64,000 nt of DNA from Elusimicrobiota bacterium (GTDB taxonomy: Bacteria; Elusimicrobiota; Elusimicrobia; UBA1565; UBA9628). The stretch is from positions 1 through 64,000 of the forward strand of contig JACPFR010000008.1 of NCBI GenBank assembly GCA_016182905.1, written 5' to 3'. The position numbers were made by a program, and so were the translations under genes. The first letter of the stretch is position 1, and each line of letters starts with the position of its first letter. Under the pieces are notes generated by a model, which did not search any database, was not told the DNA's origin, and saw only the letters and a list, made by a program, of their open reading frames with translations. Shown here one piece after another: positions 1 to 64,000 of this stretch.

Positions 1-461
1 GATGTCTTCTCGGCGACGGCGGACAGGGCCTTGCCCTTGTTCAGGACGGAGAGCGCGTAATAGCGCCCCGTCGCCGCGTCCTTCCAGCGCTCGACGACCT
101 CGGCGCCCTCGGGCATCTTCTTCGACGCGGTCCGCACGTTCTGGGCGACGGACTGGGAGAACGAGGTGTTCGTCCGGCCGCCCTGGTTCACCGTGGTCTC
201 GCTCTCGTCGACGGTGGTGTTCACGCTGACGGCGCTGGAGAACACGCGGGAGATCTCGCCGCGCGCCCGGTCGGCGGCCGACTCCTCGTCGTCGCCGCTG
301 CCCACGCCGAGGACGTTCTGCGCGCGCGTCCAGCGCGGGCTCTCGCCTTCGACCCATGACGGCCTCGCGCCGCCCGAGGAGGACTTGAGGGACGAGGAAC
401 CTCCGCAAGCCGACATCAGCGCGGCGGCGACGGCCAAAGTGAGCAGGGTCATGTTTTTCAT
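1..461 (-). CDS. LPP20-like lipoprotein, 3' end outside window
   Basis: The first 153 residues are visible and the gene runs off the window edge. The product begins MKNMTLLTLAVAAALMSAC, a lipoprotein signal with a lipobox ending at Cys19, so a lipidated envelope protein is expected. The next residues (PSWVEGESPRW...NVLGVGSG, then a Ser/Thr-rich repeat-like region) resemble the LPP20 lipoprotein family and the paralogue at 2430-2999. The start ATG overlaps the stop of the COG3014 gene upstream in an ATGA, so it is the fourth gene of one operon. Function is unknown; in this neighbourhood LPP20 proteins accompany LpoB-like lipoproteins. Confidence 0.7.
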   Translation of the reverse strand, partial: MKNMTLLTLAVAAALMSACGGSSSLKSSSGGARPSWVEGESPRWTRAQNVLGVGSGDDEESAADRARGEISRVFSSAVSVNTTVDESETTVNQGGRTNTSFSQSVAQNVRTASKKMPEGAEVVERWKDAATGRYYALSVLNKGKALSAVAEKT

Positions 462-1810
462 AGAGCGGTCCTGTCGTGGAGGTAGGTTCGCCGTCCCTTG
501 CGGATGACGACGTCTTTGAAGGTCTGCGTCGAGAGCTTGGCTCCGGTGGGCCCCAGATAATCGACGACGACGTCGTGCGTGCCGGGCGGCAGGCGCAGGC
601 GGGCGACGCGGAACTGGGCGGGCAAGGTGGCCCACGCGCGGGTGTCGGCGCCCTCGGTGGCGGCGGACGTCGCGGCGCTCCCCGCCTGGGCGAGCAGGTG
701 CTGCCAGGAGTTCTTGCCGTACTTCTTGGCGACCTCGTCGGCGACCGCCTTGGCGAGGACGAACTTGACCGTCGCGCGCGCGATGGCGCGGGTGCGGATG
801 ACGGCCTGGCGCTCGGCCAGGTCCTTCTGCGCGATCGCGGCCAGGTCCGAGGCGAGCTCGGTCCGCGCGCTCACGCCGGCGGCCTCGACGGCCGAGCCCG
901 CGATCTGGAACGGATCCTGGACGTAGTCGGGGTAGGAGACCGTGATGGACTGGCCGAGCAGGCCGGCGCGGATCGCGTTCTTCGCCTTGGCGGACTCCGC
1001 CTCGTCGTCCTTGGAGGCGTCGAGAGCGACGGCGGCGTCCCGCCAGGCGACCGAGAAGGACTTGCTCACCTTGCGGGGGGCGACGCCGTTGTAGTGGAGG
1101 AACACGAGCTCCCCGCCGCCGTTCATCCCGCCGTACGGCTCCAGCGAGGGCGTCGCCGTGCCGTAGGCCGCGGCGTAGGCCTTGTAGGCCGCGCGGGACT
1201 TCTCCCGGGCGATGCGGGCGTCGTCGAGGCGGCCGTCGTCCTCGTAGAGGAGGCTGGCGAGGAACTGGCCGAAGGCGTCGTCCTTGTACGCGGTCTTCCT
1301 GCCGTTGTAGACGTCGGCGTACTCCTGGAGCAGGCGGGAGAGCTTGCGCACCTCGACGAGGGCGCCCTCGAGGTCGCCGAGGAACGTGAAATTGAGCGCG
1401 CGGTAGGCGTTGACCATCGCCCGCTCGAAGCGCTCGCCGGCGTACTCGGTCGTGTTGTCGTTGAGGAGCAAGGTCCCGGCGGCCCGGGTCACGCTCTTCG
1501 TGTAGAGCTCCTCCATGCGCCGCTCGGCCTTGTCCAGGCTCTGGTCGCTCTCCTTGAACTTGCCGGCGTCGTGCTGGACCGCGCCCAGGTCCAGGTAATA
1601 GAGCACCTGGTTCTTGCGGCCGTAGGAGGGCTCCTTGCCCTTCTCGATGCGGGCCTGCGCCCCGGCGAAGTCGCGGGCCGCGATCAGGCCGTTGACCTGC
1701 TTGCGCATCTCGCCGGAGGGGCCTCCGCAGGCCGCGAGCAGGGGGAGGACCAGCAGGAAACGGACGGCCCCGCCTCTCCGGGGAGAAAGGCGGGGCCGTG
1801 TGACGCCCAT
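458..1810 (-). CDS. COG3014-family TPR-like lipoprotein
   Basis: A 450-residue envelope lipoprotein of the COG3014 family, whose role is unknown. The N-terminus has arginines, a hydrophobic stretch FLLVLPLLAAC and a lipobox Cys near residue 28. It is followed by helical repeat-like sequence (residues 30-200) with segments such as LNFTFLGDLEGALVEVRKL, and then a C-terminal beta-rich part containing LPPGTHDVVVDYLG. The only standard start in frame before the signal peptide is the ATG at 1810, eight bases after the lpoB stop. The first codons coincide with a strong hairpin at 1765-1798. The stop overlaps the next gene by ATGA. Co-occurrence of LPP20, LpoB and COG3014 genes is a recurring neighbourhood and supports the call. 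Confidence 0.75.
   Translation of the reverse strand: MGVTRPRLSPRRGGAVRFLLVLPLLAACGGPSGEMRKQVNGLIAARDFAGAQARIEKGKEPSYGRKNQVLYYLDLGAVQHDAGKFKESDQSLDKAERRMEELYTKSVTRAAGTLLLNDNTTEYAGERFERAMVNAYRALNFTFLGDLEGALVEVRKLSRLLQEYADVYNGRKTAYKDDAFGQFLASLLYEDDGRLDDARIAREKSRAAYKAYAAAYGTATPSLEPYGGMNGGGELVFLHYNGVAPRKVSKSFSVAWRDAAVALDASKDDEAESAKAKNAIRAGLLGQSITVSYPDYVQDPFQIAGSAVEAAGVSARTELASDLAAIAQKDLAERQAVIRTRAIARATVKFVLAKAVADEVAKKYGKNSWQHLLAQAGSAATSAATEGADTRAWATLPAQFRVARLRLPPGTHDVVVDYLGPTGAKLSTQTFKDVVIRKGRRTYLHDRTAL
1765..1798 (-). other. Strong hairpin at the 5' end of the COG3014 gene
   Basis: A perfect 10-bp stem CGGCCCCGCC/GGCGGGGCCG encloses a second 5-bp stem with a two-base bulge. In the minus-strand mRNA it begins about a dozen bases after the start codon at 1810. 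No U-tract follows, so it is not a classical terminator. It could attenuate transcription or limit translation of the downstream part of the operon. Confidence 0.6.
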
Positions 1811-1818
1811 TCGATGGC

Positions 1819-2430
1819 CTACCAGCCGGCCTTGGAGCGCTTGACGAACTTCTTGATCTTCTTCTGGCCGTTCCAGGCGATCTTGTTCGACTTCATGTTG
1901 AGCAGCTTGAGGTTCGTCTGATAGTAGACGACGGCCTTGCCGCCCTCCTGGTCGACGATCTGGTTCAGCGTCCCGCTGAGCATGTAGTTCGCGCCCGTCT
2001 CCTTGCCGTGGGCCGTGCGCGTCTCCTCGGAGGCGTTCGTGTCCTGGTCCAGGCGCTCGTCCCGGACCTCCCCGCGCTCGCCCTTGCTCGCCACGAACTC
2101 GACCTTGCCCGAGTTGATCAGCGCGCGCTGGAGCTCCTCGACGAAGGTGTCCGTGTTGATGTGCTCCTGGGACTGGTTGCGCACCGTGCCCACGATGACG
2201 GTCGGCTCCTTGCCGTCCGTCTCCTTGAGCGCCCGGGGATACCAGGCTTGGGCCAGGCAGTCGGTGATCATCTCCTCGGCCACCAGGCGCGAGTCGGTGT
2301 CGTTCCAGCGGCCGCTGACGTCCTTGACCTCGCCCGCGTCCATGCGGTGCACCGAGGTGCCGCCGCACGCGGACAGGGCGAGGCCCAGGACGATGAGGGG
2401 AAGGGCCTTGAGCATCTCCTTGTGCATCAT
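1819..2430 (-). CDS. lpoB: Penicillin-binding protein activator LpoB-like lipoprotein
   Basis: A 203-residue lipoprotein resembling LpoB, the outer-membrane activator of class A penicillin-binding proteins. A signal with lipobox LALSAC leads to a mature domain containing the family-like stretch VSGRWNDTDSRLVAEEMI, then VIVGTVRNQSQEHINTDTF and NYMLSGTLNQIVD. The start is the first of two adjacent ATGs and overlaps the upstream stop by one base (TAATG). An alternative start is three bases later. It sits between an LPP20 gene and the COG3014 gene in one operon. Activation of peptidoglycan synthesis is inferred from the family; no PBP gene is in the window to test a partner. Confidence 0.8.
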   Translation of the reverse strand: MMHKEMLKALPLIVLGLALSACGGTSVHRMDAGEVKDVSGRWNDTDSRLVAEEMITDCLAQAWYPRALKETDGKEPTVIVGTVRNQSQEHINTDTFVEELQRALINSGKVEFVASKGERGEVRDERLDQDTNASEETRTAHGKETGANYMLSGTLNQIVDQEGGKAVVYYQTNLKLLNMKSNKIAWNGQKKIKKFVKRSKAGW

Positions 2431-2999
2431 TAATGCTTCGCCTCTTCGGCCGCCAGCTCGTCGAAGGCCTTCTCGGCGTTGGCCTTCACGTAGTCGCGGA
2501 CCTTGGCGTCGAGCTCCTTCGACTCGTTGAGGCTCTGCTGCACGGCGGACATGTCGAGCTTGACGAGCGCGAACAGGGTCCCGTCCGCGGGATCCTTCCA
2601 GTGGTCGACCGGGACCGAGCCGTGGAGGGTGAACTTGGCGAAGTTCTTCATCGTGTTGGAGACCATCTGCTCCTCGGAGGACTTCGTCATGTCGCCGGCG
2701 GTGATGGAGGCCATGTAGTCCTTGGTCAGCGTGGTGACGTAGGAGTTCATGATCTTGGTCAGCTCGGCGCGGCCGCGGTCGTCGGCGGCGGAGACGGCCA
2801 GCGCGCGGTTGCGGATGCCCTGGGCGATGCCGACGCCGTAGAACACCTGCTTGCCGTCCTTGTCCTTCATGGCGCCCGAGCCCTTGTTCACCCACTCCGG
2901 GGCGTTGTTGGCGATCGGAGACTTCTTGGCTCCGCCGCAGGCGCCCAAGGCGAGGGCGGCGACGAGCATCAAGGCTATGCGGCTGAAACGGTTGTTCAT
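2430..2999 (-). CDS. LPP20-family lipoprotein
   Basis: A 189-residue lipoprotein and the first gene of the envelope operon. MNNRFSRIALMLVAALALGAC is a classical lipoprotein signal. The mature part has the LPP20-like core PEWVNKGSGAMKDKDGKQVF, then YGVGIAQGIRNRALAVSAAD and a helical C-terminus. The start at 2999 is chosen because AGGAGG lies six bases before it and because the signal peptide begins there; an in-frame extension upstream has no signal character. A good promoter lies at 3037-3065, giving a leader of about 30 bases with a Shine-Dalgarno site. Function is unknown; association with LpoB suggests envelope maintenance. Confidence 0.8.
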   Translation of the reverse strand: MNNRFSRIALMLVAALALGACGGAKKSPIANNAPEWVNKGSGAMKDKDGKQVFYGVGIAQGIRNRALAVSAADDRGRAELTKIMNSYVTTLTKDYMASITAGDMTKSSEEQMVSNTMKNFAKFTLHGSVPVDHWKDPADGTLFALVKLDMSAVQQSLNESKELDAKVRDYVKANAEKAFDELAAEEAKH

Positions 3000-3036
3000 G
3001 TGTCCTCCTGCCGGGCCTCGGGCCCCGCATTTCCGA

Positions 3037-3065
3037 AGTCTAACAGACGGGGGGGGCCCTGTCAA
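3037..3065 (-). promoter_or_regulatory. Promoter of the LPP20-lpoB-COG3014 operon
   Basis: On the minus strand TTGACA (3065-3060) and TAGACT (3042-3037) are separated by 17 bases. Transcription would start near 3030, leaving a 30-base leader that contains AGGAGG before the 2999 start. This is the conventional leader type, in contrast to the leaderless arrangement common elsewhere in the window. Confidence 0.6.
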
Positions 3066-3076
3066 GAATGCGCAAT

Positions 3077-3105
3077 GTGACCAAGGTCACTCGGGATTTT
3101 AGTAT
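3077..3105 (+). promoter_or_regulatory. orn promoter overlapped by a GTGACC/GGTCAC palindrome
   Basis: A -10 like TAGTAT (3100-3105) lies eight bases before the orn ATG. At the -35 position is GTGACC, the left half of a perfect inverted repeat GTGACCAAGGTCAC (3077-3090, 6-bp arms, 2-base centre). The repeat could be the site of a dimeric regulator, or of one acting on the divergent lipoprotein promoter 12 bases away. No regulator can be named. Confidence 0.4.
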
Positions 3106-3113
3106 CATGCGGC

Positions 3114-3659
3114 ATGGCGTCCCCCGACGAAAAGAACCTGGTCTGGCTGGACCTCGAGATGACGGGCCTCGACCCCGAGAAGGACGTCATCCTCGAGATC
3201 GCCACCGTCGTCACCGACGGGGAATTGAACGTGCTGGCCGAGGGGCCGTGCCTCGCGATCCACCAGCCCGACGACGTCCTCCACGACATGGACCCGTGGT
3301 GCGTCGAGCAGCACGGCAAATCGGGCCTGACCCAGCGCTGCCGCGATTCCCAGGTCACCGTCCTCGAGGCGCAGGTGCAGACCTTGGCCTTCCTGTCGCC
3401 CTGGTGCGCTCCGGGCAAGTCGCCCCTGTGCGGCAACACCATCGGCCAGGACCGGCGCTTCCTCGTCAAGTACATGCCGCGCCTGCACGACTATTTCCAC
3501 TACCGCTCGATCGACGTCTCCTCCATAAAGGAGCTCGTCTCGCGCTGGTACCCCGAGCAGAAGTACGTGTACTCCAAGAGCAAGCAGCACCTCTCGCTCG
3601 CCGACGTGCACGAGTCCATCGCCGAGCTGAAGCACTACAGAAAAAACGTCTTCAAGTAG
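3114..3659 (+). CDS. orn: Oligoribonuclease
   Basis: A 181-residue DEDDh 3'-5' exonuclease that degrades 2-5 nt RNAs and pGpG to mononucleotides in the cytoplasm. Exo motif I is WLDLEMTGL with Asp13 and Glu15, the second acidic motif is GNTIGQDRRFL with Asp113, and exo III has His159 and Asp164 (HLSLADVHESI). Length is normal for Orn (about 180). The start follows a -10-like TAGTAT by eight bases with no Shine-Dalgarno, suggesting a leaderless or very short leader transcript. It is monocistronic: divergent from the lipoprotein operon and closed by a strong terminator at 3678-3712. Confidence 0.95.
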   Translation: MASPDEKNLVWLDLEMTGLDPEKDVILEIATVVTDGELNVLAEGPCLAIHQPDDVLHDMDPWCVEQHGKSGLTQRCRDSQVTVLEAQVQTLAFLSPWCAPGKSPLCGNTIGQDRRFLVKYMPRLHDYFHYRSIDVSSIKELVSRWYPEQKYVYSKSKQHLSLADVHESIAELKHYRKNVFK

Positions 3660-3677
3660 CCTGCCGCAAAAAAAGTA

Positions 3678-3712
3678 CGCCCCCCGGCGTTGTCTCCGCC
3701 GGGGGGCGTTTT
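3678..3712. terminator. Bidirectional intrinsic terminator between orn and the isoprenoid operon
   Basis: A perfect 12-bp stem (3678-3689 with 3697-3708; left arm CGCCCCCCGGCG) with a seven-base loop is followed by TTTT on the plus strand. It is preceded by AAAAAAA (3668-3674), which gives a T-run on the minus strand. It can therefore terminate both orn and the convergent minus-strand operon ending at 3793. Confidence 0.85.
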
Positions 3713-3792
3713 GCTTCCTGGGCTTAGTTTAGCGCGGGCGCGGGAAATCCGCCATGGCGGCCGCGTCGCGGACAGGCGACGAACGCGTGACG

Positions 3793-4095
3793 TCAGTTGC
3801 CGACGGACTTGCGGCCGGGATGGCCGTTGATGCCCTCGCAGCCGCACGAGTCGGGATGGGGCTCGCCTTCCTTCCAGCCGTCCTTCTCGAGCTGGGACTT
3901 GACCCAGCACGGGTAGCACAGCATCAGGCGGTTGATCGGCTTGTTCTCCCCGCAGCGCATGCACATGCCCTTGGAGGGCGGGGCGCGCTTGGGGATGCGG
4001 GCGAGGTCGATCTCCTCGTCCGGGCGCTCCTGGAGGTCCGGCTCGGCCGGGACGACCTTCTCGATCACCAGCTCTTCGGTCAAAGTCTTCGTCAT
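3793..4095 (-). CDS. Small zinc-ribbon-like protein, unknown function
   Basis: A 100-residue protein not assigned to a named family. An acidic N-terminal half (residues 1-40) is followed by CMRCGENKPINRLMLCYPCW, a pair of CxxC motifs spaced like a zinc ribbon, and then a Cys/His tail (HPDSCGCEGINGH) that could bind more metal. The ATG overlaps the preceding stop as ATGA, and GAGGAG lies about nine bases upstream. It is the last gene of the hpnG-ispA-dxs-ispH operon, so a link to isoprenoid or iron-sulfur metabolism is possible but unproven. Confidence 0.6.
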   Translation of the reverse strand: MTKTLTEELVIEKVVPAEPDLQERPDEEIDLARIPKRAPPSKGMCMRCGENKPINRLMLCYPCWVKSQLEKDGWKEGEPHPDSCGCEGINGHPGRKSVGN

Positions 4096-4289
4096 ATGCC
4101 TACTCCTCTGTTGCATTTCTTGCACCAGCCGCCGACCTTGCCCTGCGCGGACCGGCGGGCCAAGGTCACCGTCTCCTTGCACCCGGGGCAGGCGACCGTC
4201 CCGCCGGACGCGTCGATGGTCGGGAAGTCCTTGTCGAACGCCTCCTTCGAGCCGTGGCGCGGCTGCAGCCAGATCCCGGGGCGGCTCAC
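4092..4289 (-). CDS. Tiny zinc-ribbon protein, unknown function
   Basis: A 65-residue protein starting with GTG that overlaps the ispH stop (GTGA). Its C-terminal half carries CPGC and CKKC separated by 20 residues, a two-CxxC zinc-ribbon or rubredoxin-like arrangement. The N-terminal half is basic and aromatic (RPGIWLQPRH). It ends in an ATGA overlap with the next small zinc-ribbon gene. The tight coupling to ispH on one side and a second zinc-ribbon gene on the other argues that this is a real gene. No function can be given. Confidence 0.6.
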   Translation of the reverse strand: MSRPGIWLQPRHGSKEAFDKDFPTIDASGGTVACPGCKETVTLARRSAQGKVGGWCKKCNRGVGI

Positions 4290-5272
4290 GCCTTGGCTCC
4301 CTTCTCGTTGATCATCTTGACCAGCTCGTAGGGCAGGCCGAAGTGCTCGTTCTCCTCGACGGTCTCGAGCTCCTCGATCGTCTTGACGCCGTAGCGCTCC
4401 TTGCAGAGGGTGACGACCTCCTGGAACAATATCTCGGGGGCCGACGCGCCGCTGGTCAGGCCGAGGGTCTTGACGCCCTCCAGCCATTCGTCCTTGATGT
4501 CGGCCGCGCGCTCGATGAGCCGCGACTTGACGCCCTTGGCGAGCGCGACCTCGACGAGGCGGTTGGAGTTCGAGCTGTTCGGCGCGCCGAGCACGAGCAG
4601 CAGGTCGATCGAGGGCACCATCGCCTTGACCGCGTTCTGCCGGTTCTGCGTCGCGTAGCAGATGTCGTCCTTCTTGGGCGCGCCGAGCTTCGGGAAGCGG
4701 CGCTTGAGCACGGCCACGATCTCGCGCGTGTCGTCGAGCGACAAGGTCGTCTGCGTGAGGTAGGCGATCTTGTCGGGGTTCGGGACCTCGATCGTCTCGG
4801 CCTCCGCGACGGAGCCGACGACGACCATGTGCTCCGGCGCCTCGCCGAGCGTGCCGATCGTCTCCACGTGGTCGCGGTGGCCGATCAGCGCGATCGTGTA
4901 GTCCTTCTTCGCGAGCGCGATCGCCTCGAGGTGGACCTTGGTGACCAGAGGGCAGGTCGCGTCGATGATCTTGAGCTGGCGCGCGCGCGCCTCGGCGACC
5001 ACGTCGGGGCCGACGCCGTGCGCGGAGAAGATCAGCCAGGAGCCGTTGGGCACCTCGGTCAGCTCCTCGACGAAGATCGCGCCCTTCTGGCGCAGCTCGT
5101 CGACGACGTAGCGGTTGTGGATGATCTCGTGGCGGACGTAGACCTTGCCGCCGCACAGCTCGAGAGCGCGCTCGACGACCTCGATGGCGCGCACGACGCC
5201 GGCGCAGAAGCCGCGGATCTTCGCGATCACGAGCTTCTCGATGCGGATCTGGGAGGGGGACGAAGTGGTCAT
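4286..5272 (-). CDS. ispH: 4-hydroxy-3-methylbut-2-enyl diphosphate reductase
   Basis: IspH catalyses the last step of the MEP pathway, reducing HMBPP to IPP and DMAPP with a 4Fe-4S cluster. The 328-residue length is normal. The three cluster cysteines are visible: Cys23 in GFCAGV, Cys107 in DATCPLV and Cys205 in CYATQ. Other signature elements are HEIIHN, SAHGV, TQTTLS and GAPNSSNSNRL. It lies ten bases downstream of dxs in the same operon. Its stop overlaps a zinc-ribbon gene by GTGA. The first and last enzymes of the MEP route are therefore co-transcribed here. Confidence 0.95.
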   Translation of the reverse strand: MTTSSPSQIRIEKLVIAKIRGFCAGVVRAIEVVERALELCGGKVYVRHEIIHNRYVVDELRQKGAIFVEELTEVPNGSWLIFSAHGVGPDVVAEARARQLKIIDATCPLVTKVHLEAIALAKKDYTIALIGHRDHVETIGTLGEAPEHMVVVGSVAEAETIEVPNPDKIAYLTQTTLSLDDTREIVAVLKRRFPKLGAPKKDDICYATQNRQNAVKAMVPSIDLLLVLGAPNSSNSNRLVEVALAKGVKSRLIERAADIKDEWLEGVKTLGLTSGASAPEILFQEVVTLCKERYGVKTIEELETVEENEHFGLPYELVKMINEKGAKA

Positions 5273-5282
5273 CTCATGTCTC

Positions 5283-7175
5283 CTAATTCGGGGTCGCGGC
5301 GCGGGATTTCTGCGGGAGCCAGGCGGCGACGCGCTCGGCGATCCTCGGGGCCGACAGGCCGACGGCGTCGTACAGCAGGTGCGGCGCGCCGTGCTCGACG
5401 AAGGAATCCGGCAGGCCGAGGCGCAGGACCTCGGCGCGGCCGGGGGTCAGCGCCTCGAGGACGGCCGAGCCGAAGCCGCCCTGGATGACGTTGTCCTCGA
5501 TCGTCACCAGGCGCGGGGTCTTCGCCGCGCACTCCTTGAGCAGCTCGACGTCCATCGGCTTGACGAAGCGCATGTTGACGACGCCGACGGAGAATCCCTT
5601 GTCCTCGAGGATCTGGGCGGCCTCGAGCGCCGGGTGCACGCGGTTGCCGACGGCGAGCAAGGTGACGTCGACGCCGTCCTTGAGGCGCACGCCCTTGCCG
5701 ACGGGCACGGCCTTGGGCTCGGCGTCCATCGCGACGCCGATTCCGGCGCCCCGGGGATAGCGGATGGAGACCGGGGCGTTGAGCTCGATGGCGGTGCGCA
5801 GCATGTTCTGCAGCTCGTTCTCGTCGGCCGGGGCCATGACGGTCATGCCCGGGATCATGCGCAGGTACGAGTAGTCGAAGACGCCGTGGTGCGTGGGACC
5901 GTCCTCGCCGACGAGGCCGGCGCGGTCGAGGCACAGGATCACCGGCAGCTTCTGCAGGCAGACGTCGTGCTCGATCTGGTCGTACGCGCGCTGCAGGAAG
6001 GTCGAGTAGATCGCGACGATCGGGCGGTAGCCCTCGGCGGCAAGGCCCGCGGCGAACGTCACCGCGTGCTCCTCGGCCAGGCCCACGTCGAAGTAGCGCT
6101 TCGGGAAGCGGTCGCGGAAGGCGTCCATGCCCGTGCCTTCCGGCATGGCGGCGGTGATGCCGACGATGCGCGGGTCGTTCTCGGCCTCGCGCACGACGGA
6201 CTTGCCGAACACGGCCGTGTAGGTGGGCGGCGGGGCCTTGGTGACGGGGGTCTTCAGCATCTTCGCGGTCGCCACGTCGAACTTGCCCGGGCCGTGCCAC
6301 GTGTACTGGTCCTCCTCGGCGGCGGCGTAGCCCTTGCCCTTCTTCGTCACGCAGTGCACGAGGATGGGACCTTTGAGCGTCTTGACGTGCTTGAACACCG
6401 CGGCGAGCTGCTGGACGTCGTGGCCGTCCACCGGGCCGAAGTAGGTGAAGCCCATCTCCTCGAACAGCATGCCGGGGAACAGGAGCACCTTCGCGCGCTT
6501 GGCCACGCGCAGGATGGACTCGCCCCAGAACTGGAAGCGGGCGAGGAACTTCTTGACCTCGTGCTCGGCGCCGCGCACGGCGCCCATCGTCAGGAGCTTG
6601 GACAGGAAGGTCCCCAGCGCCCCGACGCGGTTGGAGATGAACATCTGGTTGTCGTTGAGGACGACGATGATGTCGGTCTGCACCTGGCCGGCGTTCTGCA
6701 GGCCCTCGTAGGCCTCGCCGCCGGTCATGCAGCCGTCGGAGACGATCGCGACGACCTTGTTGGACTCCCCTTTGAGGTCGCGGGCGACCGCCATCCCGAG
6801 GGCGGCCGAGATCGCGGTGGACGCGTGGCCCGCGCCGAACGAGTCGTACTCCGACTCGTTGCGCTTGAGGAAGCCCGAGATGCCGCCGAACTGGCGGATC
6901 GTGTTCATCCGCTCGCGGCGGCCCGTCAGGATCTTGTGGCCGTAGGTCTGATGCCCGGTGTCCCAGACGAGCTTGTCCTTGGGCGTGTCGAACGCGTAGT
7001 GGAGGGCGACCGTGATGTCGGTCGAGCCCAGGCTCGAGGCGAGGTGGCCGCCGAGCTTCGAGACGGTGTCCAGGATGAACGCGCGGACCTCCGCGGCGAC
7101 CTTGGGCAGCTGATCGGGCTTGAGCTTCTTGAGGTCCGACGGCGAGTCGATATCCTTGAGCAGTTCCATGGTCAT
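5283..7175 (-). CDS. dxs: 1-deoxy-D-xylulose-5-phosphate synthase
   Basis: DXS condenses pyruvate and glyceraldehyde 3-phosphate using thiamine diphosphate, the entry step of the MEP pathway. At 630 residues it is full length. Visible features include DTGHQTYGHKILTGRR, the substrate-channel stretch GAGHASTAISAALGMA, the ThDP-binding region SDGCMTGGEAYEGLQNAG...NDNQM, and the transketolase central domain VGITAAMPEGTGM...DVGLAEEHAVTFAAGLA. The ATG overlaps the ispA stop (ATGA); a second ATG two codons later is an alternative. It is the third gene of the hpnG operon, placing precursor supply under the same promoter as a hopanoid gene. Confidence 0.95.
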   Translation of the reverse strand: MTMELLKDIDSPSDLKKLKPDQLPKVAAEVRAFILDTVSKLGGHLASSLGSTDITVALHYAFDTPKDKLVWDTGHQTYGHKILTGRRERMNTIRQFGGISGFLKRNESEYDSFGAGHASTAISAALGMAVARDLKGESNKVVAIVSDGCMTGGEAYEGLQNAGQVQTDIIVVLNDNQMFISNRVGALGTFLSKLLTMGAVRGAEHEVKKFLARFQFWGESILRVAKRAKVLLFPGMLFEEMGFTYFGPVDGHDVQQLAAVFKHVKTLKGPILVHCVTKKGKGYAAAEEDQYTWHGPGKFDVATAKMLKTPVTKAPPPTYTAVFGKSVVREAENDPRIVGITAAMPEGTGMDAFRDRFPKRYFDVGLAEEHAVTFAAGLAAEGYRPIVAIYSTFLQRAYDQIEHDVCLQKLPVILCLDRAGLVGEDGPTHHGVFDYSYLRMIPGMTVMAPADENELQNMLRTAIELNAPVSIRYPRGAGIGVAMDAEPKAVPVGKGVRLKDGVDVTLLAVGNRVHPALEAAQILEDKGFSVGVVNMRFVKPMDVELLKECAAKTPRLVTIEDNVIQGGFGSAVLEALTPGRAEVLRLGLPDSFVEHGAPHLLYDAVGLSAPRIAERVAAWLPQKSRAATPN

Positions 7176-8083
7176 TTATCCCGTGCGATGATGTAGTCGG
7201 CCAGATCGTGGAGCACGTCGGCCTTGCGGCCGAACCCCTTCAGGTGCGCGTGCGCCATCTCGACGAGCGCGCGGGCCTTGGCCCGGGCGCCGTCCACCCC
7301 GTACAGCGAGGCGTAGGTCAGCTTGTCGTTGTCGCGGTCGCTGCCGCGCTTGCCCAGCTTCTTCTTGTCGCCCACGACGTCGAGGACGTCGTCGGCGATC
7401 TGGAAGGCGAGGCCGATGCACTCGCCGTAGGAGCGAAGAGCGTCGCGCTTCGCGTCGGTCGCGCCCGCGAGCACCGCGCCCGCGTCGAGGCTGGCCACGA
7501 TGAGAGCGCCGGTCTTGCGGCGATGCACCGCCTCGAGGACCTTCGCGGCGGCGTTCTTGGATATCTTCTTCGACATGCCTTCCGCAGCGAGGTCGGCCAC
7601 CTGCCCGCCGACCATGCCCTCTCCGCCGGCGCCGTACGCGATCAGGCGCACCAGCTCCGCGGTCTCGCGGCCCTTGAGCTTCAGGTCGGCCGCGTTCTCG
7701 GCCGCGGCCTCGAAGGCCTTGGTCAGCAGGCCGTCGCCCGCGAGGATGGCCATCGCCTCGCCGAACACCTTGTGGTTCGTGGGCTTGCCCCGGCGCAGGT
7801 CGTCGTCGTCCATCGCGGGGAGGTCGTCGTGGATCAGCGAATACGTATGGATCATCTCGAGCGCGGCCGCCGTCTTGAGGGCCTTCCTCGCGCCCAGGCC
7901 GCAGCACTCGGCGGCTTCGAGGACGAGCGTGGGACGCAGGCGCTTGCCGCCGGCGAACAACGAGTAGCGCATCGCCTTGCGGATGGACTCGGGAAGATCG
8001 GGGGTGGGGGCGAGGAGCTTCTCCATGGCCGTGTCGACGGCGGCGGTGTTCTTCTCCATGGCGCGAGCGAGCGTGGTGTTCAA
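7172..8083 (-). CDS. ispA: Polyprenyl (farnesyl) diphosphate synthase
   Basis: A trans-isoprenyl diphosphate synthase of the FPP/GGPP family, 303 residues. GGKRLRP (45-51) and the first aspartate-rich motif HDDLPAMDDDDLRRG (from 85) match short-chain enzymes. The second motif QIADDVLDV lies near residue 230. The two-residue insertion in the first DDxxxxD and the overall length favour farnesyl diphosphate, the precursor of squalene and hopanoids, though product length is not proven. Translation starts at a TTG overlapping the hpnG stop (TTGA). It sits between hpnG and dxs. Confidence 0.92.
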   Translation of the reverse strand: MNTTLARAMEKNTAAVDTAMEKLLAPTPDLPESIRKAMRYSLFAGGKRLRPTLVLEAAECCGLGARKALKTAAALEMIHTYSLIHDDLPAMDDDDLRRGKPTNHKVFGEAMAILAGDGLLTKAFEAAAENAADLKLKGRETAELVRLIAYGAGGEGMVGGQVADLAAEGMSKKISKNAAAKVLEAVHRRKTGALIVASLDAGAVLAGATDAKRDALRSYGECIGLAFQIADDVLDVVGDKKKLGKRGSDRDNDKLTYASLYGVDGARAKARALVEMAHAHLKGFGRKADVLHDLADYIIARDK

Positions 8084-8811
8084 ATGGCCTCCAGGTAAGC
8101 CGTGAGGAATCGGGACAGGGATTTCATCGCCCGCGCCGAGCGCCAGCCGGTCTTGATCAAAGCGGGCATGGACGACGCGTTGGCCAAGGCGAAGCGGGCG
8201 AGAGAGGCGGCGTCCTCGCCCTCCGGGGCCTCGGAAGGGATCTCCTCATGCATCTCGTCGAGCACCGCGCGCACGGCGATCGTCGGGACCTTCCCGTCGG
8301 ACCAGCGGCGCACGGCCGCGGTCTCCATGTCGCAGGCGATCACGCGGTGCTCCCGGCCGAGGGCCAGCTTGGCCGCGGGCTTCAGGACGATATTGGTGTG
8401 CAGGATCTTGCCGAAGTGGAACGGGGCGGCGTTCTTGACCGCCGTCTCCTTCAGGGGGGCGACGAAGTCGAGCTCCACCTCGCGCACGTCGGCCACGATG
8501 TCCCCGTGGCGGACGTCCTTCTGCATGGACCCGCACAGGCCGGCGCTGATGGCGAGCAGCCACTCGGTGCCGCTCATTTCGGCCAGCTTTTCCGCGGTTT
8601 TTTGGGCGCCGATCCCGGTCTTGAGCAGGACCAGGCGGCGTCCCGCCACCACGCCCTCGAAGCGGCCGTCGCCCGCGAGCTCCAGATCCAGGGCTTTCGC
8701 CAGGGGCCGCGCCTCCCACTGGGTGGCGGCGGTGATCAGGATCGGGGTTTTGGGGAGCGGAACGCGGGGCGTTTCGTCGGTTTCGGTCGGATCTTCCATC
8801 AAAAGGGCCAT
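8080..8811 (-). CDS. hpnG: Hopanoid-associated nucleoside phosphorylase HpnG
   Basis: A 243-residue member of the purine nucleoside phosphorylase/nucleosidase superfamily, matching the HpnG type that releases adenine from adenosylhopane to form ribosylhopane. The family core is seen in PILITAATQWEARPLAKAL, LLKTGIGAQKTAEKL, AISAGLCGSM and the substrate-site motif CDMETAAV. The assignment to HpnG rather than MTA/SAH nucleosidase rests on the sequence and on linkage with ispA/dxs/ispH and nearby shc-hpnH-hpnA. It heads the operon. An extended -10 at 8820-8828 ends eight bases before the ATG, supporting this start and a leaderless mRNA. Confidence 0.85.
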   Translation of the reverse strand: MALLMEDPTETDETPRVPLPKTPILITAATQWEARPLAKALDLELAGDGRFEGVVAGRRLVLLKTGIGAQKTAEKLAEMSGTEWLLAISAGLCGSMQKDVRHGDIVADVREVELDFVAPLKETAVKNAAPFHFGKILHTNIVLKPAAKLALGREHRVIACDMETAAVRRWSDGKVPTIAVRAVLDEMHEEIPSEAPEGEDAASLARFALANASSMPALIKTGWRSARAMKSLSRFLTAYLEAI

Positions 8812-8819
8812 CGGCTGGT

Positions 8820-8828
8820 ATTATCCCA
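8820..8828 (-). promoter_or_regulatory. Extended -10 of the hpnG-isoprenoid operon
   Basis: On the minus strand TGGGATAAT (TGn plus GATAAT) ends eight bases before the hpnG ATG. Transcription is predicted within a base or two of the start codon. No Shine-Dalgarno is present. Confidence 0.5.
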
Positions 8829-8935
8829 TTTTTTGGGGCCTTCGGAACCGGCTTTTCAGACGGCCGGAGGGAACTTTTCCGGGGGGGCGGTCGTATGATA
8901 AGGAGGCTCCCTTTTCGGGCCTCAGGGAGGACGCC

Positions 8936-9244
8936 ATGATCGATACCCAGAAACCATCGCGACGCAAGCACGGGAGGAGAACGCCTCCGATCGCCTGCCG
9001 GCACATCGTTCGTGCGGTCCAGGCGATGTCCGATCGACGCATCGGCTTCCACGCGACGCGGTCGCCCGACTTGGAAACGGCCTGGTGCTCGGCTTGCGAC
9101 AAGGCTCTCGCGGCCGCGGGAGGGAGATGGACGGAGGCGGTCCTGACGCGGGCGGGTTTCGCCGAGGTGTGCCCGTGCTGCTTCGAGTTCGCGAGGTTCG
9201 ATACGGCCTACGGCCCGCCCTCGGAGCCGTTCCGGCCGCGCTGA
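8936..9244 (+). CDS. Cys-rich small protein of unknown function
   Basis: A 102-residue basic protein that I do not recognise. Two cysteine clusters, CSAC (around residue 50) and CPCC (around 78), could bind zinc; the N-terminus is Arg/Lys rich. The ATG is preceded by AGGGAGG with a five-base spacer, an excellent Shine-Dalgarno, and the frame is open to the TGA at 9244. It is transcribed divergently from hpnG and lies just upstream of the toxin-antitoxin pairs. The open frame extends further upstream antisense to hpnG, but only this part has a ribosome site. Confidence 0.5.
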   Translation: MIDTQKPSRRKHGRRTPPIACRHIVRAVQAMSDRRIGFHATRSPDLETAWCSACDKALAAAGGRWTEAVLTRAGFAEVCPCCFEFARFDTAYGPPSEPFRPR

Positions 9245-9253
9245 CCCGGGGGC

Positions 9254-9281
9254 TTGCGAAATGTACTCGTTGGTGTATACT
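9254..9281 (+). promoter_or_regulatory. Promoter of the Phd-RelE pair
   Basis: TTGCGA (9254-9259) and TATACT (9276-9281) are spaced by 16 bases. The -10 ends six bases before the antitoxin ATG at 9288, so the transcript would begin at or next to the start codon. The flanking sequence GTATAC is self-complementary and may form part of an autoregulatory operator. Confidence 0.5.
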
Positions 9282-9287
9282 TATGAG

Positions 9288-9560
9288 ATGCTCAAGACCA
9301 TCACGCTCAAAGCGCTGCGCCCCGGGCTCCCTCAAGTCGCGGATTCCGTCGAGACGAAGCTGGACCGGTACATCGTCACGCGGCGAGGGCATCCCGTCAT
9401 GATGCTCATCAGCCCCGAGGATTACGAGGGGCTGCTCGAGACCATCGAGATCCTCTCCGACAAGGCCGCCGCCAAGCGGATCCGAAAGTCGTGGAAAGAA
9501 GGGCGCTCCGGAGGGACCGTAGCCCTGGACGCGCTCCGGCGCCGGCTGGAAGGTGTATAA
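9288..9560 (+). CDS. Phd/YefM-family antitoxin
   Basis: A 90-residue antitoxin. The N-terminal half (ITLKALRPGLPQVADSVE...RYIVTRRGHPVMMLISPEDYEGL) is the Phd/YefM DNA-binding dimer fold. The C-terminal half is the charged tail that wraps the toxin. It overlaps the RelE-like toxin gene by eight bases, the usual antitoxin-first order. An in-frame ATG at 9261 lies inside the promoter and is rejected. The ATG at 9288 lies six bases after a TATACT box with no Shine-Dalgarno. Autoregulation by the antitoxin-toxin complex is expected from the family. Confidence 0.88.
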   Translation: MLKTITLKALRPGLPQVADSVETKLDRYIVTRRGHPVMMLISPEDYEGLLETIEILSDKAAAKRIRKSWKEGRSGGTVALDALRRRLEGV

Positions 9561-9816
9561 AGTCGAGCTGAGCCGGCAGGCGGAGAAGGACCTCGAACGG
9601 GTCTTCCGGTCCGACAAGAAGCTGTACCAGCGCTTCGTCGCCGCGCTCGGGACGATCGCGCGGGATCCCATTGCGGAGGGGAAGCCGCTCCACGGCGAAC
9701 TCAAGGGCCTGAGGTCGCACCGGTTCGGCAGCTACCGGATCCTGTACGAGATACGGCGCGGCGAGCTTCTCGTGCTCGTCATCGATCTCGGGCACCGGCG
9801 CGGGATCTACGAGTGA
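9553..9816 (+). CDS. RelE/ParE-family toxin
   Basis: An 87-residue RelE/ParE-superfamily toxin starting with GTG inside the end of the antitoxin gene. MYKVELSRQAEKDLERV, the central PLHGELKGLRSHRFGSYRILYEI and LLVLVIDLGHRRGIY are typical of RelE-type mRNA interferases that cleave translated mRNA in the ribosome A site. The basic residues of the RSHRFGSYRI segment and the terminal HRRxIY match active members. Whether it cleaves RNA or acts like ParE on gyrase cannot be decided by eye; RelE is favoured by the C-terminus and by the Phd/YefM partner. Confidence 0.85.
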   Translation: MYKVELSRQAEKDLERVFRSDKKLYQRFVAALGTIARDPIAEGKPLHGELKGLRSHRFGSYRILYEIRRGELLVLVIDLGHRRGIYE

Positions 9817-9852
9817 GACACGCTCTCCTCCCAGCCTCACGTTCATTGCCTA

Positions 9853-9881
9853 TTGACAATATGTCAGTTCTGACATATACT
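9853..9881 (+). promoter_or_regulatory. Consensus promoter of higBA
   Basis: A perfect TTGACA (9853-9858) and TATACT (9876-9881) are separated by exactly 17 bases, the best promoter match in the window. The -10 ends eight bases before the higB ATG, implying a leaderless mRNA. Confidence 0.75.
9859..9878. promoter_or_regulatory. Operator palindrome in the higBA promoter
   Basis: ATATGTCAG and CTGACATAT form perfect 9-bp arms around a two-base centre. They fill the spacer and overlap the -10 box. The position would let a bound dimer, most simply the HigA antitoxin or the HigBA complex, block RNA polymerase. This is inferred from position and from HigBA autoregulation in general. Confidence 0.6.
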
Positions 9882-9889
9882 GAGGTTAG

Positions 9890-10222
9890 ATGAGCGGCGA
9901 CGACAAGCCGCTGGCTTGGCTGCACGGTGAGGTGCGGACTCCGCCGTTCTCCGCGAAGGCGCGCCTGGAAGCCGGATTCCTCCTGAGGCGCCTGCAAAAG
10001 GGAGAGTCTTTAAGCATGCCGCAATCGAGGCCGATGCCGGCGATCGGTGCGCGATGTCATGAATTGAGGATCACGGACGAGACGATGAAATGGCGGATCA
10101 TATACCGAGTCGATCAGGACGCCGTCGTGATAGCCGAAGTCTTCGGGAAGAAGACGCGGGAGACGCCGAGAGAAGTGATCGATGTTTGCAAGGACCGCTT
10201 CAGGAGATACGACGATGAATGA
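9890..10222 (+). CDS. higB: HigB-like (Gp49-type) toxin
   Basis: A 110-residue RelE-superfamily protein of the phage Gp49/HigB type. The core is GFLLRRLQKGESLSMPQSRPMP, then RCHELRITDETMKWRIIYRVDQDAVVIAEVFGKKT and the C-terminal DVCKDRFRRYDD. The last two blocks are characteristic: a beta-hairpin followed by Lys-Lys-Thr and a terminal helix. The toxin-first order with an XRE antitoxin overlapping by eight bases is the HigBA arrangement. The start ATG lies eight bases after the -10 of a consensus promoter, with no Shine-Dalgarno. The expected activity is ribosome-dependent mRNA cleavage. Confidence 0.85.
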   Translation: MSGDDKPLAWLHGEVRTPPFSAKARLEAGFLLRRLQKGESLSMPQSRPMPAIGARCHELRITDETMKWRIIYRVDQDAVVIAEVFGKKTRETPREVIDVCKDRFRRYDDE

Positions 10223-10541
10223 CGCCAAGCGTAAACGCCTCGAGGGGAAAGGATGGCGCTTTACCGGCGTGAAGGAGTTTCTCGGTCTGTCGGCCGAGGA
10301 AGCGGCCTTTATCGAGGTCAAGCTGAAGCTGGCGCACAGCCTGAGGGCGACGCGCGTGAAGAGAGGCCTGAAGCAAGTTCAAGCGGCCAAGGCGATCCAT
10401 TCGAGCCAGAGCCGGTTCGCCAAGATGGAAGCCGGTGATTCGACGGTTTCGCTCGATCTCCTGGTGAGGTCTCATCTCGCCCTGGGCACTTCGGAAGCGG
10501 AACTCGGGCGGATCATCGCCCGTCCGCTGGCTAATCGCTAG
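10215..10541 (+). CDS. higA: HigA-like XRE-family antitoxin
   Basis: A 108-residue antitoxin with a helix-turn-helix domain at about residues 38-90 (LRATRVKRGLKQVQAAKAIHSSQSRFAKMEAGDS) preceded by an N-terminal toxin-binding segment (AEEAAFIEVKLKLAHSL). It neutralises HigB and very likely represses the promoter through the 9859-9878 palindrome. The ATG overlaps the toxin stop by eight bases. Its TAG stop is also the reverse complement of the hpnA stop (shared CTAG at 10538-10541), so the TA cassette abuts the hopanoid operon tail to tail with no spacer or terminator. Confidence 0.85.
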   Translation: MNDAKRKRLEGKGWRFTGVKEFLGLSAEEAAFIEVKLKLAHSLRATRVKRGLKQVQAAKAIHSSQSRFAKMEAGDSTVSLDLLVRSHLALGTSEAELGRIIARPLANR

Positions 10542-11539
10542 GCGGCGGCTTTCGCGTAGCCGTTCGCGAGGTACCACTCCACCGCATCTTTCAGCGCGAG
10601 CTTGGCCGCGCGGGGCGCGAAGCCCAGCTCGGCCTTGGCTTTCTCCGACGAGAACCACATGTAGTGCTTGGCCATCTTGATCGCATCGAGCGGCGCCATC
10701 GGCGTGGTCCCTCGCAGGACCGCGATCGCGGTGTCGACGGCGCCGAACGCGTAGGCGATCGCGTATGGGGTCTTGAATTTGGGGCCGGGAAGGCCCGAGA
10801 CGTCGGCCAGCAGATCGAGGACCTGCTTGAGCGTGAGGTTCTCGCCGCCCAGGATGTAGCGCTCGCCGGTCCGGCCCTTTTGGGCGGCCAGCCAGTGGCC
10901 CATGGCCACGTCCTCGACGTGCACGATGTTGAGGCCCGTGTCGATGTAGGAGGGGATGCGCCCGTTCAAGAAGTCGACGACCATCTTCCCCGTCGGCGTG
11001 GGCTTGAGGTCGTAGGCGCCGATGGGCGCCGCCGGGTTGACGGTCACGACCGGGAGCCCTTCCTTGCCCAAGCGCCGGGCCAGGACGTCGGCCTGGAACT
11101 TGGATTTCTTGTAGTCTCCGACGATCTCTTCGAGCGATGAATATTCGCTGGTCTCGTCGACGGGCGTCTTGTCGTGGGGGACTTTGACCGCGGCGACCGA
11201 GGAACAATGCACGATCTTTTCCGCGCCGGCCTTCGCCGCGATCCTCAATACGTTTTCCGTTCCCTCGACGTTGGCCGCGTACATGTCCGCGGGATTGGGG
11301 ATCCAGATCCGGTAGTCGGCGGCCACGTGAAAGACATAACGGCAGCCCTTGACGCCCTCCGCTATCGCGGCTTTATCAAGAAGCCCGCCTTCCACGATCT
11401 CGACGTCCAGCCCGGCAAGGTTGCTCCGGTCGTTGCCTTTCCGCGCGAGGGCCTTCACCTTGAGGCCCTTCTGCAAAAGCAAACGGGCGAGAGAGGCTCC
11501 GACGAAGCCCGTCCCGCCCGTCAGGAACGCCGAGTCCAT
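10538..11539 (-). CDS. hpnA: Hopanoid-associated NAD-dependent epimerase/dehydratase HpnA
   Basis: A 333-residue extended SDR protein that I assign to HpnA from sequence and linkage to shc-hpnH. The Rossmann motif GGTGFVGASLARLLL starts at residue 8. The SDR catalytic Tyr-Lys falls in the region GDYKKSKFQADVLA, followed by VTVNPAAPIGAYDLKPTPTG. HpnA is conserved in hopanoid clusters but its reaction is not settled; a reductive or epimerising step on the side chain has been proposed. It is the last gene of the shc operon, overlaps hpnH by one base (TGATG), and ends convergently on higA. Confidence 0.85.
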   Translation of the reverse strand: MDSAFLTGGTGFVGASLARLLLQKGLKVKALARKGNDRSNLAGLDVEIVEGGLLDKAAIAEGVKGCRYVFHVAADYRIWIPNPADMYAANVEGTENVLRIAAKAGAEKIVHCSSVAAVKVPHDKTPVDETSEYSSLEEIVGDYKKSKFQADVLARRLGKEGLPVVTVNPAAPIGAYDLKPTPTGKMVVDFLNGRIPSYIDTGLNIVHVEDVAMGHWLAAQKGRTGERYILGGENLTLKQVLDLLADVSGLPGPKFKTPYAIAYAFGAVDTAIAVLRGTTPMAPLDAIKMAKHYMWFSSEKAKAELGFAPRAAKLALKDAVEWYLANGYAKAAA

Positions 11540-12651
11540 CAGTGCTTGCCGGCCGGTTCGTTGGGCTCGGCCTTGGCAAGGACTTCCTCGTAGGTTCCGT
11601 TGCGGTCGTACGACAAGGCGACCTTCTTCGGCGCCTTGATCGAGGCGAAGTCCGCGACCATCTCGAAGAAGCTGGAGATGCTCGAGAAAGAGTCGGCCAC
11701 CGAGGTGGGCTCGAAGCCGCAGTGCGTCATGCAGTTCAGGCACTTCGGGTTGCCGGAGGCGTGGCCGTACTTGGACCAGTCCGTGGTCTCGAGCAGTTCC
11801 TTGTAGGTCTTCGCGTAGCCGCCCTCGTTCATGAGGTAGCACGGGCGCTGCCAGCCGAAGACGTTGCGCAAGGGGTTGCCCCAGGGCGTGCAGTCGTAGG
11901 TGCGCTTGCCCTCGAGGAAGTCCATGTAGAAGGGCGAGTGGTTGAACGCCCAGCCCTTCTGGCGCCAGTCCTTGAGCGCCTCCTTGAACCAGGCCTTGGA
12001 CTGCTCCTGCTTGAGGAACAGCTGCTGCTCGGGCGCCTTCTCGTAGGCGTAGCCGGGGGAGATCATCATGCCGTCGAGGCCCATCGCCATGTTCTGGTCG
12101 AAGAACTCGCGGAACTCTTCCACGGACTCGCCCTGGAAGATGGTGGAGTTCGTCATCACGCAGAAGCCGAGCTTCTTGGCGAGCTTGATCGCGGAGATCG
12201 CGGTCTTGTACACGCCTTCCCGGCAGACCATGCGGTCGTGCGTCTTCTCGACGCCGTCGAGATGGACGGAGAGGATGAGATAGGGGGAGGGCTTGAACTT
12301 GTGGATGTTCTTCTCGAGCAGGATCGCGTTCGTGCAGAGGTACACGGGCTTCTTGCGCGCGATGAGGCCGTCGACGATCTGCTGGATCTCGGGATGGATC
12401 AGGGGCTCGCCGCCCGCGATGGAGACGATGGGCGCGCCGCACTCCTCGACGGCGTCGAAGACCTCCTGCGGGGTCATGCGCTTGCGCAGGATGTCGGTCG
12501 GGTACTGGATCTTGCCGCAGCCGGCGCACTCCAGGTTGCAGGCGAACAGGGGCTCGAGCATCATGACGAGCGGATACTTCTCCACGCCCTTCAGCTTCTG
12601 CGTGACGAGGTGCTTGAAAACGGCGAGCTGCGCCTGCATAGACATGGCCAT
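11539..12651 (-). CDS. hpnH: Adenosyl-hopene transferase HpnH (radical SAM)
   Basis: A 370-residue radical SAM enzyme that adds a 5'-deoxyadenosyl unit to diploptene, the first step toward C35 hopanoids. The SAM cluster motif is CNLECAGC (Cys38, Cys42, Cys45), followed by SIAGGEPLIHPEI and the HpnH-typical LFACNLECAGCGKIQ and CSXXPWG-like CTPWGNP regions, then a C-terminal cysteine group CLNCMTHCGFEP. The start at 12651 is chosen because GGAG lies nine bases upstream; a later ATG at 12645 is possible. It is co-transcribed with shc (19-base gap) and hpnA. Confidence 0.92.
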   Translation of the reverse strand: MAMSMQAQLAVFKHLVTQKLKGVEKYPLVMMLEPLFACNLECAGCGKIQYPTDILRKRMTPQEVFDAVEECGAPIVSIAGGEPLIHPEIQQIVDGLIARKKPVYLCTNAILLEKNIHKFKPSPYLILSVHLDGVEKTHDRMVCREGVYKTAISAIKLAKKLGFCVMTNSTIFQGESVEEFREFFDQNMAMGLDGMMISPGYAYEKAPEQQLFLKQEQSKAWFKEALKDWRQKGWAFNHSPFYMDFLEGKRTYDCTPWGNPLRNVFGWQRPCYLMNEGGYAKTYKELLETTDWSKYGHASGNPKCLNCMTHCGFEPTSVADSFSSISSFFEMVADFASIKAPKKVALSYDRNGTYEEVLAKAEPNEPAGKH

Positions 12652-12670
12652 AAGTTGGGTCTCCTGGAAA

Positions 12671-14698
12671 TTAGGAAGCGACGACGCCCTGGGCGAGGGC
12701 CTTGCGGTAGATCCCCAGCGCCTGCAGGGGGAAGTTGTTGCGGTACATCGTGTATTCAAGGTAGTACACCTTCGGGAAGCCCGTGCCGGTGAACTCCGTC
12801 TCGTCCCAGGTGCCGTCGGGGCGCTGGGTGGAGACGAGGTGCTCGACGCCTTTCTTGAGCGCGTCGCTCGAGTAGTCGCCGGCGGCCATGAGGGTCATGA
12901 TCGCCCACGCGGTCTGCGTCGGCGTGGCCGGGCCCTTGCCCTTGAGCTTGGGGTCGTGATAGGTCTCGCAGGTCTCGCCCCAGCCGCCGTTGGGCAGCTG
13001 GACGGACTTCAACCAGGCGGCGGCGCGCTTGATGGCCGGCTGGTTCATGTCCTCGCCGATCGCGGCGAGGCCGCGCACGGCCTGCCAGGTGCCGTAGATG
13101 TAGTTGACGCACCAGCGGCCGTACCAGGACCCGTCGCTCTCCTGCTCGTCCTTGACGAAGCGGATCGCCCGGGCGGCGGCGGCGTAAGAGGCGTCGTAGC
13201 CGCAGTAGCCGAGGAGCTCGAGGACGCGGGCGGTGATGTCCGCGGTGGGCGGATCGATCATCGCGTTATGGTCGGCGAAGGGGATCTTCTCGAGGACGGC
13301 CTTCGTGTTCTCCTTGTCGAACGCCGCGAAGCCGCCGGTGACCGACTGCATGCTCATCAGCCAGTTCAGGCCGCGCAGGAAGGACTTCTCGCGGATCTGG
13401 GCGTTGGGCTCCTCGAGATGGACGTGGCGCAGGGCGAGGAGGACCATCGCGGTGTCGTCGACGTCGGGGTAGAACGGGTTGTTGAACTGGAAGTGCCAGC
13501 CGCCGGTCGGCCCGGAGGGGTTGGTGACCGCCCAGTCGCCGCGGATCTTGATCTCCTTGGAGATGACCCACTGCGCGGCCTGCACGAGGGCGGGGTGGGA
13601 GCGGTCGAGGCCGGACTCGGCCAGGGCGATCATCGTGATCGCGGTGTCCCAGACGGGGGAGCGCGAGGGCTGGTAGCGCGTCGAGTCCTCGGAGGGGACC
13701 TCGAGGCGGTCGAGCTCCTGGAGCAGGGAGACCAGGCGCGGGTCGGTGTCGGGGTAGCCGAGGCACTTCATCGCCATGATCGCGTTGACGATCGGGGGGA
13801 AGATGGCGCCGGGGCCGTCGGAGTCCTGCAGGCGCTCGAGGATCCAGTCCTCGGCCAGGCGCAGGGCCCAGACGCGGATCCAGTGGCCGCCGCGGCCTTC
13901 CATGCCCTTGAGGAAGGAGTCCCAGATGAGGAAGAAGGTCGACCAGGAGACGAGGGCGTGCGGGCCGACGGCCTCGGTCAGCGGGATGTGGCGGCGGGAG
14001 TCGGGGAACAGCTCGTCGATCGTCGCGTGCGCGGGGCACGGGATCTGCGGCTGGAACGCCCAGACGATGGACAGCGGCACGACGATCGGGCGCGTCCACG
14101 ACGACATCTCGTAGAGGTTGAAGTAGAACCACTTCGGGAACAGCATGATCTCGGGCGGGATCGAGGGGATGCCGCGCCAGTCGTATTGCCCGAAGAGGGC
14201 GAGGTAGAACTTGGTGTAGGAGTTGGCCTTGTGCACTCCGCCGAGGGCCTTGATCTTCTTGCGCGCGGCCTCGAGGCGGGGCTCGTTGGGGGAGTGGCCG
14301 GCGAACTTCAGCGCCCAGTACGCCTTGACCGTGGCCGAGATCTCGGAGGGGCCGTTGTCGTAGATGGGCCAGCCGCCGTCGGGGTTCTGCTTGTTGAGGA
14401 TGTGGTTGGCCAGGCGGCGGACCTTGACCGAGCTGCCGCGGCCGAGGAAGTTCAGCAGCATGACCGTGTCGGAGTCGATCGTGGTGTCGCCGAAGATCGG
14501 GCCGCACCAGTAGCCGTCCTCCTGGTTCTGCATGCGCAGCAGCGCGTCCTGGGAGCGGCGGATCGCGTCGCTCAGCCGTTCGGGGGTCTCCGTACTAGAG
14601 GAAGCGAGCCGGACTTCGGGTCTGATGCTGTCGAGTAGGTCGACGGGTCTGCGGTCCCGTCCCAACGTGAGCCAGCCGGACACCATATTCTTGATCAT
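12671..14698 (-). CDS. shc: Squalene-hopene cyclase
   Basis: A 675-residue class II triterpene cyclase converting squalene to hopene and hopanol at the membrane. The catalytic acid motif DVDDTA lies at 412-417. Several QW repeats are visible, for example LRMQNQEDGYWCG near residue 55, LNKQNPDGGWPIYD near 101, QLPNGGWGE and TQRPDGTWDE near the C-terminus. Length and motif spacing are normal. It is the first gene of shc-hpnH-hpnA. An extended -10 (TGGTATAAT) ends eight bases before the ATG, without a Shine-Dalgarno. Confidence 0.96.
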   Translation of the reverse strand: MIKNMVSGWLTLGRDRRPVDLLDSIRPEVRLASSSTETPERLSDAIRRSQDALLRMQNQEDGYWCGPIFGDTTIDSDTVMLLNFLGRGSSVKVRRLANHILNKQNPDGGWPIYDNGPSEISATVKAYWALKFAGHSPNEPRLEAARKKIKALGGVHKANSYTKFYLALFGQYDWRGIPSIPPEIMLFPKWFYFNLYEMSSWTRPIVVPLSIVWAFQPQIPCPAHATIDELFPDSRRHIPLTEAVGPHALVSWSTFFLIWDSFLKGMEGRGGHWIRVWALRLAEDWILERLQDSDGPGAIFPPIVNAIMAMKCLGYPDTDPRLVSLLQELDRLEVPSEDSTRYQPSRSPVWDTAITMIALAESGLDRSHPALVQAAQWVISKEIKIRGDWAVTNPSGPTGGWHFQFNNPFYPDVDDTAMVLLALRHVHLEEPNAQIREKSFLRGLNWLMSMQSVTGGFAAFDKENTKAVLEKIPFADHNAMIDPPTADITARVLELLGYCGYDASYAAAARAIRFVKDEQESDGSWYGRWCVNYIYGTWQAVRGLAAIGEDMNQPAIKRAAAWLKSVQLPNGGWGETCETYHDPKLKGKGPATPTQTAWAIMTLMAAGDYSSDALKKGVEHLVSTQRPDGTWDETEFTGTGFPKVYYLEYTMYRNNFPLQALGIYRKALAQGVVAS

Positions 14699-14706
14699 GC
14701 CTGGAG

Positions 14707-14715
14707 ATTATACCA
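14707..14715 (-). promoter_or_regulatory. Extended -10 of the shc operon
   Basis: On the minus strand TGGTATAAT is a perfect TATAAT with the TGn extension, ending eight bases before the shc ATG. No good -35 is seen, as is normal for extended -10 promoters. The predicted mRNA is leaderless or has a one- or two-base leader. Confidence 0.65.
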
Positions 14716-14756
14716 CAGGGGACGGCCTTGCGTCGGGACGGCGACGGGCTTATGAC

Positions 14757-14883
14757 GGCCCGGCGGCGGATTCATGTCCTTCGGGGCCGCTCGGCATTGA
14801 GCCTCGCTCGGGGTCGACGGCGCTTGGAGCGCAAACAGCGCGGCGACCCCACGCCCCTCAGGACATGAACCCGCCGCCGGGCC
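14757..14883 (+). repeat. Structured repeat, copy 1
   Basis: The ends form a long stem: 14757-14780 pairs with 14860-14883 (23 of 24 positions). Inside is the segment CTCGGCATTGAGCCTCGCTC, which is present reverse-complemented in copy 2, and a GACCC(C)ACGCCCCTCAGGACAT segment, also shared. Between them lies a copy-specific stretch. The element could be a REP/MITE-like DNA repeat or encode a structured RNA; the sequence alone does not decide. Confidence 0.7.
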
Positions 14884-14992
14884 TTATGAAGGAATCGGCC
14901 ATCCCGCTTCCACGCCGTTTGGCGCTTCACGAAGAAGCCCATCGCCGCAGGCGATAAGTCCGTTGGCCGTCCGCCCCGACGCGACGGGTCAT

Positions 14993-15115
14993 CGGGGTGG
15001 AGGATCGATGTCCTGAGGGGCGTGGGTCGCGCGACCGAATTGCTCATGCGGTCGCGCAAGACCCGAGCGAGGCTCAATGCCGAGCGTCCCCGAAGGGCAT
15101 CGATCCTCCACCCCG
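14993..15115 (-). repeat. Structured repeat, copy 2 (inverted)
   Basis: The ends pair over 22 bases (14993-15014 with 15094-15115, one mismatch). Read on the minus strand it matches copy 1 in the stem-proximal segments and in the CTCGGCATTGAGCCTCGCTC block. The central part differs and forms its own hairpin (GCGCGACCGCATG...GGTCGCGC, with perfect outer arms GCGCGACC/GGTCGCGC). Confidence 0.7.
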
Positions 15116-15137
15116 GCCCGCATCGGCGTTCCGCGGA

Positions 15138-15167
15138 TGGACAAGGCGTCGCTCAATGAGGCATAAT
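15138..15167 (+). promoter_or_regulatory. Probable livJ promoter
   Basis: TGGACA (15138-15143) and CATAAT (15162-15167) are 18 bases apart. Transcription would start near 15174, leaving a leader of about 30 bases with AGGAGG before the livJ ATG. Confidence 0.45.
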
Positions 15168-15205
15168 CGCCGCCCCGCTGCATATTGAGGATTAGGAGGA
15201 AATCA

Positions 15206-16357
15206 ATGACCTTTCGCAAAGCCCTCGCCGTCGCGGCCGTCGCCCTCGCGGCCGCCGCCTGCGGCCCCAAGGAAAAGGCCATCAAGATCGCCGTCGCGGT
15301 GCCGCTGACCGGCGACATGGGCACGGAAGGCCAGGGCCTGCGCCGCGCCGTGGAGCTCGCGGTCGAGGAAGCCAACGCCGCCAAGCGCTTCCCGTTCAAG
15401 CTCGTCGCCGCGCCGTACGACGACCGCGCCGACCCGAAAGAGGCCGTCAACGTCGCCAACCTGATCACCTCGGACCCCAACGTCATCGCGGTCGTCGGCC
15501 ACTACAACTCCGGCTGCGCCACGCCCGCGGCGAAGGTGTACGCGCGCGCGCCCGTGGCGATGGTCTCGCCCGCCGCGACGAACCCCGAGGTCACCGCGCA
15601 GCAGGACTCGAAGGACTGGATGGGGCCGCGCGTCGTCTTCCGCGTCGTTCCGACCGATGACGTCCAGGGCTCCTACGCCGCGATGTTCGCCGCGAAGAAG
15701 CTGGGCAAGAAGCGCATGGCGCTGCTCCACGACAAGTCGCCCTACGGCCAGGGCCTCGCCGAGGAGTTCAAGAAGGGCTTCGTCGCGGGCGGCGGCAAGA
15801 TCGTCTCCGAGGACGGCATCTCGGTCGGCGACAAGGACTTCAAGGCGCTGCTCACCAAGATCAAGAGCGACCCGTCCAAGCCCGAGGGCGTCTACTTCGG
15901 CGGCCTGTATACCGAGGCGGGCCTGCTCCTCAAGCAGATGCGCGAGCTCGGCCTCAAGGACCCGTTCGCGTTCATCTCCGGAGACGGCTCGATGACGTTC
16001 GGGCTGTTCGACGTGGCCGGAGACGCCGCCGACGGCGCGTACCTGTCCATCGTCGGCGTGCCCGCCGACGAGCTGCCCAGCGCCAAGAAGTTCGTCGACG
16101 ACTACAAGGCCCGCTTCCCCAACGACGAGCGCAAGCCGTTCGACCACTTCGGCTACGAGGCGGCCAACATCATCATGGCCGCGATGGAGCGCGCCGGCGG
16201 CCCGGACCGCGCGAAGGTCATCGAGGAGCTCAGGAAGACGAAGCACGAGGGCGTGCTCGGCACGACCGTCTTCGACGGCAAGGGCGACACGACGAGCAAG
16301 ATCGTCACGATGACGCGCGCGGTCGCCAAGAAGCGCGCGTTCGACTCCGTCCGCTAA
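15206..16357 (+). CDS. livJ: Branched-chain amino-acid ABC transporter substrate-binding lipoprotein
   Basis: A 383-residue periplasmic-binding-protein type 1 (Leu/Ile/Val-binding family). It begins with a lipoprotein signal (AVAAVALAAAAC, lipobox Cys near residue 20), so it is probably membrane anchored. The mature domain opens IKIAVAVPLTGDMGTEGQ and contains VIAVVGHYNSGCATPAAKVY, a typical ligand-contact region. The ATG at 15206 is preceded by AGGAGG; an in-frame ATG-like start seven codons earlier lacks a ribosome site. It is the first gene of livJHMGF. The ligand could be a branched-chain amino acid, amide or urea; family membership does not fix it. Confidence 0.92.
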   Translation: MTFRKALAVAAVALAAAACGPKEKAIKIAVAVPLTGDMGTEGQGLRRAVELAVEEANAAKRFPFKLVAAPYDDRADPKEAVNVANLITSDPNVIAVVGHYNSGCATPAAKVYARAPVAMVSPAATNPEVTAQQDSKDWMGPRVVFRVVPTDDVQGSYAAMFAAKKLGKKRMALLHDKSPYGQGLAEEFKKGFVAGGGKIVSEDGISVGDKDFKALLTKIKSDPSKPEGVYFGGLYTEAGLLLKQMRELGLKDPFAFISGDGSMTFGLFDVAGDAADGAYLSIVGVPADELPSAKKFVDDYKARFPNDERKPFDHFGYEAANIIMAAMERAGGPDRAKVIEELRKTKHEGVLGTTVFDGKGDTTSKIVTMTRAVAKKRAFDSVR

Positions 16358-16359
16358 GC

Positions 16360-17259
16360 GTGCTGATCCAGCAGCTGGTCAACGGGCTGACGCTCGGGGC
16401 GATCTACTCGCTGATCGCCCTCGGCTACACCCTCGTCTACGGCATCCTGACGATGATCAACTTCGCGCACAGCGAGGTGCTGATGCTCGGCGCGTTCATG
16501 GCGCTGGGCCTGGCGGCGCTGCTGCCGGCGGTGTTCGGCACGGGTCTCGTCGGCCTCGCCGGCATGTTCGTGCTCTCCATGGCCGGGGCGGGCCTCATCA
16601 ACGTGATCATCGAGCGCTTCGCCTATCGGCCGCTGCGCCACATCTCGCGCCTGGCGCCGCTGATCTCGGCGATCGGCGTCTCCATCATCCTCCAGAACGG
16701 AGTGTTCATCTGGATCAGCACCCAGTCCCTGCGCTTCCCGGAGCCCGTGGCCATCGACCAGGTGAACGTCCTCGGCGCGACCATCAGCTCCCTGCAGATC
16801 ATCATCCTCGCCGCGGCCCTGCTCCTCATGGGCATACTCCACTTCTTCGTCGAGCACACGAAGCTCGGCAAGGCCATGCGCGCCTGCTCCGACGACATCC
16901 AGACCGCGGGCCTGATGGGCATCAACCCGGACTACATCATCGCGCTGACCTTCTTCGTCGGCGGCGCGCTCGGGGGCGCGGCGGGCGTGCTGTACGGGAT
17001 GAACTACGGCTCGATCAAGTACAACCTCGGCTTCCTGCCCGGCGCGAAGGCGTTCACCGCCGCCGTGCTCGGCGGCATCGGCAACATCCGGGGCGCGGTG
17101 CTCGGCGGCTTCATCCTGGGCTTCCTCGAGGTCCTCGCCTCCGGCTACATCCCCAACGGCGCGCAGTGGCGCGACGTCATCGCCTTCACGGTCCTGATCA
17201 TCGTGCTGCTCGTCCGCCCGTCCGGGCTCCTCGGCGAGAAGATCGCGGAGAAGGTCTAG
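16360..17259 (+). CDS. livH: Branched-chain amino-acid ABC transporter permease LivH
   Basis: A 299-residue inner-membrane permease of the LivH type with about eight hydrophobic segments. It begins with GTG two bases after the livJ stop. Signature regions are LVNGLTLGAIYSLIALGYTLVYGI, MINFAHSEVLMLGAF and near the C-terminus AFTAAVLGGIGNIRGAVLGG, the coupling loop that contacts the ATPases. It forms the membrane channel with LivM. Length is normal. Confidence 0.92.
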   Translation: MLIQQLVNGLTLGAIYSLIALGYTLVYGILTMINFAHSEVLMLGAFMALGLAALLPAVFGTGLVGLAGMFVLSMAGAGLINVIIERFAYRPLRHISRLAPLISAIGVSIILQNGVFIWISTQSLRFPEPVAIDQVNVLGATISSLQIIILAAALLLMGILHFFVEHTKLGKAMRACSDDIQTAGLMGINPDYIIALTFFVGGALGGAAGVLYGMNYGSIKYNLGFLPGAKAFTAAVLGGIGNIRGAVLGGFILGFLEVLASGYIPNGAQWRDVIAFTVLIIVLLVRPSGLLGEKIAEKV

Positions 17260-17263
17260 CGCC

Positions 17264-18226
17264 ATGAAGAAGCTGCTCGACTGGCGCTGGACGCCCTGGG
17301 TCGCGCTGGCGCTGGCCGCCGCGTTCCCGTTCATCTCCGCCGCGATCGACGCCCAATATCTCGTCCGCGTCGGCGGCGTGATCGGCCTGTTCATGATCCT
17401 CGGCCTCGGCCTGAACTTCACCTTGGGCTACGCCGGATTGTTCGACCTGGGCTTCATCGCATTTTATGCGATAGGCGCTTATACCACGGCGATCGCGATG
17501 CGCGCGGGCGTCCCCGCGCCCGCGGCGCTGATCCTGGCGGTGCTGGTGTCGCTGACGATCCGCGCGCTGCTCGGGCTGACCATCCTCCGCTTGCGCGGAG
17601 ACTACTTGGCCGTGGTCACGATGGGCTTCGGCGAGATCGCGCGTCTGACCATCAACAACCTCGACGCCCTGACCAACGGCCCCAAGGGCCTCCAGCTGGC
17701 GCCGTGGCGTCCGCTGAGCTTCATCTCCTCCGACCCCAACGTCCAGTACTATCTCCTCATATTGGCCGCGGTCGCGGCGGGCGTCGCCGCGTCGAGCCGA
17801 CTCGAGGACTCGCGCGTCGGCCGCGCCTGGATCGCCATCCGCGAGGACGAGATCGCCGCCCGCCTCTCCGGCATCCCCGTGCGCCACTACAAGCTGCTCG
17901 CCTTCACGATCTCCGCGGCCTTCGCGGGCCTCGCGGGCGGCCTGTTCGCGCAGTGGGAGCAGTTCGTGACGCCCGAGTCCTTCGTGTTCTGGGAGTCGAT
18001 CCTCGTCGTCTCCATCGTCGTGCTCGGCGGCATGGGCTCGATCGCCGGCGTGCTGGTCGGGGCCCTGGTCCTCGTCGGCTTCCCGCCGATCATGCAGTGG
18101 AAGCTCTCGGCGGACTGGATCAACTACCGCTACCTCTTCTTCGGGCTCATCCTGGTGCTCGTGACCTTGTTCCGCCCGCAGGGCATCCTCCCGTCCTCGC
18201 GACGAGAGGCGGAGCTGACCTCATGA
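17264..18226 (+). CDS. livM: Branched-chain amino-acid ABC transporter permease LivM
   Basis: A 320-residue permease with multiple membrane spans, partner of LivH. Typical LivM features are LGLNFTLGYAGLFDLGFIAFYAIGAYTTA, LRLRGDYLAVVTMGFGEIARL and VLGGMGSIAGVLVGA. It lacks the long N-terminal extension of some LivM proteins. The start is four bases after livH, and the stop overlaps livG as ATGA. Confidence 0.92.
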   Translation: MKKLLDWRWTPWVALALAAAFPFISAAIDAQYLVRVGGVIGLFMILGLGLNFTLGYAGLFDLGFIAFYAIGAYTTAIAMRAGVPAPAALILAVLVSLTIRALLGLTILRLRGDYLAVVTMGFGEIARLTINNLDALTNGPKGLQLAPWRPLSFISSDPNVQYYLLILAAVAAGVAASSRLEDSRVGRAWIAIREDEIAARLSGIPVRHYKLLAFTISAAFAGLAGGLFAQWEQFVTPESFVFWESILVVSIVVLGGMGSIAGVLVGALVLVGFPPIMQWKLSADWINYRYLFFGLILVLVTLFRPQGILPSSRREAELTS

Positions 18227-19017
18227 GCGCCAAAACGCCCCGCGCCGCCCGCGTCCTCCTCGAGGTCAAGGACCTCGCCCAGCACTTCGGCGGCCTCAAG
18301 GCCGTCGACCAGGTCAACCTCACCATCCACGAGGGGGAGATCGTCTCCGTCATCGGACCCAACGGCGCCGGCAAGACCACCTTCTTCAACGTGCTGACCG
18401 GCGTCTACCCCGGCACGCGCGGCGAGATCCTGTTCAACGGCCAGGAGCTGCGCGGCATGTCAGGCCACGACATCGTCGCCGTCGGCGTCGCCCGCACCTT
18501 CCAGAACATCCGGCTCTTCTCGCACATGACGGCCCTCGAGAACGTGATGGTGGGCCGGCACACGCGCACCTTCCAGTTCCTGCTCGGCCCGCTGCTGCGC
18601 ACTCCCGCCTTCATGCAGGAGGAGAAGGGCGTCGAGGCCGTCGCCAAGGACCTCCTCGAGTTCGTCGGTCTCAAGTCTCTCGGGAACGAGCTCGCGAAGA
18701 ACCTCCCTTACGGCGCCCAGCGAAAGCTCGAGATCGCCCGCGCGCTCGCCTCCGAGCCGAAGCTCCTCATCCTCGACGAGCCGACCGCCGGCATGAACCC
18801 GACCGAGTCCCAGGACCTCGTGGCGCTCGTGCGCAAGGTCCGGGAGCGCGGCGTCACCGTGCTCCTCATCGAGCATCAGATGCGCGTCGTCATGGACATC
18901 TCCGACCGCGTCTTCGTCTTCGACTACGGCGTGAAGATCGCCGAGGGCAAGCCCAAGGAAGTGGTGGCCAACGCGCGCGTCATCGAGGCCTACCTCGGCA
19001 AGGAGGGCGCGTCATGA
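18223..19017 (+). CDS. livG: Branched-chain amino-acid ABC transporter ATPase LivG
   Basis: A 264-residue cytoplasmic ATPase. Walker A is GPNGAGKTT near residue 45 and Walker B is LLILDEP. The BCA-transporter insertion FQNIRLFSHMTALENVMVG and the LivG-specific GMNPTES and LLIEHQMRVVMDISDRV are present. The signature loop reads NLPYGAQRKLEIARAL, the LivG variant in place of LSGGQ. It overlaps livM and livF by ATGA at both ends and pairs with LivF to drive uptake. Confidence 0.93.
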   Translation: MSAKTPRAARVLLEVKDLAQHFGGLKAVDQVNLTIHEGEIVSVIGPNGAGKTTFFNVLTGVYPGTRGEILFNGQELRGMSGHDIVAVGVARTFQNIRLFSHMTALENVMVGRHTRTFQFLLGPLLRTPAFMQEEKGVEAVAKDLLEFVGLKSLGNELAKNLPYGAQRKLEIARALASEPKLLILDEPTAGMNPTESQDLVALVRKVRERGVTVLLIEHQMRVVMDISDRVFVFDYGVKIAEGKPKEVVANARVIEAYLGKEGAS

Positions 19018-19742
19018 CGATGAAGCCTCCCGCGATGCTCGAGCTCGACTCCGTGCACGCCGTCTACGGGAAGAAGATCCGCGCACTCAAGGGCGTCTCC
19101 CTCACCGTCAACGCCGGAGAGATCGTCGCCCTCATCGGCAACAACGGCGCCGGCAAGACCACCATCATGAAGACCGTGGCCGGCCTGCTCCAGCCCGAGA
19201 AGGGTACCGTCCGCTTCCAGGGGCGGGACCTTCCCGGCCTGCCGCCCGACCAGATCATGCGCATGGGTCTGTCTCTGGTCCCCGAGGGCCGCCGTATTTT
19301 CCCGCGCTTGACCGTGATGGAGAATCTGGAAATGGGCGCCTACTCGCGCCGCGAGAAGGACCTGTCGCGCGAGTACGACCACGTCTTCCATCTCTTCCCG
19401 GTGCTCGGCAAGCGCCGCGGCCAGTTCGGCGGCACGCTGTCCGGCGGCGAGCAGCAGATGCTCGCGATGGGCCGCGCGCTGATGTCCGCGCCGAAGATCC
19501 TGATGCTCGACGAGCCGTCGATGGGCCTGGCCCCGGTCGTCGTGGACAAGATCTTCGAGATCATCGAGCTCATCAACAAGGAAGGCGTCACCGTGTTCCT
19601 CGTCGAGCAGAACGCCAAGCGCGCCCTGCGCGGCTCCACGCGCGCCTACGTGCTCGAGACGGGGGAGATCGTCGCGTCCTCCGACAGCGCGACCTTGATG
19701 AAGGACCCCGCCGTGCAGAAGGCGTACCTCGGTCTGCATTGA
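19014..19742 (+). CDS. livF: Branched-chain amino-acid ABC transporter ATPase LivF
   Basis: A 242-residue ATPase, the second nucleotide-binding subunit. Walker A GNNGAGKTT, the LivF-typical LVPEGRRIFPRLTVMENLEMGAY, signature LSGGEQQMLAMGRAL, Walker B ILMLDEPSMGLAP and switch EQNAKRAL are all visible. It is the last gene of the operon. A run of six T follows the stop but without a hairpin, so read-through toward the tRNA gene cannot be excluded. Confidence 0.94.
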   Translation: MTMKPPAMLELDSVHAVYGKKIRALKGVSLTVNAGEIVALIGNNGAGKTTIMKTVAGLLQPEKGTVRFQGRDLPGLPPDQIMRMGLSLVPEGRRIFPRLTVMENLEMGAYSRREKDLSREYDHVFHLFPVLGKRRGQFGGTLSGGEQQMLAMGRALMSAPKILMLDEPSMGLAPVVVDKIFEIIELINKEGVTVFLVEQNAKRALRGSTRAYVLETGEIVASSDSATLMKDPAVQKAYLGLH

Positions 19743-19751
19743 CGCGTTTTT

Positions 19752-19760
19752 TGGTAGACT
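19752..19760 (+). promoter_or_regulatory. Extended -10 upstream of tRNA-Thr
   Basis: TGGTAGACT (TGn plus TAGACT) ends ten bases before the first base of the mature tRNA. No clear -35 is present. Confidence 0.4.
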
Positions 19761-19770
19761 AGTCCTCGAC

Positions 19771-19842
19771 GCCGGGATAGCTCAGCGGTAGAGCAGCTGT
19801 TTCGTAAACAGCAGGTCGTGGGTTCGAATCCCATTCCCGGCT
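19771..19842 (+). tRNA. tRNA-Thr (anticodon CGU)
   Basis: A complete cloverleaf of 72 bases. The acceptor stem is GCCGGGA with TCCCGGC, the D arm AGCTCAGCGGTAGAGC, the anticodon arm GCTGT/ACAGC around TTCGTAA (anticodon CGT, reading ACG threonine), and the T arm contains GGTTCGAATCC. The discriminator is T and CCA is not encoded. It is transcribed alone between livF and a terminator. Confidence 0.95.
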
Positions 19843-19879
19843 CAGATTTCGAACGACTTACGCGCGCCGCCGGGAATGG

Positions 19880-19912
19880 GCCCGCCCCGAAGGGGCGGGC
19901 GTTCCTTTTTTT
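19880..19912 (+). terminator. Intrinsic terminator after tRNA-Thr
   Basis: A perfect 9-bp stem GCCCGCCCC/GGGGCGGGC (19880-19888 with 19892-19900) with a GAA loop is followed by GTTCC and seven T. It ends the tRNA transcript. Confidence 0.85.
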
Positions 19913-19932
19913 AACGGCGCGCTTCCTCTCGG

Positions 19933-19973
19933 GACTCGCACCGGTGCGAGTCGGACTGTTTCCGGGAACAGTC
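19933..19973. repeat. Tandem 20-bp palindromes, left of DUF167 gene
   Basis: Two adjacent palindromes: GACTCGCACCGGTGCGAGTC (19933-19952, perfect) and GACTGTTTCCGGGAACAGTC (19954-19973, one T-G mismatch). The second is the same type as copies at 20271-20290 and 39683-39702. The pair is repeated in the same order on the other side of the DUF167 gene. Confidence 0.75.
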
Positions 19974-19995
19974 AGCGCGCCCGGCGGGGTGCACT

Positions 19996-20004
19996 TGATA
20001 TGAT
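19996..20004 (+). promoter_or_regulatory. Extended -10 of the DUF167 gene
   Basis: TGATATGAT (TGn plus TATGAT) ends nine bases before the ATG at 20014. No Shine-Dalgarno is present, so the message is predicted to be leaderless or nearly so. Confidence 0.45.
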
Positions 20005-20013
20005 GCGCTCGTC

Positions 20014-20238
20014 ATGAAGACCATCCGCGTCAAAGTGAAGCCCCAGTCCCGGGAATCGACCCTGCAGGAAGCGGGCGACGGGACCTGGATCGCGCGCGTC
20101 AAGGCGCCGCCCGTCGACGGGAAGGCCAACGCCGAGCTCGCGGAGCTGGTGGCCGAGCGCTTCGGCGTGCGCAAGGCGCAGGTGGCGATCAAGAGCGGCG
20201 CGGGCGCGCGGCTCAAGCTCGTTCAAATCGACTCCTGA
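20014..20238 (+). CDS. DUF167 (YggU-family) protein
   Basis: A 74-residue protein of the DUF167/YggU family: IRVKVKPQSRESTLQE, then IARVKAPPVDGKANAELAELVAERFGV and VAIKSGAGARLKLVQI. The PVDGKAN block is the family signature and the length is typical. The family is small and conserved in bacteria and eukaryotes but has no established function. The gene is isolated. Both flanks carry the same ordered pair of palindromes (19933-19973 and 20250-20290), so gene and promoter sit in a repeat-bracketed cassette of about 360 bases. Confidence 0.88.
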   Translation: MKTIRVKVKPQSRESTLQEAGDGTWIARVKAPPVDGKANAELAELVAERFGVRKAQVAIKSGAGARLKLVQIDS

Positions 20239-20249
20239 CCGACGCGTCG

Positions 20250-20290
20250 GACTCGGACCGGCGCGAGCCCGGCTGTTTCCGGAAACAGTT
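20250..20290. repeat. Tandem 20-bp palindromes, right of DUF167 gene
   Basis: A degenerate copy of the first palindrome type (20250-20269, three mismatched pairs) is followed by GGCTGTTTCCGGAAACAGTT (20271-20290), whose central 16 bases are a perfect palindrome. Order, orientation and spacing match the pair at 19933-19973. Confidence 0.7.
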
Positions 20291-20339
20291 CGGGCGCCCT
20301 GTCATGACGCCCTTGCGCCCGTCACATAATTCAGGTATT

Positions 20340-20348
20340 TGCTAATCT
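20340..20348 (+). promoter_or_regulatory. Extended -10 of the ligase/TPR gene
   Basis: TGCTAATCT (TGn plus TAATCT) ends eight bases before the ATG at 20357. No Shine-Dalgarno is present. Confidence 0.4.
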
Positions 20349-20356
20349 TTTCCTCA

Positions 20357-22924
20357 ATGAACTCGGCCCGGCGTTGGCTGTTGGTGACGGCGCATTTCAT
20401 GTGCCCCCTGCTGTTCTTCACCAACCTCACGCGCAACCCCTACGTCTCGCAGATCGCGCTGCTCAACATCGCGATCGCGCTGGCGCTCGCGGCCTGGGCG
20501 CTGCGCGAGGCGGCGCGCCCCGACGGCGCGCGGCTGCCAAAGCTGCCCGTCGCCTGGCCCCTGGCCGCCTTCGTCGCCGTGTGGGGCGCGAGCTGGCTGC
20601 GGGCGTACTTCGGCCACGCCGAGTTCTTCCGGCCCGCGATCTCCGCGGAAGGCGCGCGCGGCGCGATGTTCCTCGTCGTGAACTGCGTCGCCGCGTTCTG
20701 GCTCGCGTCGACGGCCGCCGCGGAGGACGAGGCGTCGAGCGACGTCGACCTCGGGCATTGGACCGCCTTCGTGGTCTTCTGGGGCCTGCTCTGGGTCGCG
20801 TTCCCGTCGGCGCGCACGCGACTCGGCGCCGCGCCGGACGCCTTCTTCGCGCTGGCCTGGGACCCGTACGGCGCCTTCGTCTGGGCCGTCGGCCTCGGCG
20901 CGGCGGGCTGGCTGTGCCGGCGCGGCCGCACGATCGACTTCCTCCACCTGGCCTTCGCGGCCGGCTTCCTCGCCTCGATGTACGGCGTGTGCCAGTATTT
21001 CAACTACGAGCTGGTCTGGCCCAACGTCCTGAACCCCTACGGCGGCCGCGCGGTCTCGACGTTCGGCAACCCCAACTTCCTCTCGACCTACAACGCGGCG
21101 CTGATGCCTTCGGCGCTGGCCCTGTTCCTCTTGGAGAAGGACGGCGCGCGGCGTTGGGCGTACGGCCTCCTGTTCCTGATCCTCGAGGCGGCCCTGCTCG
21201 CCACGCTCACGCGCTCCTCATGGGGCGGCGCGGCGGTCGGCGTGGCGGCCCTGGCCCTGTCGGCGCGCCTGCGGACCCGCCTCAAGGAGGAGCCGCGCTC
21301 CGCGGGGCTCCTGCTCGGCCTGGCGCTGGCGCTGGCGCTCGGCTGGCCCTCGAGCACGATCGCGTCGGGCTACACGCCCACCTTCGTCGGCCGCCTGACC
21401 GAGTTCTCGGCGATCGCCAAGCGCGACGGCTTCTACAGCCCGTGGCATCAGCGCGTCCTGATCTGGACCGCGGCGTGGACGATGGGCAAGGAGGAGCCGC
21501 TGCTCGGCAAGGGCGGCGGGCTCTTCGAGCTGTTCTACCCGTTCTATCAGGGCAGCCTGCTCCACGCCGACAAGTTCTACCACAACATGCGCACGCACGC
21601 GAACAACTCGCACAACGAGATCCTCGAGGTGTTCTCGCAGACCGGCCTGATCGGCCTCGGCGCGTTCCTGTGGCTGTGGGGCGCCTTCTTCCTCACCGCC
21701 TGGCGCTGGGCCAGGACGAAGGCGGGGGAGGACCCCGTCTGGGTCGGCGCCGTCGCCGGCGTCGCCGCGGTGCTCGCCGACAACCTCCTGAACGTGTCCC
21801 TGCATTTCGCCGTGCCCGCGTTCATCTTCTGGTGGCTCGCGGGCGCCGCCATGGGGCGGGGCGCGCGCGACGGGGGCGCCGTGCGTACCGTCGCTCTCCC
21901 GAAGGCCGCGCGCGCCGCCGCCGGGGCCGCGCTCGTGTGCGCCTGCCTGTTCGCCGCGTGGTGGCAGGTGCGGTTCTGGAACCGCGAGGCCTGGTACTTC
22001 GCCGGGTTCAAGCAGATCCGTCAGGGGAACATGCCGGCCGCGACGCGCTCGCTCGAGCGCTCCCGCGCCTGGGGCCCGCGCGAGGTCAACGCGATCTACG
22101 AGCTCGGCAACGCCTACGCCCGCTCCGGGCAGCCGGCCAAGGCCGCCGAGGCCTACGAGGGCGCGCTCCAGGCCAACGCCGGGTACGACGAGATCTACTT
22201 CAACCTCGGGACCGTGTACGCGTCGCATCTAGGGCGCCCCGACAAGGCGGGAGGCTACTTCGAGACGGCGTGGGCGCTGAACCCCCTGTCGGACGCGGTG
22301 GTCAACGGCCTCAGCGCGTTCTACCTCCGCGACCCCGCGAAGAACAAGGCCGTCGCCGAGGCGCTGCTCTCCGAGGCGACGCGGATCTTCCCGCAGAACA
22401 CGAACCACTGGAACAACCTCGGCTACCTGATGACGATGGACAAGCGCTGGGCCGAGGCCGAGCAGGCGTACTCCCGCGCGCTCGAGATCCAGCCCGACGC
22501 GGCCGTGCTCGAGCAGAACCTGCACGCCGTCGCGAACCAGTCGGGGCGGCCGAGGGCGGCGGTCCTGGGAGACCTCGCCGAGCTCCGCTCCCTCGACGCG
22601 GCCGTCGCGAAGGGGGACTGGTCGAAGGTCTCGCTGCAGCGCGCCGCCGCGCTCGTGCGGCGCCGGCCGACCTTCCTCAAGGCCCGCTTCCTTTACGGGA
22701 GCCTCCTGCTCGCCAACGGCCGCGCCCCGGAGGCCGCCGTCGAGCTCGAGGGCGTCGTGGCCCAGGACCCGCGCCGGGCCGCCCCGCGCGTGAACCTGGC
22801 CAACGCCTACCTGGCCCTCAAGCGCAACGAGGACGCGGCGGCCCAACTCCGCGCGGCGCTCTCGCTGGAGCCCGGGAACGCCCTTATACGCTCCCGTTTG
22901 GCCGCGATGGGGCTGGCGCCGTAG
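20357..22924 (+). CDS. O-antigen ligase-like membrane protein with TPR domain
   Basis: An 855-residue inner-membrane protein. Residues 1 to about 530 contain about a dozen hydrophobic spans and the Wzy_C/O-antigen-ligase-type periplasmic loop (AFGNPNFLS-like STFGNPNFLSTYNA near 235 and HNEILEVFSQTGLIGLGAF near 420). From about residue 560, TPR-like repeats follow (NAIYELGNAYARSGQPAKAAEAYEGAL, NHWNNLGYLMTMDKRWAEAEQAYSRAL). Such proteins ligate or polymerise lipid-linked glycans, and some glycosylate pilins. The start at 20357 lies eight bases after a -10 box. With a pilus operon following, pilin glycosylation is an attractive guess, not shown by the sequence. Confidence 0.75.
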   Translation: MNSARRWLLVTAHFMCPLLFFTNLTRNPYVSQIALLNIAIALALAAWALREAARPDGARLPKLPVAWPLAAFVAVWGASWLRAYFGHAEFFRPAISAEGARGAMFLVVNCVAAFWLASTAAAEDEASSDVDLGHWTAFVVFWGLLWVAFPSARTRLGAAPDAFFALAWDPYGAFVWAVGLGAAGWLCRRGRTIDFLHLAFAAGFLASMYGVCQYFNYELVWPNVLNPYGGRAVSTFGNPNFLSTYNAALMPSALALFLLEKDGARRWAYGLLFLILEAALLATLTRSSWGGAAVGVAALALSARLRTRLKEEPRSAGLLLGLALALALGWPSSTIASGYTPTFVGRLTEFSAIAKRDGFYSPWHQRVLIWTAAWTMGKEEPLLGKGGGLFELFYPFYQGSLLHADKFYHNMRTHANNSHNEILEVFSQTGLIGLGAFLWLWGAFFLTAWRWARTKAGEDPVWVGAVAGVAAVLADNLLNVSLHFAVPAFIFWWLAGAAMGRGARDGGAVRTVALPKAARAAAGAALVCACLFAAWWQVRFWNREAWYFAGFKQIRQGNMPAATRSLERSRAWGPREVNAIYELGNAYARSGQPAKAAEAYEGALQANAGYDEIYFNLGTVYASHLGRPDKAGGYFETAWALNPLSDAVVNGLSAFYLRDPAKNKAVAEALLSEATRIFPQNTNHWNNLGYLMTMDKRWAEAEQAYSRALEIQPDAAVLEQNLHAVANQSGRPRAAVLGDLAELRSLDAAVAKGDWSKVSLQRAAALVRRRPTFLKARFLYGSLLLANGRAPEAAVELEGVVAQDPRRAAPRVNLANAYLALKRNEDAAAQLRAALSLEPGNALIRSRLAAMGLAP

Positions 22925-23007
22925 GCGCAGGCGATGAGTCTGCTCGGTAAAAATCGCGTAATAATTCAGCAATCGTGTTCTCTTATGATTGAGCTTGTCC
23001 GGGAGAA

Positions 23008-25032
23008 ATGCGCCTGGAACCGAGCTATTTCACGTCTTTGAAGAACATCGCCATCATCGTCGTCCTACTCGGGCTCGGAGGCCCGCCCGTCCTCGCTCAG
23101 TCCGACGACGAGAGCGGGGGAGCCGGCTTGAGCCGCCCCATGCAGATCGCCGTGCATTTCTACGAGACGGGCGAGGACATTCAGGCGATGGACCGATTCA
23201 TGGAGATCCTGACGAAGGGCGACCCGTCCGAGCGCTCGATGGCCAACGAGTACATCAATCTGATCACGCACCGGATGAACACCGCCGGCGGAGCGGGAGG
23301 GACCCCGAAGGCGAAGCTCGGCGTCTCGGTCGCCGAACCCGTCAACCCGGGCGTCGCGAGCCCGATCAAGCGCGCCGACCCGGCCGCGGGCGCCCGCGTC
23401 GCGCCCGAGACGATCAGCGACGGCGAGGCCGCCCCGTCCTCGCGCACGCCCCGCTTCGACTCGATCGACGACGACTCCGCGCGCACGTCGGCCCGCAAGA
23501 AGGCCGCGCCCGCCCGCGCCCGCGCCGACGACATGCCGGCGGCGAACAAGGCCCTGATGCGCAAGGAGATCCGCGCCCGACTGCGCAGCGCCGTCGAGAA
23601 GAGCCTCGTCGACATCAAGTCCATCGCGGGAGTGCGCGTCGTGATGCGCGAGAACGGCGACCCCGAGGCGATCGGCATCCCGACGGGCTCCCTGTTCCAG
23701 ACCGGCATCGCGTTCCAGCCCGGCGCGTCCAAGATCCTCGACCCGCTGACGAAGCTCGTGTTCGCGCTCGGCACGACCCAGGCCGTGATCCTGCCCGAAG
23801 GCACCGCGGTCGGCGACGCCAAGGTCATGGACATGCGCCGCACGATGGGCATCTCGTCGCACTTCTTCAACGCCGGCGTGGCGCCGCCCCGCGTGCGCGT
23901 CAACCTGCTGAACACGCAGGTGGACATCCCGAAGGGCCTGATGGATTTCAAGGGCGTGGTCATCGTGTTCGTGTACAACCAGCCGCTGAGCCTCGTCGTG
24001 GAGAGCGCGGTCGGCGACGAGCTCGGGCCGCCCATCTCGCTGGGCGTGTACCCGCCGTCGTTCCGGCCCGCGCGCGGCCAGGGCGTCATCATCGAATTCT
24101 CCGTCTCCGACCCGCCCGCGGGCCTCGTGTCCTGGAAGTTCCAGCTGCTGCAGCCGTCCCGCGACGGGACGGAGCTCGCGCCGCTGCAGGACGTGGTCGG
24201 CGGCGGCCCGGTGTTCCATCAGATCTTCTGGAACGGGAAGCAGAACTACTTCGGCGAGTCGCTGCCGGCCGGCCGCTACGAGTGCGTGCTGACGGCGCTC
24301 GACGCCAAGAACCGCCAGCGCTCGCAGCATCGCTGGATACAGGTGCTCGACGACGGGCCTTCCGAGCGCATGCTCGCCGACCAGGCCGCGCCGGAAGGCT
24401 CCCGCGCGGAGCCGGTCTCCGCCGCGGAGAAGCCGGCCGCGCCCGCCGCCTCGGCCCCGCTCGCGCCCAGCGCCGACATGGCCGGCGCGGCGGAGAAGCC
24501 GCTCGTGGCCGGCGTGAAGGCCGCGCCGAGGGCCGTCGAGCTCAAGCCCCGCTCTGAGACGCCCCGCGTCAAGCGGCAGGTCGTCAAGCGTCCCGTCCGC
24601 GGCAAGAAGGCGGGCAAGGCTGATAAAGGGAAGGCCGCCCGCGTGACCCAGCCCAAGGCCGCCGAGGCGCAGCCCCAGGAAGAGGCCGCGGCCCCGGCCG
24701 AGGCCGCAGTGGAGAAGGCGCCGGCGAGATCGTCGGCCTCGGAATGGGCTTTGACCTTCAACAAGGGGACCTACCAGCTGACGGCGGCGGCCGAGAAGCT
24801 CCTCGCCGCGGCCGCGGCGGCGGTGCCCACGCACCCGCTCGAGAACCTGCGCGTCACGGGCCACAGCGGCTCGGAGGAAGCCAACGGCGCGGCGCTCGCC
24901 GACAAGCGCGCCAAGATGGTGGCCAGCATCCTCGTCAACCGCTATCAGGTGGATTCCAAGAGGATCTTCATGACCTCCGACGCCTCCGGCGCCGGCGCGA
25001 AGGTCGATCTGGCGTTCGCGAGGACCGAATGA
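23008..25032 (+). CDS. OmpA-like domain protein at the head of the pilus operon
   Basis: A 674-residue exported protein. MRLEPSYFTSLKNIAIIVVLLGLGG...LAQ is a signal peptide. Residues 40-200 are low-complexity. Residues 220-300 and 320-450 look beta-rich and include a FlgD/Ig-like stretch (SWKFQLLQPSRDGTEL...GRYECVLTALDAKNR). An Ala/Pro/Lys-rich linker runs from 450 to 570. The last 100 residues (FNKGTYQLTAAAEKLLAAAA...LRVTGHSGSEEANGALADKRA-like) resemble a peptidoglycan-binding OmpA domain. A -10-like TATGAT (22984-22989) precedes it. The stop overlaps pilM-N as ATGA, so it probably anchors the pilus machine to the wall. Confidence 0.7.
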   Translation: MRLEPSYFTSLKNIAIIVVLLGLGGPPVLAQSDDESGGAGLSRPMQIAVHFYETGEDIQAMDRFMEILTKGDPSERSMANEYINLITHRMNTAGGAGGTPKAKLGVSVAEPVNPGVASPIKRADPAAGARVAPETISDGEAAPSSRTPRFDSIDDDSARTSARKKAAPARARADDMPAANKALMRKEIRARLRSAVEKSLVDIKSIAGVRVVMRENGDPEAIGIPTGSLFQTGIAFQPGASKILDPLTKLVFALGTTQAVILPEGTAVGDAKVMDMRRTMGISSHFFNAGVAPPRVRVNLLNTQVDIPKGLMDFKGVVIVFVYNQPLSLVVESAVGDELGPPISLGVYPPSFRPARGQGVIIEFSVSDPPAGLVSWKFQLLQPSRDGTELAPLQDVVGGGPVFHQIFWNGKQNYFGESLPAGRYECVLTALDAKNRQRSQHRWIQVLDDGPSERMLADQAAPEGSRAEPVSAAEKPAAPAASAPLAPSADMAGAAEKPLVAGVKAAPRAVELKPRSETPRVKRQVVKRPVRGKKAGKADKGKAARVTQPKAAEAQPQEEAAAPAEAAVEKAPARSSASEWALTFNKGTYQLTAAAEKLLAAAAAAVPTHPLENLRVTGHSGSEEANGAALADKRAKMVASILVNRYQVDSKRIFMTSDASGAGAKVDLAFARTE

Positions 25033-26660
25033 ACCCCAAGATCGACCAGTTGATCGATCAACTCGCCTTCGGCAAGGCCAAGCCGGCGTCCGGCCCGTGC
25101 CTCGGCCTGTACCTGAGCCCGGAGATGCTCTACATCGCCGAGACCCGGCCCGGGAAGGGCGGCGCGATCACCGTCGACCATCTCGTGCGCGTGCCGATCC
25201 CGCCGGAGGGCAAGGCCGCGGCCGCCGGCACGATGACGATGAGCACGGATTTCCTCGCCGATCCGGTCAAGATCGGAGGCCTGATCCGCCAGTCCATGTC
25301 CCAGATCCGGTGGAACTCCAAGAACGTGGTCGTCACGCTCTCTCACCACCTCGGCCTGCTGCGCTACTTCCCGATGCCGCCGATGGATCGCCGCTTCCTG
25401 GTCACCTCGGTGCCGATCGAAGCCAAGAAGTACATCCCGATCCCTTTCGACGCGCTGGCCCACGACTTCCAGGCCGAGACGATGCCGCCGGACGCCGCCG
25501 GCAAGCCGCGCCTGGGCGTGCTCATCGCGGTCACGCAGAACAAGAACCTGGCGAACATCCAGGGCCTGCTCACGTCCCTCGGGCTGAACCTGATCGGCCT
25601 CGAGGTGGCGCCGTGCTCGGTCCTGCGCCTGTGGCAGGCGGTCGAGCCGGCCAAGGGCCCGGAGCCCTTCGTCCAGGCCCATTTCGACGGCGGGAACGTG
25701 CGCATCATGATCTGCGACCGGGGGCTCCCGGTGTTCTTCCGCGAGGTCTTCATGGGCGCCACGGCCTCGCTGTCCGACCAGCGCAAGGTGGACATGACCG
25801 GCTGCCTCTCCTTCGCCCAGAAGCAGCTCGGCATGACCGGCATCTCGAAGATCAAGCTCAGCGGCACGCCCGCCACGCTCGGGCCCTGGAAGGACGCCTT
25901 CGCGACCGAGACCGGGGTGCCCGTCGAGATCCAGGACACCGCGAAGCTGCTGTCGATCAAGGGCGGGGATTGGGGCGGCTACGCCGCCATCGGCGCCTCC
26001 ACGCGCGCGTCCGTCAGCTCCGCGGTCACGATCGACCTGGCGACGACGGACCGGGTCGGCGAGGACGAGCGCCAGGTGGCGCGCGACATCATCATCGCCG
26101 GCTTCGCGCTCGCCGCGTTCATCGCGGGCGTCGGCCTCTTCCAGGCGACGACCTACAGCCAGCGCGCCCGGGTGCTCAACGACTACAAGATCGAGCCCGA
26201 CGTCCAGGCCGCGCTCCAGGGCCTGCGGCCCGCCGACATCGACCTGAAGCTCATCGAGATGAAGGACCAGCTCGAGAAGCTTCGCGCCGTCACGGGGAAC
26301 AAGCCCCTGATGATCTCGACGGTCCTGCGCGACATCGTCGCGCTCATGCCCGACAACATGTGGCTGACGAAGGTCACCGTCCTCAACCCGTTGGCCAACG
26401 AGAAGGCCGCGCTCGAGCTCAGCCTGAGCGGCCGCGTCCGAGGCGTCACGGGCGCCGAGGAGCAGGACGTGGCCATCGCGTTCAAGGAGACCTTGCTGCG
26501 CGACCCCGGCATCGGTCCGCTGTTCGACGTGCAGCTGTCCTTGCAGGGGAAGGCGGCCGCGCCGGAGTCGGCCGGCCAGGGCCTCGATCCCGAGGCGCTG
26601 GCGCGCAAGCAGGAGAGCCGGACCGAGTTCGTCATCGAGATGAAAAGGAAGAAAAGCTGA
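25029..26660 (+). CDS. PilM-PilN fusion, pilus assembly inner-membrane platform
   Basis: A 543-residue protein joining two usually separate proteins. Residues 1-330 resemble the actin-like PilM fold (CLGLYLSPEMLYIAETRPG, VVVTLSHHLGLLRYFPMPPMDRR, IPIPFDALAHDFQAE, GGYAAIGASTRA). A transmembrane segment follows at about 351-375 (DIIIAGFALAAFIAGVGLF), then a coiled coil and a PilN-like ferredoxin fold (STVLRDIVALMPDNMWLTKVTV...LELSLSGRVRG). In the family PilM recruits PilN at the inner membrane to align PilO, PilP and the secretin. No separate pilN exists in the operon, and the next gene is pilO, supporting the fusion. Confidence 0.8.
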   Translation: MNPKIDQLIDQLAFGKAKPASGPCLGLYLSPEMLYIAETRPGKGGAITVDHLVRVPIPPEGKAAAAGTMTMSTDFLADPVKIGGLIRQSMSQIRWNSKNVVVTLSHHLGLLRYFPMPPMDRRFLVTSVPIEAKKYIPIPFDALAHDFQAETMPPDAAGKPRLGVLIAVTQNKNLANIQGLLTSLGLNLIGLEVAPCSVLRLWQAVEPAKGPEPFVQAHFDGGNVRIMICDRGLPVFFREVFMGATASLSDQRKVDMTGCLSFAQKQLGMTGISKIKLSGTPATLGPWKDAFATETGVPVEIQDTAKLLSIKGGDWGGYAAIGASTRASVSSAVTIDLATTDRVGEDERQVARDIIIAGFALAAFIAGVGLFQATTYSQRARVLNDYKIEPDVQAALQGLRPADIDLKLIEMKDQLEKLRAVTGNKPLMISTVLRDIVALMPDNMWLTKVTVLNPLANEKAALELSLSGRVRGVTGAEEQDVAIAFKETLLRDPGIGPLFDVQLSLQGKAAAPESAGQGLDPEALARKQESRTEFVIEMKRKKS

Positions 26661-27250
26661 TGGCTGCCAAGGACATCGACCTCAACGTCTACCTGAACGC
26701 GGTGAAAGCCGAGGGCGAGCTCGTGCTCAACACGCTCCGCCAGCGGGGCGTCAAGCGCTTCGGCAAGGCCTTCGGCATGGCCGGCCTGATGATCGCCGCC
26801 GCGTACTTCGGGGTGTACAAGCCGCCGCAGGACAAGATCTCCCGCCTGACGGCGAAGATCGAGGCCGCGCGGGCCATGTCCCAGTCCAGCGCCGCCTACA
26901 AGGACGTCCGCGACCAGCTCGCGGGCTCCTACGGCTCCCTGCCGCTGCTGAAGGACCAATCGCAGTGGCTCTCGAACGCGATGATCGATTCGCTGCGGGC
27001 CGACAGCCTCACCCCGGAGATGTTCCGGCCCGTGATGGAGAACGAGGTCAGCGGGCTGATCTTCCAGACCTCGACGGTCCAGCTCACGACGGGCTTTTCC
27101 AACGTCTACGCCTGGCTCATGCGCCTCGAGGGCGCGACGCCGCTGATGCACGTCAGCAACCTCGAGATCACCAAGAAGCAGGACATGATCGGACAGAACG
27201 TCGTGTCGGCGTCCGTGATGACCGCGATCCCGAAGAAGAGGTTCAACTGA
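26660..27250 (+). CDS. pilO: PilO-like pilus alignment protein
   Basis: A 196-residue bitopic inner-membrane protein. A cytoplasmic N-terminus of about 40 residues leads to a transmembrane segment (FGMAGLMIAAAYFGVY), a coiled-coil stretch (KISRLTAKIEAARAMSQSSAAYKDVRDQL) and a ferredoxin-like periplasmic domain ending with SVMTAIPKKRFN. Size, topology and position after pilM-N match PilO. Sequence similarity is weak, as usual for this family. It overlaps both neighbours by one base (TGATG), indicating translational coupling. Confidence 0.7.
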   Translation: MAAKDIDLNVYLNAVKAEGELVLNTLRQRGVKRFGKAFGMAGLMIAAAYFGVYKPPQDKISRLTAKIEAARAMSQSSAAYKDVRDQLAGSYGSLPLLKDQSQWLSNAMIDSLRADSLTPEMFRPVMENEVSGLIFQTSTVQLTTGFSNVYAWLMRLEGATPLMHVSNLEITKKQDMIGQNVVSASVMTAIPKKRFN

Positions 27251-27993
27251 TGGCCGGAACCGGCAGCGCCCGCGGCGGCCTCGGCTGGGTGATCCTGGTG
27301 ATCGCCCTGGCGGTGCCCGGCGTGCTGTTCTTCAACTGGTGGTCGCACCTCAAGGCCGACCGCGAGAAGGCGGTCGCGGCCAAGGCGCGCGGCCGCGTGC
27401 CCGAGGGAGGGGTGTTCCAGTCCTCGCCGAACGCCAAGCTCGTCAACCCGATGACTCCCGCCGCCTCGACCGCCGCCGTCGCGGCGCCGGGCGCGGCCGT
27501 CGCGGACGCCGCGGCCGCCGTCCCGGCTTCGCCCGCCGTCGCCTCGGCGGCGACCATGGACGCGTCCGCCTCCGCCGCCCTCTCCACGGCCCCCGCCGCG
27601 CCCGCCGAGGGCGGGCAGGCCGCCTCCTTCACCGTGTCGACCACGACCTTCGTGCCGCTCAAGCGCGACCCCACCTTGTCGCCCTTCGACCTCGTCCGCA
27701 TCCTCGAGGAAGAGGAGGCCAGGCGCAAAGCCGCCGAGGACCTCGAGAACGCGAAGCGGGTCAGGGTCCGCGGACCCAGAAAACAGAAGGTTCAGGACCC
27801 GGCGAGCCAGATCAACCTGCAGGGCATCGTGAGCAACCCGGACTCCGGCTTCAAGGTCATCGTCAACGACGAGGTCCTCGGCGTCGGAGCGTTCATCGGG
27901 AAAACCGGGATCAAGATCGTGAAGATCACCGATCTCGGCGTGACGTTCGTCTATCAGGGCAAGAGGTTCTCGAAGGGCGTCAGCCGTGATTAG
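27250..27993 (+). CDS. pilP: PilP-like pilus assembly protein
   Basis: A 247-residue bitopic protein. A transmembrane segment (WVILVIALAVPGVLFFNWW) is followed by a long Ala/Pro/Ser-rich linker (residues 60-140) and a compact C-terminal beta domain (INLQGIVSNPDSGFKVIVNDEVLGVGAFIGKTGIKIVKITDLGVTFVYQGKRF) resembling the secretin-contacting HR/PilP domain. Unlike classical PilP it has no lipobox and is anchored by a membrane helix, closer to GspC. Position between pilO and pilQ supports the role of linking the inner-membrane platform to the secretin. Confidence 0.65.
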   Translation: MAGTGSARGGLGWVILVIALAVPGVLFFNWWSHLKADREKAVAAKARGRVPEGGVFQSSPNAKLVNPMTPAASTAAVAAPGAAVADAAAAVPASPAVASAATMDASASAALSTAPAAPAEGGQAASFTVSTTTFVPLKRDPTLSPFDLVRILEEEEARRKAAEDLENAKRVRVRGPRKQKVQDPASQINLQGIVSNPDSGFKVIVNDEVLGVGAFIGKTGIKIVKITDLGVTFVYQGKRFSKGVSRD

Positions 27994-28009
27994 GGCCGCT
28001 GGAGGCATC

Positions 28010-29767
28010 ATGATTAGGATTCGCGCTTACGAAGGCCGCTGGACGAAGATCGCGAGAAGCGGGGTTTCGCTCCTCGTCGCGTTCGCCGTCGCGGCGGCGG
28101 CCCCCGGGGAGGCGTTCGCCCAGCGCCGCCGGGCCGAGCCCGAGGCCAACCCTCAGTTCCAGCAGCAGTCTCCCGCGCCCGGCGGCGGCCCGATCGGGAG
28201 CGAGGCCGAGCCGACGGCGGAGCCCGACGAGCCCGCGGCGCCTCGCTCGGTGCAGGGCGTGCAGATCGGCGCGTCCGCGCCCGCGCGCGGCGGCGTGACG
28301 GCCTCGCTCGCCCCGCTCGACATGCGCGTGACCGTGCGCGTGAAGGGCGCCCCGCTGGCGACCTTCCTCGACACGATCTCGGCCCAGGCCAAGGTGAACT
28401 TCATCATCACCGAAGGCCTGGAGTCCAAGCGCGTGACGGCCTTCCTGCAGAACGTGACCGTGCGCGAGGCGCTTCAGGTCCTGCTCGAGATCAAGGGCCT
28501 GACCTACCAGCAGATCGGCAAGAGCAACACCTACGTCGTGACGCCGCGCTCGAAGCAGGTCGAGAACCTCATCACGCGCATCTACACGCTGAGCTTCGTG
28601 CCCCTGATCCCGCTCAGCGGCGATTCCGGCGCGTCCGGGCCGGCGTCCATGACCGGGGCCGCCGCGGGCGGAGCCGCCGCCGGCGGCGCCGGAGCGGGAA
28701 CGGGAGGAGGCGGATCCGCCTCCTCCTCGGGCGCCTCGACTCAGGCCTCCCCCGCGGGCGCCGCGGGGTCCGACGTCGCGATCATCAACGTCCTGAAAAG
28801 CGTGCTCTCCAAATCCGGCCACGTCGAGATCGAGCCGCGAACCAACGCGCTGATCGTCACCGACATCCCCGAGGTGTTCCCTCAAGTCGAGCAGATCATC
28901 GCCGAGCTGGACAAGAAGGCGCCCCAGGTATTGATCGAGGCCCAGATCGTCGAGATCGACTCCCAGCGCACCCGGGAGCTCGGCTTCGAGTGGGGCGGCC
29001 CCAACGGCGAGCTAGGGACCTTCACGGGCGGCGTGCGCGACACGGTCTTCCCGCTCAACCTGCCGAGCGACCTCAGCAAGACGAAATTCTTCGATCCGCT
29101 CGCGGGCGTCTCCAGCAGCCTCAGCGGCGCCGCGGCGACCGCCGCGAACGCGGTCTCCGCGACCGGCTCCAACACGGGCGCTCTCGTCAACACGGGCAGC
29201 TTCATGAAGACGAGCATACTCGACCTGACCTCCCTGAAGATCGCCCTGCGGGCGATGATCTCCCGCTCGGAGGCGCGCTTCCTCGGCAAGCCCAAGATCC
29301 TGACCCTGAACAACAAATCGGCCATCATCGAGATCAGCGCCCAGGAGGCCACCAACTTCGAGGTCTCCCAGGCCGGCGCGAGCGGCGGCACCAGCCTGCA
29401 GGTCTCCGGCGTCCATCGCGAGGCCACGGGCCTGGTGCTGAAAGTGACGCCGCAGGTCAACAAGGAGGGCTACATCACGATGCTGGTCCAGCCTTCCTTC
29501 ACGGACATCCAGGAAGCGTCGATCTCGGTGTCGTCCAACCGCGTGTTCAACCCGATCAAGCGCTCGGCGTCGACCTTGGTCCGCATCAAGAACGGCCAGA
29601 CCTTGGTCCTCGGCGGCCTGCTGCGCTCGACCGAGTCGAAGGTCGTGCGCAAGGTGCCCTTCTTCGGCTACATCCCGATCGTCGGCTGGCTCTTCACGAG
29701 CTCCTCGACGCGCCGGGTGAACTCCGACCTCGTCATCTTCATCACCCCGACCATCGTCAGCGATTGA
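28010..29767 (+). CDS. pilQ: Secretin PilQ/GspD
   Basis: A 585-residue outer-membrane secretin. After a signal peptide (ending AFA) and a Pro/Glu linker, residues about 110-180 form an STN/N0 domain (VTVRVKGAPLATFLDTISAQAKVNF). An N1 domain follows a Gly/Ala/Ser spacer (IEPRTNALIVTDIPEVFPQVEQIIAELD). The secretin channel occupies the C-terminal half (PQVLIEAQIVEIDSQRTRELGF, VLGGLLRSTESKVVRKVPFFGYIPIVGWLF, LVIFITPTIV). The ATG at 28010 is chosen for GGAGG just upstream; a GTG at 27986 overlapping pilP is an alternative. It ends the OmpA-pilMN-O-P-Q operon. Confidence 0.9.
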   Translation: MIRIRAYEGRWTKIARSGVSLLVAFAVAAAAPGEAFAQRRRAEPEANPQFQQQSPAPGGGPIGSEAEPTAEPDEPAAPRSVQGVQIGASAPARGGVTASLAPLDMRVTVRVKGAPLATFLDTISAQAKVNFIITEGLESKRVTAFLQNVTVREALQVLLEIKGLTYQQIGKSNTYVVTPRSKQVENLITRIYTLSFVPLIPLSGDSGASGPASMTGAAAGGAAAGGAGAGTGGGGSASSSGASTQASPAGAAGSDVAIINVLKSVLSKSGHVEIEPRTNALIVTDIPEVFPQVEQIIAELDKKAPQVLIEAQIVEIDSQRTRELGFEWGGPNGELGTFTGGVRDTVFPLNLPSDLSKTKFFDPLAGVSSSLSGAAATAANAVSATGSNTGALVNTGSFMKTSILDLTSLKIALRAMISRSEARFLGKPKILTLNNKSAIIEISAQEATNFEVSQAGASGGTSLQVSGVHREATGLVLKVTPQVNKEGYITMLVQPSFTDIQEASISVSSNRVFNPIKRSASTLVRIKNGQTLVLGGLLRSTESKVVRKVPFFGYIPIVGWLFTSSSTRRVNSDLVIFITPTIVSD

Positions 29768-29785
29768 CGGCGCTCAACGGCACTG

Positions 29786-29881
29786 ATGAACCACAAAGAC
29801 ACCAAGACACAAAGAAACGGATGAATGGCGTTGCCGCTAACCCTAAGCCGTTCTTGGTGCCTTCGTGTCTTTGTGGTTCAT
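29786..29881. repeat. Inverted intergenic repeat between pilQ and pilB
   Basis: The ends form a 17-bp perfect inverted repeat (ATGAACCACAAAGACAC at 29786 and its complement ending at 29881). It continues imperfectly inward over about 31 bases per arm. The interior is AT-richer than its surroundings. AACCACAAAGACAC-type inverted repeats recur in many bacterial intergenic regions. It may also terminate pilQ transcription. Confidence 0.7.
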
Positions 29882-29922
29882 TCGTTGCCGTAGCCGTTTC
29901 TTGTCGTTATTAGTGAAGGGGC

Positions 29923-29950
29923 TTGACAACCGGAGAGGGTCGGCTATACT
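29923..29950 (+). promoter_or_regulatory. pilB promoter
   Basis: TTGACA (29923-29928) and TATACT (29945-29950) are spaced by 16 bases. A leader of about 22 bases with AAGGAG precedes the pilB ATG, so this transcript has a normal ribosome site. Confidence 0.65.
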
Positions 29951-29978
29951 TCGGTAAAGGGACGGTAAAAAGGAGCAC

Positions 29979-31706
29979 ATGTCCAATCTAGCCGAGATCC
30001 TGGTGAGCAGCGGCGTCCTGACCGAGGACCAGCGCGACAAGGCCCAGAAGGCCGCGACGCAGAGCCGCTGCTCGTTCAACGAGGCCGCGGTCAAGCTCGG
30101 GTTCACCAAGGAAGACGACATCGCCGTCGCCCTCTCGAAGCAGTACGGCATCCCGTACGCCTCGCGCGAGAACAAGATCCTCAAGTCGGAGAAGGGTCAG
30201 GCCCTCGAGAAGGTCATCCCCGAGAACTACGCCCGCGAGAACCTGGTCCTGCCGCTGTTCCTCGACGATAACGTGCTCGCCGTCGCCCTGCATGACCCGG
30301 ACAACGTCCTCCTGATCGACAACCTCAAGCTCCTCAGCGGCCACGAGATCCAGGCCTTCATCGCCACCAAGACCCAGATCCTCAAGGCGATCGACGAGTT
30401 CTACGTCGGCGGCAGCGCCATCGAGAACACGCTCAACGCGAAGAAGGGGGAGGACGAGATCGAGGAGGCGACGTCGACCGGCGACGAGCGCCTCAACCTC
30501 GACCAGCTCGCGGTCGACGCGGCCGGCGCCCAGACCGTCTCGCTCATCAACGCCATCCTCAAGCAGTCGATCCAGGAGCGCACGTCGGACATCCACATCG
30601 AGAAATACGACGACCGCGTCGCCCTGCGCTTCCGCATCGACGGCATCCTCTACGAGCGCAGCCCCCCGCCGAAGCACCTCTTCGCCGCCATGATCTCGCG
30701 CATCAAGATCTTGTCGAAGCTCGACATCGCCGAGCGCCGCCTCCCGCAGGACGGACAGTTCTCCATCAAGGTGCAGAACCGCGTCATCGACCTGCGCGTC
30801 TCGATCTGCCCCTGCGTGTTCGGCGAGAAGGTCGTCATGCGTATTCTGGACAAGGGCGCCGTCGACCTCGACATCAACAAAGTAGGCCTCGATCCCAGAC
30901 AGCGCGACGACATCATCGAGGCGGCCAACAAGCCGCACGGCCTGTTCTTCATGACCGGCCCGACGGGCTCCGGCAAGACGACCACGCTCGGCGCCATCCT
31001 CAACACGATCAAGAGCCCCGACATCAACATCATGACGATCGAGGACCCGGTCGAGCTCAAGATCGAGGGGATCAACCAAGTACAGGTCCGTGCCAATATC
31101 GGGCTCACCTTCGCCTCGGCCCTGCGCTCCTTCCTGCGCCAGGACCCCGACGTCATCCTGGTCGGAGAGGTCCGCGACCAGGAGACGGCGCAGACCTGCC
31201 TGCGCGCCGCGCTCACGGGCCACCTCGTGATCTCGACGCTCCACACCAACGACGCGCTGTCCTGCGTCGCCCGCCTCATCGACATGGGCATCGAGCCCTT
31301 CATGCTCGCGAACTCCCTGCAGCTGGCCGCCGCTCAGCGCCTCGTGCGCCTGCTGTGCCCGCTGTGCAAGAAGCCCGCCAAGGTCCCGGCCGAGCTGGCC
31401 GAGCAGGTGGTGCGCGAGGCGCTCCTCGAGCAGCCGCCGGACCCCGCCTCCGTCGTGTTCTACGAGGCCCGCGGCTGCGACAAGTGCTCGCGCACCGGCT
31501 ACTCGGGCCGGAAAGCGATCTACGAGGTCTACAAGCTCAACGCCGCGATGAAGGAGATCATCTACCGCTACGGCGCGGACGTGGGCAAGCTCAAGAAGGC
31601 GGGCGAGGAAGCCGGCATGTGGACGATGCGCGCCTCCGGCTTCCGCAAGGTGCTCAACGGGCTGACCACGATCGACGAGGTGATGTCCGTCACCGTGTCG
31701 GATTGA
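29979..31706 (+). CDS. pilB: Type IV pilus/type II secretion assembly ATPase PilB (GspE)
   Basis: A 575-residue hexameric extension ATPase. An N-terminal MshEN-type domain (residues 1-150: LAEILVSSGVLTEDQRDKAQKAA..., VIPENYARENLVLPLFLDD) is followed by the ATPase: Asp-box region RTSDIHIEKYDDRVALRFRIDG, Walker A GPTGSGKTTT near 327, EDPVE, Walker B VILVGEVRD and the His box TLHTNDA. A zinc-binding CPLC...CDKC pair lies at about 460-506. It powers pilin assembly together with PilC. It has its own promoter and Shine-Dalgarno (AAGGAG). Confidence 0.95.
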   Translation: MSNLAEILVSSGVLTEDQRDKAQKAATQSRCSFNEAAVKLGFTKEDDIAVALSKQYGIPYASRENKILKSEKGQALEKVIPENYARENLVLPLFLDDNVLAVALHDPDNVLLIDNLKLLSGHEIQAFIATKTQILKAIDEFYVGGSAIENTLNAKKGEDEIEEATSTGDERLNLDQLAVDAAGAQTVSLINAILKQSIQERTSDIHIEKYDDRVALRFRIDGILYERSPPPKHLFAAMISRIKILSKLDIAERRLPQDGQFSIKVQNRVIDLRVSICPCVFGEKVVMRILDKGAVDLDINKVGLDPRQRDDIIEAANKPHGLFFMTGPTGSGKTTTLGAILNTIKSPDINIMTIEDPVELKIEGINQVQVRANIGLTFASALRSFLRQDPDVILVGEVRDQETAQTCLRAALTGHLVISTLHTNDALSCVARLIDMGIEPFMLANSLQLAAAQRLVRLLCPLCKKPAKVPAELAEQVVREALLEQPPDPASVVFYEARGCDKCSRTGYSGRKAIYEVYKLNAAMKEIIYRYGADVGKLKKAGEEAGMWTMRASGFRKVLNGLTTIDEVMSVTVSD

Positions 31707-31731
31707 CACGCCTTCCAACGCCTGTTACACT
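31703..31731 (+). promoter_or_regulatory. pilC promoter overlapping the pilB stop
   Basis: TTGACA (31703-31708), whose TGA is the pilB stop codon, and TACACT (31726-31731) are 17 bases apart. The -10 ends nine bases before the pilC ATG and no Shine-Dalgarno is present, so an internal leaderless transcript for pilC and the prepilins is predicted. Confidence 0.55.
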
Positions 31732-31740
31732 GACAACATA

Positions 31741-32961
31741 ATGGCCCGCTACGCATACACCGTCCAGGACAGCAAAGGGGAGACCTCTTCGGGAGCTCTC
31801 GAGGCCAACAACGAGAACGAGGCGATCAACGCCCTCCAGGCCAAGGGCTTCTTCATCCTGTCCATCATCGCGGACAAGACGAGCGGCGCGGGCGGAGGCA
31901 AGGCCTCCTCCGGCGGCGGCGGGAAGCCCGCCCTTCGCGACCTCATCTTCTTCGCCGAGCAGCTCTCGACCCTCCTCAACGGCGGCGTGCCCCTCGTCCG
32001 GGCGCTGTCTTTGCTGGGCGAGAACTCCAGCTCCAAGCCCCTCCAGTTCGCGCTCGCCCAGGTCACCAAGGACGTCTCGAGCGGCACGGCGCTCTACCGC
32101 GCCCTGGAGCGCCATCCCAAGGCCTTCGACACGCTGTGGGTCTCCCTCGTGCAGGCCGGCGAGATGGGCGGCCAGCTGCCCAAGGTGCTCAAGCAGATCG
32201 GCGCCTACATCCACTCCCAGGCCGAGATCCAGGGCAAGATCGTCTCCGCCATGGCCTACCCCGGCGTGCTGATGACGGTGTCCGGCGGCGTCCTCCTGTT
32301 CTTCATCCTGAAGATCGTCCCCGTCTTCGCCGAGATCTTCGCGAGCTTCAACGTGAAGCTCCCGCCCCTGACCGCGGCGATCATCGTCGTCTCGAACATC
32401 CTCGTCCACCACCTCGGGGCCCTCATCATCTCGCTGGTGGCGATCTGGTTCGTCATCAACGCCTACACCTCGACGGAGTCCGGGCAGGAGACCAAATGGG
32501 CCCTGCTGTTCGGCCTGCCCCTGGTGGGGGACTTCCTGAAGAACATCATGATCGAGCGCATGCTGACCACGCTCTCCACCTTGATCGAGTCCGGCGTCAG
32601 CATCCTCAACGCGATCTCCGTGCTCGAGGGCGTCTTCGCCAACAACATCATCTTCCGGCGCGTCCTGGCCTCGGTCAAGGCCGACGTCGCCGGCGGCAAG
32701 TCCATCTCGCAGTCCTTCAAGAAGACCGGCGCGCTCCCGCCGCTGGTCACCGAGATGATGTTCATGGGCGAGGAGTCGGGCAAGCTGCCGGACATGCTCG
32801 TCACCTTGTCCTCGTTCTACAAGGAGCAGATCGAGCAGTTCACCCGCAGCTTCAACGCGATCATCGAGCCGATCATGGTCGTCGGCATCGGCATGCTCGT
32901 CGGCGTCATCGTGCTCGCCGTCTTCCTTCCCGTCTTCAAACTGTCGAGCCTGGGGAAATAA
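31741..32961 (+). CDS. pilC: Pilus/secretion inner-membrane platform protein PilC (GspF)
   Basis: A 406-residue GspF/PilC protein. The N-terminal MARYAYTVQDSKGETSSGALEA is typical. Two GspF helical domains follow (FFAEQLSTLLNGGVPLVRALSLL and MLTTLSTLIESGVSILNAISVL), each ahead of membrane segments, ending in IIEPIMVVGIGMLVGVIVLAVFLPVF. It is the platform on which PilB assembles pilin. There is no ribosome site before its ATG, but a promoter lies immediately upstream. The stop overlaps the first prepilin gene (TAATG). Confidence 0.93.
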   Translation: MARYAYTVQDSKGETSSGALEANNENEAINALQAKGFFILSIIADKTSGAGGGKASSGGGGKPALRDLIFFAEQLSTLLNGGVPLVRALSLLGENSSSKPLQFALAQVTKDVSSGTALYRALERHPKAFDTLWVSLVQAGEMGGQLPKVLKQIGAYIHSQAEIQGKIVSAMAYPGVLMTVSGGVLLFFILKIVPVFAEIFASFNVKLPPLTAAIIVVSNILVHHLGALIISLVAIWFVINAYTSTESGQETKWALLFGLPLVGDFLKNIMIERMLTTLSTLIESGVSILNAISVLEGVFANNIIFRRVLASVKADVAGGKSISQSFKKTGALPPLVTEMMFMGEESGKLPDMLVTLSSFYKEQIEQFTRSFNAIIEPIMVVGIGMLVGVIVLAVFLPVFKLSSLGK

Positions 32962-33464
32962 TGATCAAGAACCGCGCCGGCTTCACCCTCATCGAGCTGC
33001 TGGTCGTCGTGCTGATCATCGGCATCCTCGCCTCAGTCGCCGTGCCGTCCTACCTGAAGAGCGTCGAGACGACGAAGGCCGACGACGCCGTCTCCCTCGT
33101 CAACATGATCGGGACGACCAACAAGATGTACGCCCTCGACCACAGCAACAGCTACATCGTGGGGACCTTCCCCACGACCGCCAACACCGGCTGCGGCACC
33201 GGCGCCTGCCCGGCCACGGGCCCCGGCGGCGGCACCGCCTGCGAGCTGGTCTGGTGCAAGTACCTCGCCGACCAGAACTTCGGCTCCAAGCCCTACAACT
33301 TCTACGCGTGCAGCCCCACCGGCGGAGCGTGCTTCGCCAGCGGCGGAACGAACGTGACGGCGGGAGCCAAGCGCAAATCCGGGACGTACGCGGCGTGGAG
33401 CTATTCGCAGAGCCCCACCGGGGTCATCACCAACAATGGCGGCGCGCCAGCACCGACCTATTGA
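32961..33464 (+). CDS. Major-type prepilin
   Basis: A 167-residue prepilin. The class III signal is a short basic leader cut before Phe: RAGFTLIELLVVVLIIGILASVAVP, with the conserved Glu5. The globular domain is rich in Gly, Thr and Cys (about eight cysteines), suggesting disulfide stabilisation. It begins on the last base of the pilC stop (TAATG) and is the best candidate for the main fibre subunit because its signal is the most canonical. No prepilin peptidase is in the window. Confidence 0.9.
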   Translation: MIKNRAGFTLIELLVVVLIIGILASVAVPSYLKSVETTKADDAVSLVNMIGTTNKMYALDHSNSYIVGTFPTTANTGCGTGACPATGPGGGTACELVWCKYLADQNFGSKPYNFYACSPTGGACFASGGTNVTAGAKRKSGTYAAWSYSQSPTGVITNNGGAPAPTY

Positions 33465-33951
33465 CGTCCGCCGGAGCCGCGCTCCGCGCGGCGACGCCGG
33501 CTACACCATGGTCGAGGTCATGGTGGCGATGCTGCTGACCTCGATCATGGTCACCTCGGTGTTCAGCGTGGCGCTCACGGTCAAGACCGGCGGCAGCAAG
33601 GGCGAGCGCAAGATCAAGGCCGCGGCCGGCGCCCGCCAGGTCGCCGCCCAGCTCAAGAACTACGTGACGGGAGACCCCAACAACACGACCATCCTCGGCC
33701 CCGGCCAGGGCGCGGGCGTCGCGAGCTGGTCCATGGACTCGGGCGGCGTCAACGACACGAGCTGCGTGAACTGCTACGCGCTGACCGCGGGCAGCCACAC
33801 CTTGACCGGCGTGCTCCCCGCCAGCTTCGAGGCGGCGCCCTACAACGCCCGGGTCATCTATTTCATCAGCACCACCGACACCATCACCGACGGGGTCAAC
33901 ACCCGCCCGGTCCCCTCGGTCAGCATCACGACGACCTGGAACGAGCCATGA
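33436..33951 (+). CDS. Minor prepilin-like protein
   Basis: A 171-residue protein with a longer basic leader (about 22 residues) and a prepilin signal GYTMVEVMVAMLLTSIMVTSVF with Glu5. The mature part is beta-rich with one Cys pair near residue 115. The ATG at 33436 overlaps the upstream prepilin by 29 bases; the exact start within the leader is uncertain. It resembles PilV/GspI-type minor pilins by order and by the MVEVMVA motif. Confidence 0.75.
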   Translation: MAARQHRPIDVRRSRAPRGDAGYTMVEVMVAMLLTSIMVTSVFSVALTVKTGGSKGERKIKAAAGARQVAAQLKNYVTGDPNNTTILGPGQGAGVASWSMDSGGVNDTSCVNCYALTAGSHTLTGVLPASFEAAPYNARVIYFISTTDTITDGVNTRPVPSVSITTTWNEP

Positions 33952-34682
33952 GAAAGACCTCCGGCCGCCTTCTTACGGCGAGTGGAAGCGGCACTTCCTC
34001 GCCGGATGGCTCGGTCGGTTTCTCGATCATCGAGCTCGTCATCGCGATCTCGCTCGCCTCCTTCGTGCTGGTCGGCGTGGCCACGATCGCCTCGCAGATG
34101 GCGCGCAGCCAGATCGACGGCATCCGCTCCGGCACCGTCACCGGCTGGTCGCTGGTCAGCTACCTCGCGATGGCCAAGGAGATCGAGGACGCCAACGTCC
34201 TCGCTTTCCCGATCGCCAACGGCGCCGCCTCGGATTCCCTCATCGTGTGCAAGAACTGGTCGCGGGTGCAGACCGGCCCCGACCGAAGGCTCGACAAGAA
34301 CGCCCCCGGGCTGGTCTCCGTGATCCAATACTGCGTGGACAGCTCCGACCCCGCGAACCTCGTCCTGCGCCGCTTCGCCAACGTCGGCGCCTACCCGGCC
34401 GTGACCTGCCCGGACCCGGGCGTGCCCGTGGCCTGCACCGCCTCGCCGGGAGGCACCTGGAACGAGAACGGCGCGGGCGCCGGCGTCAGCGTCATCGGCT
34501 TCAAGCTGGAGAAGCTGAGCGGCTTCCCGAACATGTTCACGCGCGACAACAGCATCGGCGGCGTGCGCGTGCGCTACGTCATCGGCCGCCAGACCCCGAC
34601 CTCCAACGAGCCGAACCCCAAGAGCACCCCTTTCGACATCGGCATCGCCATGCAGAAACAGTACAACAGCACCGTTGATTAA
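33948..34682 (+). CDS. Minor prepilin-like protein (PilW/GspJ type)
   Basis: A 244-residue protein with a 24-residue leader and the prepilin helix GFSIIELVIAISLASFVLVGVATIASQ with Glu5. The large globular domain with several cysteines and the position after a PilV-like gene fit PilW/GspJ. The start overlaps the previous stop as ATGA. Family assignment beyond prepilin is inference from order. Confidence 0.75.
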   Translation: MRKTSGRLLTASGSGTSSPDGSVGFSIIELVIAISLASFVLVGVATIASQMARSQIDGIRSGTVTGWSLVSYLAMAKEIEDANVLAFPIANGAASDSLIVCKNWSRVQTGPDRRLDKNAPGLVSVIQYCVDSSDPANLVLRRFANVGAYPAVTCPDPGVPVACTASPGGTWNENGAGAGVSVIGFKLEKLSGFPNMFTRDNSIGGVRVRYVIGRQTPTSNEPNPKSTPFDIGIAMQKQYNSTVD

Positions 34683-35043
34683 AACGAACGAGCGCGGTTC
34701 CGTCCTGGTCCACGTCCTGATCACGGGCGTCATCGTCGCGTTCATCGCGGCCGGCCTGCTGCGCATGGTGCTGATGAACTACATCGCCGTGGACCGGGCG
34801 ACGAAGGGAGCCCAGAACCGCAAGGAAGCGGAGGCCATGCTCCAGCGCGCGCTGACCTACTGGAACAAGACGAACTCGGTCTGCTCGAGCACCCCGACCT
34901 ACTTCCCCTGCTCCGGCCCCGGCGTCGGGGTCAATCAGTGCAACTGCTCCTGCCCGAACACGACGGCCCTGCCCCGCGTCGTGGTCACCGGCCCCGCCGG
35001 GGGTCCGTGCGTCATCACCATCATCTCCTCCGACCCCGATTGA
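34675..35043 (+). CDS. PilX/GspK-like minor pilin lacking Glu5
   Basis: A 122-residue protein beginning with TTG eight bases inside the previous gene. The hydrophobic helix RGSVLVHVLITGVIVAFIAAGLLRM follows a short basic leader, but position 5 after the presumed Gly cleavage site is His instead of Glu. Absence of Glu5 is typical of tip subunits such as GspK and some PilX proteins. The C-terminal half has six cysteines. It probably primes fibre assembly with the two preceding minor pilins. Its stop overlaps the hpnK start (TTGA). Confidence 0.65.
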   Translation: MIKTNERGSVLVHVLITGVIVAFIAAGLLRMVLMNYIAVDRATKGAQNRKEAEAMLQRALTYWNKTNSVCSSTPTYFPCSGPGVGVNQCNCSCPNTTALPRVVVTGPAGGPCVITIISSDPD

Positions 35044-35822
35044 CCCGCCGCCTGATCGCCACCGCCGACGATTTCGGCGACACTCCGGAAGTCAACGCCG
35101 CGGTCCTCAAGGCCTACCGCGAGGGCATCCTGCGCTTCGCCAGCCTCATGACGGGGCGTCCGGCCGCCGCCGAGGCGGCCCGCATCGCCCGGGACAATCC
35201 CGGGCTGGGGGTGGGGCTGCACCTCGAATTATGCTCGGACAGACCGGAGATGGCCGGCGCGCGCTATTTTTTCGACTCGAAAGCCCGGACGGGGCTCGAG
35301 GGGGAGATCCGCGGCCAGATCGAGGCCCTGCTGAAGCTCGGCGTGAAGCCCACCCATATCGACGGCCACATCAACGTCCACGTCCATCCCGTCATCTTCC
35401 CCGCCGTGTGCCGGCTGGCGCGGGAATACGGCATCCCGCGCGTCCGCCTGCCCTCCGGGGAGTGGGAGGCCCTCAAGGGCTTCCCGGGTGCGGAAAGCCC
35501 CGGCACGGCCCTCCTGGCGGGCGTGTTCGGGACCATGGGCGCCTGGGTCGGAGGGGCGGCCGAAGGCCTCGAGCGGCCGCGCACCTGGGGCCTCCTGCGC
35601 TCGGGCCTGATGAAGGAGGACTACGCGCTGTGGCTGATCGCCCGCCTGCCGGAGGGGACCACGGAGATGTATTTCCACCCGACCACGGACCCGAGGCTGA
35701 GGGCGACTCATATCCCCGCCCCGACGCATCAGAGCGTCACCGAGCTCGAGACCTTGCTCAGTCCGAAGGTCCGCCGCGCCCTGGACGAGCACGGCGTCGA
35801 GCTCGTCAGCCGGGCTTCTTGA
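35040..35822 (+). CDS. hpnK: Hopanoid-associated deacetylase HpnK (YdjC/ChbG family)
   Basis: A 260-residue YdjC/ChbG-family deacetylase. Metal-site motifs are IATADDFGDTPEVN near the N-terminus and THIDGHINVHVHP near residue 105. HpnK deacetylates N-acetylglucosaminyl-bacteriohopanetetrol made by HpnI. The assignment rests on the sequence and on the convergent hpnL-hpnI-hpnJ genes. Translation starts at a TTG overlapping the last pilin-like gene (TTGA), making hpnK the terminal gene of the pilus operon. Its 3' end overlaps hpnL by 17 bases tail to tail. Confidence 0.85.
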   Translation: MTRRLIATADDFGDTPEVNAAVLKAYREGILRFASLMTGRPAAAEAARIARDNPGLGVGLHLELCSDRPEMAGARYFFDSKARTGLEGEIRGQIEALLKLGVKPTHIDGHINVHVHPVIFPAVCRLAREYGIPRVRLPSGEWEALKGFPGAESPGTALLAGVFGTMGAWVGGAAEGLERPRTWGLLRSGLMKEDYALWLIARLPEGTTEMYFHPTTDPRLRATHIPAPTHQSVTELETLLSPKVRRALDEHGVELVSRAS

Positions 35823-36777
35823 CCAGCGCCCGCTGCTGAGCGGCGTACATCCCGAGCCCGGCCCCGGCCCACAGGATCTCGCGCGCGTGGCGGATCAGGC
35901 CGACGGTGAAGCCCACGTCGGCCGCCATGCCCAGGCCCTTGAAGATCGCGGTCTTGCCCGCCTCCTGCGTGCCGATCTTCGCGGGCACCATGAAGGCGAA
36001 GGAGTCGACGACGTTCGAGAGGAACTCGATGCACAGGGCGATCTCGGCGCTGACCGGGTAGCCGAGGAACTGGCAGATCAGCCAGATCTCGGCCGCGCCC
36101 CACGCGTAGCCGAGCATGAAGAAGACGATCGAGCCCAGCAGGCGCGCCGGATGGCGCCCGAGGAACTCGCGCAGGCTGCGGCGCAGCGGCTCGGTCTTCT
36201 CCACCGCCGCGGGGAAGCGCGCCTTCAGCCACGCCGGCGGCCGCGCCGCGAGCAGGCCGACGAGCAGCGCCACCCCGAAGAGGATGACGCTCATGCCCGC
36301 CGCCGCCCAGCCCGCCTGTCCGGCCTTGAAGGCGTAGACGCGCGCGTTGAGCAGGTAGATCAGGCCGACCAGCACGAACAGGGCCTGCCCGACCGACTGG
36401 GTGGCCTTCGCGACGACGACGCTGGCGACCCTCGCGTCGTGGCTCAGGGACGAGCGGAGCATGCCGGGGCGCACGAACTCCCCGGCGATGTTGCCGCTCG
36501 GGGTCAGGTAGTTGACCCCGTCGCCTCCGATGCGCACGCGCACGAGCTCCCAGAACGAGACCTTCCTCGCCTCGGCCGGGGTGAAGGCGAGGCGCCAGCC
36601 CGCCGCGTTGAGCATGTGGTCGAAGATCTGGAAGGGGATGACCACGGCGAAGCCCCAGCCGAAGCCGCGCAGGCGGTCCCACACCAGCATCGGGCCGAAC
36701 GACCAGAGCAGGTACAGGAACGTCGCCGAGCCGAGGGCGATTATCCCGAGGGTGAACCAGCGCCGGGCGTCGCGCAT
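35806..36777 (-). CDS. hpnL: Hopanoid-associated membrane protein HpnL (lysylphosphatidylglycerol synthase TM-like)
   Basis: A 323-residue inner-membrane protein of the LPG-synthase transmembrane family (HpnL subgroup), with about eight spans and the conserved loop NYLTPSGNIAGEFVRPGML and the C-terminal SFAFMVPAKIGTQEAGKTAIF. HpnL occurs in hopanoid clusters but its activity is not established; transport or flipping of extended hopanoids is a common suggestion. It follows hpnI by six bases in the same direction. A TTG one codon earlier is an alternative start. Confidence 0.85.
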   Translation of the reverse strand: MRDARRWFTLGIIALGSATFLYLLWSFGPMLVWDRLRGFGWGFAVVIPFQIFDHMLNAAGWRLAFTPAEARKVSFWELVRVRIGGDGVNYLTPSGNIAGEFVRPGMLRSSLSHDARVASVVVAKATQSVGQALFVLVGLIYLLNARVYAFKAGQAGWAAAGMSVILFGVALLVGLLAARPPAWLKARFPAAVEKTEPLRRSLREFLGRHPARLLGSIVFFMLGYAWGAAEIWLICQFLGYPVSAEIALCIEFLSNVVDSFAFMVPAKIGTQEAGKTAIFKGLGMAADVGFTVGLIRHAREILWAGAGLGMYAAQQRALVKKPG

Positions 36778-36783
36778 CAAGGC

Positions 36784-38010
36784 CTAAGGCTCGACGGAGA
36801 GCGCCTGGCGCACGGCCAGGGGCGGCGCGGTGGGCTCGAGCCGGCCCTGGGCCCGGACCAGGAACAGCTCCCCGCGCCAGACCACCGTGTTCGAGGAGCA
36901 GGCGCCGATCCAGGCGAAGAACGAGAACAGCTCCGACAGCGGCAGGAGCCAGAGCGCCCGCGCCGGCTGGCGGCCGCCGAGCCCGCCTCCGAGCGAGACG
37001 GCCGAGGCCGACTTGGCGGCCCAGATGCCGGCCAGGAGCGCCGCGCCGGCCGCGTCGGGCCCTTGGACGAGCAGGCGCAGGACGAGCAAGGAGAACCCGT
37101 GCTGGATCAGGCTCGCGTAGAAGCCGGCGGGCTGGCACAGGCGGATCGTGCGCGCCCAGCGCACCAGGTGGTTGAAGTGGCCGCGGGCGCTGCCGATGCC
37201 GGGGATCGAGTCGACGCAGCCCTCGGCCGTCGCGAGCCGCCAGCCGGCCTCGCGGACCGACTCGCCCAGCCAGAAGTCGTCGGCGAGGTGGTCGGCGAGG
37301 TTCGCGAAGGCGCCGGAGGCCTCGAAGGCCTGGCGGCGGACCATCATCGCCGCGCCCATGGCGAAGCGCATGCCGAAATGAGCCGCGCAGGCGGCCTGCG
37401 GCAGGAAGTGGGCGTTGATCGACAGCGCCTCCATGCAGCCCCAGACGCCGCGCGCGCCCGACGCCTGGTAGAACGAGGTCACCAGGCCCACGGACGGGTC
37501 GGCGAAGGGCGCGGCCATGTCGCGCAGGAACCCGGGCGTGACGCGGATGTCCGAGTCGGACATCAGCAGCAGGTCGTACTTGGCGAACGGATACGCGTTC
37601 GCCATGTTGTTGACCTTCGGGTTGTAGCCGATCCGGCTCTTGGAGACCACCACCTCGATGTCGCTGTCCGGGAACTCCTTCTTCAGGCGCGACACCGCGG
37701 CGAGCGCCGGGTCGTCGGGGCTCGCGAGGCAGAACAGGATCTGGTAGCAGGGGTAATCCTGCCGGCAGAAGCTGGCGAGGTTCTCCTCCAGGTCCAGGTC
37801 CTCGCCCTTGAGCGGCTTGATCAAGGTGATCGGGGGCAGCGGCGCCGCGGAGCGGGGGGAGCGGACGAAGAGGAAGCGCCGCGCGAACACGGCCGCGACC
37901 ACCGTGAAGCCGAGCGTGAAGGCCCCGCAGGCGAGGGCGAAGGCCGAGAACGCGGCCCGGCCCGCCACCGCGGCGGCCAGCATGATCAGCCCTACGATCT
38001 CCCACTCCAT
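36784..38010 (-). CDS. hpnI: Hopanoid glycosyltransferase HpnI
   Basis: A 408-residue membrane-bound family 2 glycosyltransferase. An N-terminal span (EIVGLIMLAAAVAG region) precedes the GT2 domain: ITLIKPLKGEDLDLEENLASF, the DxD-type MSDSDIRVTPGFL, and later ADHLADDFWLGESVREAGW with the Q/RxxRW motif HLVRWARTIRL. C-terminal spans follow. HpnI adds N-acetylglucosamine to bacteriohopanetetrol. The ATG at 38010 is seven bases after a GATACT box that overlaps the hpnJ stop, with no Shine-Dalgarno. A long open frame continues upstream but is antisense-like and unsupported. Confidence 0.88.
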   Translation of the reverse strand: MEWEIVGLIMLAAAVAGRAAFSAFALACGAFTLGFTVVAAVFARRFLFVRSPRSAAPLPPITLIKPLKGEDLDLEENLASFCRQDYPCYQILFCLASPDDPALAAVSRLKKEFPDSDIEVVVSKSRIGYNPKVNNMANAYPFAKYDLLLMSDSDIRVTPGFLRDMAAPFADPSVGLVTSFYQASGARGVWGCMEALSINAHFLPQAACAAHFGMRFAMGAAMMVRRQAFEASGAFANLADHLADDFWLGESVREAGWRLATAEGCVDSIPGIGSARGHFNHLVRWARTIRLCQPAGFYASLIQHGFSLLVLRLLVQGPDAAGAALLAGIWAAKSASAVSLGGGLGGRQPARALWLLPLSELFSFFAWIGACSSNTVVWRGELFLVRAQGRLEPTAPPLAVRQALSVEP

Positions 38011-38017
38011 GGCGGGA

Positions 38018-38023
38018 AGTATC
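38018..38023 (-). promoter_or_regulatory. Possible internal -10 for hpnI
   Basis: GATACT on the minus strand ends seven bases before the hpnI ATG and includes part of the hpnJ stop region. It fits the spacing seen at other starts in the window, but the match alone is weak. Confidence 0.3.
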
Positions 38024-39500
38024 AGGCGGCCACCGGCTCCTTGTGCTTGGTCTCGCCGGGGGCGAGGCGGGAGACGGCCGGCTTCTGCCGTCCGCGGAGG
38101 TAGTCGAGGAACTCCTTGCCCTCGCGCAGGCGCCGCTGCCGCTCCAGGGGGTCCTTCGCCATGTTCACGAGCATGCGCAGGATCGGCGTGGGGCGCGCGT
38201 AGAACTTCGAGTAGAAGCGCTTGACGCCCGCCTCCATGTCGGCCGCGCTGAGGTGGGGATATGAGATCGCGCTCGCCTGGGTGCCGTCGTTGCGCACCAT
38301 CGTCCCCTCGTCGTACCACTTGTTGGTCATCGCCTGGCGGTACAGCTCGGTGCCGGGGTAGGCCGCGGCCAAGGACACCTGGATGGTGTCCACGTTCAGC
38401 TCGCAGGCGTACTTGATCGACTCCTCGATCGTCTCCTTGGTCTCGCCCGGGAGGCCCAAGATGAAGGTCCCGTGGATGACGATGCCGAGCTTGCGGCAGT
38501 TGCGGGTGAACTCCTGGGCGATATCAACCCGGACCCCTTTCTTAATATTGTTGAGGATCTGCTGGTTGCCGGACTCGTAGCCGACAAGCAAAAGCCTCAA
38601 TCCGTTGTCTTTGAATATCTTGAGGTATTCAAACGGGACGTTCGCTCGGGAGTTGCACGACCACATGATTCCCAGCTTCCCAAGGCCTTTGGCGATCTCC
38701 GCGGCACGAGTCAGATCCGCGGTAAACGTATCATCGTCGAAGAAGAATTCTTTAACCTCGGGGAACATCTCCTTGGCGCGGGCCATCTCCGCGATGACGG
38801 CCTTGGCCGACTTCGTGCGATAGACATGGCCGCCGACGGTCTGGGGCCACAGGCAGAACGAGCAGCGCGCGGGGCAGCCGCGGCCGGTGTACAGCGAGAG
38901 GTAGGGGTGCTTCAGGTAGCCGATGTAGTAGTTGGGAACCACGAGGTCGCGCTTATAGACGTCCAGGACGGAGGGCAGGCTGTCCATGTCGTCGATGAGC
39001 ATCCGGTCGGGGTTGTGCGCGAACTCGCCGTCCGCCTTGCGGTAGGACAGGCCGGCGATCGAGTCGAACGGGCGGCCCTCGGCGACTTCCTTGATCGTGT
39101 AGTCGAACTCCTCGCGTCCGACGAAGTCGAGGACGGGGGCGTTCTTGAGCGACTCCTCGGGGAGGACGGCGACGTGGGCGCCCACGAAGCCGATCTTCAT
39201 GTCGGGGTTCTGCTTCTTCAGGGCGTCGGCGACCTTGGCGTCGTTATCAAAGGAAGGGGTCGAGGTGTGGATGACGCACAGCTCGAAGCCGCGGGCGCGC
39301 TGGAGCACCTGCTCGAGGGTCAGGTCGTCGGCCGGGGCGTCGATGAGCTTGGAGTTGGGGATGAGGGCGGCCGGCTGGGCCAGCCAGGTGGGGTACCAGA
39401 AGGACCTGATCTCGCGCCGCGCCTGATAGCGGGCTCCCGCGCCTCCATCGAAACCTTCGAATGAGGGGGGGTTCAGGAACAAAGTCCGCATGGTGGCCAT
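38022..39500 (-). CDS. hpnJ: Hopanoid radical SAM/B12-binding protein HpnJ
   Basis: A 492-residue enzyme with an N-terminal cobalamin-binding-like region (residues 1-140) and a radical SAM domain whose cluster motif is CPARCSFC (Cys209, Cys213, Cys216). Downstream are FFFDDDTFTAD, LLVGYESGNQQILNNIKKG and GTFILGLPGETKETIEES. HpnJ is required to convert glucosaminyl-bacteriohopanetetrol to the cyclitol ether by ring contraction of the sugar. GGAG lies six bases before the start. It is followed at eleven bases by hpnI and then hpnL. Confidence 0.9.
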   Translation of the reverse strand: MATMRTLFLNPPSFEGFDGGAGARYQARREIRSFWYPTWLAQPAALIPNSKLIDAPADDLTLEQVLQRARGFELCVIHTSTPSFDNDAKVADALKKQNPDMKIGFVGAHVAVLPEESLKNAPVLDFVGREEFDYTIKEVAEGRPFDSIAGLSYRKADGEFAHNPDRMLIDDMDSLPSVLDVYKRDLVVPNYYIGYLKHPYLSLYTGRGCPARCSFCLWPQTVGGHVYRTKSAKAVIAEMARAKEMFPEVKEFFFDDDTFTADLTRAAEIAKGLGKLGIMWSCNSRANVPFEYLKIFKDNGLRLLLVGYESGNQQILNNIKKGVRVDIAQEFTRNCRKLGIVIHGTFILGLPGETKETIEESIKYACELNVDTIQVSLAAAYPGTELYRQAMTNKWYDEGTMVRNDGTQASAISYPHLSAADMEAGVKRFYSKFYARPTPILRMLVNMAKDPLERQRRLREGKEFLDYLRGRQKPAVSRLAPGETKHKEPVAA

Positions 39501-39554
39501 CGTCTCTCCGTCCGGCTTGGGTGTCAGGCTTTAACTTTCTAACGGGCGATTGTC

Positions 39555-39583
39555 ATTTTACCAAAATACCGTCTGACGGGCAA
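39555..39583 (-). promoter_or_regulatory. hpnJ promoter
   Basis: On the minus strand TTGCCC (39583-39578) and TAAAAT (39560-39555), preceded by TGG, are 17 bases apart. The leader of about 50 bases contains the hpnJ Shine-Dalgarno. Confidence 0.5.
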
Positions 39584-39633
39584 TCGAAAACGGGCAGGCT
39601 TTGGACCTATACCCCGCAAAGTTGCGGTCACTC

Positions 39634-39669
39634 ATGATAATCACTATTCCCGGGAAGAGTGATCATCAT
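39634..39669. repeat. 36-base near-palindrome (P36), copy 1
   Basis: Arms of 18 bases centred on CCC|GGG, with two mismatched pairs. The left arm begins ATGATAATCACTATTCCC. It is the same element as the perfect 36-base palindrome at 53003-53038. A 20-base palindrome of the other family follows 13 bases later. Confidence 0.8.
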
Positions 39670-39682
39670 TCGTTTTTTGTCC

Positions 39683-39702
39683 GACTGTTTCCGGAAACAG
39701 TC
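39683..39702. repeat. 20-base perfect palindrome (P20)
   Basis: GACTGTTTCCGGAAACAGTC is self-complementary over all 20 bases. Related copies lie at 19954-19973 and 20271-20290. It sits about 30 bases upstream of the promoter of the peptidase MA gene. Confidence 0.85.
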
Positions 39703-39730
39703 CTCCGCGCTGGCGAACTTCGACTTGTTC

Positions 39731-39739
39731 TGCTACGCT
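39731..39739 (+). promoter_or_regulatory. Extended -10 of the peptidase MA gene
   Basis: TGCTACGCT (TGn plus TACGCT) ends six bases before the ATG at 39746. No Shine-Dalgarno is present. Confidence 0.4.
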
Positions 39740-39745
39740 GACGCC

Positions 39746-40678
39746 ATGCGCGGGGCCCTTCTCGCCGTCCTCCTGGCCGTCCCGGCCGGCGCCCGCGACG
39801 GGCAGAGCTGGGACTGGCGCCAGAGCCAGACCCCGCACTTCGTCATCAACCACCAGACCGCCTGGCTGCCGGCCGGCTTCACCATGGGCTCGGAGCGGGT
39901 CCACTCCCGCCTGCGCATGGACCTGGGGATGTTCTCCCCGTGGATGGCCAAGGACAAGATCAACCTCTACATCTACGCCGACCAGGAGAGCTTCCTGGGA
40001 GGGGAGTTCGCGCCGCCGAAATGGTCGAACGGCCTGGCCATCTACGACCGCAAGGCCGTCGCCATGCCCACGATGAAGGACCCGCGCAAGATGCTCTCGG
40101 TCATGGCCCACGAGGCCACCCACCTCCTGTTCAACAGCTATTGGCAGGAAGCCCGCCGCGAGCCCCCGTCCTGGATCAACGAGGGCCTCGCCATGCTCGA
40201 GGAGGCGGAATCCCCGGACCGGCCGGAGACCTCGGTCTGGTACCAGCAGATGACGATGATCGAGCCGAGGAAATTCCCCGACCTGGAGACCTTCTTCGGC
40301 GTGACGCCGACCAAGGACCTCCACAACGACCAGGCCGCGGTCGGAGAATGGTACATCCAGGCCTACTCGGTGACGCATTTCCTCCTGCGCAAGCACTCCC
40401 GCCTCCAGTTCAAGAGCCTGTGCGCCGCCCTGCGCGACGGCAAGCCCGTCGCGGACGCCCTGTGGCTGACCTACCGCTATAGGAAAATCTCCGACATGGA
40501 CAAGAAGTGGCGGGCCTGGCTCGCCGACCCCGCGCACAAGCGTCGCGTGGCGGCCCTCGCGGGAGACGCGCGCAAGGGCGTGGACGACGCGGTCGTGGGC
40601 AAGGCCGGGCTCAAGGCCACCTCCTTCAAGAGCTTCTCCACCGGCTTCGCCAAGCCCAAGACTGAAGCCCCCGAATAA
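39746..40678 (+). CDS. Peptidase MA-like gluzincin metalloprotease
   Basis: A 310-residue secreted or periplasmic zinc peptidase. A short signal (ALLAVLLAVPAGA) starts the protein. The gluzincin motif HEATH (His122, Glu123, His126) and the third ligand in SWINEGLAML (Glu146) match the peptidase MA family. Substrate is unknown. The start at 39746 fits both the signal peptide and a -10 box six bases upstream; an in-frame upstream extension would read through the 20-base palindrome. It is monocistronic. Confidence 0.82.
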   Translation: MRGALLAVLLAVPAGARDGQSWDWRQSQTPHFVINHQTAWLPAGFTMGSERVHSRLRMDLGMFSPWMAKDKINLYIYADQESFLGGEFAPPKWSNGLAIYDRKAVAMPTMKDPRKMLSVMAHEATHLLFNSYWQEARREPPSWINEGLAMLEEAESPDRPETSVWYQQMTMIEPRKFPDLETFFGVTPTKDLHNDQAAVGEWYIQAYSVTHFLLRKHSRLQFKSLCAALRDGKPVADALWLTYRYRKISDMDKKWRAWLADPAHKRRVAALAGDARKGVDDAVVGKAGLKATSFKSFSTGFAKPKTEAPE

Positions 40679-40736
40679 GCGGCTAAATTAGCTTAATTAG
40701 CGTGAAAAATTAAGCGAAAATTTCCACATATTAGAC

Positions 40737-40765
40737 TTGCGCGCAGGCCCGTTCGGGGTTATATC
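40737..40765 (+). promoter_or_regulatory. Promoter of the giant surface protein operon
   Basis: TTGCGC (40737-40742) and TATATC (40760-40765) are 17 bases apart. The AT-rich block just upstream (40683-40733) could act as an UP element. The predicted leader is about ten bases without a Shine-Dalgarno. Confidence 0.45.
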
Positions 40766-40781
40766 AGCAGCGGTACCCCCG

Positions 40782-43700
40782 ATGCGAGCTCCGCCGAAGC
40801 GGTTGGCGTTCTTCCTGTCCCTGCTCGCCCTTAGCGTCCCCGGCGCGGCCCTCGCTCAGACCTTCGACGGCGACTTCTCGGTGTCGAGCGGCGCGGTCTA
40901 TCAGACCGCCGCCGTCGATGAGGCCAAGTCGGTGGCCGTGGACACCATCACCGCCGGCGGGCCCTTCATCTACGTCACCGGCGATTCGAACGACGTCGGC
41001 ACGACGGTCAAGCTCTCCTCGGCGGGCGTCGCCTTGAGCTCGGCGGCCTTCATCGCCGGTCAGGGCCGGGCATACGGCGTCGCGGTCGACCCCTCCGGCA
41101 ACCCCTGGGTCGTGGGGCTCAGCGTGACCGGCGGCCCCCTCACGAACTGGGTCGTCAAGAAATACAATCCCGATCTCGTGGCCGTCGGGTCGGCCGTCAT
41201 CAGCGGCATCAGCCTCGGCGACGCGGTCGCCACGTCCATCGCGTTCGACGGCTCGGGGAACGCCTTCGTCGCGGGCTATTCCTCGAACACGGGTACCGGC
41301 ACCGACTTCCGGATCGTGAAGTATTCTCCGTCCTTGGTCGTCCTCGCCACGACGACCTACGGCGGAGCCGGGGTCGACCAGGCCACGGCGCTGACGCTCG
41401 ACGCCTCCGGGAACGTCATCGTGACCGGTTTCGGAAACCCGTACGACTACAAGACGGCCAAGTTCACTCCCTCCCTGAATTTGATCTCCTCCGCCGTCTA
41501 CGACGCGTCCGGGGCCACCGACCGCGCCTACGGCGTGACGACGGACCCGTCCGGGAACGTCTACGTGACCGGGGAGTCCGACCCCGGCGGCTCTAACTTC
41601 GCGTTCACGACCGTCAAGTACGACTCCAGCCTCGCGCAGCAGGCCGTGGCCGCCTACAACACGCCCTCCTACGACGCCGGCTTCGGCGCCGTGTTCGTCG
41701 GGACCGCGACCTTGGTCGTGGTGGGAAACAGCTTCGCCGGCGCCACGGAGGACATGCTGATCCTCGAGTACGGCCCGGGCCTCGTCCTGTCCTCCTCCCG
41801 GACCTTCGACAGCGGCACCAGCGACCGCGCCTACGGCGCGGCCAAGGGCACGGGGACCTACGTCTACGTGACCGGCTACTCGTTCACGAGCCCCTCCGGG
41901 GCGTACCGGACCATCCGACTCAACGACTCGGCCACGGTCAACCCCGCCTATCCGGGCTGCGCGGCGACCAACAACGTCGGCGGCGGCCAGGCCTACACGA
42001 CGATCCAGTCCGCTGTCGACGGCCTGCCCTCGTCGCTGACGGGCCCCGCGTGCGTGGTGATCCGCGACGGGGCGACCTACCCCGAGCAGGTGACGGTCCG
42101 GAACTTCGCCAATAACGGCTGGCCGATCACGATCCTGGCCGACCCGGCGTCGGTTCAAAGGCCGGTCGTTTCACCGCCGGCCGCATCGGCAGCGGCATTC
42201 GTGATCGCCAACGCGTCGGTCAACGTACAGGGAATCGATATCGTGCCCACGAACCCGATGCCGTACGGCGTGTTCATCTCCTCGACCTATGTTTCGGTCA
42301 GCGGCGTGAACGTGAAGGACGCAGGCGGGAAGATTGCTACGGCGGGCGTGGCAACGTCCAGTTGGACGACGGTGAGTTATACGAGCATCACCGTTGGGAA
42401 TATCGGGGCATGGGGCTTCTTCTTGCCGGGGAGCACGATGACGAGTGTCTCTTTCAGCTCGGCTTCATCGAATTTGAATTCGGCCGTCGAGATCAATGGC
42501 GGGTCGTACAATACGCTCACTCAGATGACGATTACTACGAACGACGCTCTCTTCGGTGTTCCGGCTCTCCGACTTTTCGAGTCCCACTCCAACACTATCC
42601 TGCAGAGCTATATAGGCACCGAGTCGGGCGTGGGCGGCGCTCTTATTGCCAGTTCGAATTACAACACGATCAGCCAGACCACAATGACGACAACCAGCCC
42701 CGCTGGTATAGGCCTCTATCTTAACGCCTCGTCATCCAACACGATCACGCAAAGCTATATCGCCAATTCGACGGCTCTCGCGGCGTACATTTACCCTAGG
42801 TCCAACTACAACCTGATAAGTCAATGCACGGTATTGGGAGGGGGCAGCCCGGGTGTCGGTTCCACCCTGAGCATCAGCCTTTCCTCCTTCAACACGATAA
42901 CCCAAAGCTTCATTCTGAACCCCACGGGGATGTCTGTGCTGGATATGGTGACCGATTCAAACTACAACACGGTCAGCCAAAGTACGATCACGGGCGCAGC
43001 TTCGAGCGATTATGCGATAAGAATCGGTTGGAACGCCTCCACCAACACGTTCAGCGGCAACTACATTCAAGGCTCGTCGGCGGTATGGATATCTAATTCA
43101 TCCGGGACCGTCATTACCGGCAGCACCTTAATGGCGATCAAAGCCGCCGCAGTCCATATGGACGGTGGCTCAGGGAATCTTTCCGTGTCAAACTCGCTAT
43201 TGAGCGCCCCTGGCTCCGCCGGTATCGGGATTTCTCTGGCCGCCGGGTACACCGGATCGCTTGTATTCACATCAAACACGGTCACGGGAGCTCGGCACGG
43301 CATGAGCATCAGCACTCAGGCCGCCGGAGCCGGACTCACGATCAGCTCGATGACGTTCTCCAGCCTGGCTTCGGGCGCCACGGCCATGCAGTTCACCGGG
43401 GGGGCCTTCGTCGCTACGATCACCGCGTCAAGCTTCGACGCCTCGGTCGCGGTGAACGTCAACGGCGCGATGTTGGACCCGGCTTCACGCGTCACGATGG
43501 TCGCCTCCACCGGGCCGCGCGCGGGGGCGGCCTATGAGGCCGATCCTGCCTCTCTCGTGGACTGGTGGAGCGGTGTGACCGCGCCCGCCGCTCCCACGGG
43601 ATTCGCCGGCACGGTGCTCTCCACCGGCGCTATCCTCTGGAGTTGGACGGACAGCTCCTCGAACGAGGACGGCTTCCGGATTATGTCCGGAACGGCCAAC

Positions 43701-46592
43701 GTCTCCGGGAATCTGGCGGTCGACGCGACCACCTGGCTCCAGGCGGGGCTCTCCGTCAACGCCAGCTCCGGCCCCTTGTTCGCGCAGGCCTTCAACTCGG
43801 CCGCGACGGCCGATTCCAGCTCGGCGACGCGCTACACCCTGGCGGCCGAGCCGGCGGGGCTGGCCGCCTTGAGCGTCTTCCAGACCAGCGCGACCGTGTC
43901 GTGGACGGCGGGCAATCCCGCCGGGACGATCTTCGAGCTCGAGCGCTCGACCGGGGCGGGATTCGCCCTGCTGGCCTCGACCACGTCGGCGGCTTACGTC
44001 GACGCGCCGCTCGGCGGAGCCGCGACCTACTACTACCGAGTGCGCGCTCTCAATAACGACCTGACGGCGACCGCCTACGCCTCGTCGATCACCGTCGTGA
44101 CCTTTCCGATCCCCGCGCCCGGCGCGCCGTCGGGCTTCACGGGAACCGCGCAATCGGCATCGGCGATCCTGTGGACCTGGACCGACAACGCCGACAACGA
44201 AGACGGCTACCGGGTCCTGTCGGGAACGATCAGCCTTTCCGGGGATCTCGCTGCCGGCGCCACCGCCTGGCCTCAGACCGGGCTCGCCGCGAACACCGCC
44301 TACGGCCCGTACTCCGTCGAAGCGTTCAACGGCGGCGGTATCTCGAGCTCGACGGCGGCTTCGCGCACGACCTTGGCGGCCGTCCCTTCCGCCCCGACGG
44401 CGGCCGCGGTGGCCCTGACGAGCGCGACCATCGTCTGGAGCGCGAGCGGGAACCCCGCCGGGACGACTTTCGAGCTCGAACGCTCGACGGGCGCGGGCTA
44501 CGGCCTTCAGGCTTCCGGGCCCGCGACCTATTATCTCGACACGGGGCTGACGCCCGCGGCGACCTTCTACTATCGCGTGCGGGCGTTCAACGCGGACGCC
44601 GCGGCGACGGCCTACTCCTCGACGCTCGCCGTCGTCGCGCAGCCCCTGCCGGCGCTTCCCGGCGCGGCCGGGACCCCGGCCGGGACGGCCCTGGGCGTCT
44701 CTTCCGTGACCTGGGGCTGGGCGCTGGCGAGCGGAGCGAGCTCGTACAACCTGTTCCGCTCCTCCGACAACGCTTTCCTCGCGTCCGCGGCCTCCGGCCC
44801 CTTCGTGGAGACCGCGCTGGCGCCGAACACGGCCTACGGCCTGAGGGCCGCGGGGACCAACATCGCCGGGACGGGGCCGCTCTCGGCCGCGGCGACGGCG
44901 TACACCTTGGCGGCGGACCCGTCCGGGACCGGGACGGCGGTGACCTCGACGACCATCGTCGCCTCGTGGGCGCTCAACGGCAACCCCGCGTCCACCGTCG
45001 CCGAGCTCCAGCGCTCGACCGACGCCGTCGCCTACTCGACCTTGACGGCCGGCGCCGTCGTCTCCTACGCCGAAGCCGATCTGCTCGGCTGCACGACCTA
45101 CTACTACCGCGTGCGCAACCTCAACGGCGACGGCATGGCGACGGCCTACGTCTCGTTCCAAGGCGTCACGGCGAACACCGTCCCGAGCCCTCCGTCCGGC
45201 CTGAACGCCGCGGCCAACGCGGGGGGGACCGTCGGGCTGTCGTGGGCGCCCTCGCCGAGCGAGGGCGTGACGGGCTACCGCCTGTACTGGGACGCGGGCA
45301 CCGGGACGGTGTCCTACGCCGCTCCGCTCGCGACGCTCGGCGCGAGCGCGACGGGGTACACGACGGCCGTGCTGACGTCGAGCGCGTCGTATACCTTCGC
45401 CCTGCGCGCGGCGCACCGCTGCGGCACGGTGGAGACCACGGGCGCGCTGGCCATGTCCGGGGCCGCGGCCGCGCTCCCGGCCGTGCGCGCGGCGATCAAG
45501 GAGCCCGACTCGGGGCGGCGCATCAGCGGCGACCGCGTCACCATACTCGGAGAGCTCGTGTACGGCGAGCCGAGCGACGTCCAGCAGGTCCTGTTCCAGT
45601 ACAAGCTCGCGACCTCGAGCGCCTGGCTCACGGCGCCCGCCGCGAACGTCAACCACGCGAATCCCGACCTGGATTTCCCGTACTTCCTGCATTGGGACGT
45701 GACCGTGCTCGCGGCCGGCTCCTACGACCTGCGGGCGGTCGCCTACGACCGCGACGGCGTCCCGGACGCCGCCCCGCCCGCCGTGCGGATCGTCGTGGAC
45801 CCCGTCGCCCCCGACGTCCGCGAGGCCTTGAACGGCGACGGCAAGATCAAGAAGGACCAGACCATCTCCAACCTCGCGACGAGCGTCGTGGAGACCGCCG
45901 GCGCGGGGGCCGGCGATCCCGCGGTGCGCGTGACCTTGCCGCCCGGCGTCGTCAACACGACGACCGCGACCCTGTCGGTGATCGCCAACCCGGCGATCAC
46001 GACCGCCCCTCCCGCGGGCCAGACCATGATCGGCTCGGCGATCAAGATCGGCCTCTCGAACGGCCAGACCGCCCTCAACGGCGTCGCGGCGATCACCTTG
46101 ACCTACCCGGACACGGTCCGCTTCCCGTCGCTGCTGCAGATCTACTACCTCGAGGAGGCCACCGGACGGTGGTCACGGGACTTCGCGACCACGGTGAACA
46201 CGTCAAGCCGCACGGTCACCGGCAGCACGCCCCACTTCAGCACCTTCGTTCTGATGCTCGGCACGGCGTTCGCCCCGAACCTCGACAGCGTGCAGGCCTA
46301 CCCCGTGCCTTACAAGCCCAACGGGACGAACCCCGACGAGGGCCGGCCTTTCTCGCACGGCGACGCGAACTCGGGCATCTTGTTCGCGAACCTCGCGGCC
46401 GGCTCCGAGATCCGCGTCTACACCATGACGGGACGCCTGGTGTCGAGCCTCGACACCCCGACCATCGCCGGGACCGTCCGCTGGGACGCGCGCAACCAGG
46501 ACGGACGCGACGTCGCCTCGGGCGCTTATTTCGCCGTGATCTCGGCCCCCGGCCAGAAATCCGTGGTCAAGAAGCTGGTGATCATCCGATGA
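40782..46592 (+). CDS. Giant surface protein: beta-propeller, beta-helix, FN3 and C-terminal sorting-like domain
   Basis: A 1936-residue exported protein. A signal peptide (MRAPPKRLAFFLSLLALSVPGAALA) precedes about six SBBP-type repeats (e.g. AYGVTTDPSGNVYVTGESDP). About residues 390-860 form a right-handed beta-helix of 23-27 residue rungs (SNYNTISQTTMT, SSNTITQSYI, SSFNTITQSFI). Several FN3-like domains follow (APAAPTGFAGTVLSTGAILW and relatives), then beta-sandwich regions. The last 100 residues (VYTMTGRLVSS...VRWDARNQDGRDVASGAYF) match a FlgD/T9SS-type C-terminal domain. The beta-helix DNA is noticeably AT-richer than the rest. It is probably an adhesin or surface polysaccharide-binding protein, translationally coupled (ATGA) to a PorV-like gene. 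Confidence 0.8.
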   Translation: MRAPPKRLAFFLSLLALSVPGAALAQTFDGDFSVSSGAVYQTAAVDEAKSVAVDTITAGGPFIYVTGDSNDVGTTVKLSSAGVALSSAAFIAGQGRAYGVAVDPSGNPWVVGLSVTGGPLTNWVVKKYNPDLVAVGSAVISGISLGDAVATSIAFDGSGNAFVAGYSSNTGTGTDFRIVKYSPSLVVLATTTYGGAGVDQATALTLDASGNVIVTGFGNPYDYKTAKFTPSLNLISSAVYDASGATDRAYGVTTDPSGNVYVTGESDPGGSNFAFTTVKYDSSLAQQAVAAYNTPSYDAGFGAVFVGTATLVVVGNSFAGATEDMLILEYGPGLVLSSSRTFDSGTSDRAYGAAKGTGTYVYVTGYSFTSPSGAYRTIRLNDSATVNPAYPGCAATNNVGGGQAYTTIQSAVDGLPSSLTGPACVVIRDGATYPEQVTVRNFANNGWPITILADPASVQRPVVSPPAASAAAFVIANASVNVQGIDIVPTNPMPYGVFISSTYVSVSGVNVKDAGGKIATAGVATSSWTTVSYTSITVGNIGAWGFFLPGSTMTSVSFSSASSNLNSAVEINGGSYNTLTQMTITTNDALFGVPALRLFESHSNTILQSYIGTESGVGGALIASSNYNTISQTTMTTTSPAGIGLYLNASSSNTITQSYIANSTALAAYIYPRSNYNLISQCTVLGGGSPGVGSTLSISLSSFNTITQSFILNPTGMSVLDMVTDSNYNTVSQSTITGAASSDYAIRIGWNASTNTFSGNYIQGSSAVWISNSSGTVITGSTLMAIKAAAVHMDGGSGNLSVSNSLLSAPGSAGIGISLAAGYTGSLVFTSNTVTGARHGMSISTQAAGAGLTISSMTFSSLASGATAMQFTGGAFVATITASSFDASVAVNVNGAMLDPASRVTMVASTGPRAGAAYEADPASLVDWWSGVTAPAAPTGFAGTVLSTGAILWSWTDSSSNEDGFRIMSGTANVSGNLAVDATTWLQAGLSVNASSGPLFAQAFNSAATADSSSATRYTLAAEPAGLAALSVFQTSATVSWTAGNPAGTIFELERSTGAGFALLASTTSAAYVDAPLGGAATYYYRVRALNNDLTATAYASSITVVTFPIPAPGAPSGFTGTAQSASAILWTWTDNADNEDGYRVLSGTISLSGDLAAGATAWPQTGLAANTAYGPYSVEAFNGGGISSSTAASRTTLAAVPSAPTAAAVALTSATIVWSASGNPAGTTFELERSTGAGYGLQASGPATYYLDTGLTPAATFYYRVRAFNADAAATAYSSTLAVVAQPLPALPGAAGTPAGTALGVSSVTWGWALASGASSYNLFRSSDNAFLASAASGPFVETALAPNTAYGLRAAGTNIAGTGPLSAAATAYTLAADPSGTGTAVTSTTIVASWALNGNPASTVAELQRSTDAVAYSTLTAGAVVSYAEADLLGCTTYYYRVRNLNGDGMATAYVSFQGVTANTVPSPPSGLNAAANAGGTVGLSWAPSPSEGVTGYRLYWDAGTGTVSYAAPLATLGASATGYTTAVLTSSASYTFALRAAHRCGTVETTGALAMSGAAAALPAVRAAIKEPDSGRRISGDRVTILGELVYGEPSDVQQVLFQYKLATSSAWLTAPAANVNHANPDLDFPYFLHWDVTVLAAGSYDLRAVAYDRDGVPDAAPPAVRIVVDPVAPDVREALNGDGKIKKDQTISNLATSVVETAGAGAGDPAVRVTLPPGVVNTTTATLSVIANPAITTAPPAGQTMIGSAIKIGLSNGQTALNGVAAITLTYPDTVRFPSLLQIYYLEEATGRWSRDFATTVNTSSRTVTGSTPHFSTFVLMLGTAFAPNLDSVQAYPVPYKPNGTNPDEGRPFSHGDANSGILFANLAAGSEIRVYTMTGRLVSSLDTPTIAGTVRWDARNQDGRDVASGAYFAVISAPGQKSVVKKLVIIR

Positions 46593-47944
46593 GGCTCTTC
46601 CGCGCGCCGGCGGCGCTCGTCCTGGCGGCCCTCCTGGCCGCCGCGACGGCCCACGCCCAGTCTTCGGCCGGCGCCGAGGCCTTCGACTTCCTGAGCCTCG
46701 ACGCCAACGCGCGCGCCGTCGGCATGGGCGGCGCCTACACGGCGCTCGCGACCGACTCGAACGCCTTGCTCTACAACCCCGCCGGCCTCGCCCGGGTGAA
46801 GTCGAGCGAGGCCACCTTCATGCACGACCAGCACGCGCAGGGCGTGAGCCAGCAGTACATCGGCGCGGCCCTCAAGAACGGCCTCGGCCTGCAGTTCAAC
46901 TACGCGACCTTGGGCGACGTGCCGCGCACGACGCTCTCCAATCCCGGCGGGACGGGCAGCCGCCTCAACGTCAGCGACACCTCCCTCGGCGCGGGCTACG
47001 GCCGGGCGCTGAGCCCGGACCTCGCCGTCGGCGGGGGCGCCAAGTACTTCACCGAGACCTTGGGAGAGCTCTCGGTCAGCGGCTACGCCCTGGATATCGG
47101 CGGGCTGTACCGCATGCCGGACGTCAAGGGCCTCACGTTCGGAGCCTCCTTGCTGAACCTCGGGCCCGCGGTCAAGTTCGCCTCCGTCTCGGAGAAGCTG
47201 CCCACGACCTTGCGCCTGGGCGCGGCGTACGCGACGAAGCTGCCCCACAACGACGTGACCGTGGCCTTCGACCTCACCAAGAGCGTGCTCGACAAGGTCC
47301 GCCTCGGCTTCGGCGCGGAGACCTTGATCGACGAGCAGTTCGCGGTGCGGGCCGGCTTCACCACGCGTCAGGAGGCGGGCCTCGGCCTCGTCTTCGGGCT
47401 GGGCTGGCTGGGGCGCAAGGTCGGCGCCGACTACGCCCTGGTCCCGATGGGCGAGCTCGGCAACGCCCATCGCATCAGCTTCACGCTCCGCTGGGGCCGC
47501 TCCGACGACCCCGCGACCGCGAAGGCGCCCGAGGAGGGCACGCCGGAGGCGCGGCTGGCGCAGGCGCAGGCCGCGATGGACCGCGGGGACTACGTGGCGG
47601 CCCGCACCTTCCTGATCGTCGGACTGCGCGGCCTGGCGAAGGGCGACCGGCGCCGCGTGCGCTTCCAGGAGCGCATGGGCTCTTTGCACCTCCTGCAGAA
47701 GGACTTCCGCGGCGCCGTCCAGGCCTACGCCGAGGGCGTCAACCTGGCCTTCGCCGACGGCTACTCCGACCAGAGCGTCGCCGATTCCTACATAGGGATC
47801 GGGATGTGCTTCACCGCGGGGCGCAACTACCCCGACGCGGAGCGCGCCTTCCGCAAGGGACTCGCGCTGGGCCCGTCGCCGGCGGCGCTCGAGGTGGCGC
47901 AGGCCCAGCTCAAGCGGTTGACGGCGCCTCCCGCCGGGCGCTGA
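46589..47944 (+). CDS. PorV/PorQ-family outer-membrane protein with C-terminal TPR
   Basis: A 451-residue protein. A signal peptide ending AHAQ leads to a beta-barrel domain typical of the PorV/PorQ family: FDFLSLDANARAVGMGGAYTALATDSNALLYNPAGLA, then alternating beta-strands to about residue 320. The C-terminal 130 residues are TPR-like (YVAARTFLIVGLRGLAKGDRRR..., PDAERAFRKGLALGPSPAALE). In Bacteroidota PorV is a shuttle in type IX secretion. Here the upstream neighbour carries a T9SS-like C-terminal domain, so a related export role is plausible but no other T9SS gene is visible. Confidence 0.8.
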   Translation: MRLFRAPAALVLAALLAAATAHAQSSAGAEAFDFLSLDANARAVGMGGAYTALATDSNALLYNPAGLARVKSSEATFMHDQHAQGVSQQYIGAALKNGLGLQFNYATLGDVPRTTLSNPGGTGSRLNVSDTSLGAGYGRALSPDLAVGGGAKYFTETLGELSVSGYALDIGGLYRMPDVKGLTFGASLLNLGPAVKFASVSEKLPTTLRLGAAYATKLPHNDVTVAFDLTKSVLDKVRLGFGAETLIDEQFAVRAGFTTRQEAGLGLVFGLGWLGRKVGADYALVPMGELGNAHRISFTLRWGRSDDPATAKAPEEGTPEARLAQAQAAMDRGDYVAARTFLIVGLRGLAKGDRRRVRFQERMGSLHLLQKDFRGAVQAYAEGVNLAFADGYSDQSVADSYIGIGMCFTAGRNYPDAERAFRKGLALGPSPAALEVAQAQLKRLTAPPAGR

Positions 47945-47952
47945 GCCGGAAA

Positions 47953-47961
47953 TGGTACGCT
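47953..47961 (+). promoter_or_regulatory. Extended -10 of the spermidine-synthase-like gene
   Basis: TGGTACGCT (TGn plus TACGCT) ends seven bases before the GTG start at 47969. No Shine-Dalgarno is present. Confidence 0.35.
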
Positions 47962-47968
47962 CCGTCCC

Positions 47969-50140
47969 GTGATTTTATTCCTGTCGCTGTTCTTCGCCTC
48001 CGGCTTCTGCAGCCTGGTCTACGAGATCGTCTGGCTGCGCTTGGCGATGGGCGTCTTCGGCGTGACCGCGCCGTTCGTCTCGATCTTCCTGTCGGTGTTC
48101 ATGGCGGGGCTGGGCCTCGGAAGCTGGGGGGCAGGCCGCCTGTGCCGCCGCCTCGAGGCCGAGCCCGCCTCCTTCTCCTTACGCCTGTACGCCGCGGCGG
48201 AGCTGATGATCGGCCTGTCCGCCCTCGCGGTGCCGCATCTCCTGACGGCGAGCCGCGACCTTCTCGCGGGCTCTTTCGGCGGCGTGGCCTGGGGCTCCGC
48301 GTCCTATTACGCGGCGTCCGGCCTCATCACCGGCCTGATCCTGCTGCCGTGGTGCGCGTGCATGGGCGCCACCTTCCCGCTGGCGATGGCCGCCATCGGC
48401 AAGCGCCTCGAGACGGAAGCGAGCCATTCGTTCAGCGGACTGTATCTCGCGAACGTCGTCGGCGCGGGCCTGGGGACCGTGGCGAGCGCCTTCATCCTCA
48501 TTGAGCTGTTCGGCTTCCGCGGGACTTTATATCTCGGCGCGGCGGTCAACGCCGCCATCGCCGCGGCCGCCCTGGCGGCGAGCTATTCGACCGCGACCGA
48601 GGCGCCCCGCGCGGCGACGGCTCCCGCGGCGGGAGCGGCGCGCCCGGACGCCTTGCCTCTTCTCTTCCTCACCGGCCTCGTCAGCATGGCGATGGAGGTC
48701 GTGTGGACGCGTCAGTTCACGCCGTACCTGGGGAACTCGGTGTACGCCTTCGCCCTGGTGCTGGCGACCTACCTGCTGGCGTCCTTCGCCGGCTCCTGGC
48801 TGTACCGCGCGGGCATAGGCAAGAACGCCTCCCGGTACGACGCCGCCTGGATGCTGGCCGGCGCGCTCAGCCTCCTGCCGCTGTACGCCGCCGACCCGTA
48901 CCTGCCGCTGAACGCCTATGCGCGCATCGCCGTCGGCGTCGTGCCCTTCTGCGCCCTGCTGGGGTTCGTGACGCCCGCCCTCATCGACGGCTGGTCGGCG
49001 GGAGACCCGGACCGCGCGGGCAAGGCCTACGCCGTCAACATCGCGGGCTGCCTCATCGGACCGCTGATCGCGGGCTTCGTGCTCCTGCCGCGGATGGGGG
49101 AGAACCCCGCTTTGGCCCTCCTGTCCGCGCCGCTGTTCGCCGCGGGCCTGCGCGCGGCGCGGCGCCAGCGCGGGGGGGCGATCTCTCTCGGGCGGCTCGG
49201 CCCGGTCCCGCTGTTCGCCGGCGCGTCGGCGCTGGCGGTCCTGATGGCCGTGTTCGCGAGCTCCTTCAACGACGTCGTGGCGATGTACAACCCGAACGTC
49301 CAGGTCCGGCGCGACTACCAGGCCAACGTGACCGTCGGGGGGGAGGGCATGGAGCGCGTCCTGCAGATCAACAACATCGGCATGACCAAGCTCACGCCGA
49401 TCACCAAGGTCATGGCCCACCTGCCCCTGGCCTTCCTGCCCCGCCCGCCGAAGAGCGCCTTGGTGATCTGCTTCGGGATGGGAACCACCTTCCGTTCGCT
49501 CCTCTCCTGGGGCATCCCCGCGACGGCCGTCGAGCTGGTGCCGAGCGTGCCGGCGCTGTTCGGCTTCTTCCACGAGGACGCGGCGGCGGTCATGGCCGCG
49601 CCCGGCGCGCGCGTCGTCATCGACGACGGCCGCCGCTTCCTGGCGCGCGCCCCGGAGATCTACGACGTCATCACCTTGGACCCCGCGCCGCCGATGACCG
49701 CCGCCGGGACCAGCTTCCTTTTTTCCGAGGAGTTCTACGGCGCCGCGAAGAAGCGCCTGGCGCCGGACGGCATCATGCAGATCTGGATCGTCGAGCCGCT
49801 GGAGCCCCTCGTGGTCTCCGCCTTCGCCAAGGCGGTCAAGAACAGCTTCCCGCACGTGCGCGTGTTCCGCTCGCTCGAGGGCTGGGGCTGGCACCTCCTC
49901 GCCAGCCGCGAGCCGATCCCGGCGCGCACCGCCGGGCAATTGGCCGCCCGTCTGCCCAAGGCCGCGACGCGCGACCTGCTCGAGATGGGCCCGCGGAAGA
50001 CGGGGACGGAGCAGTTCCAGGCGCTGCTCGGGTCCGAGACGCCGCTCGACTCGCTGATCTCTCCCGGCGCCGCGGGGCTCCGGGACGACCGTCCGGTCAA
50101 CGAGTACTTCTTCCTGCGGCGCGGGCTCGGCGGGGACTAG
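47969..50140 (+). CDS. Membrane-embedded spermidine synthase-like protein
   Basis: A 723-residue protein with about twelve to fourteen hydrophobic spans (residues 1-440; SGFCSLVYEIVWLRLAMGVFGVTA and TGLVSMAMEVVWTRQFTPYLG are two internally repeated family motifs), followed by a cytosolic spermidine-synthase-like Rossmann domain (ICFGMGTTFRSLLSWG, ARVVIDDGRRFLARAPEIYDVITLDP). Such fused proteins are widespread but their substrate is usually unknown; polyamine synthesis should not be assumed. Start is GTG. Its TAG stop shares CTAG with the uvrA stop on the other strand. Confidence 0.8.
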   Translation: MILFLSLFFASGFCSLVYEIVWLRLAMGVFGVTAPFVSIFLSVFMAGLGLGSWGAGRLCRRLEAEPASFSLRLYAAAELMIGLSALAVPHLLTASRDLLAGSFGGVAWGSASYYAASGLITGLILLPWCACMGATFPLAMAAIGKRLETEASHSFSGLYLANVVGAGLGTVASAFILIELFGFRGTLYLGAAVNAAIAAAALAASYSTATEAPRAATAPAAGAARPDALPLLFLTGLVSMAMEVVWTRQFTPYLGNSVYAFALVLATYLLASFAGSWLYRAGIGKNASRYDAAWMLAGALSLLPLYAADPYLPLNAYARIAVGVVPFCALLGFVTPALIDGWSAGDPDRAGKAYAVNIAGCLIGPLIAGFVLLPRMGENPALALLSAPLFAAGLRAARRQRGGAISLGRLGPVPLFAGASALAVLMAVFASSFNDVVAMYNPNVQVRRDYQANVTVGGEGMERVLQINNIGMTKLTPITKVMAHLPLAFLPRPPKSALVICFGMGTTFRSLLSWGIPATAVELVPSVPALFGFFHEDAAAVMAAPGARVVIDDGRRFLARAPEIYDVITLDPAPPMTAAGTSFLFSEEFYGAAKKRLAPDGIMQIWIVEPLEPLVVSAFAKAVKNSFPHVRVFRSLEGWGWHLLASREPIPARTAGQLAARLPKAATRDLLEMGPRKTGTEQFQALLGSETPLDSLISPGAAGLRDDRPVNEYFFLRRGLGGD

Positions 50141-52962
50141 CCGGGCAGGCCGAGGTACTGGCCGGTGTGGGACGCCTTGACCTTGACGATGTCCGCGGGC
50201 CGTCCCGCCGCGACGAGGGTCCCGCCCTTGTCGCCGCCCTCGGGGCCGAGGTCGAGGATCCAGTCGGAGGACCGCATCACGTCGACGTTGTGCTCGATGA
50301 CGAGCACGGTGTTGCCCTGGTCGGTGAGGCGGTGGAGCACCTCGAGCAGCTTGGCCACGTCGGCGAAGTGGAGCCCGGTCGTGGGCTCGTCGAGCACGTA
50401 GAGCGTCCGGCCCGTGCCGCGGCGCGACAACTCGGTCGCCAGCTTCACGCGCTGGGCCTCGCCGCCGGAGAGCGTGGTCGCCGACTGGCCGAGGCCGACG
50501 TAGCCCAGGCCCACGTCCTCGAGCGTCTTGAGCACGCGCGTCATCTTCGTGTAGGCGCCGAGGAAGACGCGCGCCTCGGAGACGGTCATCGCCAGGACCT
50601 CGGCGATGCTCTTGCCCTTGTAGCGGACCGACAAGGTCTCCTCGTTGAAGCGGTGGCCCTTGCACTCGTCGCACTGCACGTACACGTCGGGCAGGAACTG
50701 CATGGAGATCTGGAGCATGCCGTCGCCCTGGCAGTTCTCGCAGCGCCCGCCCTTCACGTTGAAGGAGAAGCGGCCGGGCTTGTAGCCGCGGGCCTTCGAG
50801 GCGGGGAGCATCGCGAACAGGTCGCGCACGGGGCCCCACAGGCCGGTGTAGGTCGCGGGGTTGGAGCGCGGGGTGCGGCCGATGGGGGTCTGGTCGACGA
50901 GGATGATCTTGTCGATGTTCTCGATGCCGGCGACGCTCCGAACCTTGCCCGGCTCGTCCTTGGCGCCGCCGAGCTGCTTCGCGAGGGACTTGTAGATGAC
51001 CTCGTGCACGAGGGTCGACTTGCCCGAGCCGGAGACGCCGGTGACGCACACCATGAGCCCGAGGGGCACGTCGACGTCGATGCTCTTGAGGTTGAACTGC
51101 GCGGCGCCCCGGACCTTGAGCCAGCCTTTCGGCGGGCGCCCCTTGGAGAGAGGGGGGCGAAGGCCCTCGCCGCGGAGGTAGGCGCCGGTCACCGACTCCT
51201 TGGCCTTTAAAATATCGCCGATCCTGCCCTCGGCCACGATCCGCCCGCCGTGGACGCCGGCGCCGGGGCCGAGGTCCACGATCCAGTCGGCGGAGCGGAT
51301 GGTCTCTTCATCGTGCTCGACGACGATCAAGGTGTTGCCGAGGTCTCTAAGCCTTCGCAAGGTCGTCAGAAGCCGGGTGTTGTCCCTCGGGTGAAGCCCG
51401 ATCGACGGCTCATCGAGCACGTACATCACGCCCGTGAGCCCCGATCCGATCTGCGTGGCGAGATGTATCCGCTGGGCCTCGCCGCCGGCGAGCGTCTCCG
51501 AGGCGCGGTCGAGCGTCAGGTAGTCGAGGCCGACGGCGGACAGGAAGTCGATCCGGGAGACGATCTCTTTCATGACCTGCTTGGCGATCGTCCGCTCGGT
51601 GTCGCTGAGCTTCAGCTCCTTGAAGAACCTGCGGGCGTTCTCGACCGACATCTCGACGATCTTATGGATGCCCAGGCCGCCGATCTTGACCGCCAGCGCC
51701 TCGGGCTTGAGGCGGGCGCCCTTGCAGGAAGGGCACAGCGCGCGGCCCATGAAGCGCTCGGCGATGGCGCCCTTGACGAAATCGGACTCCGATTCCTTGA
51801 TGCGGCGCTCGAGGTTCTTGATGACGCCCTCGAAGTCCTGAGGGTTCTTGGCCCAGGACGGAGTGTAGGTGCCGCCGCCATGAAGGATGATATCCCGCTG
51901 CTTGTCGGTCAGCTTGTTCCACGGCTTATCGAGGGGGATATTGAACTGCTCGCAGATCTGCTCGAGGATCTCCGTGTAGTAGCCCGACCAGGACTTCTTC
52001 CAGCGGTTGGTGCGCGTCGTGACGGGGTCCGACCACGCGACGATGGCGCCATCTTCAATAGAACGGCTTGGATCGGGAACGATCCGATCGACATCAACGT
52101 TTGTCTTGACCCCGAGGCCGTCGCAGGTGGCGCACGCGCCGTAAGGCGAGTTGAACGAGAACAGGCGCGGCTCGATCTCGGGCAGGCTCAGGCCGCACTT
52201 GGGGCAGGCGTGATGCTCGGAGTGGAGGCTGCCGCCGTTGGCGTCGCCGTGGCCCTCGACGCGCACGAGCCCTCTCGATTCTTTTAGGGCTATTTCAATG
52301 GAGTCGTTGAGGCGCTGTTTTTCGTCGCTCGACACCTTCAGCTTGTCGACGAACAGCTCGATGGTCTGCTTCTTGTACCGGTCGAGCTTCGGCGGAGACG
52401 AGAGCTCGTGGATCGCGCCGTTGGTGCGCGCGGTGACGAAGCCGGAGCGCTGGAGGCGCTTATAGAGGTCCTCGTAGGTCCCCGGACGGGCCTGGATGAG
52501 GGGCGCGAAGATCGACACGGACTGGCCGGCGCGGGTGCGCATGACCTCGTTGACGATGGCCTGGGCCGACTGTTTCTTGATAGGGGAGCCGCAATTGGGG
52601 CAATGGGGGTGCCCTACGCGAGCAAACAGCAAACGAAGATAGTCATAGATCTCGGTCACGGTCGCGACGGTCGAGCGCGGGTTGTGCGACGGGTTGCGCT
52701 GCTCGATGGCGATGGCGGGGGACAGGCCCTCGATGAGGTCCACGTCCGGCTTGTCCATGAGCTCGAGGAATTGCCGCGCGTAGGCGCTGAGGCTCTCGAC
52801 GTAGCGTCGCTGTCCTTCCGCATATAGAGTGTCAAAAGCGAGCGAGGACTTCCCCGAGCCCGACAGGCCGGTCACCACCACGATCTTGCCGCGGGGGAGG
52901 TCCAGGCTGACGTTCTTGAGGTTGTGCTGGCGCGCGCCGAACTTTTTGAGGGGGTCGATCGT
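50137..52962 (-). CDS. uvrA: Excinuclease ABC subunit A, start codon missing or non-standard
   Basis: UvrA recognises DNA damage with UvrB. The protein is full length from its first Walker A (GLSGSGKSS) through two zinc modules (CPNC...; CPKC...CATC), two signature motifs ([18 protein letters not shown]) and the second Walker A (GVSGSGKST). UvrA-like sequence ([30 protein letters not shown]) extends upstream to about 52956. Between the stop at 52966-52968 and that sequence there is no ATG, GTG or TTG; the codons are CAT, ACG, ATC. The first standard start, GTG at 52881, would remove the strand before Walker A. I give the end as the ACG codon; true initiation is unresolved. Confidence 0.85.
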
Positions 52963-53002
52963 ATGTTAGGTGAAGGGGAAAGCGGGCCTCCCCGAAAAAC
53001 TA

Positions 53003-53038
53003 CTGATGATCACTATTCCCGGGAATAGTGATCATCAG
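53003..53038. repeat. 36-base perfect palindrome (P36), copy 2
   Basis: All 36 bases are self-complementary around CCC|GGG (left arm CTGATGATCACTATTCCC). It is the perfect version of the element at 39634-39669. It lies 40 bases from the broken uvrA start and 33 bases before the HNH endonuclease ATG. Confidence 0.9.
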
Positions 53039-53070
53039 CAGTGAATCGAAGGACGAGCGAAGGAGGAGAC

Positions 53071-54258
53071 ATGACCGACGAGAACGGCGATCCGATGGAC
53101 GCATGCGCGAGATTGAAGGATGAGGATCTGGTGCGAGAGGTGAAGTTCCTGGCCGAGCACGCGCGACACAATGAGATCCGCCTGCTCATCCATCTGTCCG
53201 AATTCGACTCGCGGCGATTGTGCCTGGAAGAAGGCTACCGCTCGCTCTTCGAATACTGTACCGGGACCTTGGGCTTCGATGAACAGGAGTCTTACCGGCG
53301 CATCCGCGCGGCGCGGATCATCCGAAGCTACCCGGAAGCACGGATCGCGCTCGAACGCCGGAAAGTGACCGTGGCATCGCTCGTCGTCCTGGCTCCCTGG
53401 CTCACTCGTGAGAACGCGGGGCCTTGGCTGAAATCCGCGGAGGGGAAGTCGCGGAGGGAGCTGGAACGCCTCGTCGCCGCCCGCTATCCGCAGGCGCCGC
53501 AGCCGGACGCGATCCGGAACCTGCCTCAGCGACCGGTCGTCGTCTCCGGCGCGCCGCCGGCCGCCTACGAAGCGCTCTCGGCCGGGGGAGAATCGAGAGA
53601 TCGCGTGCACGAGGACCCCGCCGCCGCTCAGGGGGATTCGTCATCGCTTCCCGCGGAGTGGCCGCCGCTCCCGGGCGCTCCGGCTCGCCTCGGCTGGGGA
53701 TGGCAGCAGATGTCGCCCGTCGCCGCCGACCGCGTGCGCGTCGGCTTCGACGCCGCCTCCGTGGTCGCTCAGCTGATCGAACGCGCCCGTCAGATCCTCC
53801 GTCACAAATATCCGGAAGGACGGCTTGAGGATCTGATCCGCGAGGCGCTCGAGGAGTATCTCGATAGGAAAGACCCTCAACGGCGCCTCGAGATGAAAAC
53901 GGCCAAAGCCGAATGCGTCTCGGCGGGATCCGCCCCGGCGCCCGAGGAGAACGAACGCCTTCCCACGCGCTTCCTGCGCGCCTGGGCCGCGGGCCGCTAC
54001 ATCCCGGCGAAGGTCAAGAGCGCGGTGTGGACGCGCGACGAGGGACGCTGCGCCTGGCGCGAACCCGACGGGACCGTGTGCGGCTCCAAGGACTGGATCG
54101 AATACGACCATCTGCGGCCGTACGCGAAAGGAGGGCGCTCGGACGACCCGCGCAACATCCGTCTCTTGTGCCGGATGCACAATCAGGCGGCGGCCGAGGC
54201 GATGTTCGGGCCGCGGCCGCCCGAAACGGGGTTCAGCGCCGGTTCGGCTTCCGCTTGA
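53071..54258 (+). CDS. HNH endonuclease with DUF222-like N-terminal region
   Basis: A 395-residue protein. The N-terminal 150 residues (IRLLIHLSEFDSRRLCLEEGYRSLFEYCTGTLGFDEQESYRRIRAARIIRSYPEA) match a large family of HNH proteins found in multiple copies in some bacteria. A variable linker follows. The C-terminal HNH domain is RYIPAKVKSAVWTRDEGRCAW...EYDHLRPYAKGGRSDDPRNIRLLCRMHNQ, with paired Cys, the EYDH histidine and the CRMHN histidine. The ATG at 53071 has AAGGAGGA upstream. Substrate and role are unknown. It begins just after the P36 palindrome and ends 26 bases inside nadB, tail to tail. Confidence 0.85.
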   Translation: MTDENGDPMDACARLKDEDLVREVKFLAEHARHNEIRLLIHLSEFDSRRLCLEEGYRSLFEYCTGTLGFDEQESYRRIRAARIIRSYPEARIALERRKVTVASLVVLAPWLTRENAGPWLKSAEGKSRRELERLVAARYPQAPQPDAIRNLPQRPVVVSGAPPAAYEALSAGGESRDRVHEDPAAAQGDSSSLPAEWPPLPGAPARLGWGWQQMSPVAADRVRVGFDAASVVAQLIERARQILRHKYPEGRLEDLIREALEEYLDRKDPQRRLEMKTAKAECVSAGSAPAPEENERLPTRFLRAWAAGRYIPAKVKSAVWTRDEGRCAWREPDGTVCGSKDWIEYDHLRPYAKGGRSDDPRNIRLLCRMHNQAAAEAMFGPRPPETGFSAGSASA

Positions 54259-55822
54259 TGATCGTGTCGCGCCGCCACGCCGCCTTCGGCTTGGGGTAGT
54301 CGAGCGTGTAATGCAGGCCGCGCGACTCCTTGCGGAGCATGGCCGAGCGGATGACCATCATCGCGACGTCGGCGATGTTGCGCAGCTCCACGACGTCGGG
54401 CGTGGGGAGGAAGTCCCAGTAATAGCCGGAGATCTCGCGGCGGAGGAGCTCGAGACGGGCCCAGGCGCGGTCGAGGCGCTTGTTCGTGCGCACGATGCCG
54501 ACGTAGTTCCACATCAGCTGGCGGATCTCGTCCCAGTTCTGGGAGATCACGACGGCCTCGTCCGAGGTCACGGCGCGGCCCGGGTTCCAGGGCTTCGGCG
54601 TGAAGGGCTCGGCGCGGCCCGGGGCGGAAGGCGAGGCGAGGTGCTCGGAGAGGCGGTGCGCGAAGACGCAGCCCTCGAGGAGGGAGTTCGAGGCCAGGCG
54701 GTTCGCGCCGTGGAGTCCGGTGTGGGCCGTCTCGCCGACGGCGTACAGGCGGGGCACGGAGGTGCGCCCCCAGGTGTCGGTGTGCACGCCGCCGCAGAAG
54801 AAATGGGCGGCCGGGACCGCGGGGATGGGGGTGACGGCCATGTCGATGCCGAAGGACTTCACCTTGGCGTAGATGTTGGGGAACCGGGACTTCAGGAAGG
54901 AGCGGGGATGATGCGTCATGTCGAGGTAGACGCACTCGTCGCCGGTGCGCTTGAGCTCGGCGTCGATGGCGCGCGCGACGATGTCTCGAGGCGCGAGCTC
55001 TTTTCTGCGATCGTAGCGGGACATGAACCGCGTCCCGTCCTTCAAGATCAGCTTCCCGCCCTCGCCTCTGAGGGCCTCCGACAGCAAGAAGCTCTTCGCT
55101 TGAGGGTGGTATAGGCACGTAGGATGAAACTGGACGAACTCCATGTTCGCCATCTTCGCGCCCGCGCGCCAGGCCATGGCCATTCCGTCGCCGGTGGCGA
55201 TGTCGGGGTTGGTCGTGTACAGGTAGACCTTGCCGGCGCCGCCCGTCGCCAGGACGGTCGCCTCGGCGGCGAGCGGCTCGATCCGGCCGCTGGCGCGGTC
55301 CATCACGTACGCCCCGCGGCAGGCGCCGCCCTTGTCGAGCAGGAGGTCCACGGCCAGGGCGTTCTCGACGAGGGCGACGTTCTTGTCGCGGCGCACCGAG
55401 GACACGAGCGCCCGCTCGATCTCCCGCCCGGTGATGTCGCCCGCGTGCAGGATGCGGCGCTGGCTGTGGCCGGCCTCGAGGCCGAGGTCGACCACGGCCT
55501 CCCTCTCGGAGAAGCGCACGCCGAGCTCCTGGAGCTCGCGCACGCGCGCGGGCGCCTCGGACACGGTCAGGCGCACGACCGCCTCGTCGCAGATGCCCGC
55601 GCCGGCGACCAAGGTGTCCCGCACGTGGGACTCGAAGGTGTCGATCTCGCTCATGACGGCCGCGATGCCGCCTTGGGCGTAGTTGGTGTTCGACTCCGCC
55701 GCCTCCTTCTTCGTGACGAGGGTGACGCGGCCGAGGCGGGCCAATTTGTGAGCGGTCAGCAGGCCGGCGATGCCGCTCCCGAGCACGAGGAAATCGGAAC
55801 GCCGGGGGGCTCGTTTGGTCAT
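54233..55822 (-). CDS. nadB: L-aspartate oxidase
   Basis: A 529-residue flavoprotein that oxidises L-aspartate to iminoaspartate for quinolinate and NAD synthesis. The FAD-binding GSGIAGL lies at 15-21. The succinate dehydrogenase/NadB family segments ESNTNYAQGGIAAV, ATGGAGKVY, EFVQFHPTCLYHP, FLLSEALRGEGG and the active-site region HFFCGGVHTDTWGRTSVPRLYAVGE...GLHGANRLASNSLLE are all present. nadA and nadC are not nearby. Its promoter overlaps that of the divergent carbonic anhydrase gene. The 3' end overlaps the HNH gene by 26 bases. Confidence 0.93.
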   Translation of the reverse strand: MTKRAPRRSDFLVLGSGIAGLLTAHKLARLGRVTLVTKKEAAESNTNYAQGGIAAVMSEIDTFESHVRDTLVAGAGICDEAVVRLTVSEAPARVRELQELGVRFSEREAVVDLGLEAGHSQRRILHAGDITGREIERALVSSVRRDKNVALVENALAVDLLLDKGGACRGAYVMDRASGRIEPLAAEATVLATGGAGKVYLYTTNPDIATGDGMAMAWRAGAKMANMEFVQFHPTCLYHPQAKSFLLSEALRGEGGKLILKDGTRFMSRYDRRKELAPRDIVARAIDAELKRTGDECVYLDMTHHPRSFLKSRFPNIYAKVKSFGIDMAVTPIPAVPAAHFFCGGVHTDTWGRTSVPRLYAVGETAHTGLHGANRLASNSLLEGCVFAHRLSEHLASPSAPGRAEPFTPKPWNPGRAVTSDEAVVISQNWDEIRQLMWNYVGIVRTNKRLDRAWARLELLRREISGYYWDFLPTPDVVELRNIADVAMMVIRSAMLRKESRGLHYTLDYPKPKAAWRRDTIIKRKPNRR

Positions 55823-55841
55823 TGAAAGGGGGGTTTGGGAG

Positions 55842-55850
55842 TGCTAGATT
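55842..55850 (+). promoter_or_regulatory. Extended -10 of the gamma-carbonic anhydrase operon
   Basis: TGCTAGATT (TGn plus TAGATT) ends twelve bases before the ATG at 55863. It overlaps the divergent nadB -10. Confidence 0.45.
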
Positions 55851-55854
55851 ACCA
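55846..55854 (-). promoter_or_regulatory. Extended -10 of nadB, back to back with the opposite promoter
   Basis: On the minus strand TGGTAATCT (TGn plus TAATCT) overlaps the plus-strand box TAGATT by five bases. Only one direction could be occupied by polymerase at a time. The nadB leader would be about 17 bases, without a Shine-Dalgarno. Confidence 0.45.
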
Positions 55855-55862
55855 TAAGCATC

Positions 55863-56387
55863 ATGATCAGGTCTTTCAATAACCGGACTCCGCGCATACA
55901 CCCGAAGGCGTTCGTCCACGATTCCTCCGAGGTCATCGGCAAGGTCTCGTTGGCGGAGGACGCCTCGGTGTTCCCCGGCTGCGTCCTGCGCGGCGACATC
56001 GATGAGATCAAGATAGGCGCGCGCACCAATATTCAGGACATGACGGTGATCCACACCCGCCACGGCAGCCCGACGATCGTCGGCAAAGGCGTGACCGTCG
56101 GACACCGCGCCGTCCTTCATGGCTGCCGTTTGGGCGACAACGTGCTCGTGGGCATGGGCGCGATCGTCATGGAAGCGACGGTCGGGGCCCGCACCCTCAT
56201 CGGCGCGGGCGCCTTGATCCCCGCCGGAGCCAGGATCCCTTCCGGCGTGCTCGTGCTCGGCGCGCCCGGGAAGGTCGTGCGCAAGCTCCGCCCCGAAGAG
56301 CTGAAGATGCTCGGCGACAGCGAGCGCCAGTACGTGGCCCTCGCGAGGCGCCACAAAGCCGCGTCCCGCGTCGTGTTCGGCGGCTGA
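55863..56387 (+). CDS. Gamma-carbonic anhydrase-family hexapeptide protein
   Basis: A 174-residue left-handed beta-helix protein of the gamma-carbonic anhydrase/YrdA type. Hexapeptide turns run through residues 15-150 (IGKVSLAEDASVFPGCVLRGDIDEIKIGARTNIQDMTVIH, VGHRAVLHGCRLGDNVLVGMGA). Likely zinc ligands are among His64/His67 (HTRH), His81 and His86. Many members of this family are inactive as carbonic anhydrases, so the activity is uncertain. It heads a run of five genes separated by two bases or by 4-base overlaps. Confidence 0.88.
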   Translation: MIRSFNNRTPRIHPKAFVHDSSEVIGKVSLAEDASVFPGCVLRGDIDEIKIGARTNIQDMTVIHTRHGSPTIVGKGVTVGHRAVLHGCRLGDNVLVGMGAIVMEATVGARTLIGAGALIPAGARIPSGVLVLGAPGKVVRKLRPEELKMLGDSERQYVALARRHKAASRVVFGG

Positions 56388-56389
56388 GC

Positions 56390-57175
56390 GTGACCCCCGC
56401 GGCGGCGTTCCTCGCGGGCGCGCTGGTCGGAGGCGCCGCCGCCGGGCTCGCGGCGCGGGCCGCGTACCAGCGCAAGGCGGCCCTGTTCGGGCGCCTCTTC
56501 TCGTTCGCGATGCACGAGCTCAACACGCCGATCACCGCGGTCAACATGACCGTCCTGAACCTGCTGTCCGAGGTGTTCGGCGAGCTCCCGGCGCCGCTGA
56601 AGCCCTGGATCGAGATGACCCGCGAGCAGGTCGGGCGCCTCAACGGCCTCGTCGGAGAGGTCCGCGATTTCGTCCACATGGAGCTGCACCAGGACCTGCG
56701 CGTGACGACGGCCGAGCTCACCGCCCAGGAGATCCTCGACGAGGCGCTCGTCTCCATCCGGCGCGCGATGGAGCAGGCCGGCGTGGAGCTGCGGGTCGAG
56801 GCCGCCGAGGACCTGCCCGTCGTGCACGCCGACCCCGACCGCGCCGCGCGCTGCCTGTCGAGCGTCCTGTTCCACGCGCGCAAGTTCCGCACCTCCGGCC
56901 CGGTCGCGCTGAGGGTGTCCAAAGCCCGGCACGGCGTCTCCTTCGCCGTCGCCTACCAGGGCCCGCGCCTGAGCCCGGGCGACGCGGAGGCGAGCCTCGA
57001 CCTGTACTACCCGGCGCGCCTGCGCAAGGACCAGGTGCTGGGAGCGACGGGCCTGGGCCTCGGCCTCGTCCGCGAGGTCGCCCGGCTCATCGGCGGCGAC
57101 CTCGAGTTCCGCGCCGAGGAGGACGGCCGCGCGGCCGTGACGCTCTACTTCTCCTCGGCGGAGGCCAAGGCATGA
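56390..57175 (+). CDS. Membrane-anchored histidine kinase with degenerate ATP-binding domain
   Basis: A 261-residue sensor kinase-like protein starting with GTG two bases after the carbonic anhydrase stop. One N-terminal membrane helix (AAFLAGALVGGAAAGLAARAA) is followed by a HisKA domain with the phosphoacceptor in FAMHELNTPITA (His42). The HATPase region is shorter than usual. The N-box is CLSSVLFHARKF, with His where Asn is expected, and no clear DxGxG G1 box is seen (AYQGPRLSPGDAE), while the G2 loop GATGLGLGLVREVARLIGGDL is intact. It is coupled (ATGA) to the response regulator. Kinase activity may be altered. Confidence 0.8.
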   Translation: MTPAAAFLAGALVGGAAAGLAARAAYQRKAALFGRLFSFAMHELNTPITAVNMTVLNLLSEVFGELPAPLKPWIEMTREQVGRLNGLVGEVRDFVHMELHQDLRVTTAELTAQEILDEALVSIRRAMEQAGVELRVEAAEDLPVVHADPDRAARCLSSVLFHARKFRTSGPVALRVSKARHGVSFAVAYQGPRLSPGDAEASLDLYYPARLRKDQVLGATGLGLGLVREVARLIGGDLEFRAEEDGRAAVTLYFSSAEAKA

Positions 57176-57546
57176 ACCCGGCGCGAATCCTGATCGTCGA
57201 AGACGAGCCCGAGATCGCGGACAACCTGGCGGCGCTGCTGACCGCGAAGGGCCACAAGGTGTCGACCTGCCTCGAGGGCGCGGAGGGCGTGACGCGCGCC
57301 CGGAAGGAGTCCTTCGACCTGGTCCTGCTCGACGTGATGCTGCCCCGGATATCGGGCTTCGACGTGTGCAAGCTTCTGAAGGCCGACCCCAAGACCTCCA
57401 AGCTCAAGATCGTGATGGTCACCGGACTCGGCCGGATGGGAGACGTCGAGGAGGCGTTCCGGGCCGGCGCCGATGATTATCTTATAAAGCCGTTCGACTC
57501 CGCCCGCCTGTTCAAGAAGATCGAGAAGGTGATGGCCCAACCGTGA
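57172..57546 (+). CDS. Single-domain response regulator
   Basis: A 124-residue CheY-like receiver without an output domain. The acidic pocket is VEDEPE (Glu10, Asp11), the phosphoacceptor Asp54 in LLDVMLPRISGFD, and the conserved Thr84 and Lys106 (VTG, IKPF) are present. It is probably the partner of the adjacent kinase. Without an output domain it must act through protein contacts. The stop overlaps the next gene as GTGA. Confidence 0.93.
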   Translation: MNPARILIVEDEPEIADNLAALLTAKGHKVSTCLEGAEGVTRARKESFDLVLLDVMLPRISGFDVCKLLKADPKTSKLKIVMVTGLGRMGDVEEAFRAGADDYLIKPFDSARLFKKIEKVMAQP

Positions 57547-58967
57547 GCCGACTGCTCCTCGCCGCGCTGCTCGCGGCCTTCGTCGCGCGGCCGGCGCGGG
57601 CGCTCGAGGCGGCCGCGGCCAAGGTCGACATCACGCCGGACCTCAAGACGGAGAAGGTCTGGCTCGCGGGGTTCGGAGCGAAAGGCCGCCGTCCGACGGG
57701 CGTCCACGACCCGCTGTACGCGCGCATCGTCCTGCTGCGCGAGGGAGATAAGACGGTCGCCCTCGTGGGGCTCGACCTGCTCGGCTTCTACATCAACGAC
57801 ACGCGGTCCCTGCGCGCGCTCTGGGAGAAGGGCGACCCGACGCGCGGCCTGTTCGTCCACGCGACCCACACCCACAGCGGGCCCGACACGGTCGGCCTCT
57901 GGGGCCCGATGATCGGCGTCTCGGGGGTCAACCGCCGCTACATGGCGCGCGTCAACGCCCGAGTCGCCGAGGCGCTGGCCCTGCTCGAGAGCCAGCTCAA
58001 GCCGGCGACGGCCGCGGGCGGGCACGGGGCGCTCGACCCGCGCGGGCTTTGCCGCGACCTGCGCGACCCGCAGGTCATCGACCCGAACCTGAGCGTGCTG
58101 CGGCTCAAAGGCGCCGACGGGAAGGCCGTCGCGACCATCGTGAACTGGTCCTGCCATCCCGAGGTGCTCGGGCGGGAGAACACGCTCATCACGGCCGACT
58201 TCCCCGGGCCGCTGTGCGCCCGCGTCGAAGAGAAGACCGGAGGGCAGTGCCTGTTCCTGAGCGGGGCCATCGGCGGGCTGATGTCGCCGGACACCGACAC
58301 CGAGAACTTCTACGAGGCGGCGCGCATCGGCGCCGCCGTCGCCGACGCCGCGCTGGCGCTGAAGACCGCGCCAGGGGGACGGGGCCTGTCCTATCGGGCG
58401 GCGACGGCCCGCGTGCCGGTCGAGAACTCCCGCTATCTCCTGTTCCTCACCGCGCTGACCGGAGGGCACGTCCTGTACACGCCGGAGGGGAAGGCGCTCG
58501 CCGCCTGGCGGGCGTGGCCGCTCTCGCTGCGCCACCTGATCTTCGGGCTGACGGACAAGAACCGCCCCTGGGTCGAGACCGAGGTCTCGGTCCTCGACGT
58601 CGGCCCTGCGCGCCTGCTGGGCATGCCGGGCGAGGTGTTCCCGGAGCTCGCCATCGGCGGCTACGACGGGCGGTACTCCTTCGGCCGGCCCGTCGTCGCC
58701 AAGGACGCGCCCGGACCCGACCTCGCCGCCGCCCCGAAGGGACCTTACCTCCGCGGCATGATCGCGGCCCCCGTTCCCATGCTCGTCGGGCTCGCCAACG
58801 ACATGCTGGGCTACATGGTCCCCGAGTACGACTTCAAGGTCCGCCCGAGCAAGTCGATGCTGCCGCGCTGGCCCGGCCATTACGAGGAGACGAACTCGAT
58901 CGGGCCTTCCTCGACCAGGATCCTGACCGAGGCCGCGACGGGCCTGCTCAAGGAGCCGCGGCCGTGA
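57543..58967 (+). CDS. Neutral ceramidase-like hydrolase (NEUT/ALK N-terminal domain)
   Basis: A 474-residue exported protein starting with GTG. A signal peptide (LLLAALLAAFVARPARA) precedes the neutral/alkaline nonlysosomal ceramidase N-terminal domain: AAAKVDITP, IVLLREGDKTVALVGLDLLG, FVHATHTHSGPDT (zinc histidines), VNWSCHPEVLG and TADFPG. It lacks the C-terminal Ig-like domain of true ceramidases, so a different lipid or amide substrate is likely. Located between a response regulator and serC, all overlapping by four bases. Confidence 0.8.
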   Translation: MSRLLLAALLAAFVARPARALEAAAAKVDITPDLKTEKVWLAGFGAKGRRPTGVHDPLYARIVLLREGDKTVALVGLDLLGFYINDTRSLRALWEKGDPTRGLFVHATHTHSGPDTVGLWGPMIGVSGVNRRYMARVNARVAEALALLESQLKPATAAGGHGALDPRGLCRDLRDPQVIDPNLSVLRLKGADGKAVATIVNWSCHPEVLGRENTLITADFPGPLCARVEEKTGGQCLFLSGAIGGLMSPDTDTENFYEAARIGAAVADAALALKTAPGGRGLSYRAATARVPVENSRYLLFLTALTGGHVLYTPEGKALAAWRAWPLSLRHLIFGLTDKNRPWVETEVSVLDVGPARLLGMPGEVFPELAIGGYDGRYSFGRPVVAKDAPGPDLAAAPKGPYLRGMIAAPVPMLVGLANDMLGYMVPEYDFKVRPSKSMLPRWPGHYEETNSIGPSSTRILTEAATGLLKEPRP

Positions 58968-60052
58968 GGAAGATCAACTTCAACGCCGGCCCCGCCGCCC
59001 TCCCCCTGCCCGTCCTCGAGCGGGCCCAGAGGGAGCTGCTCGATTTCGAGGGGACGGGCCTGTCGATCCTCGAGCACAGCCACCGCGGTCCCGATTACGA
59101 CCGCGTCCACGAGGGGGCGCTGTCGCTGTTCTCCGAGCTGCTGGGCCTGCCGAAGAGCCACAGCCCGATCATGGTGCAGGGCGGAGCGAGCCTCCAGTTC
59201 GCGATGCTGCCGATGAACTTCCTCGGACCCGGGCGCTCGGCGGACTACGCCGTCACCGGCCACTGGGCGCGGCTCGCCTACGAGGAGGCCCGCCGGGTGG
59301 GGGCCGCGCGCGCGGCCTGCGACACCGCGGGTCCCGGCGGCAAGCACACCCGCGTCCCGAAGCCGGACGAGCTCCTGCTCGACCCGAAGGCCGCGTACCT
59401 GCACATCACGACCAACAACACGATCTTCGGGACGCAGTGGCGGACCTTGCCCGACGCCAAGGGCGTGCCGCTCGTCGCCGACATGTGCTCGGACATCTTG
59501 TCGCGCCCCGTGGACGCGGCGAGGTTCGCCTTGATATACGCCGGCGCGCAGAAGAACCTCGGCCCCGCGGGGCTCGCCCTGATCGCGGTGGACCGGGACT
59601 GGCTGAAGACGGCGCGCAAGGACCTTCCCGACATCCTGAGCTACGCCGTGCACCTGGAGGCGCGGTCCATCTACCACACGCCGCCCACCTTCGCCGTCTA
59701 TCTCGTCGGGCTCCAGCTCGAATGGATCAAGGCCAACGGCGGGCCCGCCGGCATGGAGAAGCGCAATCGAGCGAAGGCCGAGCTCCTGTACGGGACGCTC
59801 GACCGCCTCAAGGGCTTCTACGCCGCTCCCGTCGAGAAGGAGAGCCGCTCCCTGATGAACGCGGTCTTCCACACCCCCTCGCCCGAGCTCGACGACCTGT
59901 TCTGCCTGGAGGGGGAGAAGGAAGGCATCACCGGCATGAAAGGCCATCGCGCCGCCGGCGGGATGCGCGTCTCCCTCTACAACGCCGTCTCCCTCGGCGA
60001 CGTGCGCACGCTGACCGACTTCATGGAGTCCTTCGCCCAGCGCCGCGGCTGA
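58964..60052 (+). CDS. serC: Phosphoserine aminotransferase
   Basis: A 362-residue PLP enzyme that converts 3-phosphohydroxypyruvate to phosphoserine (and acts in pyridoxine synthesis in some bacteria). Typical blocks are INFNAGPAALPLPVLERAQ, SILEHSHRGPDYDRVHE, FMVQGGASLQF-like IMVQGGASLQFAMLPMNFL, HITTNNTIFGTQW and the PLP lysine in AGAQKNLGPAG (Lys197). Length is normal. The start is GTG overlapping the previous stop (GTGA). It ends six bases from the convergent feoB stop with no visible terminator. Confidence 0.94.
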   Translation: MRKINFNAGPAALPLPVLERAQRELLDFEGTGLSILEHSHRGPDYDRVHEGALSLFSELLGLPKSHSPIMVQGGASLQFAMLPMNFLGPGRSADYAVTGHWARLAYEEARRVGAARAACDTAGPGGKHTRVPKPDELLLDPKAAYLHITTNNTIFGTQWRTLPDAKGVPLVADMCSDILSRPVDAARFALIYAGAQKNLGPAGLALIAVDRDWLKTARKDLPDILSYAVHLEARSIYHTPPTFAVYLVGLQLEWIKANGGPAGMEKRNRAKAELLYGTLDRLKGFYAAPVEKESRSLMNAVFHTPSPELDDLFCLEGEKEGITGMKGHRAAGGMRVSLYNAVSLGDVRTLTDFMESFAQRRG

Positions 60053-60058
60053 CGCCCG

Positions 60059-62038
60059 TCAGACGAGGAAGGCGAGAGCGAGGCGGTAGCCGGCGAAGGA
60101 GAGCAGGTAGGCCAGGCCGAAGAGGAAGGAGAACTGCAGGGCGGGGATCTTCCAGCTGCCCGTCTCGCGGCGCACGGTGACGATGGTGGACATGCACTGC
60201 AGCGCGATCGCGAAGAAGATCAGGAGGCTGACGGCGGTCGGCAGGCCGTAGCGGAGGGTCCCGTCCGCGTTCTTCGCGGAGCGCAAAGCGGAGATCAGGC
60301 CCTCCGAGGGATCGGACTCGCCGCCGAGCGCGTAGATCGTTCCGAGCGTGCCGACGAACACCTCGCGCGCGGCCAGCGCCGACAGCGAGGCGATGGACAC
60401 GCGCCAGTCCCAGCCGAGCGGCCGGAACACGGGCTCGATCAGGCGCCCCGAGCGGCCGAGGACGCTGCCCTCGATGGTCGCCGCCGAGATGCGGTCCTTC
60501 ACGGCCTTCTCGAGGGCGGGGTCCGCCGGGGAGGCCGCGCGGACGGCGGCGAGCTCGGCCTCGAGCGGCGCGATGACCGCCGCGTCGCGGGGGAAGGCCG
60601 CCAGCGCCCACAGGACGAGGCTCAAGGTGAAGATGACCTGGCCGGCGCGGGAAAGGAAGTGCCAGCAGCGCGCCCAGACGTAGCGGAACATCTCGCGGGC
60701 GCTCGGCATGCGGTAGGGAGGGAGGACCGTCGCGGGAGCGGGGTGGAGCTCGTGCAGGGAGGAGAACTTGAGGGCGAGCGCCAGGAGCAGCGCGAGCACG
60801 ACGCCGAAGGCGTACATGCCCGCCATCACGACGCCCTGGCCGTTGAGGCCCATGGGCCGGAAGGTCTCGGGCACGAAGGCGGTGATCAGCAAGGTGTAGA
60901 CCGGGATGCGGGCCGAGCACGTCATCAGCGGCGTCAGCAGGATGGTCACGATGCGGCGCTTCTCGCTGTGTATCGTGCGCGCCGCCATCACGCCCGGGAT
61001 CGCGCAGGCGAAGCCGGACAGGAAGGGGATGAAGACGCGGCCGTCGAGCCCGAACGGGCGCAGCGCGCGGTCCACCATAGCGCCGGCACGCGGGAGGTAG
61101 CCGCTCTGCTCGAGGAAGCCGATCATCGTGAACAGGATCGCGATCTGCGGGACGAAGACGACGACGGCCGAGATGCCGGGGATCGCGCCGTCGCAGAGCA
61201 GGCTGGCCACGGCGCCCTCCGGCAGGCGGGCGCGCAGCATGTCGGACAGGGAGCCGAGCACCCCCGACAGGAGGTCCATGATCGGCGCGGCCCCGACGAA
61301 CAGCGCCTGGAACACGGCGAACATCGTCGCCGTCAGGATCACGGGGCCGGCGACGGGGTGGAGGAGCGCCCGGTCGATGCGGATCGCGCGCGCCGTGACG
61401 GGGAGGATCGAGCGGTGCGGCCAAGTCACCGAGGCCGCCGCCGCGGTCCGGGCCCGCTCGAGGGCCTCGTCCTGGAGCTCGTGCAGGCGCTTCTTCGTCG
61501 CGCGGCGGAAGTCGAGCGCCTCGGAGAGGTCCGCGCGGAGCGGAGGCGGGGTCAGCAGGCCGTCGAGCCTGTCGACGCCCTCCCCGGTGCGCGCGGAGAC
61601 GAGGGCGACGGGCATGCCGAGGCGGCCCGAGAGCTCGGCGGCGTCGAGCTTGATGCCGTTGAGGCGGGCCTCGTCGATCATGTTGACGGCGAGGGCCACC
61701 GGGAAGCCGGCGGCCTTGAGGCCGGCGGGGAGGACGAGGTCGTTGTCGAGGTTGCTCGCCTCGGCCACGCACAGGACGAGGAGGTCGTCGTTCGCGTCGG
61801 CGCACTCGGACAGGAAGCGGAAGGAGACCTGCTCGTCCTCGGTCTGCGGCACCATGCTGAAGGTGCCCGGGAGATCCACGACCTCGACCTCGCCGCCCGA
61901 GGCGCGCATGGTGCCGCTGGCCTTCTCCACGGTGCAGCCCGCGAAGTTCGCGGCGCGGTGGCGCAGGCCCGTCAGGGCGTTGAACAAGGTGGTCTTGCCG
62001 GTGTTCGGGCGGCCGGCGAGCGCGACGACCCTCTTCAC
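60059..62038 (-). CDS. feoB: Ferrous iron transport protein B
   Basis: A 659-residue Fe(II) transporter. The N-terminal G domain has G1 GRPNTGKTT (9-17), G3 DLPG and G4 NMID. The membrane domain contains the Gate motifs (GFLEQSGYLPRAGAMVDRALRPFGLDGRVFIPFLSGFACAIPGVMAARTI and AAREVFVGTLGTIYALG). The translation start is the GTG overlapping the feoA stop (GTGA); an upstream extension is out of register with the G domain start. No feoC is present. Expression should follow feoA, whose promoter lies in a large palindrome. Confidence 0.95.
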   Translation of the reverse strand: MKRVVALAGRPNTGKTTLFNALTGLRHRAANFAGCTVEKASGTMRASGGEVEVVDLPGTFSMVPQTEDEQVSFRFLSECADANDDLLVLCVAEASNLDNDLVLPAGLKAAGFPVALAVNMIDEARLNGIKLDAAELSGRLGMPVALVSARTGEGVDRLDGLLTPPPLRADLSEALDFRRATKKRLHELQDEALERARTAAAASVTWPHRSILPVTARAIRIDRALLHPVAGPVILTATMFAVFQALFVGAAPIMDLLSGVLGSLSDMLRARLPEGAVASLLCDGAIPGISAVVVFVPQIAILFTMIGFLEQSGYLPRAGAMVDRALRPFGLDGRVFIPFLSGFACAIPGVMAARTIHSEKRRIVTILLTPLMTCSARIPVYTLLITAFVPETFRPMGLNGQGVVMAGMYAFGVVLALLLALALKFSSLHELHPAPATVLPPYRMPSAREMFRYVWARCWHFLSRAGQVIFTLSLVLWALAAFPRDAAVIAPLEAELAAVRAASPADPALEKAVKDRISAATIEGSVLGRSGRLIEPVFRPLGWDWRVSIASLSALAAREVFVGTLGTIYALGGESDPSEGLISALRSAKNADGTLRYGLPTAVSLLIFFAIALQCMSTIVTVRRETGSWKIPALQFSFLFGLAYLLSFAGYRLALAFLV

Positions 62039-62262
62039 AGGGCCTCCACGCGGATGTGGGGCAGGAGGCGGGCTTCGATCGCCAGCAGCTGGGAGCCGAC
62101 GAGGCACTCGACGGGGTCCTGGAGGGGGGTCTTCAGTATCTTGACCACGGAGACCCCCGGCCGCAGGCCCAGGCCGGAGAGACGGTCCTTGTCGAAGACC
62201 GAGAGCGCGGCGTAGCCCAGCACCCGCACCGGCACGTCGAACGGCAGGGCCTCCAGAGTCAT
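62035..62262 (-). CDS. feoA: FeoA domain protein
   Basis: A 75-residue SH3-like FeoA protein that supports FeoB: VRVLGYAALSVFDKDRLSGLGLRPGVSVVKILKTPLQDPVECLVGSQLLAIEARLLPHIRV. The start ATG at 62262 is six bases after the TATACT box; a GTG two codons earlier is possible but would lie at or before the predicted transcription start. The gene is coupled to feoB by GTGA. Confidence 0.88.
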   Translation of the reverse strand: MTLEALPFDVPVRVLGYAALSVFDKDRLSGLGLRPGVSVVKILKTPLQDPVECLVGSQLLAIEARLLPHIRVEAL

Positions 62263-62268
62263 GGCCAC

Positions 62269-62297
62269 AGTATACTCTTATTGAGATATTATTTCAA
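62269..62297 (-). promoter_or_regulatory. feoAB promoter
   Basis: On the minus strand TTGAAA (62297-62292) and TATACT (62274-62269) are 17 bases apart. The -10 ends six bases before the ATG, predicting a leaderless mRNA. Almost the whole promoter lies in the palindrome at 62275-62303. Confidence 0.65.
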
Positions 62298-62303
62298 TAA
62301 GAG
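62275..62303. promoter_or_regulatory. Fur-like operator palindrome in the feoAB promoter
   Basis: A 29-base inverted repeat with 14-base arms around a single central base and one mismatched pair (outer arms CTCTTATTGA/TCAATAAGAG). Its centre TGAGATATTATTTCA has the AT-rich inverted-repeat shape of a Fur-type site. It covers the -35 and spacer of the feoAB promoter, so iron repression is the simplest reading. A manganese or other Fur-family regulator is also possible. Confidence 0.6.
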
Positions 62304-62353
62304 AGGCCATGCGCGCCGCCGAAGGGAAGAGCCGCCCGTGATCGGACGCGGAT

Positions 62354-62362
62354 TGCTATAAT
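62354..62362 (+). promoter_or_regulatory. Extended -10 of the TPR gene
   Basis: TGCTATAAT is a perfect extended -10. It ends six bases before the GTG start at 62369, predicting a leaderless GTG-initiated mRNA. Confidence 0.65.
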
Positions 62363-62368
62363 CCGCCC

Positions 62369-63433
62369 GTGACCGATCCCTTCTCCCGCCTCGAATCCGC
62401 CCGCGAGCTGTGCGCCGTCGGCCGTCCCGACCGGGCCCTCGGCCTGCTCAAGGCCTCCGTCCCCGCGCCGCTCGAGGCCGAGCGCCGGCTGATCCTGGGA
62501 GAGGCCCTGCGGGGCCGGGGCTACTTCGGACGCGCGAGCGGCGAATACCGCGCCGCCCTCGAGCGAGTGGACCCGGCGGACCGCGACCTCGCCTTCGACG
62601 CCTGGCTCGGCCTCGCGCGCTGCGCGCGCAGCCTGGGCGCCGTGGCCGAGGCCCGGCGGGCCCTCGGACGCGCCCGCCGCGTCCCCGGCGCCGACCGGGA
62701 GACCTTGGCGCTCGAGGACGCTCTCGTGCTGCGCGCGGAGAGCCGCCACCGCCCCGCGCTCAAGGCGCTCTTGCCGATGCTGGCCAACGCGCGCGTCCGC
62801 CGCGACTGGTCCGCCGCCGGCTTCCTTTTATGGGCGATCGCTGGCTCGCGCCGCTTCTCCGGCGACCTCGCCGGCTCCCACCGCGATTTCAAGGGATCCC
62901 TCGCCGCATTCCGGCGCGGCAACGACGCGGAGGGCGAGGCCTACGCCCTGTTCGGCCTGGGCGGCATAGCCCGCGTCCGCGGCCTGTTCCCCGAGGCCCG
63001 CCGCGCGTACGTCGAGGCGGGCAAGCGCCTCAAGTCCGGCCCCGATCTCTTCGGCCGCGCCTACGCCCACTGCGGCCTCGCCAACTGCCTCCGCCAGATG
63101 GGCCTGCTCGACGAGGCGGAGAAGAACTACCGCGCGTCCTATAAGCTGTACGCCGGCCTCGACGACCGCGTCGACCTCGCCTTCGTGGACTGGGGCCTGG
63201 GGCAGATCTTCCAGCGCCGCGGCCGCCTGCCCCAGGCGGAGCGCCGTTACCGCGCGGCCCTCGGCGCTTTCGCCGGCGGCGGCGAGGACCGCGGCCTCGT
63301 CCTCGCCCGCAAGTCGCTGGCCGAGGTCCTCCACGCCCGCGGCCGCACCGCCGAGGCCGAGAAGCTCTTCGACTCCGCCGTCTCCCTCGCCCGCCGCGCC
63401 GGCCTGACCGCGCATCTGGAATCGTATACCTGA
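62369..63433 (+). CDS. TPR-repeat protein of unknown function
   Basis: A 354-residue soluble helical-repeat protein without signal peptide or membrane segment. TPR-like units include YFGRASGEYRAALERVDP, AYALFGLGGIARVRGLFPEARRAYVEA, AYAHCGLANCLRQMGLLDEAEKNYRASYKLY and LGQIFQRRGRLPQAERRYRAAL. TPRs mediate protein-protein contacts; no partner or enzymatic domain is visible. It begins with GTG six bases after a perfect TGCTATAAT box and has no Shine-Dalgarno. Confidence 0.8.
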   Translation: MTDPFSRLESARELCAVGRPDRALGLLKASVPAPLEAERRLILGEALRGRGYFGRASGEYRAALERVDPADRDLAFDAWLGLARCARSLGAVAEARRALGRARRVPGADRETLALEDALVLRAESRHRPALKALLPMLANARVRRDWSAAGFLLWAIAGSRRFSGDLAGSHRDFKGSLAAFRRGNDAEGEAYALFGLGGIARVRGLFPEARRAYVEAGKRLKSGPDLFGRAYAHCGLANCLRQMGLLDEAEKNYRASYKLYAGLDDRVDLAFVDWGLGQIFQRRGRLPQAERRYRAALGAFAGGGEDRGLVLARKSLAEVLHARGRTAEAEKLFDSAVSLARRAGLTAHLESYT

Positions 63434-63492
63434 CGCCCTCGCGCGGCCGGTCTTGATGAACGATCCGTAACAAGATTGAAACGCGGGAGTCG

Positions 63493-63498
63493 TAGATT
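63493..63498 (+). promoter_or_regulatory. Possible -10 of the small DUF5678-like gene
   Basis: TAGATT ends six bases before the ATG at 63505. No -35 or TGn extension is seen, so support comes mainly from the spacing shared with other genes here. Confidence 0.25.
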
Positions 63499-63504
63499 GT
63501 CCCC

Positions 63505-63687
63505 ATGGGACAACAGATATGGGCGGTGCTGGAAGAGTACGCCGGATACTGGGTGACGGTGGACAAGAACGGGCGCGTGATCGATCATGCGGAGACCTTG
63601 CCGGAGCTGACCAAGCGGGCGGGGGGCGACACGCACCGCCTGACCTTCGTGTTCGCCGCGGGGCAGCGCGAGCCCGCGGAAGTCTAG
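63505..63687 (+). CDS. Small DUF5678-like protein
   Basis: A 60-residue protein: IWAVLEEYAGYWVTVDKNGRVIDHAETLPELTKRAGG...LTFVFAAG. The pattern aromatic-x-Gly-x-Trp-Val, followed by a turn, a short helix and a final beta-strand, resembles DUF5678, a small domain of unknown function. No Shine-Dalgarno precedes the ATG. It lies three bases from the end of the convergent lptB gene. Confidence 0.55.
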   Translation: MGQQIWAVLEEYAGYWVTVDKNGRVIDHAETLPELTKRAGGDTHRLTFVFAAGQREPAEV

Positions 63688-63690
63688 CGG

Positions 63691-64000
63691 CTAGATCTTG
63701 AAGTCCTTGCCCAGGTAGAGCTCGCGGGCCTGGGCGTCGTCGATCAGGTTCTTGGCCGTGCCCTCGACGATGATGCGCCCGTCGAAGATCAGGTAGGCCC
63801 GGTCGATGATGGGCAGGGTCTCGCGGACGTTGTGGTCCGTGATCAGCACGCCGATGCCCTGGGCGACGAGCTTGCGGATGATGGCCTTGAGCTCCCCGAC
63901 CGTGATCGGGTCGATGCCGACGAAGGGCTCGTCGAGCAGGATGAGCTTCGGGCTGCCGATCATGCAGCGCGCGACCTCGAGGCGGCGCTTCTCTCCGCCG
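63691..64000 (-). CDS. lptB: LPS export ABC transporter ATPase LptB, 5' end outside window
   Basis: The C-terminal 102 residues of an ABC ATPase. From the window edge the frame reads GGEKRRLEVARCMIGSPKLILLDEPFVGIDPITV, i.e. the end of the signature, Walker B and the LptB-specific PFVGIDPITV. The switch region ITDHNVRETLPIIDRAYLI and C-terminal GTAKNLIDDAQARELYLGKDF are also LptB-like. LptB powers lipopolysaccharide transport, so the organism probably makes LPS or a related outer-membrane glycolipid. Confidence 0.9.
   Translation of the reverse strand, partial: GGEKRRLEVARCMIGSPKLILLDEPFVGIDPITVGELKAIIRKLVAQGIGVLITDHNVRETLPIIDRAYLIFDGRIIVEGTAKNLIDDAQARELYLGKDFKI

Follow-up and report, generated by a model that had tools for sequence, protein, structure and literature searches.

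The convergent doublet at positions 14757-15115 of the window, the whole 64,000-nucleotide stretch of Elusimicrobiota DNA analyzed here, consists of two units of one dispersed repeat family, inverted to each other. Taking the evidence as a whole, we think that the feature is probably a member of a non-autonomous, intergenic and mobile family of repeat doublets that is read as a folded single strand.

Unit 1 (14757..14883, plus strand) presents hairpin A first and has 23 of 24 arm pairs; unit 2 (14993..15115, minus strand), in which hairpin A comes last on the plus strand, has 21 of 22. Both sets of coordinates and pair counts had been given exactly in an earlier note on this DNA. The covariance model R1 scores the units at 119.5 bits (C8:14759-14881) and 112.5 bits, respectively, values that are not independent matches, as both units belonged to the training set of R1. 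The outer stem of unit 1 reads GGCCCGGCGGCGG-A-TTCATGTCC / GGACATGAA-C-CCGCCGCCGGGCC. Its hairpin A (14788..14806, plus strand) folds as GCTCGGC-ATTGA-GCCTCGC, where the tandem T.C/C.T mismatch becomes G.A/A.G on the opposite strand, and its hairpin B (14811..14850, plus strand), placed by folding and alignment, reads GGGGTCG...CGACCCC and is the part that varies among subfamilies. In unit 2, hairpin B (15025..15064, minus strand; GGGTC-TTGCGCGACC...GGTCGCGCGACCC), likewise placed by fold and alignment, belongs to a different subfamily from that of unit 1, and hairpin A (15068..15086, minus strand) is marked by an exact core match at 15065-15084 on the minus strand. This 20-mer core has two exact occurrences in the window, in opposite orientations, against a mean of 0.03 after shuffling, which bears out the earlier claim of inverted copies with a common core. 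The same note had given copy 2 a hairpin of its own: the sequence of hairpin B does differ between the copies, but both copies have one. It had also described outermost stems that differ yet stay paired; the whole arms differ, but ATTCATG and GATCGATG, the segments it named, lie mid-arm rather than outermost.

The inter-unit spacer (14884..14992) contains three short hairpins (CGCC/GGCG, GCTTC/GAAGC and TCGCC/GGCGA). On the outer side of unit 2, the terminal motif ACGCCGATGCGGGC (consensus ACGYYGATRYRGGC; 15116..15129, minus strand) adjoins the arm, and unit 1 is preceded by an alternative type of outer flank, ...TTATGACGG (14745..14757, plus strand), of the GACGGCCCGG type that recurs at other sites. 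The left neighbor is shc, encoding squalene-hopene cyclase (12674..14698, minus strand; Pfam PF13243/PF13249) and divergent from livJ; the right neighbor is a livJ-like gene for a branched-chain amino-acid ABC transporter binding protein (15206..16357, plus strand; Pfam PF13458). The doublet sits in the gap between them but, contrary to the earlier note, does not fill it, taking up 14757-15115 of 14699-15205, and the promoter-like boxes of livJ, TGGACA at 15138 and CATAAT at 15162, are undisturbed. In a scan of the window for palindromes with 26-nt arms and a 50-140-nt loop, units 1 and 2 ranked first and second. The fold z-scores of the two copies on both strands are -8.2/-9.7 and -10.3/-9.6, with 0 of 200 shuffles as stable. 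The sole other independent match in the long-arm scan, at 29781-29886, is a different, AT-richer palindromic repeat, AACCACAAAGACAC...GTGTCTTTGTGGTT.

Throughout the family, the unit measures ~125 bp (~110-140 bp) and is laid out as an outer stem of ~24 bp, a GGGG/CCCC clamp, hairpin A and then hairpin B, which together fold into a long stem bearing a three-way junction with two hairpins. Hairpin A is exemplified by GCGCGGC-ATTGA-GCCGCGC; among 46 diverse units its ATTGA loop and the junction are near-invariant, while the arms and hairpin B are variable. Adjacent units are arranged head-to-head ('+-') in 33 of 33 pairs, with gaps of 15-159 bp (median 96 bp). The doublet on contig C2 resembles that of the window along unit 1, spacer and unit 2, with 82% identity over ~430 bp. 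At some ends only, the 14-bp motif ACGYYGATRYRGGC directly adjoins the outer arm, and a looser pattern is found at 21 of 113 flanks; the terminal motif has 31 matches in 3 genomes versus 0 for the reversed pattern, and 6 of its 9 matches in genome G000 adjoin units.

Arms that are unrelated in sequence are each matched by their own partner, and this is the informative point about their pairing. Across the outer 20 arm positions of 115 distinct units, 95.0% of the pairs are Watson-Crick, a figure reached partly by construction because unit detection demanded good pairing; when the 3′ arms are swapped among units, the figure is 36.5%, with a maximum of 41.2% in 500 shuffles. RNAalifold returned 31 consensus pairs for the 46 diverse units, 30 of them with double changes and almost none with G-U. 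At orthologous sites, coordinated changes that keep a Watson-Crick pair number 324 versus 82 one-sided changes, in comparisons that are non-independent and that in a few cases set different units of one doublet against each other. For example, unit 1 of site C39 shows four double changes and no single change between G006 and G016, and unit 1 of site C4 one double change and no single change between G000 and G003. The pair counts leave out the alignment built with the covariance model, which mixes sense and antisense matches to the palindromes. Selection on structure had been suggested on the strength of the two window copies; the massive compensatory change among the further copies speaks for it.

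The pairs that depart from Watson-Crick geometry distinguish the two strands. On the strand that reads hairpin A first, the arms contain 46 A.C, 14 G.T, 47 pyrimidine-pyrimidine and 9 purine-purine pairs; the strand that reads hairpin A last has 46 G.U, 14 A.C, 47 purine-purine and 9 pyrimidine-pyrimidine pairs, and the difference between its 46 G.U and 14 A.C is significant (p = 4e-5). Tandem G.A mismatches also stand beside the clamp and within hairpin A on this hairpin-A-last strand. With RNA parameters it forms the more stable fold in 74 of 88 nonredundant units, and with DNA parameters in 71 of 88. Parts of the hairpins may differ in strand stability through loop content, without selection, and may thereby inflate the 74/88; the G.U/A.C bias of the arms is the cleaner strand test. 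Both window copies fold better with hairpin A last (-99.4 versus -91.3 and -93.0 versus -82.4 kcal/mol). The mismatch pattern seems to be that expected if the fold of the hairpin-A-last strand matters. Because the mismatches are strand-asymmetric and one strand folds better, a single-stranded fold seems to have been selected, and since the units of a doublet face each other, the better strand is the opposite one in each of the two.

A BLAST search with copy 1 returned about a dozen further copies in the host genome, where the covariance model R1, built from 18 sequences, found 21 units. R1 had matches in 17 of 38 genomes: the host itself, 14 of the 18 others from its genus, and members of 2 of the 4 other family genera; outside the family it matched none. 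No units turned up in G002, G008, G012 and G018, whereas G007, G013 and G016 have many. The model R2, built from 46 sequences, was positive in 15 of 295 genomes of the phylum, namely 9 of the same genus, 5 from 4 other genera of the family and 1 from another family of the same order. The weak R2 outliers keep the unit architecture on inspection by eye, and about 260 other Elusimicrobiota genomes gave no members. Further copies thus exist in this and related genomes and carry compensatory changes, in keeping with the family that the earlier note had envisaged. A scan of named genomes for the exact core found the family in Elusimicrobiota metagenome-assembled genomes; matches to the core 20-mer in Portnoybacteria, Acidobacteriota and Planctomycetota contigs were discarded as chance, since they have no unit structure (best E 0.43). 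Phage and plasmid collections contained no DNA match to the repeat. The openly licensed literature on REP/RAYT/BIME and on Elusimicrobia/Elusimicrobiota repeats describes no such family, and none has been reported for the phylum in searchable openly licensed papers. The repeat family, apparently a previously unnamed one, is essentially confined to one genus plus rare relatives. Copy numbers are probably underestimated because assemblies break at repeats; in G007, units often lie at contig ends (C9, C12, C78, C85, C97, C101, C109, C122 and C139). The most distant member (L390; G025:C218:15032-15166), from another family of the order, keeps the architecture but has a hairpin A with a different stem and loop, CTTCG replacing ATTGA.

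Three species (G000, G007 and G014) have the shc-livJ site filled; five (G004, G006, G008, G015 and G018) have no unit there and a much shorter gap. Other sites, too, have a clean empty counterpart: that of the G007_C22a doublet in G000, whose intergenic gap measures 3-4 bp, that of G000_C32 in G003, and that of G000_C9 in both G007 and G016. In addition, G011 contains three 277-bp doublets with 100/92/87% identity, unrelated flanks and matching inverted ends CCGCTSAYGCGGGCG. The empty sites and the near-identical dispersed copies support the mobility proposed in the earlier note. At many sites, 3-5 species have a unit in common but differ in its arms and at times in its core, which indicates that movement is old or rare and that sequence turnover in place is fast. 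Retention across species could reflect a host function. Loss by deletion also occurs, as seen from remnants in which the ends have fused or one of the units has collapsed. Two such doublet remnants, L360 (G016:C270:379-880) and L336 (G007:C34:21346), suggest deletion between palindrome arms, and several empty sites could be losses.

In the mechanism that we propose, which accords with the doublet geometry, the strand bias, the latitude in paired stem sequence and the distribution of filled and empty sites, each doublet would consist of two inverted ~125-bp units, a spacer of ~15-160 bp and, at some ends, the outer motif ACGYYGATRYRGGC. A dedicated enzyme would read the shape of the single strand, with its long stem, GGGGACG junction and ATTGA hairpin, and not the sequence of the stem. 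Since shape and not stem sequence would be recognized, the stem letters could drift if both arms change together, and mobilization of this kind would permit turnover of the stem sequence, the two arms keeping step. Each strand of the doublet, like those of REPIN/BIME doublets, would have one unit in the correct fold close to its 3′ side. The selected molecule would be single-stranded DNA, and its structure would serve as the mobilization signal. Exchange between ectopic copies, together with deletion of palindromes, is probably a further influence on the sequences. A bolder proposal, which we put forward tentatively as possible rather than probable, is that the repeats are a new class of mobile doublets of one Elusimicrobiota lineage, in which a shape-reading enzyme or an RNA-templated process moves ~125-nt three-way-junction hairpins.

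Genes for Y1 transposases are present in some genomes, with 5 in G000 and 8 in G011, and absent from several that bear units, including the unit-rich G013. At 20 Y1 loci (G000, G001, G007, G011 and G016) there was no covariance-model match above noise and no long palindrome. RAYT mobilization was rejected, as 0 of the 20 Y1 loci are linked to units and the unit-rich G013 lacks Y1 genes. We also rejected an autonomous transposon spanning distant units (G014:C29 and G013:C224), because the intervening genes are ordinary housekeeping genes; those between distant units include M16 peptidase, glmS and pdxJ, names assigned by eye. In three genomes searched with the TIR motif for larger elements, the remaining matches were coding or degraded units, and neither these matches nor the inspected loci yielded an autonomous partner sharing the ends.

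Several known systems resemble the repeat in part. Integron attC sites are imperfect palindromes of 60-140 bp, variable in sequence and recognized by structure, with one folded strand preferred; they have conserved outer R′/R″ boxes and a variable center. Inspection of motifs in the present repeat reveals the reverse, a conserved center and variable arms; its units face each other and form no cassette arrays. It is this central position of the conserved part that led us to drop an attC-like identity. From one copy to another, ERIC and RU sequences are conserved, whereas here the stems are rewritten yet paired and the units stand in inverted doublets. The present family otherwise resembles ERIC, RU-1 and other bacterial MITEs, which are of similar size (127 bp), intergenic and mobile in appearance (PMC2759123, PMC2229807).

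The mobile unit of REPINs is the inverted REP doublet, and their hairpins commonly undergo compensatory changes (PMC3116915); in E. coli, TnpA-REP cuts REP as a single strand and leaves the complementary strand uncut (PMC8266576). Like REPIN/BIME elements, the present units are intergenic, palindromic and arranged as inverted doublets with a short spacer; singlets resemble decayed doublets, and hairpin changes are compensatory. Unlike REP, they are ~125 bp long with a three-way junction (versus 20-50 nt), number 10-30 per genome (versus hundreds), have hypervariable stem sequences and lack the GTAG/CGTC tag: within 14 nt of the arms, GTAG occurs at 3/113 outer and 1/113 inner flanks and CGTC at 7/113 and 12/113. 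Nor does any unit lie near the Y1-transposase genes of the 20 loci, as REP with RAYT would. Tag, size and RAYT linkage therefore place the family outside REP/REPIN. By analogy, the best reading is that the present doublets would nonetheless work like REPIN/BIME doublets, with recognition of a single-strand structure.

The signature of a selected fold could also be expected of a host-beneficial structured RNA or mRNA 3′-end element, such as a terminator, a stability element or a protein-binding RNA, whose positions are kept because they are useful; each unit would then be transcribed itself or form the processed 3′ end of a neighboring transcript. A transcribed RNA would give the same strand bias, which keeps this explanation under consideration, and the strand-specific fold stability and tolerance of G.U and G.A look RNA-like. 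Many orthologous sites are kept across 3-5 species, units typically start 10-40 bp past a stop codon, and a simple GC3 method identified both neighbors at 64 sites, which divide into 24 between convergent, 32 between tandem and 8 between divergent genes. We nevertheless consider an RNA function unlikely. The units of a doublet are always opposed, so that any one transcript would contain one unit as antisense; on the better strand, just 2% of the pairs in the arms are G.U; and sister species lack the unit at the same locus. The neighboring genes have unrelated functions (mraZ, groES, rpmH, lgt, thiolase and shc, assigned from sequence and only some of them searched), and both their 5′ and 3′ sides are used, divergent promoters included. 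Searches of the window stretch and 16 relative loci against Rfam 15 gave sub-threshold matches only, with no family matched.

A third explanation, which strikes us as distinctly improbable, is that the palindromes are passive and owe their perfection to DNA mechanics: both arms would be rewritten by switching of template from arm to arm (quasi-palindrome correction) and by ectopic gene conversion, and no fold would be selected. The arms do change jointly, often in blocks of adjacent letters, as at site C39 (GGCGGATTCATG -> GGGGCAATCATG); one-sided states are few, G-U is almost absent, and orthologues of unit 2 at site C8 keep their outer arms while the interior has been exchanged for that of another subfamily. 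Pure arm copying, however, predicts equal A.C and G.T on the two strands, where 46 versus 14 are observed, and it leaves unexplained both the near-invariant hairpin A loop and junction and the strict rule of convergent doublets. The units might instead be the long terminal inverted repeats of an ordinary MITE belonging to a DDE-type insertion sequence. This reading fits the inverted ends, the intergenic location, the terminal motif at some ends and the three near-identical G011 copies with their short matching inverted ends, but is very improbable, given that the terminal arms are wholly different among copies when transposase-bound ends should be conserved, that the empty/filled comparisons, whose resolution is limited by divergence, show no target-site duplication, and that no autonomous element with a transposase gene lies between units in the inspected loci. 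The alternatives offered in the earlier note, a MITE-like unit or a family of structured RNAs, are thus upheld in outline, except that hypervariable arms are at odds with a classical MITE, whose terminal repeats are conserved in sequence.

The repeats document with unusual clarity selection that acts on shape over sequence in bacterial intergenic DNA, a natural record that rests on 115 units, nearly all pairs covarying and a consistent strand bias. The orthologous filled and empty sites allow tests of how structured repeats arise, persist and disappear, and the repeats point to a mobilization system unlinked to RAYT. The covariance models offer a means of annotating family members.

Some further structures were noted beside the typical units. 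Around single units in L121 1842-2032 (G000:C9) and L114 785-974 (G001:C210), the palindrome runs ~30 bp further, and the two extended palindromes have a common GAATTCAACGAATT-like outer stem, as if the unit were nested in another hairpin. A doublet in a sister genus (L391 1501-2210; G019:C13:156976-157680) has an AT-richer spacer of 460 bp encoding a 96-aa ORF with no Pfam match, possibly a cargo gene. Finally, an unrelated structured palindrome of 182 bp (L004 1742-1923; G000:C2:18941-19122), GGAAATCATCCGCC...GGCGGATGATTTCC with an internal GGGGCGATCCTACCCC segment, adjoins an M16 peptidase gene and is conserved in the orthologous stretch L151 (G003:C65).
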